64,000 nucleotides of DNA from Amyelois transitella (lineage: Eukaryota > Arthropoda > Insecta > Lepidoptera > Pyralidae), in contig NC_083527.1 in the NCBI RefSeq assembly GCF_032362555.1, positions 4,650,001-4,714,000 on the forward strand. Reading direction: 5' to 3'. Each line of letters begins with the position of its first letter. The stretch's first letter is position 1. Below the pieces are notes generated by a model. The model made no database searches. It had not been told where the DNA came from and saw only the letters and a list, made by a program, of their open reading frames with translations. Position numbers and translations under genes: made by a program. Shown piece by piece: positions 1 to 64,000 of this stretch.

Positions 1-50
1 TAGATATAGATAGATAGAATAGATATAGATTATAATATTAGTATAGATTG

Positions 51-200
51 ATAGTACCCGAAACCGCCGAGCTTGCATGAAGAGAGTTATGAATGTGGAT
101 GAAGCGAAGGAAGTCTGCAGAGATCGTGGCAAGTGGAAAGAGGTTGTCTCTGCATACCCCTCCGTGAAAGAGGCGTGATTTTATGTATGTATGTATAGAT
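51..200 (+). mobile_element. RTE-like retrotransposon 3' end
   Basis: GTACCCGAAACCGCCGAGCT through CCCTCCGTGAAAGAGGCGTG, then a GATTTTATGTATGTATG microsatellite tail. Other copies of this family lie at 13125-13200, 35540-35650, 37960-38240, 43556-43650, 49780-49900 and 50775-50935 (plus strand) and 32450-32590 (minus). Confidence 0.6.
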
Positions 201-222
201 TGATGACGATTGATTGATTTAC

Positions 223-3200
223 CTGATCACTGTATAGAACTTGTACTCCACGTATCGTCCCGACTTGACTTTGTATAATGGCCACGGACTGCGAGAAATG
301 CATCCCTGAAAAACAAATGAAAAATTTAATTTATTTCATTATTTTATCATTTCATTAGCGAAGCGCGACGGCTTCGAGCGGGGAGCATTTGTTAATACAT
401 ATAAACCTTCTTTAGAAAATCCTCTTTCCAACATTTCAATCAGGAACAACCGTCCACAACTTTCCGAGATTAGCGCATCCTTACATATAGACAGAGAAAA
501 TAGGGGAACTTTCTTATATCAAGTGACAGTGGTTTAAGAAGATAATATAGACTGCTAATTTTTGAATCTCGCGTTTTCAAAGGAAAATGTTCACTAAGTA
601 TATTTCTGGTTATAGTCCCAGTTACGTCTCTCTGTTGACAGGATTCCCGTTCATACATACAAACATACATATAATCACGTCCATATCCCTTGCGGGGTAG
701 ACAGAGCCTTAGCTCTTAAAAAGACTGATAGGCTACGTTCAGATGTTTGGCTTAATGATAGAATTAAGATTCAAACAGTGACAGATCGCTAGCCTGTCGC
801 CTAAAAGATAAATACCAATTTTACAAGCCTATCCCTTAGTCAGATTTTACGACATCCATGGGAAAGAGATGGAGTGGTCCTATTGTGTTTTCCTATTGGT
901 GTAAAACTCTTAAAATTATTTAACCTGCGATATGAGGACAGGTGGAACTCCTTTAATCCTACTTTTCCGCCAATTTCCCAAACTGTTTTGATAAACAACT
1001 TTATATCGCGACCTTGCGTTTATCAAACAAACAAAGTTTGTGGAAACTACTGCGCCGTTATAATAACAATGACAGTAAACAAATGACTGTGCGCATACGC
1101 AAGATTATCATAATCGATGTTAGATACCATAAAGATTGTCCGGTTTTAGTAAACATTTTACTACATAGACTAACTAAGTATTATATAAGAAGTCGTATGG
1201 TTTCCGGAGTCGAAACTGGTAAAGGTTGACTGGCAGAAAATGTGTTACAAAATATTTTACTTTTAAGGCTCAATAAAATTTAAAATAGTTAAATACATAT
1301 AAGATGGCGCCGGTGGTAGATTCGATGAGCATTGTAGCACATGTGAAAATCCCACTATAACTTGCGGAGTAGACAGAGCCAACAATTACTAAGGGATGGG
1401 CTTATAAACTTGCGATTCTTTTTTTCAGGCGATGGGCTAACAACCTGTCACTAATTGAATCTCAATTATATCATTAAGCCGAACAGCTGAACGTTAAGAC
1501 TGCCGGCTCTGTCTACCCCGCAAGGGATATAGACGTGATTATGTATATATATATATTCTATGAAAAATGATGCGTACTTTTTAATTATTATACGTCGCTA
1601 TTTTACACAAACGTTTTTATATTAGTCATAACCCGCATTGTGTTAACATTGCAATGATAATGGGTGCCCTTTTAAGACTGCCTCATTGTTTTCACTATTC
1701 ATTGTCTGCACATAATATAAAGCATATAATTGGTTGATAAGTGCGATATTTTTTCCACTGTCATTATGTTTCATTTAATGAAATACAGTAAAATCTCTTC
1801 ATTCGCGGGGTATATGTTCCATAAATATGCCGCGAATACGGAAACCGTGAATACAGAATGGTAATTTATATGGGTTTATGGGGATACGTTCCTAGATACT
1901 CTCCAAGGCGTAAACGATCAAGCATTTCTATTTTCACTTTAAGCAGTAACACAGATTTTTTTCGTGAAGAAAAGCGTTTCTCAATTTTTTTAGTTGACAT
2001 TATTAATTACGAAGAACGAAGAGAGCAGTAGAGACGTGTTACTTGATCACAATTTTTGTAACGAATGTGAATGATAAAACAATAAAATAGGCAAAAAACG
2101 GAAAAGCAACATTTAAAAATATCTTTATTTTTTCAGAAATAAGGTTGCTTTCTTCTGTTTGTTTACATTTTCAAAAACGCCAACCGCGGTGTTTGCGGCA
2201 AATGCGACAAAGGCGGCTTAGGTCAAAGTGCTCGGCGGTACCATTTGACGGCACTTGCAAAAGATATTGCCTTAAACACCTATTGGAATTTTGTATGAAA
2301 TTTAAGATCCGCGAATAAAGAAATTTTTAGCCGCGAATAAAGAAATTGGGTTGCATTTTTTTAAACCGCGAATAGTGAAAACGCGAATGACGGAAGCGCG
2401 AATAGGGAGCTTTTACTGTATTTCAAACCAATGACCTAGTTCTACATAATATATTTCGTACTAACTGTTCTCGCGACTTCGTCCGCGTGGAATAGTTATT
2501 TTGGAAATCATTGAAACCCTCAAGGGCATCATTGAAGCCCTCAAGAATGAATAATTTTCCCCGTTTCTTTTTTCACATTATCCATTATTTCTTTGCTCCT
2601 TATAATCTATACTAATATTATAAAGCTGAAGTTTGCTTGTTTGAACGCGCTAATCTCAGGAACTAGTGTTTCGAATTGAAAAATTATTTTTGTGTTGAAT
2701 AGACATTTATCGAGGAAGGCTTTAGGCTATATCTCGCTGCAACTATTGGGAGCGAAGAAATAATGGAAAATGTGAAAAACGGGGAAAATTATTCATCCTT
2801 CAATGATGCCCAAAACAACTATTTCACGCGGACGAAGTCGCGGGCACAGCTAGTAAAGAAATAAATAAATGCTGGAATAATTATTCTCGCCACTTTTCCT
2901 TTTGACTCGGGCACTTCTCTTGAGATTAAGTACCTACCCGCCTTTTTCTCTCTATACTTTAATATTACAGTTCAGTTAATAGGACCACTCCATTTCTGTC
3001 CCATGGATGTTGATGATAAATGTTGTAAAAGGCGATTAAGGGACATGCTAATAAACGTTGGATTCTTTTTTTAGGCGATGGGCTAGCAACGTACATATAT
3101 TATATGTATATGTAATATTAAAGTTAAAACGCGTGTGGAGAATTAGTGGCAATAATTTTTTTGATTTTTGATTAGTTAAGGATTTGCGATGCAATAAGTT

Positions 3201-6200
3201 CGCTTTTTGTAAATCATAATTATAAATGCGAAAGTAAGTTTGTTTGTTTGTTAACTCTTCACGCGTTATCTTCTAAACAAATCTTCTTGCAATTTTGCGT
3301 ATACCTCTATATAATTAGGAACCTGTGGAGGGTATAGGACATAGGGTACTTTTCCTACCGGTAAAAACGATAATTCCCGTGGGATTTTCGAAAAACCTGT
3401 ATTCTTTTTATGTGGCGCAAAGCAAAGCTGGGGGTAAAACTTAGTTTTTTTATTATATAAGTGTAAAAGTGTAAGAAGTTGAGAGTTAAGTAAATAAATA
3501 AGTGTATAAATTTATAATTAAAAAATTTATTACCTCTAAACGTCGTGTCATTTAGTCACCTCCTAAACTACAAACTAACTTTACGACTTCGATGTTTTTT
3601 CCTACGTTTTATGATGCATTAAATAGTACTTAGTTATATTATGTACTCTAAAACATAATTGAAAATATTCACCTAAAATAAAATAAACAAAAAATATTTT
3701 GAAAAAACTGTTAGCTCTGTCTACTCCGCAAAGGATATAGACGTGATTATATATACATATGTATGTATGTTTTTTATTTGCGAACGTATTCAAGAAATAA
3801 ATGATTATGATAAGTTAATTAATCCATTATATTAAGAAACATGAGCAAAACCGGGCGGGTAAGAGCTGACAAACAATGTAATTGACAGATAAAAGGTCTT
3901 TGTCAGGGAGTCATTCAACTACAAACTTATTCCGCAGCTGTAAAACTGTGTTTTCCATCGATTGTTGTTGTCGTAAAAAATTTACAGCTGTAATGTTAAG
4001 TTTGCTATCCACGTGTTTATCTTTATCAGTCATTGCTTTGTTTTGCTTTATTTTAGGGTTCTTTGTTTTTTTTTTTGTTGTTCTATACTTAAATATTAAA
4101 TGTTATCGCTTTTTCACTTTTTATAACGACGTGTAGCGGGACAGCGATAGCCACGTCTATATCCCTGGCGGAGTCGACAGAGCCAACATTCTTGATAAGA
4201 CTGAAACTTCAGCTGGCTTTATGATGGAATTGTGATTTAAATAGTGACAGTTTGCTAGCCTATCGTCTACAAAAGGAATCCCAAGTTTATAAGCCTATTC
4301 CTTTTTCGCCTTTTACGTCATCCATGAGAAAGATATAAGTGGTTCTATTCTAAAGTTCCGAAAACCACGCGGCGCACCTTCTTCATCTATCTGTTCATTA
4401 AACCTTAAATAAAAAGAGAGAGAAGATAATAAATATGCTAGTGTTTGTACCACTTCTGTGGGGTCCGCCTTTACCACACTTATATCCATAGATATATATT
4501 TTTTAACATATTATATTTAAAATAGACCTGCTTAACAGGTCGCAAAGGTTGTACATACATACATATAGTCAGGTCTATATCCTTGCGGAGTCGACAGAGC
4601 CATCAGTCTTGAAAACACTGATAGGACCCAGTCAGCTTTTTGGCTTGATGATAGAATTGAGAGAGACAGGTTGCTAGCCCATCGGCTTAAAGAAGACTCC
4701 CCAAGTTTATAAGCATATCCCTTAGTCGTCTTTTACGTCATCCATAGGAAAAAGAATGAAACGGTCCAATAATTTTTTATTGGTGACGGGAACCACACGG
4801 CAAAGGTTATCGTAAGCTTAATATGTTTAAACCGGACAAATATTGTATTTTGTAGTCAATTTGGTGTTCCGCTGCTTAGCAACAGAATTTTGAAGGATAA
4901 TAATGACTCACTTTTTTGTTATCTCTTCTATAGGTAACTAGTGGAATAGTACATTGTAGAGGATAAAATGGAATTTACCAATGAGCAACTTTTCATTTTT
5001 AAACACTCTATTTATATCTCTATCTATACCCAAATTTTATACTAGACAGAGCCAGTAGCTCCACCCGCTTAAGACGGAAAATCAAAAAATCTAGTTGAAT
5101 CCAGTTCCCGCGGGAATTATGGGAAATACTCTCCAAGTGCAACCCTGGAGCTTATGAGAAAGTATTGTATACATAGATACCCTGGTGTAAAATCATAAAA
5201 TTTATTCCATCCTTAAGCCATACAGCTGAACATGGCTTTGCAGTTGGAAAAACACTGTCAGGCTGTCTACATGATGAAGACAATGATAGGTATGATGTAA
5301 AATTGTAGCCTTTAAATAAAGCTATACCTTATACAAGTTAGTGTTATTTTGTGACTTCCTTACAATTATTAAGATTATTTGAATATTGATTTAGAGTGAT
5401 CACATATAATATGTGTAGGTATCTTATAATTGGTTCCCATATTAAAAAAATATATGACATGACATTCTTCACATAATTTTTCTCATTGCACCTTTCACAT
5501 GTTCCTGGTTGTGTATTTTTTCAGGTAGATAAAGTTTTACCAAATCTTTTCACAGCATGTAAATTGTCACTTGCATGCTTTGTAGTGGTAAAGTGGTTTG
5601 GAGCTGTATATTGATGATGGATTAGATGTACAGTACAATTGGATACAGTTGATTTTTTATTTTACTGAAACACCTACATGATTTTACATTTTTAAAATTC
5701 AAATATTGATAAGATTGTTTTTACACACTAAGATAAGGTCTTTAGTTAAAGGCTTTGTCCACCCCACAACAAAGTTGTAAAAATATGTATGTTTGCAATT
5801 AAATATGAAACATTACAAGATTTAACTATTCTATAATTTGGGTAGAAGGTAGTAAGAAATTATGTACCACTAAACAATTACTATCTTAAAATAATATAAT
5901 TTATGTCTGAATGAGTAGGTACAATAGTGGAAATTTTAAAAAGTCATCAACATTGCGATCGTGAAAACAACGTAACACCTACCCGATTTCACGGTCAAGT
6001 CTATCAATAAAAAAAAAATAAACAATCCAAGACGAAACAAAGAGATCGACCGTCACAATTCGCAAGCAAAAAAATCAATGTTCAGAGGACTGTAGCTGAC
6101 AAATTTTACCTAAACACTCATCCCAGACGTACACAGAATTGGGCACTAGCAACAAAAACAATATTGCGTAAGAAATCATCATCAGAAATACAACGCAAAT

Positions 6201-6299
6201 GCCTGACGTTCTCAATAAACATACGTGAAGCTCACCTAAAACGAATTCCCAGGCGTCGCAGCCCAGGGAACGTTCGGGGATGATTTCCAAATCCAGCAT
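223..6299 (-). CDS. PHAF1: PHAF1 homologue (UPF0183/C16orf70 family), first two coding exons, incomplete
   Basis: Coding exon 1 is 6236-6299 and exon 2 is 223-305. Exon 1 encodes MLDLEIIPERSLG followed by WEFVLG, the characteristic start of the phagosome assembly factor 1 family. I chose the ATG at 6297-6299 because family members begin MLDLE; an in-frame ATG three codons upstream is less likely. Exon 1 ends one base into a glycine codon before a GTGAGC donor, and exon 2 supplies the other two bases after a TTTTTCAG acceptor. Exon 2 continues with SQSVAII and VQVLYSDQ, also family hallmarks, and ends in phase 0 at a GTAAAT donor. Only the first 49 codons are here; the rest lies beyond base 1. 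In vertebrates PHAF1 works with BCAS3 at autophagosome formation sites. The 5.9-kb intron is filled with transposable elements. Confidence 0.88.
652..905 (-). mobile_element. SINE-like family A copy (PHAF1 intron)
   Basis: Sense orientation is taken as GTGCCG hairpin first and ATGT tail last. This copy runs from the ATAC repeat through TTGCGGGGTAGACAGAGCC to AGATGGAGTGGTCC, and lacks the hairpin end. Confidence 0.7.
1356..1560. mobile_element. Family A, two joined pieces in opposite orientation
   Basis: A 40-base minus-sense piece (CTTGCGGAGTAGACAGAGCC) is joined at about 1390 to a plus-sense piece that runs to the TA-rich tail, forming a small inverted repeat. Confidence 0.6.
1786..2418. 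mobile_element. pogo/Tigger-like non-autonomous DNA transposon (MITE)
   Basis: About 633 bp bounded by inverted ends: CAGTAAAATCTC...ATTCGCG at the left and the matching CGCGAAT...GCTTTTACTG at the right, with a TA duplication on both sides (1784-1785 and 2419-2420). Repeated CCGCGAATA motifs near both ends resemble pogo/Tigger termini. No transposase frame is inside. Confidence 0.75.
2466..2860. mobile_element. Retrotransposon-like repeat in two opposed pieces
   Basis: The right piece (2618-2860) ends ACGCGGACGAAGTCGCGGGC then ACAGCTAGTA; the left piece (2466-2610) is its partial reverse complement, making inverted arms of about 110 bases. Single-orientation relatives are at 38512-38800 and 42040-42310. 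Confidence 0.55.
4152..4377 (-). mobile_element. Family A copy
   Basis: Near-complete and diverged (CCTGGCGGAGTCGACAGAGC); keeps the trace AACCACGCGGCGCACC of the hairpin end. Confidence 0.65.
4545..4803 (-). mobile_element. Family A copy
   Basis: Full length, from CATACATACATATAGTCAGG to ACCACACGGCA. Confidence 0.7.
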
Positions 6300-6480
6300 T
6301 GTGCACAAATCACTAATTACACACTAAACTACCAAACTCTCACTTCAAAAACGGTTTTAAACGTTTATACACGATTTACACTGCCTTTCTTTGTTTGCCA
6401 ACTTTAGTTTTCAACCATTTTGTATTTGTCAGAGGAACTGTCATTACAAACAGCTGATTGTATTCTGCCAGGGCCGTACT
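6300..6480 (-). promoter_or_regulatory. Candidate PHAF1 promoter and 5' leader
   Basis: Unique sequence directly upstream of the PHAF1 start codon, without recognised repeats until about 6.53 kb. No clear TATA box was seen. Assigned by position only. Confidence 0.35.
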
Positions 6481-9063
6481 CAACTCAACAATACAAAAAT
6501 AGGTACAAGCTAATTATCGTATCTTATTTATACATACATAGAATCTTGCTTCTCTCCCGGAGAGGAATAATAAAGAAGATAAAATTTTAAATAATTCTAT
6601 ACGGCATTACCTTTCAATTTTTGCTCGTACCATCGGTATTTCAAAATATGTATTCCTCGTTTCTGTAAAATTTTATCAAAATTGGTTAAGCGAGTTTTTT
6701 GTATTTAGGTCTAGGAATTAAGTATGTTTATAACGTTCTAAATTTCGGTCATAGGATGTCATGTCACTAAAATTTTAAGTTCCTTAGGCATAAAAATCAT
6801 AACCCCTACTATATTAATATAAAAATGCAAAAATAACTCTGTCTGTCTGTTACGCTTACACGCCACTGAAACCTGATACGTTGGTACGGTACATAGATAG
6901 TTTTTACACTAAGAAAGAATATAGGTTACTTTTTATTGCGAAAAAGGAGGAGAAAGCGTTTAAAGAGGGGATGAAAGATTATCAGTGAATTTACCGTGAA
7001 CGAAGTCACGGGCAATCGCGTGGTCGATAGTGGCGAGCGAGCGACTAGTATTAGAAGTTTAAAAATATTTAGTTAATTTCGGCCCTGTGTTAATCAAATG
7101 ACGCATGCGTACCAACCATGAAGAACAAAGTCAGTGTTTTATATCCACCTCACTCGCACTGTATCAAAATCCTATAGTTTATTTCATTCACATCAACAGT
7201 TTTCTTTTTGCCTCTGTCCCCCTTACCAAAATTGTATGTTGTCATCTTTTTCGCTCTTTACTAGTTATCGATAACTTGGAAGAGTTACGCGACATATTCC
7301 TAGTCACAAAAAATAAGCAGTACAATGCTGGCTCACAACTTGTAATATTTAGGTTTACTCCTGTTAAAACAGCAATAGAGGAGGTTTGTATTAATTATTT
7401 TCTAATGATATTGATTTATATGTTCGCAATACATACCATTGTCCCTGAATCCCTAGATTTGTCAGACAGCTTGTCTGGACCTAGAATAATGTTCTAGGAC
7501 TATCACTATTTGTATGAATGATTCTAAAGTTATATATCATAGTTGTATGTACGAGTGGAAACAGCTTTCCCGCCATTAACCTTGACTAATCCCGCCCACA
7601 CAAATTGTGTAAGAATTCAAAGATTGTTTACAAATAGATTTCGTATTTTTACGCAAAAACGTCCGAGTACTTTGAACTGAAACATGATGTTTTGTAACAA
7701 ATTGCCTTATCAATATCTAATCAACATCTATTCCTACTATAGAATACAAGCAATCTGTAATAACCGCCTTAATTGCTTACTAGATTGTTAGGTAGGTAGA
7801 TATTCGTAAGGTAGAAGTCGTGGGGTTTTTTATATTGTGCAACTAATTCTTTCATGTAACACTCTTAACACGTCTTTAGGCATCCCTTAAGGGGTAGACA
7901 GAACCGTCCAAGTAGACCTAATGAGGGTCAAGCAATCTGTCTATAAAGTCCGCTTAACGTCTCCTAATCATATCCATTGAGATTAAAATATAATAAAAGG
8001 TTTCCTCAGCCTTTTTTGGCTTTTTTCATCTGCACGGGAAGACATCACCTAACACACTATGATTTTACCAGTCCAGTATGGAAAATTGTATAAAACGAAT
8101 TAGATGTGGCGTTTCCCTAAGTCTCTTTTTACGACATCCCTGTGAAAGAGATAGAGTGATCCTATTCTTAAGTGCTAGGAACCAAGAACAAGAAATAGGA
8201 ACCACATGGAACTTATCCTTATACATTGGAGTCCACAATCGTTCGTATCAAATCAATTGCCCCTTTTGGCTCTAGCTTAGCAATAGTTTTTATGCGGATG
8301 AGTGGAAGTGCTTGGGGCACTGCCTTAAACTTAAGATAGGAGAATATTATGTTTGACAAAGTACTTTTTTGTATCGCGATGGTAATATGCCTGCTTTTTA
8401 GACATAAGGATCTGGGTTCGAAGTTCGAATAATGGCCAGGCCATGATGTAAGATGAACGTTTTCTGATTGCTCCGGAACTTGGATATTGAAGGTTTTGTC
8501 TATGCCCAATATTATTAAATTTGGTTCAGTAGTTAAATCGCTACAATCAAAAATTACGTAGGTACTTCAACCCTATTTAAGTAACTCTCTATTATTCAAT
8601 GGTTGACTAGAAGATATCCCTAAATAGGATAAGTCCGCTTTTGTATATTTTGTGTTACCAATTCACTTTAATTTTGTGTTCTTTCGTATGTAAACTAAAG
8701 ATATTACAAACAAACAAACGAAAAACAACTCCTTTCCTAATCTGACTTTTACAATCTGCGTGCAAAGCGAGACGGACACAAAATAACTCTAAAATATTCC
8801 TGTTATCCGTTTATAAAAGACTAGCGACCCGCCCCGACTACGCACGGGTAGCATTTATAGACATAAACCTTCTTCAGAAAACCCTATTTACAACAATTCA
8901 AACAGGAACAAAATCCGTCCACAACTTTCCGAGATTAGCGCAAACAAACAAACAAACAGAAAAATGGGGGGCTTTGTAATGTGTAGTGATGTTAATTTCA
9001 GGGGAAATATTGCAATTAAATTAAACAATTTCATTGTCATAAATTATATTTTGTTTATTATTA
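6480..9063. other. Intergenic between PHAF1 and GPATCH1
   Basis: No conserved coding sequence recognised. Contains LINE-tail-like pieces near 6810-7020 and 8810-8950, a diverged SINE piece at 8110-8200 and a degraded tRNA-derived SINE head around 8380-8500 (GGGTTCGAA B-box-like). The 130-codon frame at 7105-7497 has no recognisable similarity and is treated as chance. Confidence 0.5.
9054..9059 (-). terminator. Possible GPATCH1 polyadenylation signal
   Basis: AATAAA on the minus strand lies only four bases after the stop codon, implying a very short 3' UTR. A more distant site is possible. Confidence 0.35.
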
Positions 9064-11338
9064 TCAGCGATCTTTCTTTTTATGTTTAGATTTCTTATGT
9101 TTAGACTTATGTTTTTTACTCTTTTTTTTCTTTTGCCTCCTTGATTTATCATCTTTCACCTCCACCCAAGAATCAGCACTTGACGACGAATCAATTTCTA
9201 TTGTATCCGTTTGTTTTACACCTTTACTCCTAAACACAGGTCTGAAATTATCAGTACAAGTAGTTTCACTATTTTCTTCTAATCTTTTCTGAAGATTTTC
9301 GGGTATTTTCGGGCCGTACGTCTCAGTTGCTTCAATCATCTCCGTTTCTTTATTGACAACGGATTTTTCTGCACTGGCAACACTAACTGGGTCTTTAACA
9401 GTGTCTCTATCACTAGGTTTTTTAATATCAACATTCCTCTTCCAAGAATTAATCTCGTCGAAGTCAATGTTAGCAAAAATACCTCTTGGCGGTGACGTAT
9501 TCCTCTCCACGTTTTTAGGCGTGTCAATAAACTCACTAAAATCACTTATTTCATTATTGATAGGTGCAGCAACATCTTCATCTTCGCTATCGCTTAAAAA
9601 TATAGATTTGTACAAATCCATTTTATCAAATTTCTCTATCGTATCAGTCACTTCAACGCCATTTTGTTTTTCATTCAAGTCTTTTTCCGATTCCTTTAAA
9701 AAGAGCTCTGCTACTGTCAACCTTTTATTGAAACCAGTGTCTATGTTATTTGGTGGCGTTTTATTATTCTCCGTATCCTCACTACTTTTACTAGCATTTG
9801 TTTCAGACACTTTTCCTCTGCTTTTTGTTTCAATATTAATAGATTTCGATCCACTAAATTGTGTTTGTTCTTTGGCAAAGCTGTCTTTGTCGTGTACTGA
9901 AGACTCTAGGTAGGAGAATATGGAATACGACACTTTTGGCTTGTCATCTTTCTTCTGTTCCGATCTGTAACAAAATATATTTTCAAGTTAAGTTTAAATA
10001 AAGGAAGCAATCTTTTGACACGCCAGTACCACCTTCTTTTGCCATTCCATACATAATGACGTTTGACACATGTCAGTATTTTTTCTCTGATAATACATAC
10101 ATACATATGGTCACGTTTATATCCCTTGCGGGGAAGACGGAGCCAACAGTCTTGAAGAGACTGAATGGCCACGTTCAGCTATTTGGCTTAATGATAGAAT
10201 TGAGATTTAAATAGAGACAGGTTGCTAGCCCATCGCCTAAAAGCAGAATCCCAAGTTTGTAAGCCTAACCGTTAGTCGTCTTGAACGACATCCATGGGAA
10301 AGAGATGGAATGGTCCCATTCTTTTTTTGTATTGGTGCCGGGAACCATACGGCACAGAAGAACAGAATCAACACTCTCAAAAAGACTGATGGGCCATGTA
10401 TGTCTTAATATAAATATGAATCAATCACCGGGTGCCGTGTGGTTCCCGGCACCAATACAAAAAAGAATAGGACCACTCCATCTCTTCACCATGGATGTCG
10501 TACAAGCCGACTAAGGGGTAGGCTTATAAACTTGGGATTCTTCTTTTCACTATTCGAATCTCAATTCTATCTTAAAGCCAATTAGCTGAACGTGGCCTAT
10601 CAGTCTTTACAAGACTGTAGGCTCTGTCTACCCCGCAAGGGATATAGACGTGACCATATATTAGCCGCCTTTAATGACATCCATGGGAAAGAGATGGAGT
10701 GGTCCTATTCTTTTTTTTGTATTGGTGCCGGGAACCACACTGCACAGAAAAACAGAATCAACACTCTCGAAAAGACTGACAGGCCATGTATGTCTAAATA
10801 CAAATATGTATCAATCACCTAACGCCACCAATCTCCGGCACATTGAACCTCTTGGCCAGCAGCGGGTCCGGCCTCCAGGCGGCCTCGCGCCTCGTGCCCG
10901 CGCCGTACTCGCCCCGCGAGGCCGCCTCGCGCGCCTCGGGGGGGACGAGCCCGCCGCGGCTAATACTCTTAGCGACAGCTGTTAGAGGATTCGTGCTGTC
11001 GTCCGGCTCGGATGCGTGTGTAAATCTGTGGGAGAAAAAAAAATAATTATATCCTTTTTAATCATTTAGTACCTGGTTGACCGAGCTTTGCTCGGTCTCA
11101 GAGATGGCGCTGATATAGTTTCTTAAAACGCGGTTTTTAAAATGTTTATATACATATATCTTGGGAACCGAGCCTTTCTCGAACCTAGGACCTTGATAAA
11201 TCGATTCCTTGAGCCAAAAAGCCCCTAATCTGTAACTTTCATGAAAATCGTTGGAGCCGTTTCCGAGATCCTGATTTTATATATATATACTATACATATA
11301 ATATATAATATTTATATATATATAATATATAATATTTA

Positions 11339-11384
<46 letters not shown>

Positions 11385-14300
11385 AGAATTGCTCGTTTAA
11401 ATATATTAGATAGATTTATTCCTTGTGTTCACAATATACAAAGGTCTCAAGTATTTAAACACAGTTTTTATCCCGGAGTTCCCGCGGGATTGATAGGCTT
11501 TCTATGCGGAAGAAGTCGCGAGCGTCCTCTAGTTTATAATATATATATATATACTAGCTATAGGGATAGGACTAAGGAATACCTGTCACCATTTGAATCT
11601 CAATTTCGTTTTTTGAAAAGAAGACATAGACAAAGATTATACTGTTTATGATTGTGACATTGCAACAAAAAAATAACATATATGTATTCTACAAAATATT
11701 ACTTACCTATCATTCATTATCCCCGTCAACGGCTTATACAATTTCGCCGCTTGTTCGAACTCGACTATCTCTCTATTCCTCTCCCACTCGCTCAGTCTGT
11801 CCATATCGCTATCCCCCTCCCTCATATACGCCTCTTTGTCCTTCAAGAACAGTTCATACCTCGTTTGTTTCTTCGGGTTACTCATAAAAGGTTTAAATAC
11901 TTTTGTAATTTCTTTACCGGAATCCTTTATCGGTATAAAATCTATTTCTTTATTTTCCTCTGTGTGTGTTACGAAATTGACGTTTCTGCCGAGCAGTTCG
12001 GCTATAGGGTCTGTTTTTGGTGGGGGGACGTCCGATTGTGGTGGAGGTAAGTTCGGTCGTGGTGGGGGTATGGGCGATTCGCCGAGTAGTGCGCCTCTCG
12101 CTTCGGCTGTTAGCTCGTGACGGCCCAGACCTGTGAGTAAAATAATTGTAATGTACTCTACATGGTCATCGCAAAATGTATAGTACCTATATCATAAGGT
12201 TGATCAATTAAAGTGACATTTAATTGTTGTATGTGATTATTTAGGAAACTTCATTTTATTTTATTTTTTTACCTGGTAAAAAGCTTATGGTAAAATTTTT
12301 AGTCAATGTTTATCCTGTCTATGTTTTTGTAAACCAACATTTTTTTTTATTAGTTAATATTTATCTATATCGTTATCATATATTGTATCTCTTAACTGTT
12401 TGCATTTTTCTTATATGGTCTTCGTATGTACACTGTTTTTGAATTTGTAGTGTAGATCGTAACCTTATAATTTTACTACTATGTATATTTTTACTACAAT
12501 TTGTTATGTGTATTTAAATAAATAAAAATAAAAAATAAATAAATAAAAATGTCAAGTCAAGAGTGCTAGGAAAAACGTTGAATGTGGATGAACAACAGTC
12601 TTAAACGCGACGCGCGATTTTCATGTATGTACTTAATTGCATACATTAGGTACTTACATTGGATGATTTAAGCTGAACGTCGTAGATACGTATGTAGGTA
12701 CATACATATCAGTCACGTCTTTTTTAATGTTGTTTTTAATTTTTAATGTTACTGTTAGAATTTACCTTTTAGTAAAATAGACACTAAAGATAAAAATACA
12801 TACATAGGTACATATTTAATCACTTCTATATCCCTTGCGGGGTAGACAGAGCCAACAGTCTCGAAAAAACTTAAAAGGCCACGTTCAGCTGTAATGGCTT
12901 CATGATGGAATTGAAAAAAAATTAAAATAAAACTCACCCTGATCCCGCTGCGGTTTATCAGTGGGTTCGAACCTGGACCTCCGGCCGGCGGCGGGCGCGG
13001 GCACGTAGTCGCGGGGCAACGCCGGCGGCGGGTATGTGGGGACCGACGGCAGGGGCTTCGTGGCTTTCACGAAGCCTTCTAGCACCTACATAGATTATTA
13101 ACACAATCTGAATATTTGAAGTAAGACTTACGCAGGGATCGTTGCAAGTGGAAAGATGTAGCCTCTGCCTACCCCTTGGGAAAGAAGAGTGATCGTATGT
13201 ATGAAATGGACATACTTTTACTATCTTAGTATTTATTGGTCTAGGATGTTTATCTATATAAGTATTTATTATAAAATATACTATCGTTGAGTTAGTATCA
13301 CGTAACACAAGTCTCGAACTTACTTCGAGGCTAACTCAATCAGTGTAATTTGTCCCGTATATTTATTTATAATTTAATTTTAATTTAATTAGTCCATTCG
13401 TTTGCATACATATAATCACATCTATCCCTTGGCGAGGTAGACAGAGCCCACAGTTTCAAAAAGACCAAAAAAGTAAAAGTTTCTTACCTTGCCACCAGGC
13501 TGTTTGATTGGTTTCTTCTTCTTCTCCATGGAAGGACCTCCGAGCTCGAAATCATAGTGGGACATATCCTCGGACGCGTATATATCTTCATCGTCCGCTT
13601 CGAATGCGCCCACGCCGAAAGCGTGACCGCGTATCGACACCTGCAAAACAATGTTTGTGCGTGGTGTTTATTTATGTTAACTTCTTACATACATACATAC
13701 ATACATATGGTCACGTTCAGCTATTTGGCTCAATGATAGAATTGAGATTCAAATAGTGACAGGTTGCTAGCCCATCGCCTAAAAAAGAATCCCAAGTTTG
13801 TAAGCCTATCCCTTAGTCGCCTTTTACGACATCCATGGGAAAGAGATGGAGTGGTCCTATTCTTTTTTGTATTGGTGCCGGAAACCACACGGCACGGTTA
13901 ACTTTGTGCACGTTAAATGTACAACAGGTGGACTTAATGCCACAAGGCATTCTCTGCCAGTCGAATCTTTGGTATTATTTTTTATCACGTAGTATATATT
14001 TGATGCTTGGTTTACAACAGATAAAAGAACATAAGATTCCTTTATTGACGTAAAATAAGAATGCTCAGGGTGTGATAGTATTATTTGTGAATTTTCTTTC
14101 TCCTGGCTTAAGTTTCAGTTGCATCCTGACCACACTAGTGTGGAGCCCGGGGTGTGCCTTTAGAAGGGAGTCGTGTCGTGTAAAAACCTGACTCACCCAA
14201 TCTAGGATCCATGGTCAAAGACATACCCTGACTCCTCTCCAGAGTGGTGAGGATGCAACCGGGACTAAAGCCAGGAGGAAGAATCAATGCACACTGTAAT

Positions 14301-17300
14301 GTATGTATTTATATGCATTGTAAATTTGTGACTTGCAATAAATGAATATGAATAATGTGAGTAGACTCAATAAGTGCACATAAGGTTATTAAGGATGCAT
14401 TTTGTCCGTGCGACTTATCGCCGCGGGACCAAATTGCTTGTTTATGAGGGCGGTGGATTAAGTTGCATGCAATTTATTTCGCCATCAAGGTGTTATCCAC
14501 GAAGCAACCTAGTCACAAGACATGTAGCAGTGAGTGGCTTGCTTTATTAATTAGTGGGCCATTCGTACGGTTGGCTACTATAGATAAACGGCGCTATTTT
14601 GTTCAAATCAAATTAAATTTCAAGTTCAAATCAAATTAAAATTCAAATCATATCAATTATTATGGGACATTTCAAACATCACTTTATTTTTTTTTACATT
14701 TGTTGGGTTTCACATCTTTGTCTAATAAATTGTTTAAAGCTAATTTAGTGCTAGTGCATTCTATGTGCCGGATATTTTCCAATCAGGCTCTTTACCAGAT
14801 AGCAATAGATCCTAAAAGTGAAGCTACCTCTTAAACTTAAAATGTATCTGAAACACACATTTAAGTTTCTATTCCAACTGCTTAAAGAAACTTATTATGA
14901 CTTGACTCACCTTCTTTCCCTTATCTTTCATCTGCAGATGACTTTTAGAAGATCCCGCTCCATATTCACCTGCCAAGCTGCCGAGGACAGAATGCCTGCT
15001 CAGACCAGAGTACCCAAGACCGAAGCGGTCGTCCTTACGACGAAGGATATAAGGTTCATAATCGTCTGGCGCGAATAGCGTCTCGACGTCGTAGTCTGAG
15101 TCACTGTCTTCTGAAGATTGTTGGGGATTCTGAAAGGAAAATATGTGATGAAAAATAAAAGTCGAGCAGAGAGTCAGACAAGAAGCGACCGAAACAACTT
15201 TGAAAAACAAAATTGATGATAAAGCACATATTTTTGTATAACTATAATAAAATTTGCAATTTTAAGATTGTATATTTAAAAAGTTATTAGATATGCGCGA
15301 AAAAAACGGAAACCCGAAAAAAATCAATTCCGCGGCAACTCCGGGATAAAAAGTAGCCTATATGTTATTCTGGGTCTTCAGCTACCTACATATCAAATTT
15401 CATCGTAATCGGTTCAGTAGTTTTTGCGTGAAAGAGTAACAAACATCAATACTGACATAATCACAAACTTTCGCATTAATAATTTTAGTATGATGTATAT
15501 AACGTTTTCAACACTCAAAACTCACCTCTCTCAAATCCTTTGGCATGTAACAACCATAAACTTTATGCTGTTCCTTTCCCTTCTTCTTCTCGGCCCTGGT
15601 GATTCTGTCCCCCGTGCCCTGACCTGGTCTCCAGCCCATCGCGCGCAACATCTTCACAGCAGCTGTCTCATGGACCGCCTTCACTAGTTGTTCTAAGACC
15701 GGCTCACCTAGAAAAATAATTAATTAAGTGTTAGTTTATTATGGATAACTAGCTGCCAAGTAACAGTTGGAGGAACACAGATAGCCTTTATTGGACATAA
15801 AATTTTTAACAATGAATTTATCCTAAACTTATGTTAAGGTAATGTATAAAAGGTGATGTAAAGGGATACAATTTGGTGCAGGGTTGTACGAGAATATTAA
15901 GAAAAATAGCTACCTACTACTAATAGATGTACATAAATGTCTTTCTTTGATTCAACTCACATACTACAGAGACTGGTTAGACATACACTTGTTATGAAGA
16001 AGAGATATACAGTGTGAATAATTTAGTCCCTGAGATTACCCAATCGTCAAAAGTTCAGTTTGAAGCCCCGTGCAAAAACTAGTACATACATACATATAAT
16101 CACATCTATATCCCTTATGGGGTAGACAGAGCCAACAGTCTTAAAAAACACTGATAGGCCACTTTCAGCTGTTTGGCTTAATGATAGAATTGAGACTCAA
16201 ATAGTGACAGGTTGCTAGCCTGTCGCCTAAAAGAAAAATCCCAAGTTTACAAGCCTATCCCTTAGTCGCCTTTTACGACATCCATGGAAAATAGATGGAG
16301 TGGTCCTATTCTTTTCTAAATAATTATGATTCCATAAAATAATACTTTCTTCTTTCATTTGAATTTCTTTTGGCAAAACACTTCACTTACCCGGTATAGG
16401 TCCATCGTGGTATCTCAGTTGCCTCTGACGTTTTTGTCCAGAGAATTCGCTTTGTGTTTGCATCTGCCGAGGTGCGATGCCAAACTCACTGCGGTCCTCT
16501 TCATCCATGAAGTCTTCTGGCCTTTGACTCTGGAGGTTTGGTAGAAAATCATTTGTCGTGTTTTGATAGTGATATATAGGTATGTTACGTGCATGTTAAA
16601 ACCTGTATTATTTATAATAAAAAAATTTAGCCAATTATTTATTCATAACATATTTGCTTGTTATGAAATTTTATGAGAAAGGATTTATAAAAATTACAGG
16701 TGTTTAGACAAATTAAGCTGTTTGAAAGTATAAGGCATATGTCTCATCCATCCGGGCCCACAATTTAACCATATTGGATCTTAAGAAAGTAAGACATAAT
16801 TATATTTAATCTGTTTATGTATCAGTTTTGTATGAGTTATCCTTAAAAAGTATGAGCAACAAAAAGTTTGTGTATGAAGATAGTCCATGATAGCCCAAGG
16901 CAAATCCTAGATAAAACAGTCAAATATAAGTTGTCAATTTATACTATAAAGCCAAAAACTTCGAAACAACCATACTCACAGCAACCAGAGCCTTTTCACC
17001 CCGCGAGCTCTTAAAAGTCGACGGGGTCCATCCCTCGGGCGTCCCCACACTGTTCCCGTACCCTGCTGAGAAGCCCCCAGTGAAGGCCCCGTGGAACCTC
17101 CTGCGGCCATGGGCATCGACTGCGTACTGATCCGGCGGCTGTTGATACTTTCGTTTCGAAGGTATCTCATCTACAAAAATGATTTGTCCATTCAAAAAAG
17201 GATAAATGAAGGATGGTCATCGCTAAGCTTTTTTAGTAAAATCTCAGTGAATTGCACAAAATATGGATCGAAGTCAAAACGTATTAAAAGTACTAACCTT

Positions 17301-17367
17301 CTTCGTATGGTTCCAAGGGAGTACCATAACGGATCGTATTGCCATCGTCAGAATCGGAGTCACTCAT
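9064..17367 (-). CDS. GPATCH1: G-patch domain-containing protein 1 (GPATCH1), 10 exons
   Basis: Exons in transcription order: 17298-17367, 16980-17170, 16391-16529, 15526-15707, 14911-15129, 13488-13640, 12938-13085, 11707-12130, 10819-11025, 9064-9964. All splice sites are GT-AG and the phases agree, giving 877 codons (human about 930). The acidic start [10 protein letters not shown] is followed by the DUF1604 region with [20 protein letters not shown] and GWTPSTF, then [10 protein letters not shown]. The G-patch is in exon 4 around residues 150-170 ([16 protein letters not shown]). Later conserved points are [35 protein letters not shown] and LLAKRFNVP. The last exon encodes a disordered acidic/serine region ending in a lysine-rich tail of about 30 residues, as in other family members. 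GPATCH1 is a nuclear spliceosome-associated protein that partners the DEAH helicase DHX35. Introns hold many SINE copies. Confidence 0.93.
10092..10350 (-). mobile_element. Family A copy, left arm of a head-to-head pair in GPATCH1 intron
   Basis: Full length, ATAC tail to GCCGGGAACCATACGGCAC. It faces the copy at 10431-10655 across an 80-base spacer. Confidence 0.75.
10431..10655 (+). mobile_element. Family A copy, right arm of the pair
   Basis: Starts GTGCCGTGTGGTTCCCGGCA, whose ends GTGCCG and CGGCAC pair as a hairpin, and ends AGGGATATAGACGTGACC. A third piece in minus sense follows at 10676-10746. Confidence 0.75.
11276..11391. repeat. AT microsatellite ending in (CA)n, GPATCH1 intron
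   Basis: About 115 bases of alternating T and A with occasional ATTTATA, then ACACACACA. It follows a LINE-like fragment and precedes another. Confidence 0.8.
12795..12906 (-). mobile_element. Family A tail fragment beside GPATCH1 exon 7
   Basis: ACATACATAGGTACATATTT, then the conserved CCCTTGCGGGGTAGACAGAG; ends about 30 bases from the exon 7 donor. Confidence 0.6.
13238..13365 (+). mobile_element. 3' part of the tRNA-derived SINE in GPATCH1 intron
   Basis: Starts inside the body (GGATGTTTATCTATATAAG) and runs to the tail; the tRNA-like head is missing, as in 5'-truncated retrocopies. Confidence 0.6.
13686..13898 (-). mobile_element. Family A copy beside GPATCH1 exon 6
   Basis: Missing the middle of the tail region: CATATGGTCACG runs straight into TTCAGCTATTTGG, an internal deletion of about 60 bases. 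A tail fragment lies at 13410-13475 on the other side of the exon. Confidence 0.65.
14094..14285. mobile_element. Short inverted-repeat element in GPATCH1 intron
   Basis: About 190 bp with imperfect ends of ~30 bases: CTCCTGGCTTAAG...GTTGCATCCT at the left and GGATGCAACCGGGACTAAAG at the right. The interior AACCTGACTCACCCAATCTA recurs near 41940 and, diverged, at 35155, 53870 and 56150, so it is an interspersed family. Confidence 0.6.
16082..16316 (-). mobile_element. Family A copy in GPATCH1 intron
   Basis: ACATACATACATATAATCAC to ATGGAGTGGTCCTATTCTTT; lacks the terminal hairpin. Confidence 0.7.
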
Positions 17368-17530
17368 TTTGCTAAGTAAGGCATAGAAACAGTAAACATG
17401 AATATTTTAAAAACTGCAATACACGAACGAACTAAAATAATTTTATAACCTCAATTATCCATAACATAAAACAAAACAACGCAATTGACAATGACATTTG
17501 ACAACGTTGTCACAATGACAGTTACTTTTT
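17368..17530 (-). promoter_or_regulatory. Candidate GPATCH1 promoter
   Basis: Unique sequence upstream of the GPATCH1 ATG. A 14-base perfect palindrome, TGACAACGTTGTCA, sits at 17499-17512, about 130 bases before the ATG. No factor is assigned to it. Confidence 0.3.
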
Positions 17531-18960
17531 AATATACTATAGTTTATTTTAGGCACAAAAATCTATCTTAATAGTCCATTAATCACTAGATTAGCTTTTG
17601 CGTGGGGCTTAGTCTGTGTAAGCAGTATAATCAAAATAGGTCTATCAGTATTTGAGTTTATTCTATAAACAAATAAAAAATCAGTTTAAGTATTTTCTCT
17701 TCATAATTTAATTCTACATATTCCATTCTATCGTCCGTTCGCGTACTGGTAGGTTCAAACTCAAATTTTATTTGCATATGAAATACAAAATGTGTTTAAC
17801 TTATATAACAGATCGGTTTCATTTTACTCCTCCACTACCAATAAGTATCGCCGCAGGATAGGTATATCAGGTAGAAGGAAATAATGCCCACACCAACTCA
17901 ATATATTATTACTAATGAAATGAAAAGACCCTAAGAAATTGAATTATATTTACTAAGATAAACGCCATGGCAATTCACAATGAAATTGAGCTTGTAAATA
18001 TGAAATACATTTACATATAAATTTTACAGTCTTTTAAAAGTATTTCATTACAATGAAGCAACTGAGATTTATTTTGAGAGACTATATGTACTGAACCCAA
18101 CTATATTATAAACTTAATAAATATAGCCATATATTTATAAGAAGAACAAAGGCGACCCATTTACTATGGCAACATTAATATCACAGTTTCAACAATTTAC
18201 AACTAAGTAGACAGGTTTTCTTCAAAATTTACCACACAACCATTACTATGGAGTCGACACAATAAAAAAAACATTACAAACAAATATTAAAAAATAAATG
18301 CACAATACAAAATAATAACAGATCAAAAAAATTAAAACATGTATTGGATTTGTAAATTAAGAGCTCCGTACCATCAACCCACAGTCCCTTCACTCCATCA
18401 CTCATCTATCAACAATAAAAAACATACATTTAATCACGCTTCTTTCTTGGGCAGGCAGAGATTTCAAATTTCCACTTACCACAATTTCAACATTAAAATA
18501 CCATTGTACTATAGAGTTCCAAATAAATAAAACATGAATCAAGCATTTTTAAAGGAAAAAGATTTTGCAGTCAAATACAAAATATTTAAGAGATTTATAC
18601 AGGGTGACTTTTAATTCAACTGCATAAATTTAACTGTGAAGTGTACTCATCTAAAGGATATTTAAAAACGTTAAAAGAAAAATATTAGTTCATATTTCAG
18701 AAAGTACGAAAAAAAATAAAAGTATTAAAATCCACGATCCTAAATACGTAATATCACCCCGGTCGGCGGAAAAACGACGCATAAGATTCAGAGGTCAAGG
18801 ACACAATTTGTCCCGTAAATATCTTTGGTTTCACATTTGGTTTTTGTTCAATATATAAATATGGCTGGTCTTGTGAAAAATAAATACACAAATGATAAAA
18901 AAGGGAGAAAAGAGGATTTTCAGATCCTTTAGGCACGGAACTCTTAAATACGTTGTAATA
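17531..18960. other. DIPK2 3' flank and spacer to GPATCH1
   Basis: AT-rich, with a LINE-tail-like trace near 17750 and the truncated MITE at 18600. The DIPK2 3' UTR must lie at the upper end; its poly(A) site was not fixed. No coding exon recognised. Confidence 0.4.
18600..18812. mobile_element. 5'-half copy of the same MITE near the DIPK2 3' end
   Basis: Matches the first ~210 bases of the element (CAGGGTGAC end, TA before it) and stops after GAGGTCAAGGACACAATT. It lacks the other inverted end, so it could not be mobilised. About 150 bases beyond the DIPK2 stop codon, it probably forms part of the 3' UTR. Confidence 0.65.
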
Positions 18961-20659
18961 TTACCTAACGGCACCAAAACCCACAATCTTCTCATCCGCC
19001 AACATATCACTGATTACTTGTTGCAATTTAGGCATTGTCCGAAACCTATCCTGTCCATTCAAACATTCGTTTAAAAGAACATCAAAATGTGGCCTAGACA
19101 CATTGACCTCATTCGGTATTGGATATAACAACGGGTTTTCTTGTCCGGCAAGTACGTAGCAAGCTGCCCACAGATTATGGTCACTCAGATGATGTTTACA
19201 AAGATCATGAATGGAAAACGTAAAACCGTGACCTGTGAACTCTCTGGAATAGCGTTTGTACCAATGCGGCAGGTCTTTCTGAGGGGAAATGTGTTTGTCT
19301 ATCACTATCACATCTTCCAAGTCAATGAAGGTTACTTCATCTCGCTCGTTTGCCACTATATTGTCAATAGACCAGTCCATGAGGTAGAAGCGGAACCTGG
19401 CGAATTACAAAGTGTATTAGCAAAACTTTAATTGTATATTTCCAAACACATTCAATTGAGAAAAACATTAATATTTAATTAAGAAAATAATAATATTTTT
19501 TGCTGTAAAAAAAAATAATTTGGAATGTATTCAGAACTTGACTATGACCTGACCTAGAGGTTCCCTATTCCTCCATATACTTACCTATCATGTTTAAAAG
19601 TAAAGTCCATTGCGGCGGCCAGTATCTTGGATGCAAACTTCAATTTCCTATGCCACGCTACATGCATCAGGGAGGACAAGGGTTCTCCCTCATAAGCCAC
19701 AAGCTCCAACCGTCCACAGACTCCTCCAAATGCTGGCACGGGCCAGCCCTTTGATTTTGGAAGCACCTGAAAATTTTATTCTGTTTTTATCCCAACTGGT
19801 TTTTGCTCATATCTTTTATGAATGTTATGTTTGTTCTTTGTTACCTCATATCTCCTGAATTGTACTAATACAGACTGGATATTTTAAAATATCAATCCAG
19901 CATTATTTTGATAGAAATGGACAGCTTGTTGTTAAATGGGCTGAGTTTGATCATTTAGGACTACCAAAACTGATCAATGAAATGATTTTAGAAAACAACT
20001 GCTTTGCTGTAATATATGATTATACCATTTGAAATTACCTGGATAATTATAGGTTCTGGATTAATACTAAGCATAGTCCATATGTTTATTACATCAGAAG
20101 CATATTTTGTCAGTTGGTTATTAAACACTGGCTGAAGAAGTGAATAAATACTGTATGGATAAGGACAATACACCAACCCCTTCCGTGGTTCAGTTTCAGG
20201 GTGAGATAAGTTATATTTGACTAAATTTTTAATTTTTTTATCTGCATTTTTCACAGACAATAAATCTGTTGGCTTACAATTTTCTTTCAAACCCCAAGTC
20301 TTACAAAGCTTTGAGTCAAACTCCTTCAATTCCCAACTGTGTGATAATTTCTTCAAGACAACTCTTCTGTTGTTGGATTTAGTAAAGCCATAATAAATAT
20401 TTTTTGCATTGAACATTTTAGTCCATCCATAATTAGATTCTAACAAAATTTGATTGGAATATAGTTCTGGACATACTGTGACTCCGTAACACGCCGGACA
20501 GCGATTTAAATCAATTAATTGCAACACATTTGTAGATTTTAAGTCACCAAACATTAGAACGGAAGCGTAAAATGATAGGCCGAACACCAAAATCATAAAA
20601 ATAACGCGTTTACAAAATCTACGTCGCAATAACATTCTTTCATATTTCTTGTCAATCAT
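18961..20659 (-). CDS. DIPK2A/B-type divergent protein kinase domain protein, 3 exons
   Basis: Exons 20039-20659, 19585-19766 and 18961-19396 join in phase (0, then 2) into 412 codons; human DIPK2A is about 430. The N-terminus is basic, followed by a single hydrophobic segment at residues 19-37, fitting a signal anchor and a Golgi or secretory location. Family signatures seen: LIDLNRCPACYG (C54, C57), RRVVLKKL (candidate ATP lysine at 103-104), NPEPIIIQ at the end of exon 1, GGVCGRLELVAYEGEPL in exon 2, and in exon 3 DWSIDN (D275 to N280, the kinase catalytic-loop spacing) and FIDLED (D293, in place of DFG). It ends in a short VR tail like the vertebrate protein. Whether it corresponds to DIPK2A or DIPK2B cannot be said. 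The stop TAA overlaps a donor-like AG|GTAATA. Transcribed divergently from TMEM68. Confidence 0.88.
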
Positions 20660-21466
20660 TACCGCTATTCATTAATTTTATATGTGTTCAATATTTTAAT
20701 ATCAGTGGATCACACCCACTAAATTCACCAATTATATTTTAATGTATTCATTTCAAACTTTTTGATTTGAATTAAATTGTTTGATCGACCACCCATCACC
20801 TTTCTTGCAGTCAGTCTGTCACTGTCAGCTGTGCTGTCAATGTCATATCATCGCTAGTTATCTGTTAGTTGCAGTGTTACCAACCATTACCAAAATTTCC
20901 CGTTTTTTATTAATTTTCTTTAATCTATTAACTCGTCTTAGCTGTCTCATGCATGCCTCGATCCCTGCCTTTATCCTTTGAATCTAAAGTTAAGGTAAGT
21001 AACTGACAAAATATTTGCATTATGTTCATTTTTGCATGATTGTTAGGTTAGGTTTAAGCTTCGACACTTTAATGTTCAAGTGCAACTCAAGCTCCTTTCT
21101 GACTTTAAATATTTATGTTAATTTTTACTTCGACACTGTGAATCCCTTTTTGGGACCAAATCAAACGCAGTAGGTATAATCTTACTTTCTATTGTCTTTT
21201 GCAATACCTAATCAATCTGATGTCAATGCCAATGTCAAAATGATGAGTTGTCATATGCCAAAATCTTTGTTGATCTTCTGAGCGAAATGCGAAATCAATG
21301 TTTTTCGTGTATTTCAAATAATTTGATTACTTCAGCAATAAAGAAAAGCAAGAATTGGCTATTATTTGATACCTCGAAATTATTTCGTAATGGAATTTAG
21401 TGCCAGCTAACTTCCATGTACTGAAATTCGTAATTTTTTTGTTTATGTGATCAGCTGTTTACAACA
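20660..21466. promoter_or_regulatory. Divergent promoter region between DIPK2 and TMEM68
   Basis: 807 bases separate the DIPK2 ATG (minus) from TMEM68 first exon A (plus). The stretch is free of the repeats that crowd the rest of the window, fitting a shared bidirectional promoter. Several TGTCA/TGACA-type motifs occur, but no TATA box was identified with confidence. Confidence 0.45.
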
Positions 21467-21524
21467 ATGAGTTTCTTCTCACATCTTGTGGATAACTACA
21501 CGATCAGCTTCTACGATATTATCG
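21467..21524 (+). CDS. TMEM68: TMEM68 alternative first coding exon A
   Basis: ATG to a GGTGAGT donor, 19 codons plus one base, beginning MSFFSHLVDNY. The phase (one base carried over) matches the acceptor at 37640, giving a GTG valine at the junction. It is the ATG nearest the divergent promoter shared with DIPK2. Transcript evidence is lacking, so use of this exon is inferred. Confidence 0.62.
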
Positions 21525-24500
21525 GTGAGTTCTTTTTATACTCTTTGAAAGAAGAATTGTTATTACACATTCAGTATCTGTCTTGACTTTGACTCAATGA
21601 CCTAACCTACTTCTTTGGGGAAACCAACTTTATCAAAGGATTCGGAATTTTTATTTATCATGCGTCATCTATTTGCCTTAATATGTATATTCTAAAATCT
21701 CTTTTATTTGGGTTTAAATTATGTTTTTGTCGACTTTGTGTCATTGAATATTAATCAGAATTATGATTCATATACATCTAAGTATTACTGTCTTTGTTAT
21801 TATTAGTGATATTACAGATTTCATAAATTTTTTGCTTATCAGCAATTGAGATAAACAGCCACTTCACATTGATAACAGTTTAGTAAGTATTGATTTTATA
21901 TGTTAAAACAGTCCGTGAAAAATGACTGCCTTGAAACTGAAATATTGGACAAAAGTTGTGTAACAGTAAAGTAGCAAAGGTTAAGTCAAGCCTAACTAAA
22001 TGTAATCCATAGGGATAAGGACTTAGAAGTATACAGGGGATCTTTCATGAAGAGAGTCACAAAGAGCTCAGGGCTAAGAAAAAATAAGTAACAATTTTAA
22101 TGGCATAATCAGACTTATTTTTTATGATTCTCTGTTACAGCGGATTCGTTACAATATTATTAAATCTTTTCACAGCATAAACAATAACATACTTTATTTG
22201 ATGGATTGCTAATAGTAATGTATTGATAAAAAAAAAAGAAATAGATATAGCTTTAGTGAACATTGTCAATGGTGGTGATGTTTAAATTGTTGCCACTGAA
22301 AATTTAATGCACACAATCCTATTTTGCTTCAAATAAACAGTCTTTTACCTATTATTGGAAGTATTTAATCAGAAATAATTATTTGCCAGAAAACATTTTA
22401 CAAATATTTTATTTTAGATATTAAATTATACACCGCCATTGTTTGCACTTGACTGATAATATAAATAACATACATACATACATATAATGACGTCTATATC
22501 CCTTGCGAGGTAGACAGAGCCAACAGTCTTGAAAAGACTGATAGGCCACATTCAGCTGTTTGGCTTTAAGATAGAATTGAGATTCAAATAGTGACAGGTT
22601 GCTAGCCCATCGCCTAAAAGAAGAATCCCAAGTTCATAAGCCACAGACAAGGGTATTTACCGCTGCACCACTGATTGAAAAAGAATTTTGCTCGATGTTG
22701 GGCCAAATTCAGTATGTAATAGTATGTACTATTAAATACTGAATTTGGCCCAACATCAAGCAAAATTCTGTTTGTATGTACATATAACCACATCTTTATC
22801 CCTTACGGCGTAGACAGAGACAATTGTCATGAAAAAACTATGAGGGTGTAAACTGTACATTAATAAAGTTCACTATTGAGCCCTTTTTGTTATTGTCGCA
22901 TCGCTGATGAGTCGCCCGGTCGCCAAAGGCATGTAAATATGTATTTATAAACTTACTAGTTTTTACCCGCAGCTTCGCCCGCGTATTTTTAGCGCCATGT
23001 ACATGCGCGAATTTAGCTGATTTATTATTGCCATTTACTATACTCTTAAGACCTACACGCGCGAATTTAGCGCTACCTACATAATGATACAGAGTTTTCG
23101 CAAATCCCACGGGAACTATAGTTTTTACCAGGACGAAAACGCTAACCTATGTCTTCCAAACTCTTAATTAAATATACGCAAAATTTCAAGAAGATTGGTT
23201 CAGTTGATAACCCGTAAAGAGGTAACAAACAAATGAACATACTTTTGCATTTATAATATTAGTTGCGATTATTGTACCTATGTTAATTCAAATGGAGCAT
23301 TACTTTCGATAGTCCATTGTTCTACAAAAGAACGTAATTATAATTACGTGCGTCACAAATCACATTGCACCGGCGACGACGTGCAGGACGGATCACTTTT
23401 ATTTGTTTTTGGATTGAAGTACGTGGTATTGTCTCGATAATACACTTTATAACTCACTGTTGGTATTTTTCTATTGCAATATTTAATTTATGAAACGGTC
23501 CGCGGCCATCGTTATGTGTATCCTAACGTCATGAGATGTCGCTCACGAGAAGGCACAAGGAAGGAAGTATAAGTAGGTACCTAAACACAACAATACACAC
23601 CAGATCCTACTTGATAATTTGATACTAAGCCTTGAAGCATAGGGTGCGACTGTGAACACGCAAATTGAGAGGTAGAATACATATATTATTGAACCCTACG
23701 CATGTGAAGTTGGTATCGGTGTATATGTATGTTCAATTTTCTGTTACCTGCGCGTGCGCATCAGCACGCGACATGCCGGCAATGGGGTTTACTCGTATGT
23801 CATAAAAGCGGTATGGCAGCTCTGAAAATATGACTCCAAACTCAGAACAAAATACAGAATGAATTCAAGCTTATGAATCTTCTTTTCGTCAACTTAAAAT
23901 CTGTGGTTACTTAAAAAATAATTTTAAAGATTTCCCGCGCTTTTCTACTGTCATTAAATCCACAGACAATACTCTGTAAAGCGATTACATGATATTGCTG
24001 ATGAAATGCCCTGACCTAATGTTATTTATTCCATATCCGTTTGTCACTTAAACTTGTTAGATAGATAACAAAAATAAAAAGCCTCAGTCAGCAGGAAACT
24101 GCGTGCGGTTGCGTTCGATCGCATTTAGTGACGAGACACCGCGTACATCATACGGCTTACGGCGCACAGATAATAAACAATTTTTTAATTTTAAATTTTG
24201 CAAGGTCCATGCACTGGCCGAATGCAAATTTAATATAGCGGTCACCGGGTTATCAGTGCATTCGGTTTAAATTATAATTTAAAAAAAGATAAGGTTTTTT
24301 GTAAGCAATGGTGGAGACTCAGTGCGTCGACGGTACTGTGAAAGCTTACATCATGAGTGACCTGCTGAAAAAGTTTGACTTCGACGCAACTCACGATCTG
24401 GTGAAAATTGCTATTGCAGTCGCCGGCTTTTACATGGGAATTTTTTACCGTATGTATTTTTAAATTACTTTAATAAATATATTTTTGTGAATTTTTATTT

Positions 24501-27500
24501 TGTGTAGAGATGCGAAATGTTTAGACAGGCTTTTCAAACATAGCTGCAAATTTGTTCTTAACTGCTTCTGTTTTTTATTAATTTTTTATATATAAAATCC
24601 ATTTCTTGATAAATAACAACTGTACCTACATATACCTATCTCATTTACTTTAGTTTAAAAATTTTAAATATGACTAAAATTAAAAGATCATGAAAATTTG
24701 ATAGCTCGTGGGTTTTAGGTGGCATAACAAGGATTTTTTTAAGGTACATTTTTATCGTAGGTATTTAACTATACATATTAACCATTACTTATAAAATTCG
24801 AGAGTTTAATTAGACGACATAGTGATGATAGCCCGATACGCATCCAAAAGCACTTCAACGCACTTCAGAAACTGTCGCATTTAAATTAATAAAAAAGTAT
24901 TGAAATAAATTTATAGTAGCTTATTTGTAAATCCATACAAACTGAATATTAGGCAAAACCGCATGTCACAACGCGGTTTGTTTCCTCATCGGGGGATCGT
25001 TAGAATTACGACCGCAACAACCGAACACAGTTATACCCTCATGGAAAATTAACTAGTATATTTTGGTTTCCTTTTCCTATGAATCACAATATATTCTGAG
25101 GAATTGAAATGAATAAAACGAATTATTTAAATGAGATAAAATTGACAAAAATACCACACTGTCTTACTTCTGTAAATTTTGAACTAGGTTTTACAATCAG
25201 ACATATTTTCGTTTGACAATAACCAGTTAAATCCTGAATTTGATATACTTAGTTATGCGTTCTTTTCTGATAGGGCATTATCTCCTGAAGTTTAATTTAC
25301 ATCCCAACTTATATTATAAATGCGAAAATTTACCTTGTACTAAACCAATCTTCTTGGAATTTTTCGTATATATAATTGGAGTTCCCGAGAGATTTGAGAA
25401 AAGCCAGTATTATTTTGTAGGCCTGTATTATTAGCTAAATTCGCGCGTTCTAAGAGTATCTACAAATGGTGGGTTAACGCTGGAACCTACAAGAAAAAGA
25501 AATGAATTATAGTTTATGTGCAGATAATTCATTTTATTTTTCTGTAGGGTGTTTAATATAGTTAACCAATGTACTGTTAATTACAATTAATTTATTTAAA
25601 CTTTATTGCACGAAATACAAGTGTATAGCACAATTGGCGGACTAAATGCTAGAAGCATTATCTACCAGTCAACCATTGGGTCTGACAGAGAACTTTGTGT
25701 GGGGTCAAACTAAATAAATATATTTATACCTACACAAAATATAAAATAAAATAATTATAATTAACATATATAATAAACTACATTAAATAAACAATGTACA
25801 TAAATAAAAAGGTGCAGCGATTACCGAAATCAGTGAAGAATTATAGGAACCCTCGCGACAATAGCCATAAACCCATTAAGAATTTCAATACGGCCAGTGT
25901 GACATTTCTAATTAGCGAAGTCTGTGTCTGTGAAATAAAATTTTCTTTTTGGTATATTAGTATAGTACTACATAAACTTATAGTCAATTTTTTAAAATAA
26001 TTACCTTTTAACATTTCTATCCGTTTGGAAATTAAGACGTGACAATACGTCGTTTTTGTCCATGTCCAAGCTAGGTACTTATATTTGACAGAATTTATAG
26101 CTCTGTTTTCAGTTTCTCTTTACTCAAAATTAAAAGTTGACGTCAACCCTCCTTTTGAATGCGTTCGTTGCACTAGTTGAATGTACTTGTTCTCTAGTCA
26201 CATCTTATGATATCCACAGGACAAACATGGTATGGTAATGGCTTAGTATATCAAATTTTTACACGAACAGACTGACCTCTGCAATCTTCCAGGGGATCCT
26301 TACTTACTAGATATCTCTCGTGATTTGGAACTGCGTAAAAAAATGCATTGATATTTAGGCAGTGGACGCATCCCCCGTAGCACGACACCGTTTTTTTATG
26401 TCATAATAAAAAGCGCAACAGCGTTAGTTTTACGCGCGATAAAAACGGCGTCGTGCGCGCCATTCAACATGGCAGGTTTAGAATCGGTCTTGCTTTATAT
26501 CAAAATGGAATGCACTGAGATGATTATTTGACGTATGTATTAAAAACTGAATCAAGTAGAATACGATCGAATAAAAATTTTGCTTAATTGTTTTTTGCTT
26601 ATAATAATTTATTGGTTAATGATGCAAACAACTTTTTGTTTTAATAGGTCGCCGCTATCTCCTAGAAGAAATAGATATCATGCATAAATCACATAATAAC
26701 AGAATGATATGTTGTTAATTTCATTACGGATTTCCGATTATGTAAACATAAGTTGATGATAAATTATGTCAGTGGCTCAGTAATCTGCGACTTCTGCAAT
26801 TAATATAAACGAAAGTGTCGCCAAGGCGATGTATGTCGTGTCATTTGTATTATTTAAGGAAAAATATGAAGAAAATGTATATATCTCTTTGTCTCTCCGT
26901 GTTCCCAGTTGCAACTTCAGTTGTTTCATTTGGGTCCTGGGATTCAGATTATTTTGTTTTTCGTCACATTTTTCCAGTTTTTTTTTTTAATTTTTATATA
27001 TATTTATGTATATCAAGAAAGCATAGAACAATGACTAAGACTAAGAAATACTTTGTACAGGGGCACTGCTTATTTCAAAATACATTTCTTTCAGCATGCC
27101 CTCGACAGGAAAATGCATAGAAAGGTATTGGCATGTACATAATATTTTTTTTTTGTGAGGTATCCATTAGCTCCAACGGAGTTATCTTATTCTGCTGAAA
27201 AGAACGCCGAGTTGAGTTGAGACTTTCCCGACTTGCTGCGGCATACTATTTTACTTTGGGTGTAAATTTTAAAAATATGTTTTTTGATTTGTTTTGCGAC
27301 TTCAGCGACTTGCTATATTTCATAATTTTACTTTTTGTGTAATTTTTCATATGTACTTTGTTTTGTATTATATGTTTTGTGTCTGTAGAAATTTCGAGTA
27401 AAAATTATATGTAATTAAAGATTACTATTTGATGCTATACATGTTCTAACTTAGGCTGCAGCTTATCTTAGCGTCCAAAATATCAGGCAATATTGGTGTT

Positions 27501-30500
27501 TTGGATTCATCGAAATATTTGAATTTGACGGGAGTGGGGGTGTCCGCTCTGTACTTTATTATATTATTAACTCTGTGGTGTAAGTTTTTTTACTGAACGT
27601 GATGTTTTGAAATTATTACAAAATTTCACAATCTAAACTCTACATGACCGATAACACTAGTAAGTAAACAGATAACGCATCGAAAGAAATACAAATTATC
27701 ATAATTTCAATTTTTTTATCTTTCATTCTGTATAAACTATTGAATGTTCTTGAACCACACATGAAAACATTCTGGTCATTTCCAATGTCACTGGCGTGTG
27801 TAAAAATATCTTATCGTGCGAAATGGCCCACCAACACATTTCTAGCCCTCGTATACAGCATGTCGCAATATTATAACTAGCAAAAAGATGATCTTTCATA
27901 ATAAGTTTTGCTATATCTCTCACAGTACCGGTTCTCAGTGATCTTTGCCTATTTTTTTTTAATTCTCTCTGGTCTGGCTGTCCGTGTGTAATTATGAGGA
28001 GTTATGTCGGTCGCATCCCTAGCCGTGTAGGCCGCCCGCACCTGCATGTCCTATAGGTTAATGATCACGGTGTAAATTATATAGATGTAAAAAAATAGCG
28101 GGCACGTCTTGCTGTAATACCTTATTGAACGCTGTAAACGGGTTTCACTTTGTATGTACTGTTATTATAGGCCAATGGCTTACATTTTGTATAAGTGTAA
28201 CCTATCCTAGGCATTGCCAGGTTTAAAAACAATGCAAAAAAGGACCTAAAAATTTTGCATACCATTTCACGTTCTAAATTTTCTTGCGGTTTCGGGGATG
28301 CTGTGTTTGTATTAATTTATATACAACTTATTAAAAAAATGATAACATTTTAATCAGGCACCAACCGAAAACAATGAAAGTCTCTATTATGAGAAAAAAA
28401 TGTCTAATAAAGTGTGTCCTAATTATAAGTAAGTAAGCCTGTGAAATACAAAAATTCCCAATAATTTTCTATTATTTTTTGTTGTTTTTTTTATTGTGGA
28501 TATCAAACTTTTTGGGAGTCGAAATTGTAACACTTTCCGACATTCATGATTGTCCCCGAACATTTAAAAATCAATATGTGTAATTTCCATAATGTGTACT
28601 ATTAATGATTAATAATCCACAATTATTAATCATTAATAGTACACATTATGGAAAAATATATTACAGCACAAACAACATACGTTTGTGTTCCCGCCAAAAA
28701 GTCCCCCGCAAATTTCATTGACAACTTTTAGTTTTAAAATTAAAAAAAAAAAATTAATCCATTGAAATACCTATTTTATACAATTTTTCCGTAGAGTCAC
28801 TGTTCTGTGCTTAAATTTCGCAGAATACATAAATTTTAATTAAAATGACTTACCTAGGATAAGTAAGTAAGTTTTATATGTTTTTAATAACCTCGGCAAT
28901 CCAAAAATCCAATTTAAGTTCCAAAAACAGTTTTAACATTTTTAACAGTTGATTGTCGTCCGCAAAATTCTTCGTCAAGAAAGAAATAGAAACATAACCT
29001 AGCAGTAAATCTTTTATGATGACCCATCGGGAATGAAAACAGCAATCATATCTACGGTTTCAAAATGGAGCGTTAACCTAGCAGCGAACTGGAATTACTC
29101 TCGCGCATCCTATGATTATGATCGATAAATTATTATCTCAGTACTGTGAAGACTTTAGAAGACATCTATCTAGTCTATGGTCTTCCCATCGGTCTTGTGC
29201 AGTCTTGTTTTATGTATTTTATTTGATTATCGTACTTTGGCTCTGTTAAAGGGCTACTATTGGAGAGAAAAGTAGTAAGAGAGCAGTATTTCAATACTGT
29301 TTCACAGTTTAAGACTGTATTTTCAAATCTCATATAAAGGCATAAATTGTAAAACACATAGCTACCCTTTATTAATAAAATTAAGGAAAAATATTTATAG
29401 TATAAATCAGGGGAAAGTAATACTTATTTATTTAACAAAAAATTGCTCTCGCCTCCGCCCGGTTGTAGTTCGCTCTTTGCGTAACCTATGGACTGTGGAT
29501 ACTACAATTATCCAAATAAACTAATAGTTCATTTTCATACAAATTTTCACCCTCCATTTTAGTATTTTACGGTTAATTTTGAGAAAAAAAACAGAAAAAA
29601 AAAATTATGCATACCAAATTTCATTCGAATTTGTCCAGCGGTATAGTTTTAAAAGGCTGACAAAGAAGACAGGCTAACTTTCGTATTTATAAGAAAGAGA
29701 TTTCGTTCATTGTCATAAAGTACCTATAGGGCCCGGTAATTAGGAGTTGATACGAGTGAAAGACGAAGCTTGCATGCAACCTTTAACGTCCGACAACATT
29801 GTTTTTTTTTTCTTTCTTTTGGACATTATAAAATGAAGCTTTCATGGTCTTTACCAAAATAAGGATAGTTCATCTCGCATCACTTATAAATAAACTAGCT
29901 TTGCCCCTAAATAGCTCGTTTATGGAGCAGGTGCAAACTGCATGACTAGAACAAGACTGGATATAAATTGTGTAAAATTATATACCGCGTCGTTTCAAGT
30001 TAATGCCTACCTACAAAAAAAAAAAAGAATAAATTGATTTAAAAAGTTATATGGGTTCCATAGCTAAATGGTAAAAATATGTAAGTACCAAGTTTCACCA
30101 TGTCCTTCTGTCTGACTGTTAAATCTGAGTATAAAAAATTGGTTACAATACAGAATTCAATACAAAAGAAAATTGGTTTTAATAAAATTTATCAATTAAG
30201 TATATTTTATGTTATGAGTTATACGAAAATTGCGTTATTAACGTAATATACATAAAGTTAAAAATTAAAGTTATTTTAATGGTAAGCAAATACTCGCATA
30301 TAACTGGTTTTTTTTAATAACAATGGACTATTGATATATGGAAAACGTTGTCATGAAGTATTGAATAGAAAATTTACTGTTACGTAATACATACAGTATA
30401 TATAATATAATAATATACAGTAAAGTATATATAATACAGTATTATAGTTGGCAAATGACACATAATTGTAACATGTTTAACATAACTTAGGGTCAAACCT

Positions 30501-33500
30501 CTGCACTGCGTTGTTATTATTATGTACTTATGTAATGTTGCCGTGTGGTTCCCGGTACCAATACAAAAAAGAATAGGACCACTCCATCTCTTTCCCATGG
30601 ATGTCGTAAAAGGCGACTAAGGGATAGGCTTACAAACTTGGGATTCTTTTTTAGGCGATGAGCTAGCAACCTGTCACTATTTGAATCTCAATTCTATCAT
30701 TAAGCCAAATAGCTGAACGTGGCCATTCAGTCCTTTCAAGACTGTTGGCTCTGTCTACCCCGCAAGGGATATAGACGTGAACATATGTATGTATGTATGT
30801 TATGTAATGTTGAATCATGTATTTTATTAATGTTCATACATTCATACATAACAATTAAACTATATCCCTTGCGGGGTACAGAGATCCAGAAGTCTTGAAA
30901 GACCGATAGGCCGCATTCAGCTGTAAGGCATAATGATAGAATTGAGATTCAAATAGTGACAGGTTGCTGACATAAATTAGTTTACATAATTTACATAAAT
31001 AACAAGCTGTTAGAAATCAAATTTAAACTAAATATTTTCAGTTTGGATTTCATTTTGATAGTTTATAAGAAATCTTGACCACGCCTGCGGGTTAAAACGC
31101 GTGAACCGAAAAATAAAACCGGTTAATTTCCGTTCCCGCGACAATTTCGGTACATTCTCTGTTAGTGCACATGTAGAACACATATGAAACCTTACCTAAC
31201 CTGAAGGCTGTGCGTGCTCAGTCAGTCAGTCACTCACTAAAGGAAGAGTAATATATAAACCTATGGATTGATTGTGTGTTTTCATCGTTTATAATTTGGA
31301 AAATACGAGAAATTTTCCAAATGATAAGTGATTAATTGCATTAGGTGTACGTCACTAACAGAAAACGTCATTTTATTTACGCAAATAGGACTCGTTATTG
31401 TGACATCATATTTTAATAGAGAACTATAAATTAAATCGATATTGAAATTGAGAACATTAGCTCTTTTTTACGAAAATAAGCTAGCTACTAGTAAGTACGA
31501 TCAGTATTTCTTTCGTTCGTGTAAATAAACAACAACGTACCTCCTAAACACTGTACGCTAAAGTTTTCATAAAATTCATTCAACTCAAACAAATCCAATG
31601 ATTTCGATAAAATCATGCCGTGTGTAAAGTATGTATTCTTTGTGATTAATAGGTTCCCATTCAATGCTAAAGTAATTTTAACATACATACCTAAAAATAA
31701 TCACGTCTATATCCCTTGCAGAGCCAACAGTCTTGAAATGACTAATAGGCCACGTTCACCTGTTTGACTTTTTTTTTAAATGGCACGAAGAGGGTTATAC
31801 AAACAGATAGGTACTTCATAAAGTAGGTCGTCCCCTTTTTTTTTAGACAATAGAAATAACCGTATCCTTATCGATAACATTATTTGTGCTAAATACACCG
31901 GAGTCTAGACGGCGGTTAGACGATTTTAGGTCAATAGTAATTATAATTATCTAAATTATCATATCGCAGGACCTCGGACCGGAACCGATAACTTCGGTTC
32001 AGTAGAGTTCGTTCACAAGGACCAGACAGGATGAGATATCGATTGGCTATTGTACGTCTATAGCCGGGAATATTGGAAATCCCACTGACGTCTAAGAGTG
32101 GTGAACTAACGAAGAATAAAATGTGGAAAACAATATATTGTTTCACATATATGTTAATCTTATTTTTACAAGCGAATAATTTACATTGCAGACAGAACAG
32201 TCTTGAAAAGACTGAAAGGCAGGCCATGTTTCAAATGGTGACAAATGTTGCTAGCTCATCGCCTGAATGTAGAATCTCTAGTTTTTTTATGAATTTAAAA
32301 TCACATGCACATGCATCTTCGAATAAAAATTAATCTGCTAATAAAACAAATGAACAGAAGTCTCAGACAAAAAATAAAATGAAATACTAATCATAAGGCG
32401 TAAGTAATATGTTACCGACCCTTTAATAATTATCTTCTAAAATTACATACACACGTAAATCACGCCTCTTTCCCAGAGAATACATCTTTCCACTTGCCAC
32501 GATCCCTGCATACTTCTTTCGCTTCATCCAAGCTCAGTCATGCAAGCTTGTCGATTTCGGGTACTATAGACCTGATCTTTTTCCAGAATGTCTCCGAATT
32601 GATCAAGGTACGTTCGCCTACGCCTTCTCAAATAGAAGATCAAATAATAGTCTAAGCTCTGATCTGATGAAATTATGTGTTTGATATGTTATATGGTTGT
32701 ACGTCTATCCTAGTTATAAAAAGTAATCGACATTTATATTTGTAATTGAGTAATTGAAAGCAAATTGCATAATCCTAGTAGTATTAACATGTGTAGGTAT
32801 AATAAATCACGTTATCTATAAATCAATAAAATTTATAAAAGTGACTTTTGGACGCTGCGTCTTCATGTCATCAACCTTTAGAGAAATTGGTGTGGTTTGT
32901 ATTGGAAATTCTGACACCCGAAGAATAAATAAATACATATATACGAGACAAAATTTGTATTTTTGTAAATACATATATTATGTATTAAGTTCGGACGTAC
33001 AAAGTTCTCTGTCAGACCCAATGTTTGAGTGGTCCAGTATTAAGTGTGCTAAACATTTGTAGGTATTTTGTAGAATAAAGTTTTTTGTTTTGCAAAGTTT
33101 AAATAAATTAATTAATTAACTGTTTATCCATTTGGCTACGGAGCCCTAAAAATCTAAATTACAATTTTAATAAAGTAACGTAGGTACTCAACGTGATAAA
33201 AATGAAAGTCTTATCACCGGCGATAGAATTTCATAATTTCATCGACCTATGGACAGAACTCTCGGAAAAAAGTAGACAAAACATGATTGTACTTTGCACT
33301 CTGTATATTGTTTTCTTGGTTTATTATTTGTTTATTTATACTTTTATTATTAATTTTTAATTAACGACTGCACAGTTATTGTTGCGATTTGTTGTTCATT
33401 GATATTGTGATACCAATTAAGCTGAGCTGAATGAGATCTACCTATAGCAATGCTCCATTTATCACAAACGTTATATGTATGACTGGTCGAATGCACATTG

Positions 33501-36500
33501 CACATCTTCGGGACTTGAAAAGACCGCTGTCTTCAGATATTTAGACTAAGAAATAAATTATGTGACCCACTGGAAATCGATGTGTTTTATATCGAGTCGT
33601 AAAAATTATTCGGTACATACATACATATAGTCACGTCTATATCCCTTGCGGGCTAGACAGAGCCAACGGTCTTGAAAAGACTGATAGGCCACGTTCAGCT
33701 ATTTGACTTTAAGATAGAATTAAGATTTAAATAGTGACAGGTTGCTTGCCCATCGCCTAAAAGAAGAATCCCAAATTTATAAGCCTATGCCTTAGTCGCC
33801 TTTAACGACATCCATGGGAACGAGATGGAGTGGTCCTATTCTTTTTTTATATTGGTGCCGGGAACCACACAGCACCGGTAATTGGTACGAATTAAAATAA
33901 GTCACGATCAATATCAAAGGTGAGCATACAAACACATTAAGGGGAAGTTTCATAATTTGGACTTTAGTTAGACCTATTTCCGTAAAAACCGATATAAAAC
34001 AACATAAAGATAATGCCGCTACAATTATAACAATCTATGCGTTTCATAAGCGCCGCGGTTTCGTAATTTTGATAACCTGACACGAAAGATCATCTTAATC
34101 ATCGACTTTACTCGTATTTATCCATTGCTATATCCTGGAGGAGTCAGGGGCTCAGGGGCACTGACTTTATTAGCAGTCACGGCCCTCATGTGATTTAAAA
34201 AAATTGAAAGTTCGTAGAATTTAAATTAAAAGTTGCAAGATTTTTCCTTGCAATATAATAACGTTTGCATAGAATCTTCAAACTGAATTTTGAAGCAGAA
34301 ATTGTCAACCGGTGGCGGATCTATACAGGTTAGAAAACGGAATACCTTTAGGACGAAAAAAATCAATTCCTCCGTTTTCACTGCAAGGCGGCTGTTCACG
34401 AGGTGTTTCGAAGGATTGTATAGTAGTACCTCGGCGGTCCAAGAAAAATCTAGCGAGCCCAAGAAGTTCTTAGGACAAAGTCGAAATCAAGGATCCCTAG
34501 CCGCCAATCTTCATTGGATGCAAAGACCATCTCAATAATAGAGTACGATTGAGTAATACGTACTTAGGTGGCCTTCAGTACTCTATGCTAAATAATCATT
34601 CCGAGTAATCGTGTTTTTCATAAAATTCAGGCGGATTACTTACCGCACTCGATATCGTTGACACCGGTGGCTTCTGACCTCAACGTGTGGAAAAACAAAT
34701 CGGAATAAACATTGTATTTTTGGAAACCACGTAACTTTAAATGTTTATTGTCCATTTGTCTACAACAGATGAAACATTTTGATCACATACCCTCTTTCTT
34801 CTTTGCGTGTTCCTGGTTGCATCCTCCACTGCAACGCTTCGAGACCTGGACTCCGCCTTCCTATTTTTCTTTATCTGGTCTTCGGCAGATCACATACAAA
34901 ATTACCTATGATTATTTAGTTACCTCCCCACGTCTCGTCTTCTCCGAATTTAGGGATTTTCAAGCTAAGAGGCCATTATTATCTGAGTTTGCGTTTACCA
35001 CTGTGCTCTATGCCATCATTAACAAATTTGCGATAAGCTGTTGCGACATAACGACAATTATATTATGGTCAAGTTTTTGTGTTCCATCTCAAGTTTCTGT
35101 CCCATGTACTAAAGTTATTCTGTAAGGTTGCGGAGGTCAGTAGGATCGCTACTTGTAAAAACCTGACTTACCCACTACAGAATCGTGGTCACAGGTCGCC
35201 TCCGTTCCTCTTCAGAGAGGTGGGGACGATGTTAACTAAAGTTATTCCGTAAATTTTAATGGTGTCTACCTCAGTATACCTACCTAGGTTCTACGGTTCT
35301 AGGTACTATCATTGTTTGTTCCCACTTAATGCCTAAGTATAAAAAAATAATTAAGATAAGTTTAATTGGCCCGTCCACCGACATCGTGGCGAGGTCGTGG
35401 TGCACTAGCGGTAGACGATAGATAATGTCCCGGATGTCTGTGCACAGAGCAAAGTTCAATGGTACAGTAATCACGGATCAAATCCCCCGGGGATACACGG
35501 ATCTTGTGTGTGTAGAAGAAGAAACAGAAATTAAGGACGTCTTGGCAAAAGATCAGGTCAAGAGTACCCGAAAACGACAAGCTTGTGAGGCAAAGAGTAC
35601 ATGAATGTGGATGAAGCGAAGTCTTAACCCTTGGAGCGTGGTTTTTATTTATGTATTTTTTAATAAAAAGCGGTATAGACTATAGACCATGGATGCTCCG
35701 GTTGTCCAAGTTCTAGAGCAAAGTTTCATGGTACAGTAATCAGGGTTCTGCTACCCTGGAGAGGGGGATATACTATATACTATGTACAAGAGCAAGGCAA
35801 GTCGATTACCCTCTCTCTTTCACGCAAAAACTACTGAACCGATTACGATGAAATTTGATATGTAGGTAGCTGAAGACCCAGAATAACACATAGGCTACTT
35901 TTTACCCCGCAGTTCTCGCGGGATTGATTGTTACGTTATGATAGGGTTTTAAAGCGGACGAAGTCGCGGGCGGCCTCTAGTAATATATAATAATAGCATC
36001 TATATATTAAAATACTGAAAATGAGCGCATTGTATAACCTCATCATACACATGCATATGCTGAGTGGAAACCCTTTTGGTCGCATCTTGTAATTTCTATG
36101 ATTATGAATAATGTAATGTTACCTTTTGCGCCAAATAAAGATTTTTTCTTTCTTTCCTTCTAGCGATAGTCACAAATAATGCAATGAATATGCATCGTAG
36201 ATGTAAAAAACCCCGCGCTTCGTATCACGTATTTATCATTTCGTTCGAGAATATTCTTTCTTTTATGTTTATGTATGCAGTTTCATTGTTGAAAGTTTAT
36301 CAGAAGTGGTTATGTTAAAAAACAAAATTTTTAATAAAACCAACAATGTCATTGGAACACCACTGGTTTCCGTCCTTTCAGGAGATAACGCTATATTTGT
36401 TTTATTGTCTGACTTTCAGATTTATTAATAGTTTTATTTCAAACGAAGCTGTTTATAACGAGCATTTATTTTTTGTTCCCTTTTAGATGAGAAAAGAATA

Positions 36501-39500
36501 AATAAATATAACAAGTTAGTTTAACTTTGTGCCGTGTGGTTCCCGGTACCAATATAAAAATAAATAGGACCATTCCATCTCTTTCCCATGGATTTCAAAA
36601 AAGACGACTAATGGATAGGCTTATAAACTTGGGATTCTTCTTTTAGACGATGGGCTACCAACCTGTCACTATTTGAATCTAAATTTTACGAGTATCATTA
36701 AGCCTAACAGCTGAACGTAGCCTATCAGTCTTTCAAGTCTCCTGGCTCAGTCTACCCCGCAAGGGATATAGACGTGATTATATGTATGTATGTTATATTA
36801 TTAAGCTTAACAGCTGAACGTGGCCTATCACTCTTTCAAGTCTGCTGGCTCTGTTTACTCCGCAAAGGATATAGACGTGATTATATGTATGTATGTTATA
36901 TTATTAAGCTTAACAGCTGAACGTGGCCTATCACTCTTTCAAGTCTGCTGGCTCTGTCTACCCCGCAAGGGATATAGACGTGATTATATGTATGTATGTT
37001 ATATTATGAAGCTTAACAGCTGAACGTGGCCTATCACTCTTTCAAGTCTGCTGGCTCTGTCTACTCGGCAAGGGATATAGACGTGATTATGTGTATATAT
37101 GTTATATTATTAAGCTTAACAGCTGAACGTGGCCTACCACTCTTTCAAGTCTGCTGGCTCTGCCTACCCCGCAAGGGATATAGACGTGATTATATGTATG
37201 TATGTTATATTATTAAGCTTGACAGCTGAACGTGGCCTATCACTCTTTCAAGTCTGCTGGCTCTGTCTACTCCGCAAGGGATATAGACGTCATATATATA
37301 TACATACATACATATGTTCACGTCTATATCCCTTGCGGGGTAGACAGAGCCAACAGTTTTGAAAGGACTGAATGGCCACGTTCAGCTATTTGGCTTAATG
37401 ATATAATTGAGATTCAAATAGTGACAGGTTGCTAGTCCATCGCCTAAAAAGGAATCCCAAGTTTGTAAGCCTATCCCTTAGTCGCCTTTAACGACATCCA
37501 TGGGAAAGAGATGGAGTGGTCCTATTCTTTTTTGTATTGGTGCCGGGAAATGTGTGGTTCCTGAAAAAAAAGAATAGGTAATATATATATATACATATAT
37601 GTATGCAATCTTTTTAACAATGAATCTCTTTGATTCCAGTGGAGTATGTGGACGCGGAGTACAGCCTGTGGCTGACCTGGTTCCTGACCCCGGTGATCGT
37701 GACCTTCCTGCTGCCGGCAGTCATCATCCTACTCATATACATCAGCAGTATTATATTCCATTTGTATAGGCTTTACAGGTGCGTTTGTTTTGTTTATTTG
37801 TAGATATATTTGCAGCTGAATTACATATTTTAGTTGAACCTTAATTGTTATGTGCCCTGCGGTTCGTAGCATTTTAGAATGGAATAGAATAGATGGAATG
37901 GAATGGAATGAAATCGAATCGAATGGAATGGAATTATTTTCAAAATTAGATACAAATTATTGAGGATGAATGAAAGCAGGTTGACTAAGCAGATATACGA
38001 GGAGAGTGTGGAGGGAAAGGTCGGAGTGAGAAGGCCTAGACGAACGTATCTTGATCTAATCAAGGACGTCCTGGCAAAGGGTCAGGTCAAGAGTACCCGA
38101 AATCGCCGAGCTGTGCATGAAGAGAGTTATGAATGTGTATGAAGTGAAGGAAGTATGCACAGATCGTGGCAAAAGGTAATAATGCAGTCTTTGTCTACCC
38201 CTCCAGGAAAAAGGCGTGATTTTATGTACGTATGTATGTCTTCTTCTTCTTCCGGCCCTGGTCTCGTTATGTGGGGTCGGGTCTCCTCACTTACCTGCGC
38301 CAAGACATTCGGTATTGGCTTGTCGATTCTGCCAACTGGGCTTGCTTGAGATCCTTTTGGATATTTGACCGCCAGGTCAATGGTGGGCGGCCTCTTCCTC
38401 TTTTTTGTTCAGGCTGCCTTAGCGCAATTGACCACATCATCACGTGGCTTTCTTCACGTCTTTTAACATGGCCATACCAACCAACGTAAGCGGTGTTCTG
38501 TCATTTTATTTGCGACTAGCAGTGCCCGCGACTTCGTCCGCGTGGAATAGTTTTTTTGGGCATCATTGAAGCCCTCAATGAATAATATCCCAGTTTTTTT
38601 TTGGAAGAAATATTTTCCATTATTTCTTTGCTCCTTTATAGTTGCAGCATGATGTTATATACCTAGCCTAAAGCCTTCCTCGATAAATGGTCTATTTAAC
38701 ACAAAAATCATTTTTCAATTCGGACCAGCAGTTCCCGATATTAGCGCGTTCAAACAAACAAACGAACTCTTCAGCTTTATAACATTAGTATACATAGATT
38801 TAAATTTTTAAAATTCCAGATTACGTGTAGTGGACGGAGTGCAGAATGATTGGAAGCAAGCGGCGAGGCTGGCGGTGTGCGCGCTCTGGGACGCCCACGG
38901 GTGGCTTTGGCATGGTGAGTTATATACATACATACGCATATATATATTATATATATATATAATCACGTCTTTTTCGCTTGCGGGGTAGACAGAGCCGACA
39001 GTCTTGTAAAGACTGATAACGTGGCCTACGTTCAGCTGTTTGGCCCGATGACAGAATCGAGATTCATATAAAGTGACAGGTTGCTAGCCAATCGCCTAAA
39101 AGAAGAATCCCAAGTTATCGACATCCATGGGACGAGATGGAGTAGTCCTATTCTTGTTTTTTTTTGGTGCCGGGAACCACACGGCACTGCACGGCACTGT
39201 AAGATACCTATATTAATGAATAAATGTATTTTTTTTGCCGTTCCGTGTGGTTCCCGCGCACAAATAAAAAAAGGATAGGACCACTCCATCTCGTCAGCTC
39301 AAACAGCTGAACGTGGCCTTTATATCTTGTTAAGACTCTTGTCTGACCTTGGTAGGGAACCATAATGTAATTCAGTTGCCTGAATGTGCAGGATTCTTCT
39401 TAATATTCTTCTTTAAGATTTAATTAAATAAGGTGATTAAAACTCGCGACAAATTTTTATTATCATTTAATTTGTGTATTAAGAGGTTGTAAGTTAATTG

Positions 39501-42500
39501 ATGAATTCTTCTTTTTAAGAAAGTATTTTGATCTTTAGTCTTAGTGCCTCCACATTCCCCATTGTTCTGTCCCTTATCAGTTCACGATCTTCCAGGTTAC
39601 GAGATCCGTGGGCTGGAGAACATTCCGGAAGGTCCATTCCTGGTGATATACTACCACGGCGCCCTGCCAATAGACATGTACTACTTCATAGCCAGGATGC
39701 TGCTGTTCAAGCGGCGGCATATACACACGGTCGCCGACCGGTTCATGTTTAAAATACCAGGTATTTATGTGACGAACTATTGCACCCTTCACGCTAAACG
39801 TGGCTTTTGTGCCTTTTGAGGACTCTGCTCTGTCTAACCCGTAAGGAAAGACATGCTCATAATATGGTCAAGGAAGGAAGAGGTTACTTACAGAAGAAAC
39901 AAACAAATTGAAAAATATTCACATTTCGCAAAAAAAAAAACAAGTTTTTTTATAATCTTACTCACAATTCCATCCATCCACATAATAATAACAATCAGGT
40001 TGATGATTTAAGAATGCGACAAGACTGTGTCGTATGCGACAGAGCTATATGAATGTATGCGCCGTGTGGTTCCCGGCACCAATAAAAAAAAGAATAGCAC
40101 CATTCCATCTCGTTCCCATGGATGTCGTAAAAGGCGACTAAGGGATAGGCTTACAAACTTCTTTCAGGCGATAGGCTAGCAAGCTGTCACTATTTGCATC
40201 TCAATTCTATCATTGAGCCAAACATCAAAAGCCCTATTCAAGGTTGTTGGCTCTATCTATCCCGCAAGGGCTATAGACGTAATTATAGATAGATAGATAG
40301 ACTCTTTACTGCACCACAAGAAAAAGAAAAATAGAAAAAAAAACCACTAGTAATGAGGTACAAAGGAGGTCTTATCGCTAAAGCAATCTCTTCCAGTTAA
40401 CCTTAGGGATTGACTGGAAGGCCAGGATTATATGTATGTATGTGTATATGACGGCCTCTGTGGCACGGCGGTAATACGCTTGTCTGTGACATCGGAGGTC
40501 CCGGGTTCGAATCACGGTCAGGGCATGATGAGGAAAGAACTTTCTCTGATTGGTCAGGGTCTTGGATGTTAATCCATCTAAGTATTTACTATAAAATATA
40601 GTATCGTTGAGTTAGTATCTCGTAACACAAGTTTCGAACTTACTTCGGGGCTAACAAGGATACCCATTGATATCAAAAATATATACAAAAATATATAATC
40701 AATTTACTGAACTTTTGCATTTATATTTCGTTTATTAGTGTTACAACGAACTTATGTAGTTTTTTTTATGTACTATTTAAAGTTCTTATGTAAGTGATGT
40801 GAAATATGTGTTTATATAAGAATAAAAGTGTACAAACGCGTGCGCACGCGCCGCAGGCTGGGCGTCGCTGCTGGAGGGGCTGAGCGTGATCCCGGGCACG
40901 GTGGCGCAGTGCGCGGGCGTGCTGCGCGCGGGCAGCCCGCTGGCCATCTCGCCGGGCGGCGTGTTCGAGGCGCAGTTCGGCGACCACGAGTACCGGCTGC
41001 ACTGGAAGGCGCGCGTCGGCTTCGCCAAGGTCGCGCAGGAGGCCAAAGTGGTCAGTTCCCATTCATTTATATTATACGTACACCAGTCACCCTGTATATA
41101 TATATATATATGTATATATACAGGGTGACTTTTAATTCAACTGCATAAATTTAACTGTTAAGTGTAATCATCTAAAGGGTATTTAAAAACGTTATAAGAA
41201 AAATATCGGTTCATATTTCAGAAAGTACGAAAAAAAATTTAAGTATCAAAATCCACGATCCTAAATACGTCATACCTATCACTCCGGCCGGCGGAAAAGC
41301 GACGCGTAAGATTCAGAGGTCAACGACACAATTCATTCAGCTGAGCGATCTCGACAACTCTGTACTTTATTTGATCTTGATACTAGAAAAATAATTTATT
41401 TTTCAGACATTTATTTAAATGTTTAGTTTTAATTTCTTTTTGTAGTATTGGTCTGTATAAAGCGTGTGACGTAGTTTTTGACGGTTTTTTAAATGTGAAA
41501 ATGATGACGTTTAATTTAAATAAAAATAGGCTCAAACGGCTCAGAAGCATGGGTATAGTCTATGTTTAAATGGATGCAGTTGTTTTAAATGTCACCCTGT
41601 ATATATGTATATACCTATTTATATAGACTAGCTGTCCTCGCAAACGTTGTTTTGCCATACCTTTACCTAAATAATATTAAATGACGATTGATCAGTTATC
41701 GACCGGTGATGAAAAATGATTAAATTAATAAATGGCTATTAAAAAATAGGGCTAAGCTGATAAAATTTAGGGTTGTATGTATTTTTAATGCGACATAACA
41801 AAAGAAATAAGAAAATAAAAAATCTAAGAATTAAAAAAAAAAATTAAGGATTCAGGCGACTGGATGTGTAACCATGATCGATGCAACACGGGTTTGGTGC
41901 CCCTGCAAAGGTTGTATAGGTCAGATGGCAGTCGCTTCATGTAAAGACCTGACTCACCCAATCTAGGATCCATGCTCAAAGTCATGCCCCGGGTATAGTA
42001 CGGGAACGAATATTTTTTTGAGAGACTAGAAATTTATATATCTAGACTAATATTATAAAGCTGAAGAGTTTGTTTATTTGAACGCGGTAATCTCAGCAAC
42101 TACTGGTTCGAATTGAAAAATTCTTTTTGCGTCGAATAGACCAGTAATCGAGGAAGGCTTTAAACTATATTACATCACGCTGCAACTATTAGGATCGAAG
42201 AAAAATGTGAAATGGAAAATGAGAAAAAAAATAATTCACCCTTGAGGGCTTCAATGCTGCTCAAAATACTTATTCCACGCGGGAGGAGTCACGGGCACAG
42301 CTAGTAAGATATTGTTCAAATTCAAAATTAATAATTGTCAAAACTTTTAGTTTCACAACATTGGTTGACGTCAAATAAGTTGATTGCCGCTTCCAAGGTA
42401 GAAGAAGCGGTGACAAACTGCACTGCAGCATTTACTTTAACAACGTCAACTTCACAAATTATATATATTTAGTTCGAAACCCACATTAACTTATTATTGT

Positions 42501-43897
42501 TCCATCTCCTCACAGCCCATCATCCCGATGTTCACCCAGAACGTGCGCGAGGCGTTCCGCACGGTGGGCTGGCTGCGGGGCGTGTGCCTGCGCATCTACG
42601 CCGCCACCAGGATCCCCCTGGCGCCCGTGTACGGCGGGTTCCCGGTCAAGCTCATCACCCACCTGGGGGAGCCGATACCGTACGATCCTGATCTGACGCC
42701 GGAACAGCTGCAGAAGAAGGTAATTATATATATATTTATATGTATAAATTTTAAGGTAATTAATTATATATATAAATTTGTAAGTACCTACAGTAGTTTA
42801 AAATGCCGTGTGGTTCCCGGCACCAATACAAGAAAGAATAGGACTACTACATCCCTTTACCATGGATTTCGTAAAAAGCGACTAAGGGATAGGCTTACAA
42901 ACTTGCGATTCGTTTTTAGGCGATGGGTTAGAAACCTGTCACTACCTATTTGAAATAAATACTAAATAGCTGAACGTGGCCATTCAGTCTTTTCAAGACT
43001 GTTGGCTCTGTCTAACCCGCAAGGGATATAGACGTGACCATATGTATGTACTTTAAAATGGAACCACTCCATGTCTTTCCCATGGATGATGTAGAAGGCT
43101 AAGACTAAGGGATAGGCTTATAAACTTGCAATTTCTCTTTGGAGACGATGGGCCATAGTAATCTGTCGCTATATGATACTCAATTATATCATAAAGCCAC
43201 AGCTGAAACTGGTCTTTGTATGTATACGGCACTAGCTTTTATCCGCACCTTCGCCCTCGTGACTTTAGCGCTGTCTACAAAAAGCGACGAATTAATCGCC
43301 ATCTCCAAAAAAGCGCCGAATTAGGCACCACCAGCAATATTTACCTATAATATATTTTTTTCGCAAATCTGACGGAAATATAAATACATAATAAATAAAA
43401 TCTTTATTTGCTAATAGAATAGAATATGGTTAACAATAAAAGTAACAAACATTATTGGTGTTTATTGAGGTCTGGGTGTCCTAAAATGCGAAAAAAATCA
43501 TGTTACGCTTACAATGTACTTTTAATGAAGAAAAAGGAAATTACCTAACTTTTAAAGAAAGTATGCAGAGATCGTGGTTAGTTGGAAGATGCAGTCTCCG
43601 CCTAACCATCCGGGGAAAAGGCGTGATTTTATGTATGTTTTGTATGTACTTTTAATTTAATCAATGTTTTTAACCTTTCAGGTAGCCAACGCGATATCAA
43701 AACTAGTAGACGAGCATCAAAGAGTGCCAGGTAACATACTCCTAGCGCTCACCGAGAGAATTATAGAGTTGCCGAAACACCCTAAACACAAAACATCACA
43801 AAAAACAGACAAATCTTACACGAACGGAAAATGCCACAACGGCAAAGTGAAAGAGGCTGATGACAGCTTGAGTGAAAGAGATAAAAAAGTGTCGTAG
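21467..43897 (+). CDS. TMEM68: TMEM68 acyltransferase (DIESL homologue), six shared exons with two alternative first exons
   Basis: Shared exons are 37640-37778, 38820-38914, 39596-39760, 40857-41050, 42516-42719 and 43682-43897. With first exon 21467-21524 the protein is 356 residues; with 24308-24449 it is 384 (human about 324). The first shared exon encodes a long hydrophobic stretch (LTPVIVTFLLPAVIILLIY), one or two ER membrane segments. Then come WHGYEIRGLE, the acyltransferase block I as YYHGALPID (H118 and D124 in the short form), FKIPG, SPGGVFEAQF (residues 184-191, the block III equivalent) and PIIPMFTQNVREAFR, all diagnostic of TMEM68. The family acylates diacylglycerol in the ER to make triacylglycerol by a DGAT1/2-independent route. 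Exons 5 and 6 end almost every codon in G or C, while the last exon does not. The C-terminal 35 residues are polar and lysine-rich, longer than in vertebrates. Confidence 0.93.
22471..22645 (-). mobile_element. Family A copy next to a long hairpin
   Basis: Ends at AAGAATCCCAAGTTCATAAG, followed by a piece of tRNA-SINE-like sequence (ACCGCTGCACCACTG) and the hairpin at 22682. A tail fragment follows at 22776-22850. Confidence 0.65.
22682..22769. repeat. 43-bp near-perfect inverted repeat with 2-base loop
   Basis: Arms 22682-22724 and 22727-22769 share GTTGGGCCAAATTCAGTAT, with two mismatches. It lies between two family A pieces in the TMEM68 intron. Confidence 0.9.
22955..23270 (-). mobile_element. 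LINE-like fragment in first TMEM68 intron
   Basis: Begins CTAGTTTTTACCCGCAGCTT and ends in AAATGAACATACTTTTGCAT. Pieces recur at 3220-3450, 25300-25445 and 63235-63420, sharing TTCTTGAAATTTTGCGTA-like and GTTAACTCTTCACGC-like blocks. Confidence 0.45.
24050..24307 (+). promoter_or_regulatory. Candidate internal promoter for TMEM68 first exon B
   Basis: Upstream of the exon B ATG. It contains an initiator-like CTCAGTCAG near 24083 and a CG-containing stretch in an otherwise AT-rich intron. Inferred from the open first exon only. Confidence 0.3.
24308..24449 (+). CDS. TMEM68: TMEM68 alternative first coding exon B
   Basis: ATG to a GTATGT donor, 47 codons plus one base, beginning MVETQCVDGTVKAY, with a hydrophobic segment IAIAVAGFYMGIF near its end. 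The carried-over base is the same phase as exon A, so it also joins the acceptor at 37640 in frame (CTG leucine). The open frame, strong donor and matching phase support a second promoter about 2.8 kb downstream of exon A. No acceptor is needed if it is a true first exon. Confidence 0.55.
25590..25715 (+). mobile_element. LINE 3'-end fragment
   Basis: TTTAAACTTTATTGCACGAA ... GGCGGACTAAATGCTAGAAG ... CAACCATTGGGTCTGACAGA. The middle recurs at 13915-13975, and its reverse complement at about 33000-33030. This is a common lepidopteran LINE 3' end; the clade is not assigned. Confidence 0.5.
28584..28654. repeat. Perfect 33-bp inverted repeat with 5-base loop
   Basis: Arms 28584-28616 and 28622-28654 (TTTCCATAATGTGTAC... 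and its exact reverse complement) around CCACA. In the TMEM68 intron. Confidence 0.9.
30537..30800 (+). mobile_element. Family A copy, one of the most complete
   Basis: GTTGCCGTGTGGTTCCCGGT to AGACGTGAACATATGTATGT. A minus-sense tail fragment follows at 30863-30968. Confidence 0.75.
33615..33877 (-). mobile_element. Family A copy, complete
   Basis: ACATACATACATATAGTCAC to GCCGGGAACCACACAGCACC. Confidence 0.75.
34790..35235. mobile_element. Diverged copy of the short inverted-repeat family
   Basis: Shares GGTTGCATCCTC near 34815 and the AAAACCTGACTTACCC block near 35158 with the element at 14094, with a longer interior. Boundaries are uncertain. Confidence 0.4.
35815..35985 (+). mobile_element. 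LINE-like 3' end in TMEM68 intron
   Basis: CACGCAAAAACTACTGAACC ... TTTACCCCGCAGTTCTCGCG ... GCGGACGAAGTCGCGGGCGG. Close reverse-complement match at 15300-15435 in a GPATCH1 intron. Confidence 0.5.
36531..37300 (+). repeat. Family A copy whose tail is tandemly repeated (103-bp unit)
   Basis: A family A element from 36531 (GCCGTGTGGTTCCCGGTACC) is followed by about five further copies of its last 103 bases. The unit runs from ATTAAGCTTAACAGCTGAAC to ATATGTATGTATGTTAT, with repeats starting near 36797, 36900, 37003, 37106 and 37209. Copies differ by a few bases (GTCTACTCCG against GTCTACCCCG), unlike the uniform ODC array. Confidence 0.85.
37300..37552 (-). mobile_element. Family A copy facing the 103-bp array
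   Basis: Minus-sense element joined to the array through its ATAC repeat, ending TTGGTGCCGGGAAATGTGTG. It ends only 88 bases before the TMEM68 acceptor at 37640. Confidence 0.7.
37878..37935. repeat. GGAAT-type microsatellite in TMEM68 intron
   Basis: Imperfect 5-base repeats of GGAAT/AGAAT/CGAAT, about 100 bases after the exon 2 donor. Confidence 0.75.
37960..38240 (+). mobile_element. Longest copy of the RTE-like 3' end, with a coding remnant
   Basis: The plus-strand frame from 37960 reads GVRRPRRTYLDLIKDVLAKG then QVKSTRNRR, resembling the basic C-terminal end of non-LTR retrotransposon reverse-transcriptase proteins. It becomes untranslated and ends in the GTAT tail. A remnant, not a gene. 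Confidence 0.55.
38291..38482 (-). pseudogene. Remnant of a non-LTR retrotransposon protein C-terminus
   Basis: On the minus strand an open frame without a start codon reads GWYGHVKRREESHVM, then KRGRGRPPLTW and SNIQKDLKQAQ, and stops at 38291. The WYGHV...GRPP..W pattern is the usual C-terminal tail of RTE-like reverse-transcriptase proteins. The rest of the element is absent. Confidence 0.65.
38512..38800 (-). mobile_element. Repeat with GACGAAGTCGCGGGC end, TMEM68 intron
   Basis: Near-full copy of the family at 2618-2860, reversed: begins GTGCCCGCGACTTCGTCCGC and ends in CTTCAGCTTTATAACATTAG. Confidence 0.55.
38965..39330. mobile_element. Two opposed family A pieces in TMEM68 intron
   Basis: Minus-sense piece 38965-39188 ends GGGAACCACACGGCACTG; plus-sense piece 39236-39322 starts GCCGTTCCGTGTGGTTCCCG. 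Confidence 0.65.
40060..40284 (+). mobile_element. Family A copy
   Basis: GCCGTGTGGTTCCCGGCACC to GGCTATAGACGTAATTATAG, followed by a GATA microsatellite in place of ATGT. Confidence 0.7.
40453..40660 (+). mobile_element. tRNA-derived SINE in TMEM68 intron
   Basis: The head GGCCTCTGTGGCACGGCGG carries an A-box-like sequence, and GGTTCGAATC at about 40505 is a perfect B box, so it derives from a tRNA gene with an internal Pol III promoter. The body (TATCGTTGAGTTAGTATCTC) is shared with 13238-13365 and 48975-49185. It has no matching acceptor stem and is not a functional tRNA. Confidence 0.75.
41121..41599. mobile_element. 479-bp Tc1/mariner-like MITE in TMEM68 intron
   Basis: Ends CAGGGTGACTTTTAATTCAA and, inverted, CAGGGTGACATTTAAAACAA, continuing to ACTGCAT on both sides. 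It sits in a TA-rich run, so the TA target duplication is ambiguous. Nearly full-length relative at 53066-53541. Confidence 0.75.
42040..42310 (+). mobile_element. Repeat with GTCACGGGCACAGCTAGTA end, TMEM68 intron
   Basis: Starts CTAGACTAATATTATAAAGC and carries AACTACTGGTTCGAATTGAA in the middle; same family as 2618-2860. Lies 206 bases before TMEM68 exon 6. Confidence 0.55.
42804..43052 (+). mobile_element. Family A copy downstream of TMEM68 exon 6
   Basis: GCCGTGTGGTTCCCGGCACC to GACCATATGTATGTAC; a second, more diverged piece follows to about 43200. Confidence 0.7.
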
Positions 43898-44704
43898 ACT
43901 CAATTTGGTAGTGTAATAATAATGACTTTTTAATTTAGTGCCCTTACGTAATAAGACGCGAAATCAAACGCGGGTATCTTTCATATTGATAATGTCGCGC
44001 GTTTGAATTTTATGTAATTTTTTTAATTGACTATGAGGTAGTAAATATAAAATATTTGACTCCAGTTATAACAGAGAAAGCAAAGGTTATTATTTCTTGT
44101 TTCATGATTTTTTAGGAAAATCCTAAATTTCATTCCACACGGTGAAGCATAAACCTTTAAAAATATATATTAACATAAATTTCAACTTTTTTTCTGTAAG
44201 TTTCCAAAAATAGAATAAGTTTATATTTATTATGTTTTTTTGACGTTAATAATATTATTTTTTTCAAATATTGACTAATTTAAATTATTGAAAAAGTTTT
44301 GAAAATTGTGAAAAGGTTTGCAATTTTTATACCAAGCTTTGTTGTTATCTTCGAAACGTATTTCCAATTTCGGCAATTGTATGCATTTATTGAAAGACAA
44401 TGTTAAATTTTAAAGTACAAATTAAGGCACATTATAGAAAAATATTTATGTATATTGGTCGGATATGACGTAAGAGAATGTAGGCAATTATAACATTTCA
44501 AGTAATAGATGTACATTTGGTAACTATCGCGCTAGAAGTCACGGAAGGACTTCGGATTTCTTCAATACTAGACCACTCTGTTAATTCGATATCATCCATC
44601 TGACAAGACGATTATTTTTGACGTGAATTATTATCGATAGTTTGCCAATACTTTTTCCCGATACTTACAATTAACAGAGTATATCAAGGCATGAGTGGAT
44701 CAAC

Positions 44705-44710
44705 AATAAA
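44705..44710 (+). terminator. Possible TMEM68 polyadenylation signal
   Basis: AATAAA about 810 bases after the TMEM68 stop, the first clear one noticed downstream. Not confirmed by transcript data. Confidence 0.4.
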
Positions 44711-47700
44711 AGATAGTTACCAAAAGTATAGCTATGTTTTTTATTAGACAAAGTGTGTAAAAAAGCGATTAATTACTTAATATTTATATTTATTAGCCTA
44801 CGCGTAGGTTCCAAAAGCATTTACTTAAATTTCTGGTGATATTTATATAGTGCATTATTCGAATACTCATTATCATTTATTTATTTTGTTTAGAAATTAG
44901 GTTTAGCATTGTAATTAGATTGAAAAAGTAGTTAACAATTTGACAGAAAAGAGTCTGGAAGGAAGGAAAATGAATTGTAAATTACACCAAAATTTTATTT
45001 TCTATTAGTATCTTCTATTAATTATATATATTCTTTTAAAAACAAGTATAAAAATACAGAATACTTTTAACAATTGTTTTAGTGTCCATATGAGTCAGTC
45101 AGTGAATTGTTGGTATAGTTAATATTTATTTCAATTGATTTAAAACATGAACGTGGTGACATATCATTCTATTTTGTTGAAAAACATATAATTTTTTTCA
45201 GACTATTTCTGTCACGTTGTAACATAGTTTACGTCATTATTTTCTTAGTTTTAAGAAAATCGGTACAATATTGTTCGAGTTACTATTCGTTTTAGGTATG
45301 TAATAGCTATTCACTATACATATTTATTGGTTTTAATTTGAAATCAAGCTATAATTTATATAACTTCCAATTATTGTAAATGTGTAAGTGTGTATGTTGT
45401 GTAAATTTTGACATAGGTAGGTTTGGAAATCTTAGAGGGCCAGCGCTACCTTCTGATGTAAAGTTCTTGAGTCCACGCGAACAAAGTGGTACCAGGTGCG
45501 AATGCGAGTAAAATATAAAGAAATTCGGCAACATTTTCGAATTTATTTTAATGTTTCATTTTTGTAATTGTAAACTAGTGCATTGTATATACAAAGGTAA
45601 TAGTCACAAAACAACAAGGCTTCGCTAGCTGAAGTATGAAGAAAAAATCTGAACCCATAAATCATTAAAGTACGCCCCTGTAGTAGTGACGCCCACATGG
45701 CGTTACAGTGGCAGCCATTTTGTTTACACGCCTAATGTTTTCGTGAAAGTGTATAGAAAATTTGCAAATAATAATCCATGAGTTTTCATTGAAATAAATA
45801 ATTGAATTGGTAGCCACTAATTGTATGAATTATACTCAAACACAACAGAAAATGCTTTGTGCCAATACGAATTGTATGCAGGTTTGTACCAAATTAGTTT
45901 TTAAAATGAATTCGTATGACAGTATTCAAAATAAAATACTCAGAGATTCGGATGTATACTTACTTATTATGTTACAAAACAAAGTTTACGAAACTATAAA
46001 TGTTGAAATTCGTTTGAAATATCAATAACTAATTAAACATAGGTACCATTATATCGTTTATTAATGTGATTGAATCAAATTCTTCAGAGATTCTACAATT
46101 TGTTTTAGTCTGTAGTTCTCTTTGGGCGCTTCCATAGGCGGTGTATGCACTACCTACTTATAAATAATATAATTTTTAAAATTATTGTATTGTTCAAAAC
46201 AGATATCTTCACTAACCTATCACCTTTTTGGATGATGCACCAAATGGAACCACCACGTGGAATGTTCGTGTAAAAACCACAGGGCGTCAACTCTATAAAT
46301 GTAATGTACCAAGTACCTTAGGATTTATTTAGTGTTGCCAAGATCGGCAACGCTAATTACCCTATCTATACATTATTGGTACATTATTTTCTGCAAGCTT
46401 AATGAACCGCATTTTTACGGGGACTAGAAAAAATTATATGTATAAATTGAAAATCCGCTACCAATAGTGTATCGGGTAGATGGCAGCACTAGTATGGGCA
46501 TTTAAAATGTATAAAATTGTATAGTTATAAAGCTAACCATTGCTGTAGAGTGCCAGATTTTTATACCAAAATTATTTGTATATTAGAGTGCGATTGTATT
46601 GTTTATAATTAAAATACTTAATTGCAAACGAATACTTATATTTAAATATAAGGAAATATTTTTATTATTTTGTTTTATTTTCTTCAGTTCCTTGGCCTTA
46701 TTCGATACCCATAAAATATAATAAGTAGTCCACCATTTTGGATTAAAAGCAATTTAGGGTAAAGTTCAACTACAGGTACGCGAGCGCAGTAGGGAGTTAG
46801 AGCTATATTCAAAATAAAAACAATCATAAATTCATTCCAAGACATGTATTCGAAAAGCATTTTGCTACAAATATTTTGCGAAACCCATCTAGTGAAACAT
46901 TGAATAATCCATTACATCGATCATTTCACAATAAGGAATGTCCGCTAAACTACGTGTAAATATAAAATTATATGAAATGAATTAAGTAAATACAGTTCGG
47001 CAGTTTGTTTGTGATTTAGGCAGAGGTAATGCCAAAATAATTTGAGCCTTATGTTATAGAAAAAACAAAGGTTCAAAAAACAATTTCTCATTAATTATGG
47101 ATGAAATTGTTAGTTGTGACGAAAATTCTAAACGCTTACATGTATCTACTCATCTATATATAATATATAAAAGTTACACATTGCAAAAATTCCAATATTA
47201 ATTATTCTATCATCATTTAAAATGAAATAGTTAAAAACATTTTCCAAACAAAAAACGTTAACCAAGTAAATTAGTTAAAAAAGAAAATTCTTATTAATAA
47301 ATCACAATTTTCAAATTAATAAGACAATGTTGATAAGTATTTTAACCAAGTCAAAAATACGCTAATCTTCCGTTTTGATGAATTGTATAAGGGAAAATAC
47401 AATGAAAGTCAAAACTGAACGTATCCCCATACAAACAACGTATGTAAATGCCTTGTCAAAGTATGTAAATTTTACTTCTGTATTTTTTTCTTATAATTCT
47501 GCATGGGTATACGTCCTCAAGCCATCGCTTACATCTGTGACATTATTTAAATGATACGTGAACAAAAAAACACAGAAACAGATAATGGATAAAACAATAT
47601 TACAATATTAAAAAAAAAATTGTCTCGCATGTCAGCACTAACGACACCTCTAGTAAAATGCGCGTCAAAAGTAATAATGTCAATCACAAGTGGCCTTATA

Positions 47701-47886
47701 CTTTTTGTTAAAAGTTAAACGAATTTCCCAAAAGATCAACCATATTTGATGTTTTACCATCAAATACGGTCGATCTTTTAGAAAATTCGAAATTGCATAC
47801 ACAATTGCAAAAGAGTAATAAAACAAATAAGAATATACCTTTTGAGAGTGACAGAAAGTCCAATCAGAGCCATCTCTCGGCATAAA

Positions 47887-47892
47887 TTTATT
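47887..47892 (-). terminator. Probable ODC polyadenylation signal
   Basis: AATAAA on the minus strand, 77 bases after the ODC stop codon, a usual distance. Confidence 0.55.
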
Positions 47893-47969
47893 TTACAAGT
47901 TGACAATGATGATAAAAACTCATTCTAGACCGCGCATTTTCATAAAGACATCGTTTACGCCGCCTCGGG

Positions 47970-50900
47970 TCACTTGAGGGCGCACTCGACGAAGACAGCG
48001 TGGTGTATGGCGGGCGCCAACGCGGGGTCGGGGTCCGGGGTCCCGGGGCTCGGGCTGGGGCTCTGCTGGGGGCCGGTCATGCGCTCGCCTATAGCGAAGT
48101 GCGCCTCCGTCAGCGGCCACAGCTCTTTGAGGACAGACCTGTGGAGATATTATTGATAGTGAGAATTGTTTTAGCTTCTTTGTTGACAAATTTTAAAACA
48201 AAATATCGCTTTGGTTTTTATTCCTGTTGCGCCTCTTTAGGAAGGACTCGGGATCCATTTATGATTTCCATCCGACTCGACCGCCACCAAAGGGAAGATC
48301 TTCCGCCAGGCTAGGTGTGATGCCTGGGGAACCGCGCGACAGACGATGTTATGTCGGAGGTTGTATTTATGCTCAAATCCATGAAATCTATGCGCGATTT
48401 AGATTCTTCACTGGTATTAGTTGAAAGCGTCAATTTCTTCGCGATGATTGACATTTGTAACGTATGGCGTAGAAATGTCGCCACAATAGTCATCATAACA
48501 TTGGCCGCGGTGTGATTCGAACCTGTGCCTTTACGCGCAACACGCGTTTCAACCAGGCACCTTACCGATTCGACCACCGACGCTCTTTTAAATGATAAAT
48601 TTGTATCGGTAAAAATGTCCCGAGGCTCTTTTAAATGATAAGTGTTTATCGGTAAAAATGTCCCGACGCTCTTTTAAGTGTGTATCGATCGGTAAAAACG
48701 TCACACTCACCACAGCTTGTGGTCGATGACGGCCCGCACCCGGGGCACGGGGAACCCGTTGAACGGCGACGCCACGGGGATGGTGTAGGCGCCCATGTCG
48801 CGCCACACCAGCCAGCTGCCCGTGCGCAGCGCCGGCAGCCGCGCCGCGCCCAGGATGCAGTCCAGCCCGTCGCACGACGGGCCCCACACCGAGCACGGCT
48901 GCGGCGGCTCCGACGACGGCTGCAATGACACCAGTTCGTTACTAAATTTTTTTTTTTTTTATACACGGTACAAATTACACAGATTGAGTTAGCCTCGAAG
49001 TAAGTTCGAAACTTGTGTTACGAGATACTAACTCAACGATACTATATTTTATAATAAATACGTATATAGATAAAGACTCAGGCCAATCAGAGAAAGTTCG
49101 TTTCTCATCATGCCCTGGCCGGCATTCGAACCCGGGACCTCCGGTGACACAGACAAGCGCACTACCGCTGCACCACAGAGGCCGCCAAAAACCTAAACTA
49201 AAACTATTTACATCACATGTGGATACGTCTATATGGCTTGCGGGGTAGACAGAGCCAATAGCGTTGCAAAGATTGATAGTTACTCGGCTTACACACCGAG
49301 CACGGCTGCGGCGGCTCCGACGACGGCTGCAATGTCAGCTGTTCAGTTACTATTTACATCACATATGGACACGTCTATATGGCTTGCGGGGTAGACAGAG
49401 CCAATAGCTTTGAAAAGACTGATAGTTACTCGGCTTAATGATAGAATTGAAATTCAAATAGTGACAGGATGCTAGATACATAGATCGCCTAAAAATAGAA
49501 TTCCAAATTAATAAGCCTATTCCTTAAGTCACCTTTTACAACATCCATTACAAACAGATGGAGTGGTTCTATAATTTTTTTTATTCATATCGAGAACCAC
49601 ACGGCACAATTCCATTATAAAGCCATACAACTGTACATGGCCTTTCGGTCTTTTCAAGAAGACCGCTTGCTCTGTCCACCACGCAAATGACATAGACGTG
49701 ACGACATGAGTACGTACGTATACGCATCAAACAATTAAATAAAACCATAGATAACCATAGGTAAAGGGTCACTCAGGTCAAAAGTACCCGAAATTATGAA
49801 TGTGGATGAAGCGAAGGAAGTATGCAGAGATCGCGGAAATTGGAAAGAGGTAGCTTACCCCTTCGGGAAAGAGGCGTGATTTTACGTATGTATGTATGTA
49901 TGTATAACCATAGGACACTGACCGTCAACAGCTCGCAGGCGACCACTTGATGGTCATACAGCACGCAATTGAAGGAGCCGTACACACCGTCGTTCACGAA
50001 GTACATGGTGTGAAGTTCGTCTTCGCCCTCTTTGGGAGTCACCTGTAAAAAAAAAAACATTTTTTTTTTATTGACCGACTTATATTGATTGTAGTGTGGT
50101 GGCCGGCACCAATAAAAAAAAAAGAGTAGGAAGTGGTCCTATTCTTTTTTTGTACTGGTACCGGGAACCACACGGCACAGTATAATATAACTATATCTAT
50201 ACATATAATAAAAAAGTAAAAATATTTTGTCTGTACATTTAGTATTTTTGACTGAAATGGATAGAGGGACACTTAGAATGAATAATAGAAAGCAAAAATA
50301 TTTTATTGGAATTTTTTGTCTGTCTGTCTGTCTGTATGTATGATCACGCTTATCTCCGAAAGTACTGAACCGATTTACTTAAAACTTTCACCAATTGCTT
50401 TGTTTTAACTCAGAAAAACATTTAAAATTTATTCCATCAAAATAGGTTCACAAAAAAAAAAGTTATGAAAGTTTGCCTGCAAATAAGTTTACGCAGAAAA
50501 ATTTGAAATTTACGCGGACCAAGTCGCGGGCTACAGCTAGTATAATAATATAATATAACTAAGGGATTGTTCACCTCTCTCTTGGCATGCACCATTGTGG
50601 CGAGGGTGTAGGCGGCGGCCGCGAAGTACCGCCCCGGCTCGGCGATCACTCGCACCGAGCGCGACGGGAAGTGGGTCTCCAGCGCCGTGTTGATCTCCGA
50701 CGCGACCTGTTTAGAATAAAATTAATAAATATATATATATATATATACATACGGACATATATATACATATACATTAAGGACGTCCTGGTAAAGGGTCAGG
50801 TCAAAAGTACCCGAAACCGCCGAGCTTGCATGAAGAGAGTTATGAATGTGGATGAAGGAAGTGTGCAGAGATCGTGGCAAGTAGAAAAAGGTAGTCTCTG

Positions 50901-53900
50901 CCTACCCCGCCGGGAAAGAGGCGTGATTTTGGCATGTATATGTGTGTGTGTGTGTGTGAGACAGCTACCTCCGCGAGGCTGCAGCCGCGGCCGCCCGGGA
51001 AGCCGCCGCCCAGGTCCAGCAGCGCCAGGCGGTGCCCCGCGTGTATATGTGTGTGTGTGTGTGTGAGACAGCTACCTCCGCGAGGCTGCAGCCGCGGCCG
51101 CCCGGGAAGCCGCCGCCCAGGTCCAGCAGCGCCAGGCGGTGCCCCGCGTGTATATGTGTGTGTGTGTGTGTGAGACAGCTACCTCCGCGAGGCTGCAGCC
51201 GCGGCCGCCCGGGAAGCCGCCGCCCAGGTCCAGCAGCGCCAGGCGGTGCCCCGCGTGTATATGTGTGTGTGTGTGTGTGAGACAGCTACCTCCGCGAGGC
51301 TGCAGCCGCGGCCGCCCGGGAAGCCGCCGCCCAGGTCCAGCAGCGCCAGGCGGTGCCCCGCGTGTATATGTGTGTGTGTGTGTGTGAGACAGCTACCTCC
51401 GCGAGGCTGCAGCCGCGGCCGCCCGGGAAGCCGCCGCCCAGGTCCAGCAGCGCCAGGCGGTGCCCCGCGTGTATATGTGTGTGTGTGTGTGTGAGACAGC
51501 TACCTCCGCGAGGCTGCAGCCGCGGCCGCCCGGGAAGCCGCCGCCCAGGTCCAGCAGCGCCAGGCGGTGCCCCGCGTGTATATGTGTGTGTGTGTGTGTG
51601 AGACAGCTACCTCCGCGAGGCTGCAGCCGCGGCCGCCCGGGAAGCCGCCGCCCAGGTCCAGCAGCGCCAGGCGGTGCCCCGCGTGTATATGTGTGTGTGT
51701 GTGTGTGAGACAGCTACCTCCGCGAGGCTGCAGCCGCGGCCGCCCGGGAAGCCGCCGCCCAGGTCCAGCAGCGCCAGGCGGTGCCCCGCGTGTATATGTG
51801 TGTGTGTGTGTGTGAGACAGCTACCTCCGCGAGGCTGCAGCCGCGGCCGCCCGGGAAGCCGCCGCCCAGGTCCAGCAGCGCCAGGCGGTGCCCCGCGTGT
51901 ATATGTGTGTGTGTGTGTGTGAGACAGCTACCTCCGCGAGGCTGCAGCCGCGGCCGCCCGGGAAGCCGCCGCCCAGGTCCAGCAGCGCCAGGCGGTGCCC
52001 CGCGTGTATATGTGTGTGTGTGTGTGTGAGACAGCTACCTCCGCGAGGCTGCAGCCGCGGCCGCCCGGGAAGCCGCCGCCCAGGTCCAGCAGCGCCAGGC
52101 GGTGCCCCGCGTGTATATGTGTGTGTGTGTGTGTGAGACAGCTACCTCCGCGAGGCTGCAGCCGCGGCCGCCCGGGAAGCCGCCGCCCAGGTCCAGCAGC
52201 GCCAGGCGGTGCCCCCCGGCCGCGAACAGCGCCCGCGCCAGCCGCACGCCGCGCGCGTACGCGCCGCCCGACCGCGCGCCCGACCCCACGTGGAACGACA
52301 CGCCCACCACCTGCCGAGGGGGGGGACATCAATTTAATAAAACATTACATTTTTATCACTACACCATTTATATAACTGTCAAAGTCACTTGTCAAATTAC
52401 TGGGGGGACATCAACATTCATAAATGTCAACAAATAAAACATTACAAATTTTATCACCAAACTGTCATATGTATATCAAAATTAATAAATAAACAACACA
52501 GACAGCGTCACGAGACTCGGAAAACCACTTCTTGCTACATACATATAATCACGTCTGTATCCCTTACGGGATAGGAAAATCCAACAATGCAGAAAAGACT
52601 AATAAGCTACGCTGAGCTGTTTGACTTAATGATTAAATTGAAATTGAAATTAATTAATAATAAAAAAAGAATAAGACAACTTCATATCTTTCCCATGTAT
52701 GTCGTAAAAAGCTACTAAGGGATAAACTTGTAAACTTTGGATTCTTCGTTTAGGCGATGGGCTAGCAACCTGTCACTATTAGAATCTCATTTCTATCATT
52801 AGGCTGAAAGTAGCCCATCAGTCTCTTCAAGAGCTCTGTCTACTCTACAAAAGATATAAGTGTGACTATGTATGTTGTATCTGAGTCTCACCTCCAAGCC
52901 GAGTACGGCGGCTAACTTGAGCAGCCTCGGCGCCTCGGAGACGGGGTCGCAGCCGAACTTGATGCCCAGCGGGCACTGCGCCTCGGCCGCGTCGCAACGT
53001 ATGCGAATCACCAATCTGGAAAACAAATATATTATAAATATATAGAGATAAGAAGTAATATTATAAAGGGTGACTTTTAATTCAACTGCATAAATTTAAC
53101 TGTTAATTGTACTCATCTAAAGGATATTTAAAAACGTTAAAAGAAAAATATCGGTTCATAATTCAGAAAGTACGAAAAAAAATTAAAGTATCAAAATCCA
53201 CGATCCTAAATACGTAATATCACCCCGGCCGGCGGAAAAGCGACGCGTAAGATTCAGAGGTCAACGACACAATTCAGGCAGCTGAGCGATCTCGACAACT
53301 CTGTACTTTACTTGATCTTGATACTAGAAAAATAATTTATTTTTCAGACACTTATTCACATGTTTAGTTTTAATTTCTTTTTGTAGTATTGGTCTTTAAT
53401 AAAGCGTGTGACGTAGTTCTTGAGGGTTTTTGAAATGTGAAAATGATGATGTTACATTTAAATAAAAATAGGCTCAAACGGCTCAGAAGCAGGGGTATAG
53501 TCTATGTTTAAAAGGATGCAGTTGTTTTAAATGTCACCCTGTAAGATTATTTCTCTATCTATTATCTCAATTCTATCATTAAGCCAAATAGCTGAACGTG
53601 GCCATTCAGTCTTTTCAAGACTGTTGGCTCTGTCTGCCCCGCAAGGGATAAGGATAAGTATAAAAATAACATACATACATACATATGGTCACGTCTACCA
53701 TATGTATGTATGTTATTTCTATAATTAGGTTTTAAATATTTTATTTAATTGCTTGGTATCAAAAGAGTTCGCATTTTATTGTCACAACGTAACCATTGAA
53801 ATCTTGTTCAAAACATGGTTTTCTCTCACCGCTCTGGAGAGGAGCCCGGGGTATGTCTTTGGCCATGGATCCTGGATTGAGTCGTTAGTTTTTACACCAA

Positions 53901-55826
53901 GTGAATCCCATCTAACTTTCTTTTAGGTTACATATCCAGTTGCCTGAATGTTAAGGTTTCCTAATGATGTTTTCCCTCATCGTGAGATCATTATGTACAT
54001 TAGTTTGAATACTAACGTATTCAACTCAAAAACGTATTGACTCAAAGGTCAGACGGGAGTCGCTTCAAGATTTACCCAATCTAGAAGTGACTATGGTTAG
54101 AGGTACACCCCATGCTTCTCTCAAAGTGTAATGTTAGGTGGAAGACACTCACTGCGCATGCGGCATGTACTGCTTGATCTTCAGCAACTCAGTCTCCGAG
54201 TCGAAGGTCATGGTGTTGACGCCGGCGGCAGACGAGTAGCGGATGTGCGAAGCCATCTTGGCCGGATTCGCGAATATTATGCGGCTGGGGGAAAGATGAA
54301 CATAATTAAGTGAGATAGCCTAAGTCTTTACCCTGGATAACTGACTAATAGTAGGAATTTTGATGGAGTGTCCTTGGGAACTGCATAATTACAAGACACA
54401 CGTGTCACCTTCGGTTAAACACGCTGCCGTAAGCAGTGTGTCTAATATATTCCATGTCTTCTCAATAATTTATCTTCTATTAAATGATTCAAATATTTAT
54501 CTTCTTTAAGTATTTACTTATTCACAGTATGTATGCACTTAAGCATTTGCTTCAATGGTATTTTTTTTTTTTCTTTTTTAAACTAGTATAATTGGCGTTC
54601 TCGGAAATTTAATTTTTGCTAACTGTTTTTATTAGTGAAAACCTGTAATTGGCTCCTAAATGTATATTTAAAAATCTAATGATTGTAAAACATTCTGTTG
54701 GTCATTCAAATATATAAAATAAAATAGTGTGTCCGCAGTTCAGTAGTAAATTTTTATTTACATATCTCCAAAAACGAAGACCTCTTCCGCGCATAATACT
54801 TCCTTACAAACCTTCCCCACGCTATCAATACATCATCAAGATAAGTTACTCACTCAGGTTTGACACCGATGGAGGTGACCAGCTCGATCTCGGCCTTGGA
54901 AGCGCAGTCGAAGCCCGTGCCGAGCGCCGCCAGCGTTGTCACCAGCAGCTTCTCGTCGTTGCATTTCACCGCTATTAAAAAAAACAAATAATTGGTATAA
55001 GTCCGCCATTGTACATATACTTCTAAATCCGATGACTGTTTTGTAATTTGTTATATTTCTTTTTATGTGCAATAAAGAGTTAACAAACAAAAAAAAACAA
55101 ATATAACGTTAGGCACAAAAGTAAACTTAATGATAGATGCTGAACAGATATACAATTTTTTCCTGTTTAATTTCACTACCCCCCAATTCAAATGATTTTA
55201 TAAGTCCGAATTTTTACCGTAGAAAGGTTCAACCCTGGGCATCAGCTCTCGCCAGCGGTGGTACCGGGCGACCACCTCGCCAATGTCCATGACGTAGAAG
55301 GGGTCCTCCTGAGTCCCGGACTCCACGATCTGGCGGATCACGTCCGTCGGCGACCACTCGCCCTCCATCACGCGGATGCGTTCTTCATCTACAATCTAAT
55401 GAATAATGATAAGGTTGAATTTTAGGCGGATTAGACTTTCATTACTAATATATTTAATGTATAACTATATTTTACATACATTCATATATATAATCACAGC
55501 CATCAGAGCCAACAGTTTTGAAAAGAATAATAGGCCATGATCAGCTGTTTGGCTATATTTTAAAGTATCGAATATTAGACTCAATATTAATATGGTCCTT
55601 CGAGCCGGATAAAATCATTAAAGCTCATTATTAAATTTGACGTTTTTCTTTGCAATGTCAATGGAGATGAGCCTATGGATATATATGATGATAAAGGTTA
55701 AATTTAAATTACTAGAGCGACTGCCGCTGAATCTCAGTCTGGACTAGTGCTATCCAAATACGTGATTCTCGAATCAGCATTATGTTATCCTAAAGTTACA
55801 CATAAAAATTAACACGATACCTTCAT
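47970..55826 (-). CDS. ODC: Ornithine decarboxylase, 10 coding exons
   Basis: Coding exons: 55821-55826 (ATG AAG only), 55218-55395, 54854-54971, 54153-54284, 52892-53015, 52146-52310, 50575-50706, 49923-50042, 48711-48919, 47970-48138. All phases agree, giving 450 codons (human 461). This PLP enzyme makes putrescine from ornithine, the first step of polyamine synthesis, in the cytosol. Visible catalytic motifs: FYAVKCN (Schiff-base K64), FHVGSG (H193), [19 protein letters not shown] (E264), [13 protein letters not shown] (D303) and [12 protein letters not shown] (C341 and D342). The intact cysteine argues for an active decarboxylase, not an antizyme inhibitor. The C-terminus has a Pro/Ser-rich stretch after residue 410 and ends VFVECALK. 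Exons 5-10 are very GC-rich. Introns hold the 107-bp exon-end array and a stray piece of exon 9. Confidence 0.97.
48510..48592 (-). mobile_element. Second tRNA-like SINE head in last ODC intron
   Basis: On the minus strand TGGTCGAATCGG fits an A box and GGTTCGAATC is a perfect B box about 40 bases on. The ends do not pair into an acceptor stem, so it is a SINE head or tRNA pseudogene. It differs from the family at 40453. Confidence 0.5.
48975..49185 (-). mobile_element. tRNA-derived SINE in ODC intron
   Basis: Same family as 40453, on the minus strand, with intact GGTTCGAATG box and the AACTTACTTCGAGGCTAACT tail. Inserted between ODC exon 9 and the stray exon-9 piece at 49292. Confidence 0.75.
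49203..49437 (-). repeat. 148-bp tandem duplication carrying a stray piece of ODC exon 9
   Basis: The stretch around 49203-49290 (CTATTTACATCACAT through GTTACTCGGCTTA) recurs at 49351-49437. Between them, 49292-49334 is a 43-base exact copy of 48885-48927, the start of ODC exon 9 with its TTGCAG acceptor. The copy lies in the intron between exons 8 and 9, so it is a decoy 3' splice site met before the true one. Confidence 0.85.
49372..49606 (-). mobile_element. Family A copy in ODC intron 8
   Basis: Its first ~65 bases are also part of the 148-bp duplication. Ends GAGAACCACACGGCAC; a plus-sense tail fragment follows to 49705. Confidence 0.65.
50283..50545 (+). mobile_element. LINE-like 3' end in ODC intron
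   Basis: CTGTCTGTCTGTCTGTATGT, then AGTACTGAACCGATTTACTT, ending GACCAAGTCGCGGGCTACAG. It shares its terminal motif with 2618-2860 but has a different body; 35815-35985 and, reversed, 15300-15470 are related (ACTGAACCGATTACGATGAA). Confidence 0.5.
50775..50935 (+). mobile_element. RTE-like 3' end abutting the ODC 107-bp array
   Basis: AAGGACGTCCTGGTAAAGGG to GGGAAAGAGGCGTGATTTTG. Where other copies run into ATGTATG, this one runs into GCATGTATATGTGTG, the spacer of the array. Confidence 0.6.
50936..52215 (-). repeat. 107-bp tandem array of an ODC exon end plus 5' splice site, 12 copies
   Basis: The mark GAGACAGCT recurs at 50958, 51065, 51172, 51279, 51386, 51493, 51600, 51707, 51814, 51921, 52028 and 52135, always 107 apart. 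Each unit holds the last 70 coding bases of exon 6, the GTAGCT donor, CTC and a run of CA ending in TATAC. By eye the copies show no difference. The highest-coordinate copy is the real exon end; the other 11 lie in the intron. The array abuts a retrotransposon tail at 50775-50935, which may have supplied the GT-rich spacer. Confidence 0.95.
52146..52310 (-). CDS. ODC: ODC coding exon 6, the exon whose 3' end is amplified
   Basis: Encodes residues 187-241, from [11 protein letters not shown] to GGRGCSLAE, phase 0 at both ends. The acceptor is CTCGGCAG|GTGG and the donor is CGGAG|GTAGCT. Its last 70 bases (52146-52215), with the donor and following (CA)n, are the template of the tandem array immediately downstream. 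Bases 52216 and above are unique, so only this copy connects to the acceptor. Confidence 0.93.
52541..52875. mobile_element. Two opposed, diverged family A pieces in ODC intron 5
   Basis: Minus-sense 52541-52640 and plus-sense 52665-52875 meet near an A-rich run, forming an imperfect inverted repeat directly 5' of exon 6 in genomic order. Confidence 0.55.
53066..53541. mobile_element. 476-bp Tc1/mariner-like MITE in ODC intron
   Basis: Second near-full copy of the element at 41121, in the same orientation, with the first base changed (AAGGGTGAC). TA flanks both ends (53064-53065 and 53542-53543). It lies between ODC exons 4 and 5. Confidence 0.75.
53830..54125. mobile_element. Broken copy of the short inverted-repeat family in ODC intron
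   Basis: Contains CCATGGATCCTGGATTGAGT (reverse orientation) and a second block near 54050 with GGTCAGACGGGAGTCGCTTC. Probably two fragments. Confidence 0.4.
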
Positions 55827-56289
55827 GTTTTCCTGAATGCGTCGATTCCCAATCAGTGAGGCTAGTATCGGGCAGGGGGATGCGGTGTCAGGTGTCGTCG
55901 GCGCCCGGGAGAGGGCGGCCAGCGCTAGTCCACGAGTGTCAGCTGTTGGCAAACAAACAAATATAGGAACTACTATATGGAACGCGGGCGCGGTAAGATC
56001 TATAAGTGATATCAGCGAACCCCTCCCGTTATTCGGTTTATAAAATTGTAAGGCTTTTCTCAAAAGTAAAGCGTCTGTGCTCGAACCGATATAGTTGCCA
56101 AAAAGTATCTCTTGGAAACCAGCATTTATTGTTAACATGTTCCAATATATGGGTTAGAATCCCCTGCAAAGGTTTTGGAAGTAATACAGAAGCCGCTTCG
56201 TGTGAAAAATTCAGAGGATCAAGGTCAACAATAGCGCCTTCCTCTCCTAACACGTGAGGACGCAACCGTTACTGACGCTAGGAGACACA

Positions 56290-56530
56290 CAGCCGATGTA
56301 CACAAATCTAAAGGTGGGTGCACCTAAAGCGAGCTACTCACGTGCGAGTGGAGGGCGGGCGTCAGCGGGCGATGGCGTGTCGCAGCCAGGGCGGGTCTAC
56401 GTTGAGCGCGCGGCGCCAGCAGCGTGGCGCGGGCCGCGGGCCGCACCTGTCCGATCGCCTCACTACTCCGTCTCGCCCGGCACAGCCAGTCGCGCCGGAC
56501 TCACCCGGTGCTCCCTGAGGACAATTACAA
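56290..56530 (-). promoter_or_regulatory. GC-rich block upstream of ODC, candidate promoter or untranslated first exon
   Basis: A CpG-dense block in AT-rich surroundings, about 0.5 kb upstream of the ODC ATG. On the minus strand it offers donor-like sequences (CACCGG|GTGAGT and GGACAG|GTGCGG), so it may hold a non-coding first exon. A CACGTG E-box lies at 56339-56344. The ODC start exon has only two codons, so an upstream untranslated exon is expected. Confidence 0.4.
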
Positions 56531-56772
56531 TTTACCAATCAGTTTCAGGGATTATGATAGTTATAGGTAGGTACCTCAATTCTACCGTTAAGCCAAACAG
56601 CTGAACCTGCTCGATCAGTCTTTTTAAGACTGTTGGCTCTGTCTACCCTAAAAGGGATATAGACGTGATTATAGGAATGAATGCAAGAATAATCACGTCT
56701 ATATGTCTGTCACGTCTGTCTACTCCCCATGGGATATAGAGGTGACTATATGTATGTATGATATATATACAG

Positions 56773-56780
56773 TGACGTCA
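56773..56780. promoter_or_regulatory. Perfect CRE, TGACGTCA, 5' of ODC
   Basis: Consensus cAMP response element 0.95 kb upstream of the ODC ATG; further copies at 57837-57844 and 61698-61705. Function is inferred only. Confidence 0.3.
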
Positions 56781-57984
56781 TGCCGCTTCGGTCTCCCCTA
56801 CGCCCCCCTTTACAGACCGGGAGTCCTGTAAAAGCCGGTCTTGAACTTTGGACTTACTACAGTACTCTGACGGCTACTTGCTGGATCACGTGTCTTTAGC
56901 TAAACCCACGCGGGATAGACAGAGCCAACAGTGTCGAAAAGACTTAAGAGACCACGCTCAGCTTGAAGATGGGATTGATAGGTACATCAAAACATAAGTA
57001 CATAAAAGATACGACTGAAGCTAAAGAAGACTCTCTAAGAAAAAGACCTGATTATTTCTGTGTCGGTTGCATACAAATCTACGTATGATCCTCTTGCTAG
57101 ATGAGAATGATTTGAAATGAAGGATGCTTATCTTTAAAATATGTCTGTCTATCAAATTCAGTGCTTTGAATTCAATATTACAACACTACTCAATGATTCA
57201 ATAAAATCAATCAATACGACATGACATAACACTAAAGAGTGATATGAATTTTCTACAGATTGTATTGAATACCTACCAATTATATCATATAACCATTGTA
57301 GTGAATGACACAGTCTGTGATAAAAATTTGATAGTTGCGATAGTATTACTTAATGATCAAATAAAAGCCGGTGAACATTTACAGACGTGACCGCAATATA
57401 TAAATTGATTCTAGCAGAAAAACACAACTCGAATAAAAACCTTTTTCAACTTCATGACAACTAAATTCATCCAAATAATCATAACTGACATTAACGCCAT
57501 GGTCACAAAAAAGTCCAACTGGAAAATTCATCCCCAACTTGACTTGATCGGACATTGTGTCCTATTATATGAAATTTCCATAATGAATTACAATAACATA
57601 TTATTAATTGGTTAATTGTTATGTTAATTCGTGAAGTGTATAATATAGAAAAGTACTTATCCTCCTTTTGTATTACTCTTTACAAGAATTAAGACAGTCA
57701 TTTATCATCGAAACTCAAATCAAATTATTTACCGACATGGACCAATCAACTGAAAAATAACTACTAATAGATATACAATTGACACAGAGGGCCAAATTGA
57801 TTCCTCACGGCTTCCAAAGACGTACATCACGAACGATGACGTCATATTTATCATTCTATATGATCGTTAAGCCATCTGATGCAATTTCTATGGTAAGGAT
57901 ACAATATACCGTGTTCTATAAAATTATTTGTCGATGACATGCCAGTGGGTTTATCGCCGTAATGAGGACTCTGCCAGATGTATT

Positions 57985-58130
57985 CATTCATTCATATAAT
58001 CACGACTATATCCCTAGTGGAGACAAAGCCAGCAGTCTTGAAAGACTGATACGCCACGATCAGCTGTTAGGCTTAATGATAGAATTCTGATTCAAATAGT
58101 GATAGGTTGCTAGCCCATCGCCTAAAAGAA
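57985..58130 (-). mobile_element. Family A tail fragment upstream of ODC
   Basis: CATATAATCACGACTATATC through TTGCTAGCCCATCGCCTAAA; the rightmost clear copy in the window. Confidence 0.6.
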
Positions 58131-61100
58131 AACTCTGTACTGATTATCCTATATTAAGATGTTACTTGGTTGTTCAATCAATTGATTTAGTTAGTAGTAA
58201 CGATAAAATAAATCTAGTGTTTAATGTAATGTTTTCGTCAATAAGATAATTGGGTTAATCGACAAAACAAGGACTATCTTAATAATAACGTTAGTAAATA
58301 AATAAATAATCCTATATTCCAAAAGTGTTGATATACCAATTTGTCTTCAATGATAGAAATGTTTACATTAACTAATCTATCGAGGTGGATGCTTACTTAA
58401 TTACACAGTAATGATAATTTATGTGGGTAGGTCTTCTTCTGCGCCTACCCTATCCTACTCTTTACGTCGGGTCGACCCTTTTCGTGTTTGTTTTATCCCA
58501 TTTGCAAGTGTGACTGTCCGTTTCACTAGACCCTCCTTTCTTTCCTACTCATCTCTTTACCAATTTCTGAAATCTTCCACTTCCTAGTTAAATTTCTTCT
58601 CATATAATCAACATCGTAAAGTATGTTGGACCTAAAATTGACCCCTGTCCGACCACATTAGCAGTAACGAAAAAAAGTCAAAATTAGAATGTATCACACA
58701 GGACAACTCATAACCTATGCACGTCAAAGCGTACTGTGTAACCGCAGCGCTATATAATCGACTACGCGAAATTTTAAATTGATTTTGTATTAAATTTCGT
58801 GTATAATTAATGTTAAAAAAATTTAGAAAAATGGAAATATTTCAAAGAATTATATACTTAATAATTTTGAACAATTAACAGGCGTGTTTTTTCATTCTCT
58901 GTTCCCCTTTTTCCTCCCTTTAGGGGTTGAATTTTGAAATACCCTTTTTTTGCGAATAGTTTGTAGTAAAGTGAAGGCCTTATCCAACTATTAAGTTCTT
59001 AGCTATTTTGGTTTCACTTCTGTGATGATAAATTAGTTGGGTTGGTCCTTTTGAACCCCATTTTGCTCATATAAAATTAAATTTTCAAAACCCCTTAGAC
59101 ACCCTTTGATTAAAATTGCGAAAGAGCATTTGAATTTCGAAAAATCCTTTCTTATTTCAGGTAAAATTTCGCTTCTTTGGTTTGAGCTAGGCGTTGATGA
59201 GTCAGTCACTCTTGTTCTTTGATATTTATAGACAGATACTCCGAAGAAATATTTCATCGGTATCTTATGTAATGCAAAGATAATTTTGCACTTGGCAACA
59301 ACCTATTATATTTGAATGAATCGACGGCGTTACTGAGAAGTCACACACTCTAAGAATTTACATTTCAGTCGTCTATAGCAATTATTACAGAAAATACAAT
59401 TATACTGATAGAGAATTCCTTATGGCATTAAGTACACCTTATTGTTCATTATTTTAGGTAAAACAAATTATAGCTGAGTTTTTACTTTCAATTAAATATT
59501 CAATTTTCGAGACGGTAATAACTCTGTAATGACAGGTCTGTGATTTTATTTTGGTCAGAAACGATGTTAAAAGATCTTTATACCTATCTATTCCATTGGT
59601 AAAGAATTTTGTCATTTTCCTCATAACCTCACCATACTAATTACAAAAAGATCTAGCACACACAGAGCGTCTGGAAGCATTAGAATCAACGATATAGATT
59701 CTAACATAGTAAATTCAGTACGTACTACCTATTACCGGCGAAAGAACCTTGCGCAAAAACAAACAGTTGTTGTGACGCACTGGCGCCGTGGGACGCAGGC
59801 GCCACGCTGATCCAATGGAGACCACGGCCAAGGTTATGGAGGTTTAACTACGCTACTTACATAACTTCGCTTCAGGTATGGAAGGAGGTACTCTAGCGGA
59901 AATTATACAAAAACTTAAACAGTGATACTAATATTATTCATGGTTCCTAATTGACGCAAATACATGGCGTTCATTGACTTTTTAAATTTCGTTAGCTGTA
60001 ACTAAAATGAGCCTCATTAATTTCTAAGTATTTCCTTGAAGAATTGCAGACGTTATTATTTAGTTTTGTCACATACGATAGTTTTATTCGAACGAGTACA
60101 TTCAGGTCTTGAACTTCTATGAGTTTTTGTTTCTCCCGATGCCTTTGATCTAAATTCTAAACATTGGCTACAAAATTCTGAGCCGTACCTACATTACTAC
60201 TGACTACGTCTCTCACTACAGATATAACTCGCTTTGCTTTCTTTTCCCTCGACACAATATTATTTTATTCATAGTTCCATGAAGAAGAAACATGACTGTG
60301 TAAAAATTGTAAACGAAATATCTTTTTAATGAAACTAAGTAAGATTTAGGTCCAACTAAATGTGCCTTTTTCACCATGAGTAAAGTATATAAATAATCTA
60401 AAAAAAACAGTATGAGAAAAAAATTGTAATAAGTTGATTTATATTATTTGAATTTGGCCCTATTTTATGGATCAATTTTATCTTACTTCTAAGCTTTATT
60501 TCATTCTACTATCATGAAATAAAAAAAAAACAATATACGGTATAGTATTTTTTTGTCATAATTATTAGGTAAATTTATTATATGATTAAGAAAAATAAAA
60601 TATTCAAGAATATTAAAGTAGGAAAATGTTATGGAGATTTTATCTAGAATAAATTTTTGAACCCTCTTTTATAAAAAAGCAAAATTATATGAAATAAATA
60701 AAGAAAAACCACTTTTTTATATTAAAAGCCAGCGACATGAGGCTGAAAATGAAAAAGTTTCTCTCCAACATTGTTCAACAGTTTGAATCATGCTTAAATT
60801 TCATTCCCAAATCAAATATATGTATATATTTCGATTTAGGAACACTTACCCGTAATAGCGTAATTCTCAAAGCTTTTAAGAACTTCTAAGCAACAACCTT
60901 TAAGGTTGTTGCTAAAATGAAACCTCTATGGTACGTCAACGCGGAGACGATCAGCCGAACTGATCCAAAGACAATTTAAAGTTCTTGGGAGAACAATTTA
61001 AACTTCGAACGCGCGAGGGTGTCACTAGCCAGCAGTTGGTGGCAAACTGATAAAAATGGCGACCGTGTCGTGTATTTATGCCGGTGGTTATCAGGAGTCA

Positions 61101-64000
61101 GATTTACTTGACGGCCCAGTTATCATTTAAGATAAATGTTGATGTAACGAGGGGAAAGACGGGAGGACTCTACACTCGTCTTGACCTGTATTATCTTGCT
61201 CTGGACAGAATATCATAAAACGATCTTGAAGTGTCGATTAAATAAGTATATTATGTAAAGTGGACGTTGTTGAAGAAAATGCTGCAGTACAATTTGTTGC
61301 AGCTTCTTCTGCACTGATGCTTTGGAAGCGGCAGTAAACTTAGTTTAAATAATTTATTTGACGACAACCAATGTTGTGAAACCAAAAGATATGTCAATTA
61401 TTAAGTGATATTGAAGTGTTCCATAATAATGAATAAAAATTTTTAATTTGAGTTTATGACGTTAGAAAATATCTGGACTAGAAGATTGAAATCATTTTAA
61501 TATAGTTGCCAAGTAACCTAATTTTGTTGATTGTTCAAATTTTCGAACCCTTATACATTATTGATAACGTATTTTCCATTCAGGTGACATTTCCCAATTT
61601 TAAATCTAAACGAATTGAATTTGCAATTATGTCTAGCGTTTTACATTTCATACATGTCAATGGCAATACTAGAGCTAACCGCTTCAGTGTAGTGTGATGA
61701 CGTCATCAGCACGAGATGATAGTGGCGACCACAGAGCATAGGCCGCATCACCAATGATCTGCACTCTGTGGTTTAGACGCAAGACGAATAATCATTTTGA
61801 TAGTATAAAGTAGGTAAAACGTTTATTTTGTTTAAATAAGATAATTCGGACTAATTAGATACGTGTGCAAAGTATTGCTTTGTTATACACTGTAGTGATT
61901 AATTTTATCATTGTAATAATAAAATAAAAAACGAAGGCCAAAGATCTTGAATATATATATAATTTATAATTATTATATATATAATATAAAATAATTGAGA
62001 ATAATTTTTAAACTTAGGGTAAGGAGAAAGATTTTACTGTAAGGTGTTTGTAAAAAATGCAGATACCTAATATAATAAGCGGGAATAAACAAGTTTTATA
62101 AATTACATTGCTTACGCATCAATTATTGTAACCTCGTTCTATATAATGTTTACCGATTGCTTCTCGGAACAGATATGTAATTGTAAAAATATTTACAAGC
62201 CGAATCGTGATTAGACGGGGCACTGGCCATTATTCGATATTGATTTATACTGTCAATTGTCATTTATTGCCCAACATTTGTTTATACACAGTCTGGTCAT
62301 AGGGAGGACCCAAGGTCCGCCTGTGTCTGACTACCTACAGAAAGAGACAAAACACGATTAACAACCGTTATGGACATATGTGACGCCAGGTAAATCATAT
62401 TACTATGAGGGCCTTAAATATGGAAACGGAATAGGAGAAGACTGTAATCTATAAACCCAGAGCAAAGTATAACCACAGAGCGAAGTTAGCTAACATTTCC
62501 AAAGCACCCGGTGGGGGGTGGTACCTATGCGCAATGCACATGCACCGCGGACCTCTAGTGAACCCCGCGCCGGCTTCCTGGATCGATAGCGGCGTGATAA
62601 CCTTCGCTTGTAAGTATATTTTGCGTTGGGATGCAGAGGCGAGAGCTTCAGGGTTACCAGAACGGAAAATTTTAACTCCTGAAGTTCAAGAACTTTCTAG
62701 TTTTTAGTTCGTCTTAATCGTAACGAGTATAGTATCTGCATACCCCGATGGAAAACAGGCGTAATGGTATGAATGTAGTTTGTCTTTTAATTAAAATTAA
62801 CTTAATTTACTTCGCACCCGTGAGAATTTGCAGAAAGTTACAATGTTATTTCTGAAGTCATCATTCTGTCTGTCATCGAAATGGGTTTTTGAATTTTGAA
62901 TACGATCCCACCAGATACTCATATTAGCCAAAGATATATGTGGAAATCTTAACGTAAGACAACCCTAGCCGGAGAGACTTGGCCGGCCCTCGACCCCAGA
63001 TACGGAGATTACGCGGTAATGAGGGCAGATACCAAGATTCAGGTCAATGGAGATGAAGCCTTATTATATTTAGGGCGTCCCAAATTCTAATTTCGTTTGG
63101 GTTGTACTAATAAAAATTCCAAGTGAGTGTACGTAAAATATCTAAATTTGTTACAGAGCAAAGCATCGATTGGCGTTTATTTCACCAAAAATTAAAACGC
63201 ATAGAAGAAAACATTAATATCAACTAATAATATGGAAAATAATGTTAGGTTGTTTGTTGTCTCTTCACGCGCTCTTTTATAAACCAATCTTCTTGATATT
63301 TCGCGTACTTACAATTAAGAATCTGAAGGACATAGGGTAGTTTGAAATGCGAAAAACCTATATTCTTTTGTATGTGGCGCTAAATTCGCGCGGGCGAAGC
63401 AGCGCGTAAAAGCAAGTATTTAATATCTTTAAACAGTACAAAAGGCAGCTTTTATCGCAAATGCAAATAAAATAAGAAAGTCATACAATAAATCTTTTTA
63501 AATTGTTTCTATGTTAATGATACATATATACCTACTGCAGAATGGAATATTCTTGGCACCTAGAAGTCTCTGCAGTTGAACAAACACTGTGTTCCTTATC
63601 ATCGTCAAATGCTACCATTCCACGTTGCCGCTGTGATTGGCGTAAATAAATAAATTACCTAAATACACAGCTTTGCACGATTTATTAGTCTTTATTGACA
63701 AAATTACTAGCATTTGCCTGCATCCATGCCTGTATTGTATGAGCAAAGCACCAAAATCCTAATAGTATATAATATTTAGAAAAAGTTCCTTCATACCCAT
63801 AATGAAATTGTAACTGACCGATATATATACTTGAAAGAATTGCCAAAAACTAAATACCGATATGACGAACAGACTCCTAAAATATGATTTTTAGAATTGC
63901 TATCTGTATGTTTTTACTCGCATCTCGAGAAAACTATGCAGATTAAGACAGGGGGCCAGCTAACTAAATTCCACGCGGACGGAGTCGCGAGCAACAGCTA

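What the first reader, a model, noticed from the sequence alone, without database searches (positions are those of the whole stretch)
50936..52215. Twelve tandem copies of an exon end with its 5' splice site inside ODC
The 107-bp unit is not random minisatellite DNA. It holds the last 70 coding bases of exon 6 (the GGGFPGG part of the PLP-binding region), the GTAGCT donor and intronic (CA)n. In transcription order the real exon comes first, followed by 11 decoy exon ends, each with an identical donor and none with an acceptor. Reading on past donor 1, the frame stays open to donor 2 and then meets TAG at 52035-52037, made by that donor itself (CGGAG|GTAG). Use of donor 2 shifts the frame (107 is not a multiple of 3), and donors 3 to 12 all include the TAG. 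Only donor 1 gives ODC. The array could act as a splicing sink, a copy-number-dependent brake on ODC through nonsense-mediated decay, or a length polymorphism. The apparent identity of the copies means recent expansion, homogenisation or an assembly artefact.
Basis: partly seen in the sequence, partly recalled or inferred. Interest (0 to 1): 0.88.

Follow-up and report, generated by a model that had tools for sequence, protein, structure and literature searches.

The report
Repeated exon end inside moth ODC
In a moth's ornithine decarboxylase gene, a stretch spanning an exon end and its splice site is repeated twelve times in a row; the first copy still makes the normal protein, so the array is probably a recent, mostly harmless repeat that might nevertheless leak faulty transcripts.

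Summary
The array is 50932-52215, exactly 12 whole 107-base units with one variant base in the intron-edge copy. It lies in an intact nine-exon ODC model. Each unit holds 70 bases of exon end, the GAG|GTAGCT donor, (CA)9 and part of an RTE-like retrotransposon's microsatellite tail. Only donor 1 gives ODC: donor 2 shifts the frame, donors 3 to 12 include a TAG. A search of the 327-Mb assembly found the unit only in this array.

Best reading: a tandem duplication with one end in the retrotransposon tail, recently amplified. It is tolerated because the 5'-most donor rebuilds the exon and the rest becomes intron. The closest precedent is the human ABCA7 VNTR, whose unit also carries a donor. There one-unit retention occurs but did not scale with length; downstream exon skipping did (PMC5954066). 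A copy-number-dependent sink is possible but not favoured.

No RNA, reads or orthologues were reachable.

The parts
50932..52215 (-). Array of exactly 12 units of 107 bases; 11 identical, the low-coordinate one with a single A/G difference at 50934
52146..52310 (-). Real exon (E5 of this model; the finding's exon 6), 165 bases, phase 0 at both ends, GGGFPGG segment; its last 70 bases (52146-52215) are the first exon-end copy; donor 1 GT at 52145-52144
52039..52108 (-). First decoy exon end; donor 2 GAG|GTAGCT directly 3' of it, making TAG at 52037-52035; 10 further decoys follow at 107-base steps, the last ending at 50969
50765..50957 (+). 3' end of a degraded RTE-like non-LTR retrotransposon (reading ..[13 protein letters not shown]), with GT-rich microsatellite tail, antisense to ODC; the tail is the intronic end of the repeat unit. 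Left edge chosen by eye
   Evidence: compared with PMC2887409
50575..50706 (-). Next exon (E6, 132 bases; skipping would keep the frame and remove 44 residues including EPGR)
47971..55368 (-). ODC gene model, nine coding exons: 55368-55218, 54971-54854, 54284-54153, 53015-52892, 52310-52146, 50706-50575, 50042-49923, 48919-48711, 48138-47971; open frame of 439 codons
49292..49326 (-). Second boundary duplication: decoy acceptor (TTGCAG) plus exact copy of the first 35 bases of E8; candidate donors TCG|GTGTGT (30-base in-frame micro-exon) and TGT|GTAAGC (34-base)
49203..49437 (-). Two copies (49203-49291, 49349-49437; 84 of 89 bases identical, spacing 146) of an interspersed-repeat fragment that flank the decoy acceptor, i.e. 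the intronic part of the second duplication

Best explanation
It is a tandem repeat that spans an exon/intron boundary, probably variable in number. A retrotransposon 3' fragment landed about 10 bases inside the intron. A 107-base segment running from its microsatellite tail into the exon was then tandemly duplicated with no shared letters at the join, and recently amplified to 12 near-perfect copies. The gene survives because in such a duplication the outermost sites are kept: the 5'-most donor rebuilds the exon and the remaining 11 exon ends are removed inside a longer intron (1439 bases). Shown: anatomy, frames, no other copy found in the assembly, intact ODC frame. Inferred: that donor 1 is the main site; that occasional use of later donors gives premature-stop transcripts that are degraded; and that, as in ABCA7, any length effect would appear mainly as skipping of the neighbouring exon rather than as a graded sink.
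For: 12 x 107 with one variant; the unit ends in a retrotransposon tail whose end motif elsewhere is followed by ATGT-type repeats and whose translated end is ..[11 protein letters not shown] followed by repeats, as described for lepidopteran RTE 3' fragments. All 12 own-genome matches of the unit lie in this array. Short two-copy tandem duplications are ordinary here: 7 in 20 stretches of 10 kb (periods 27-132; four of them 93-132), 5 of the 7 with 98-100% matches. A second, older boundary duplication exists in the same gene. ODC frame, Pfam domains (1.1e-70, 5.7e-23) and PDB ODC match (9e-114) are intact. The best AG in the unit scores below all eight real acceptors by my rough matrix. ABCA7 shows that a donor-bearing VNTR is compatible with canonical splicing.
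Against: No RNA, reads, second haplotype or orthologue was available, so donor choice and copy number are untested. Donor GTAGCT is weak: second lowest of eight donors in my approximate scoring, so competition among 12 equal weak sites could matter more than assumed. In ABCA7 longer arrays did go with lower expression. Near-perfect identity, including twelve identical (CA)9 runs, could also reflect consensus polishing.
Confidence: 0.62

Rival explanations
1. Copy-number-dependent splicing brake: the 11 decoy donors, each followed by (CA)9, compete with donor 1, divert transcripts into frameshift/stop forms and lower ODC through nonsense-mediated decay; allele length tunes polyamine synthesis.
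For: All 11 decoys give premature stops; donor is weak and identical 12 times; intronic (CA)n can regulate splicing through hnRNP L in mammals (stated in PMC3940906, passages). In ABCA7 longer VNTRs go with lower expression.
Against: In ABCA7 one-unit retention was about 2% and, in the cell lines, not length dependent; the length effect was exon skipping. No expression data here. Action of an insect hnRNP L on (CA)n in this gene is unproved. Near-zero divergence between units gives no sign of long-term maintenance.
Confidence: 0.15
2. Assembly or polishing artefact: the locus has fewer (or more diverged) copies and the 12 nearly identical ones were produced by the assembler.
For: 11 of 12 units identical including microsatellites; no raw reads available, sequencing method unknown.
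Against: 327 Mb in 33 contigs, the 20 contigs I touched being 7.7-13.9 Mb, so probably a long-read assembly, for which 1.3 kb is short; exactly whole units with a distinct edge variant; a neighbouring 103-base array of 5.9 copies is kept at 94% matches, so the assembly does not flatten all repeats.
Confidence: 0.17
3. [quoted passage not shown] stepwise removal of 107-base introns would also give normal ODC.
For: Every unit boundary has AG|GT; model and potato case described in PMC4974935.
Against: The AG before each donor is preceded by GC-rich exon sequence without a pyrimidine tract and scores lowest of the three AGs of the unit (-6.9 against -2.5 to 8.4 for real acceptors, approximate matrix).
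Confidence: 0.04

Closest known systems
ABCA7 intron-18 VNTR, human (PMC5954066; passages read)
   Same: Tandem repeat whose unit carries the exon's splice donor, real exon first; retention of one unit shifts the frame and gives a premature stop
   Different: ABCA7 unit is 25 bp starting at the donor GT, so it holds no coding sequence; units vary slightly and arrays run from about 12 to about 427 units between individuals. Here the unit is 107 bp, 70 of it coding, nearly invariant, in an insect; variation and transcripts unknown
Boundary-spanning tandem duplication in potato RdRp, with intron gain (PMC4974935; abstract and Results section read)
   Same: Tandem duplication crossing an exon/intron boundary in a gene
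   Different: Potato has two copies on the acceptor side and a new intron supported by RNA reads; the donor-side array here has 12 copies. The second duplication found here (E8 acceptor side) is the nearer match
RTE 3' fragments with microsatellite tails in Lepidoptera (PMC2887409; abstract, one results section and a few passages read)
   Same: RTE C-terminus, stop codon, then simple repeats
   Different: There the element explains a microsatellite; here its tail is one end of a minisatellite unit that includes an exon end
(CA)n-hnRNP L splicing regulation (eNOS; seen as a legend and a reference title in PMC3940906, passages)
   Same: Intronic (CA)n close to a splice donor
   Different: Mammalian; action in moths not shown

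Membership tests
Donor-bearing VNTR (ABCA7 type) | Tandem unit contains the exon's own 5' splice site | tested here: met
   12 of 12 units carry GCGGAG|GTAGCT
Donor-bearing VNTR (ABCA7 type) | Copy number varies between alleles | not testable with these tools
   one assembly only, no reads
Donor-bearing VNTR (ABCA7 type) | Alternative splicing at or next to the array | not testable with these tools
   no RNA data
Ordinary satellite or dispersed minisatellite | Same unit present elsewhere in the genome | tested here: not met
   12 matches at E 0.001 or better, all in this array; the tool warns that it skips simple repeats, so short or much diverged copies could be missed
Lepidopteran RTE 3' fragment | Stop codon followed at once by a simple-repeat 3' UTR, dispersed in the genome | tested here: met
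   ..GKEA* then repeats; end motif found 10 times in 264 kb, 8 of them outside the window
Lepidopteran RTE 3' fragment | Reading frame is the C-terminus of an RTE reverse transcriptase | not tested
   the C-terminal motif is recalled; no reference element was aligned
Tandem-duplication intron gain (Rogers model) | Usable acceptor made by the duplicated AGGT | tested here: inconclusive
   AG before each donor lacks a pyrimidine tract, score -6.9 by an approximate recalled matrix; no RNA
Ornithine decarboxylase | Both Pfam domains and the motifs AVKCND, GGGFPG, EPGR, WGPxCDG in one open frame | tested here: met
   (roles of the motifs recalled)

The most novel reading that the evidence does not exclude
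This moth's ODC dose is set by repeat length: two boundary-spanning duplications in one gene (11 decoy donors; one decoy acceptor with an in-frame micro-exon) provide unproductive or altered splice choices. Skipping or truncation products may keep the antizyme-binding segment (position recalled from mammals) and act on antizyme instead of making putrescine.
Probability: 0.08. Interest if true: 0.78.

Novelty: new variant of a known kind. Interest (0 to 1): 0.45.

Why it matters
It is a natural competition assay: twelve identical 5' splice sites in a row after one exon, with unambiguous product lengths (107-base multiples). It would test whether donor choice follows order, and whether donor-bearing VNTRs act by retention or by skipping of a neighbouring exon, in a gene whose dose is tightly controlled. 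It also suggests that retrotransposon tails can serve as ends for duplications that run into exons.

Tried and rejected
Ordinary satellite: rejected, the unit was found only here. Unusual DNA structure as the driver: two units folded as single-stranded DNA are no more stable than shuffles (z 0.25). RNA family in the window: none at gathering score. One search used a mistyped probe that does not occur in the array; its zero is worth nothing and only the genome size and contig number were taken from it (searches were the same probe, busy).

Not answered: the protein database (switched off); ODC paralogues in the own genome; genome-wide copies of the retrotransposon end. The unit search was busy 12 times before answered. 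So no orthologue or paralogue comparison exists in this report. Paper some searches failed; 45, 46, 47, 63, 64, 75 and 94 were answered (75 with no paper). Whether an array of this kind is in print rests on 45, 47, 64 and 94 alone, in an open-access library, on titles and abstract beginnings: 4 of 4, 12 of 12, 8 of 37 and 2 of 2 papers listed. None of the listed ones is about an exon-bearing donor array in an insect; 29 of the 37 were not seen.

Age bounds use recalled mutation rates and were computed on the 1281 identical bases, before the edge variant was noticed. That call also took the exon part of the second duplication as 36 bases; recounted it is 35.

Donor and acceptor scores come from matrices with recalled, approximate frequencies.

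Full report
What is there. The array at 50932-52215 is exactly 12 units of 107 bases. Eleven are identical; the low-coordinate one differs at one base, A50934 against G. TRF and an exact-period scan give the same array from 50935 with no mismatch. The twelve (CA)9 runs are all the same length. Each unit is 70 bases of exon end plus 37 of intron on the minus strand.

The gene. Nine exons on the minus strand join to an open frame of 439 codons with GT and AG at the eight introns; an upstream first coding exon was not located. Pfam finds both ODC domains (1.1e-70 and 5.7e-23). The best PDB match is an ODC (7odc, mouse by recall; 9e-114, residues 15-390), above antizyme inhibitor 1 (3.5e-74). The motifs AVKCND, GGGFPGG, EPGR and WGPSCDGLD are in the frame. 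By sequence this is an intact ODC, not a pseudogene.

Splicing logic. Translating each of the 12 donor choices: donor 1 gives the full protein; donor 2 adds 107 bases and stops at codon 286; donors 3-12 stop at codon 267 in the TAG made by donor 2. By a rough matrix with recalled frequencies, the donor GAG|GTAGCT scores 1.3, second lowest of eight donors in the gene (range 1.1-5.5). The three AGs in the unit score -4.4, -6.9 and -5.2, below all eight real acceptors (-2.5 to 8.4). Skipping the next exon (132 bases) or the exon itself (165) would keep the frame.

Origin. Beside the array lies a degraded retrotransposon end, reading ..[13 protein letters not shown] and then repeats. The same nucleotide end motif occurs 10 times in the 264 kb held, 8 of them outside the window; 7 of the 10 are followed directly by ATGT, two by ACGT, and the one at the array by GGCATGT. 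This fits the RTE 3' fragments with simple-repeat tails of Lepidoptera (PMC2887409, abstract and section 8 read); no reference RTE was aligned. The unit therefore runs from that tail through about 10 bases of intron into the exon. The join between exon GGTGCCCC and intron GC[A/G]TGTATATG shares no letters with the continuation on either side. At the exon edge of the array the protein lacks three residues that 7odc has (LFAAG---GHRL); whether they were lost at the duplication is unknown.

How unusual. In 20 stretches of 10 kb from the same assembly (19 arbitrary, one next to the window) TRF found 7 tandem repeats with period 20 or more at score 100 or more, all of 2.0-2.1 copies, 5 of them with 98-100% matches. 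Short two-copy duplications are thus common here; amplification to 12 is not seen in that small sample, though the window has a second array (103 bases, 5.9 copies, 94%). The 107-base unit has 12 matches in the assembly, all in this array. With recalled rates, zero differences over 1281 bases bounds the age of a star-like expansion at about 0.8 million generations, and at about 24,000 if each (CA)9 slips at 1e-5 per generation (95% bounds); these are rough and leave out the one edge variant.

A second boundary duplication. In the intron before E8 (48919-48711) a decoy acceptor with an exact copy of the first 35 bases of E8 lies at 49326-49292, between two copies of an interspersed-repeat fragment that share 84 of 89 bases. 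The real exon was later separated by what looks like a tRNA-type SINE with a poly-A end (my reading by eye of the sequence; the flanking TTTAGT letters look like its target-site copy). With donor TCG|GTGTGT the decoy gives a 30-base in-frame micro-exon ([10 protein letters not shown] repeated); with TGT|GTAAGC a 34-base one that shifts the frame. The decoy acceptor (-3.2) scores close to the real one (-2.5). At about 6% divergence in its intronic part this duplication looks far older than the donor array, and the gene has kept its frame. This supports the view that boundary duplications are tolerated because the outer sites remain usable.

Mechanism and rivals. The favoured reading is a recent, largely silent VNTR: donor 1 rebuilds the exon, the rest is intron. 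The closest precedent, ABCA7, has the exon 18 donor in its 25-bp unit; one-unit retention shifts the frame and was about 2% in the tissues measured, not affected by length in cell lines, while exon 19 skipping rose with length and expression fell (PMC5954066, passages). By analogy the effect to look for in ODC is skipping of a neighbouring exon and small amounts of +107 product. A strong sink is possible, since twelve weak equal sites each carry (CA)9, but nothing here shows it. Assembly error cannot be excluded without reads; the contiguity and the edge variant speak against it.

Novelty. Donor-bearing VNTRs and boundary-spanning duplications are known. A unit that carries 70 coding bases in 12 near-identical copies, anchored in a retrotransposon tail, is a new variant as far as four answered literature searches go (open-access library only, 26 of 55 matching papers listed, judged on titles and abstract beginnings).

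Noticed in passing
49292-49326 (minus), between 49203-49291 and 49349-49437: Second exon-boundary duplication in the same gene: decoy acceptor plus first 35 bases of E8, possible 30-base in-frame micro-exon
   Followed up: partly
36693-37299: Array of 5.9 copies of 103 bases, 94% matches, that contains an interspersed-repeat 3' end with ATGT tail (same end motif also in L001, L004, L007 and L016); followed by an inverted copy of the same motif
   Followed up: partly
around 52216 (exon edge of the array): Protein lacks three residues present in 7odc exactly at the array's exon edge; possible deletion at the duplication join
   Followed up: no
48940-49180 (minus): What looks like a tRNA-type SINE with poly-A end lies some 25 bases upstream of the real E8 acceptor, which has a poor pyrimidine tract
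   Followed up: no
18961-19404 (minus): Exon with Pfam PIP49_C (FAM69-type kinase domain), E 3.5e-07; the only one of six long frames with a Pfam match
   Followed up: no
48577-48677: 2.3 copies of a 43-base repeat just inside the intron after E8
   Followed up: no
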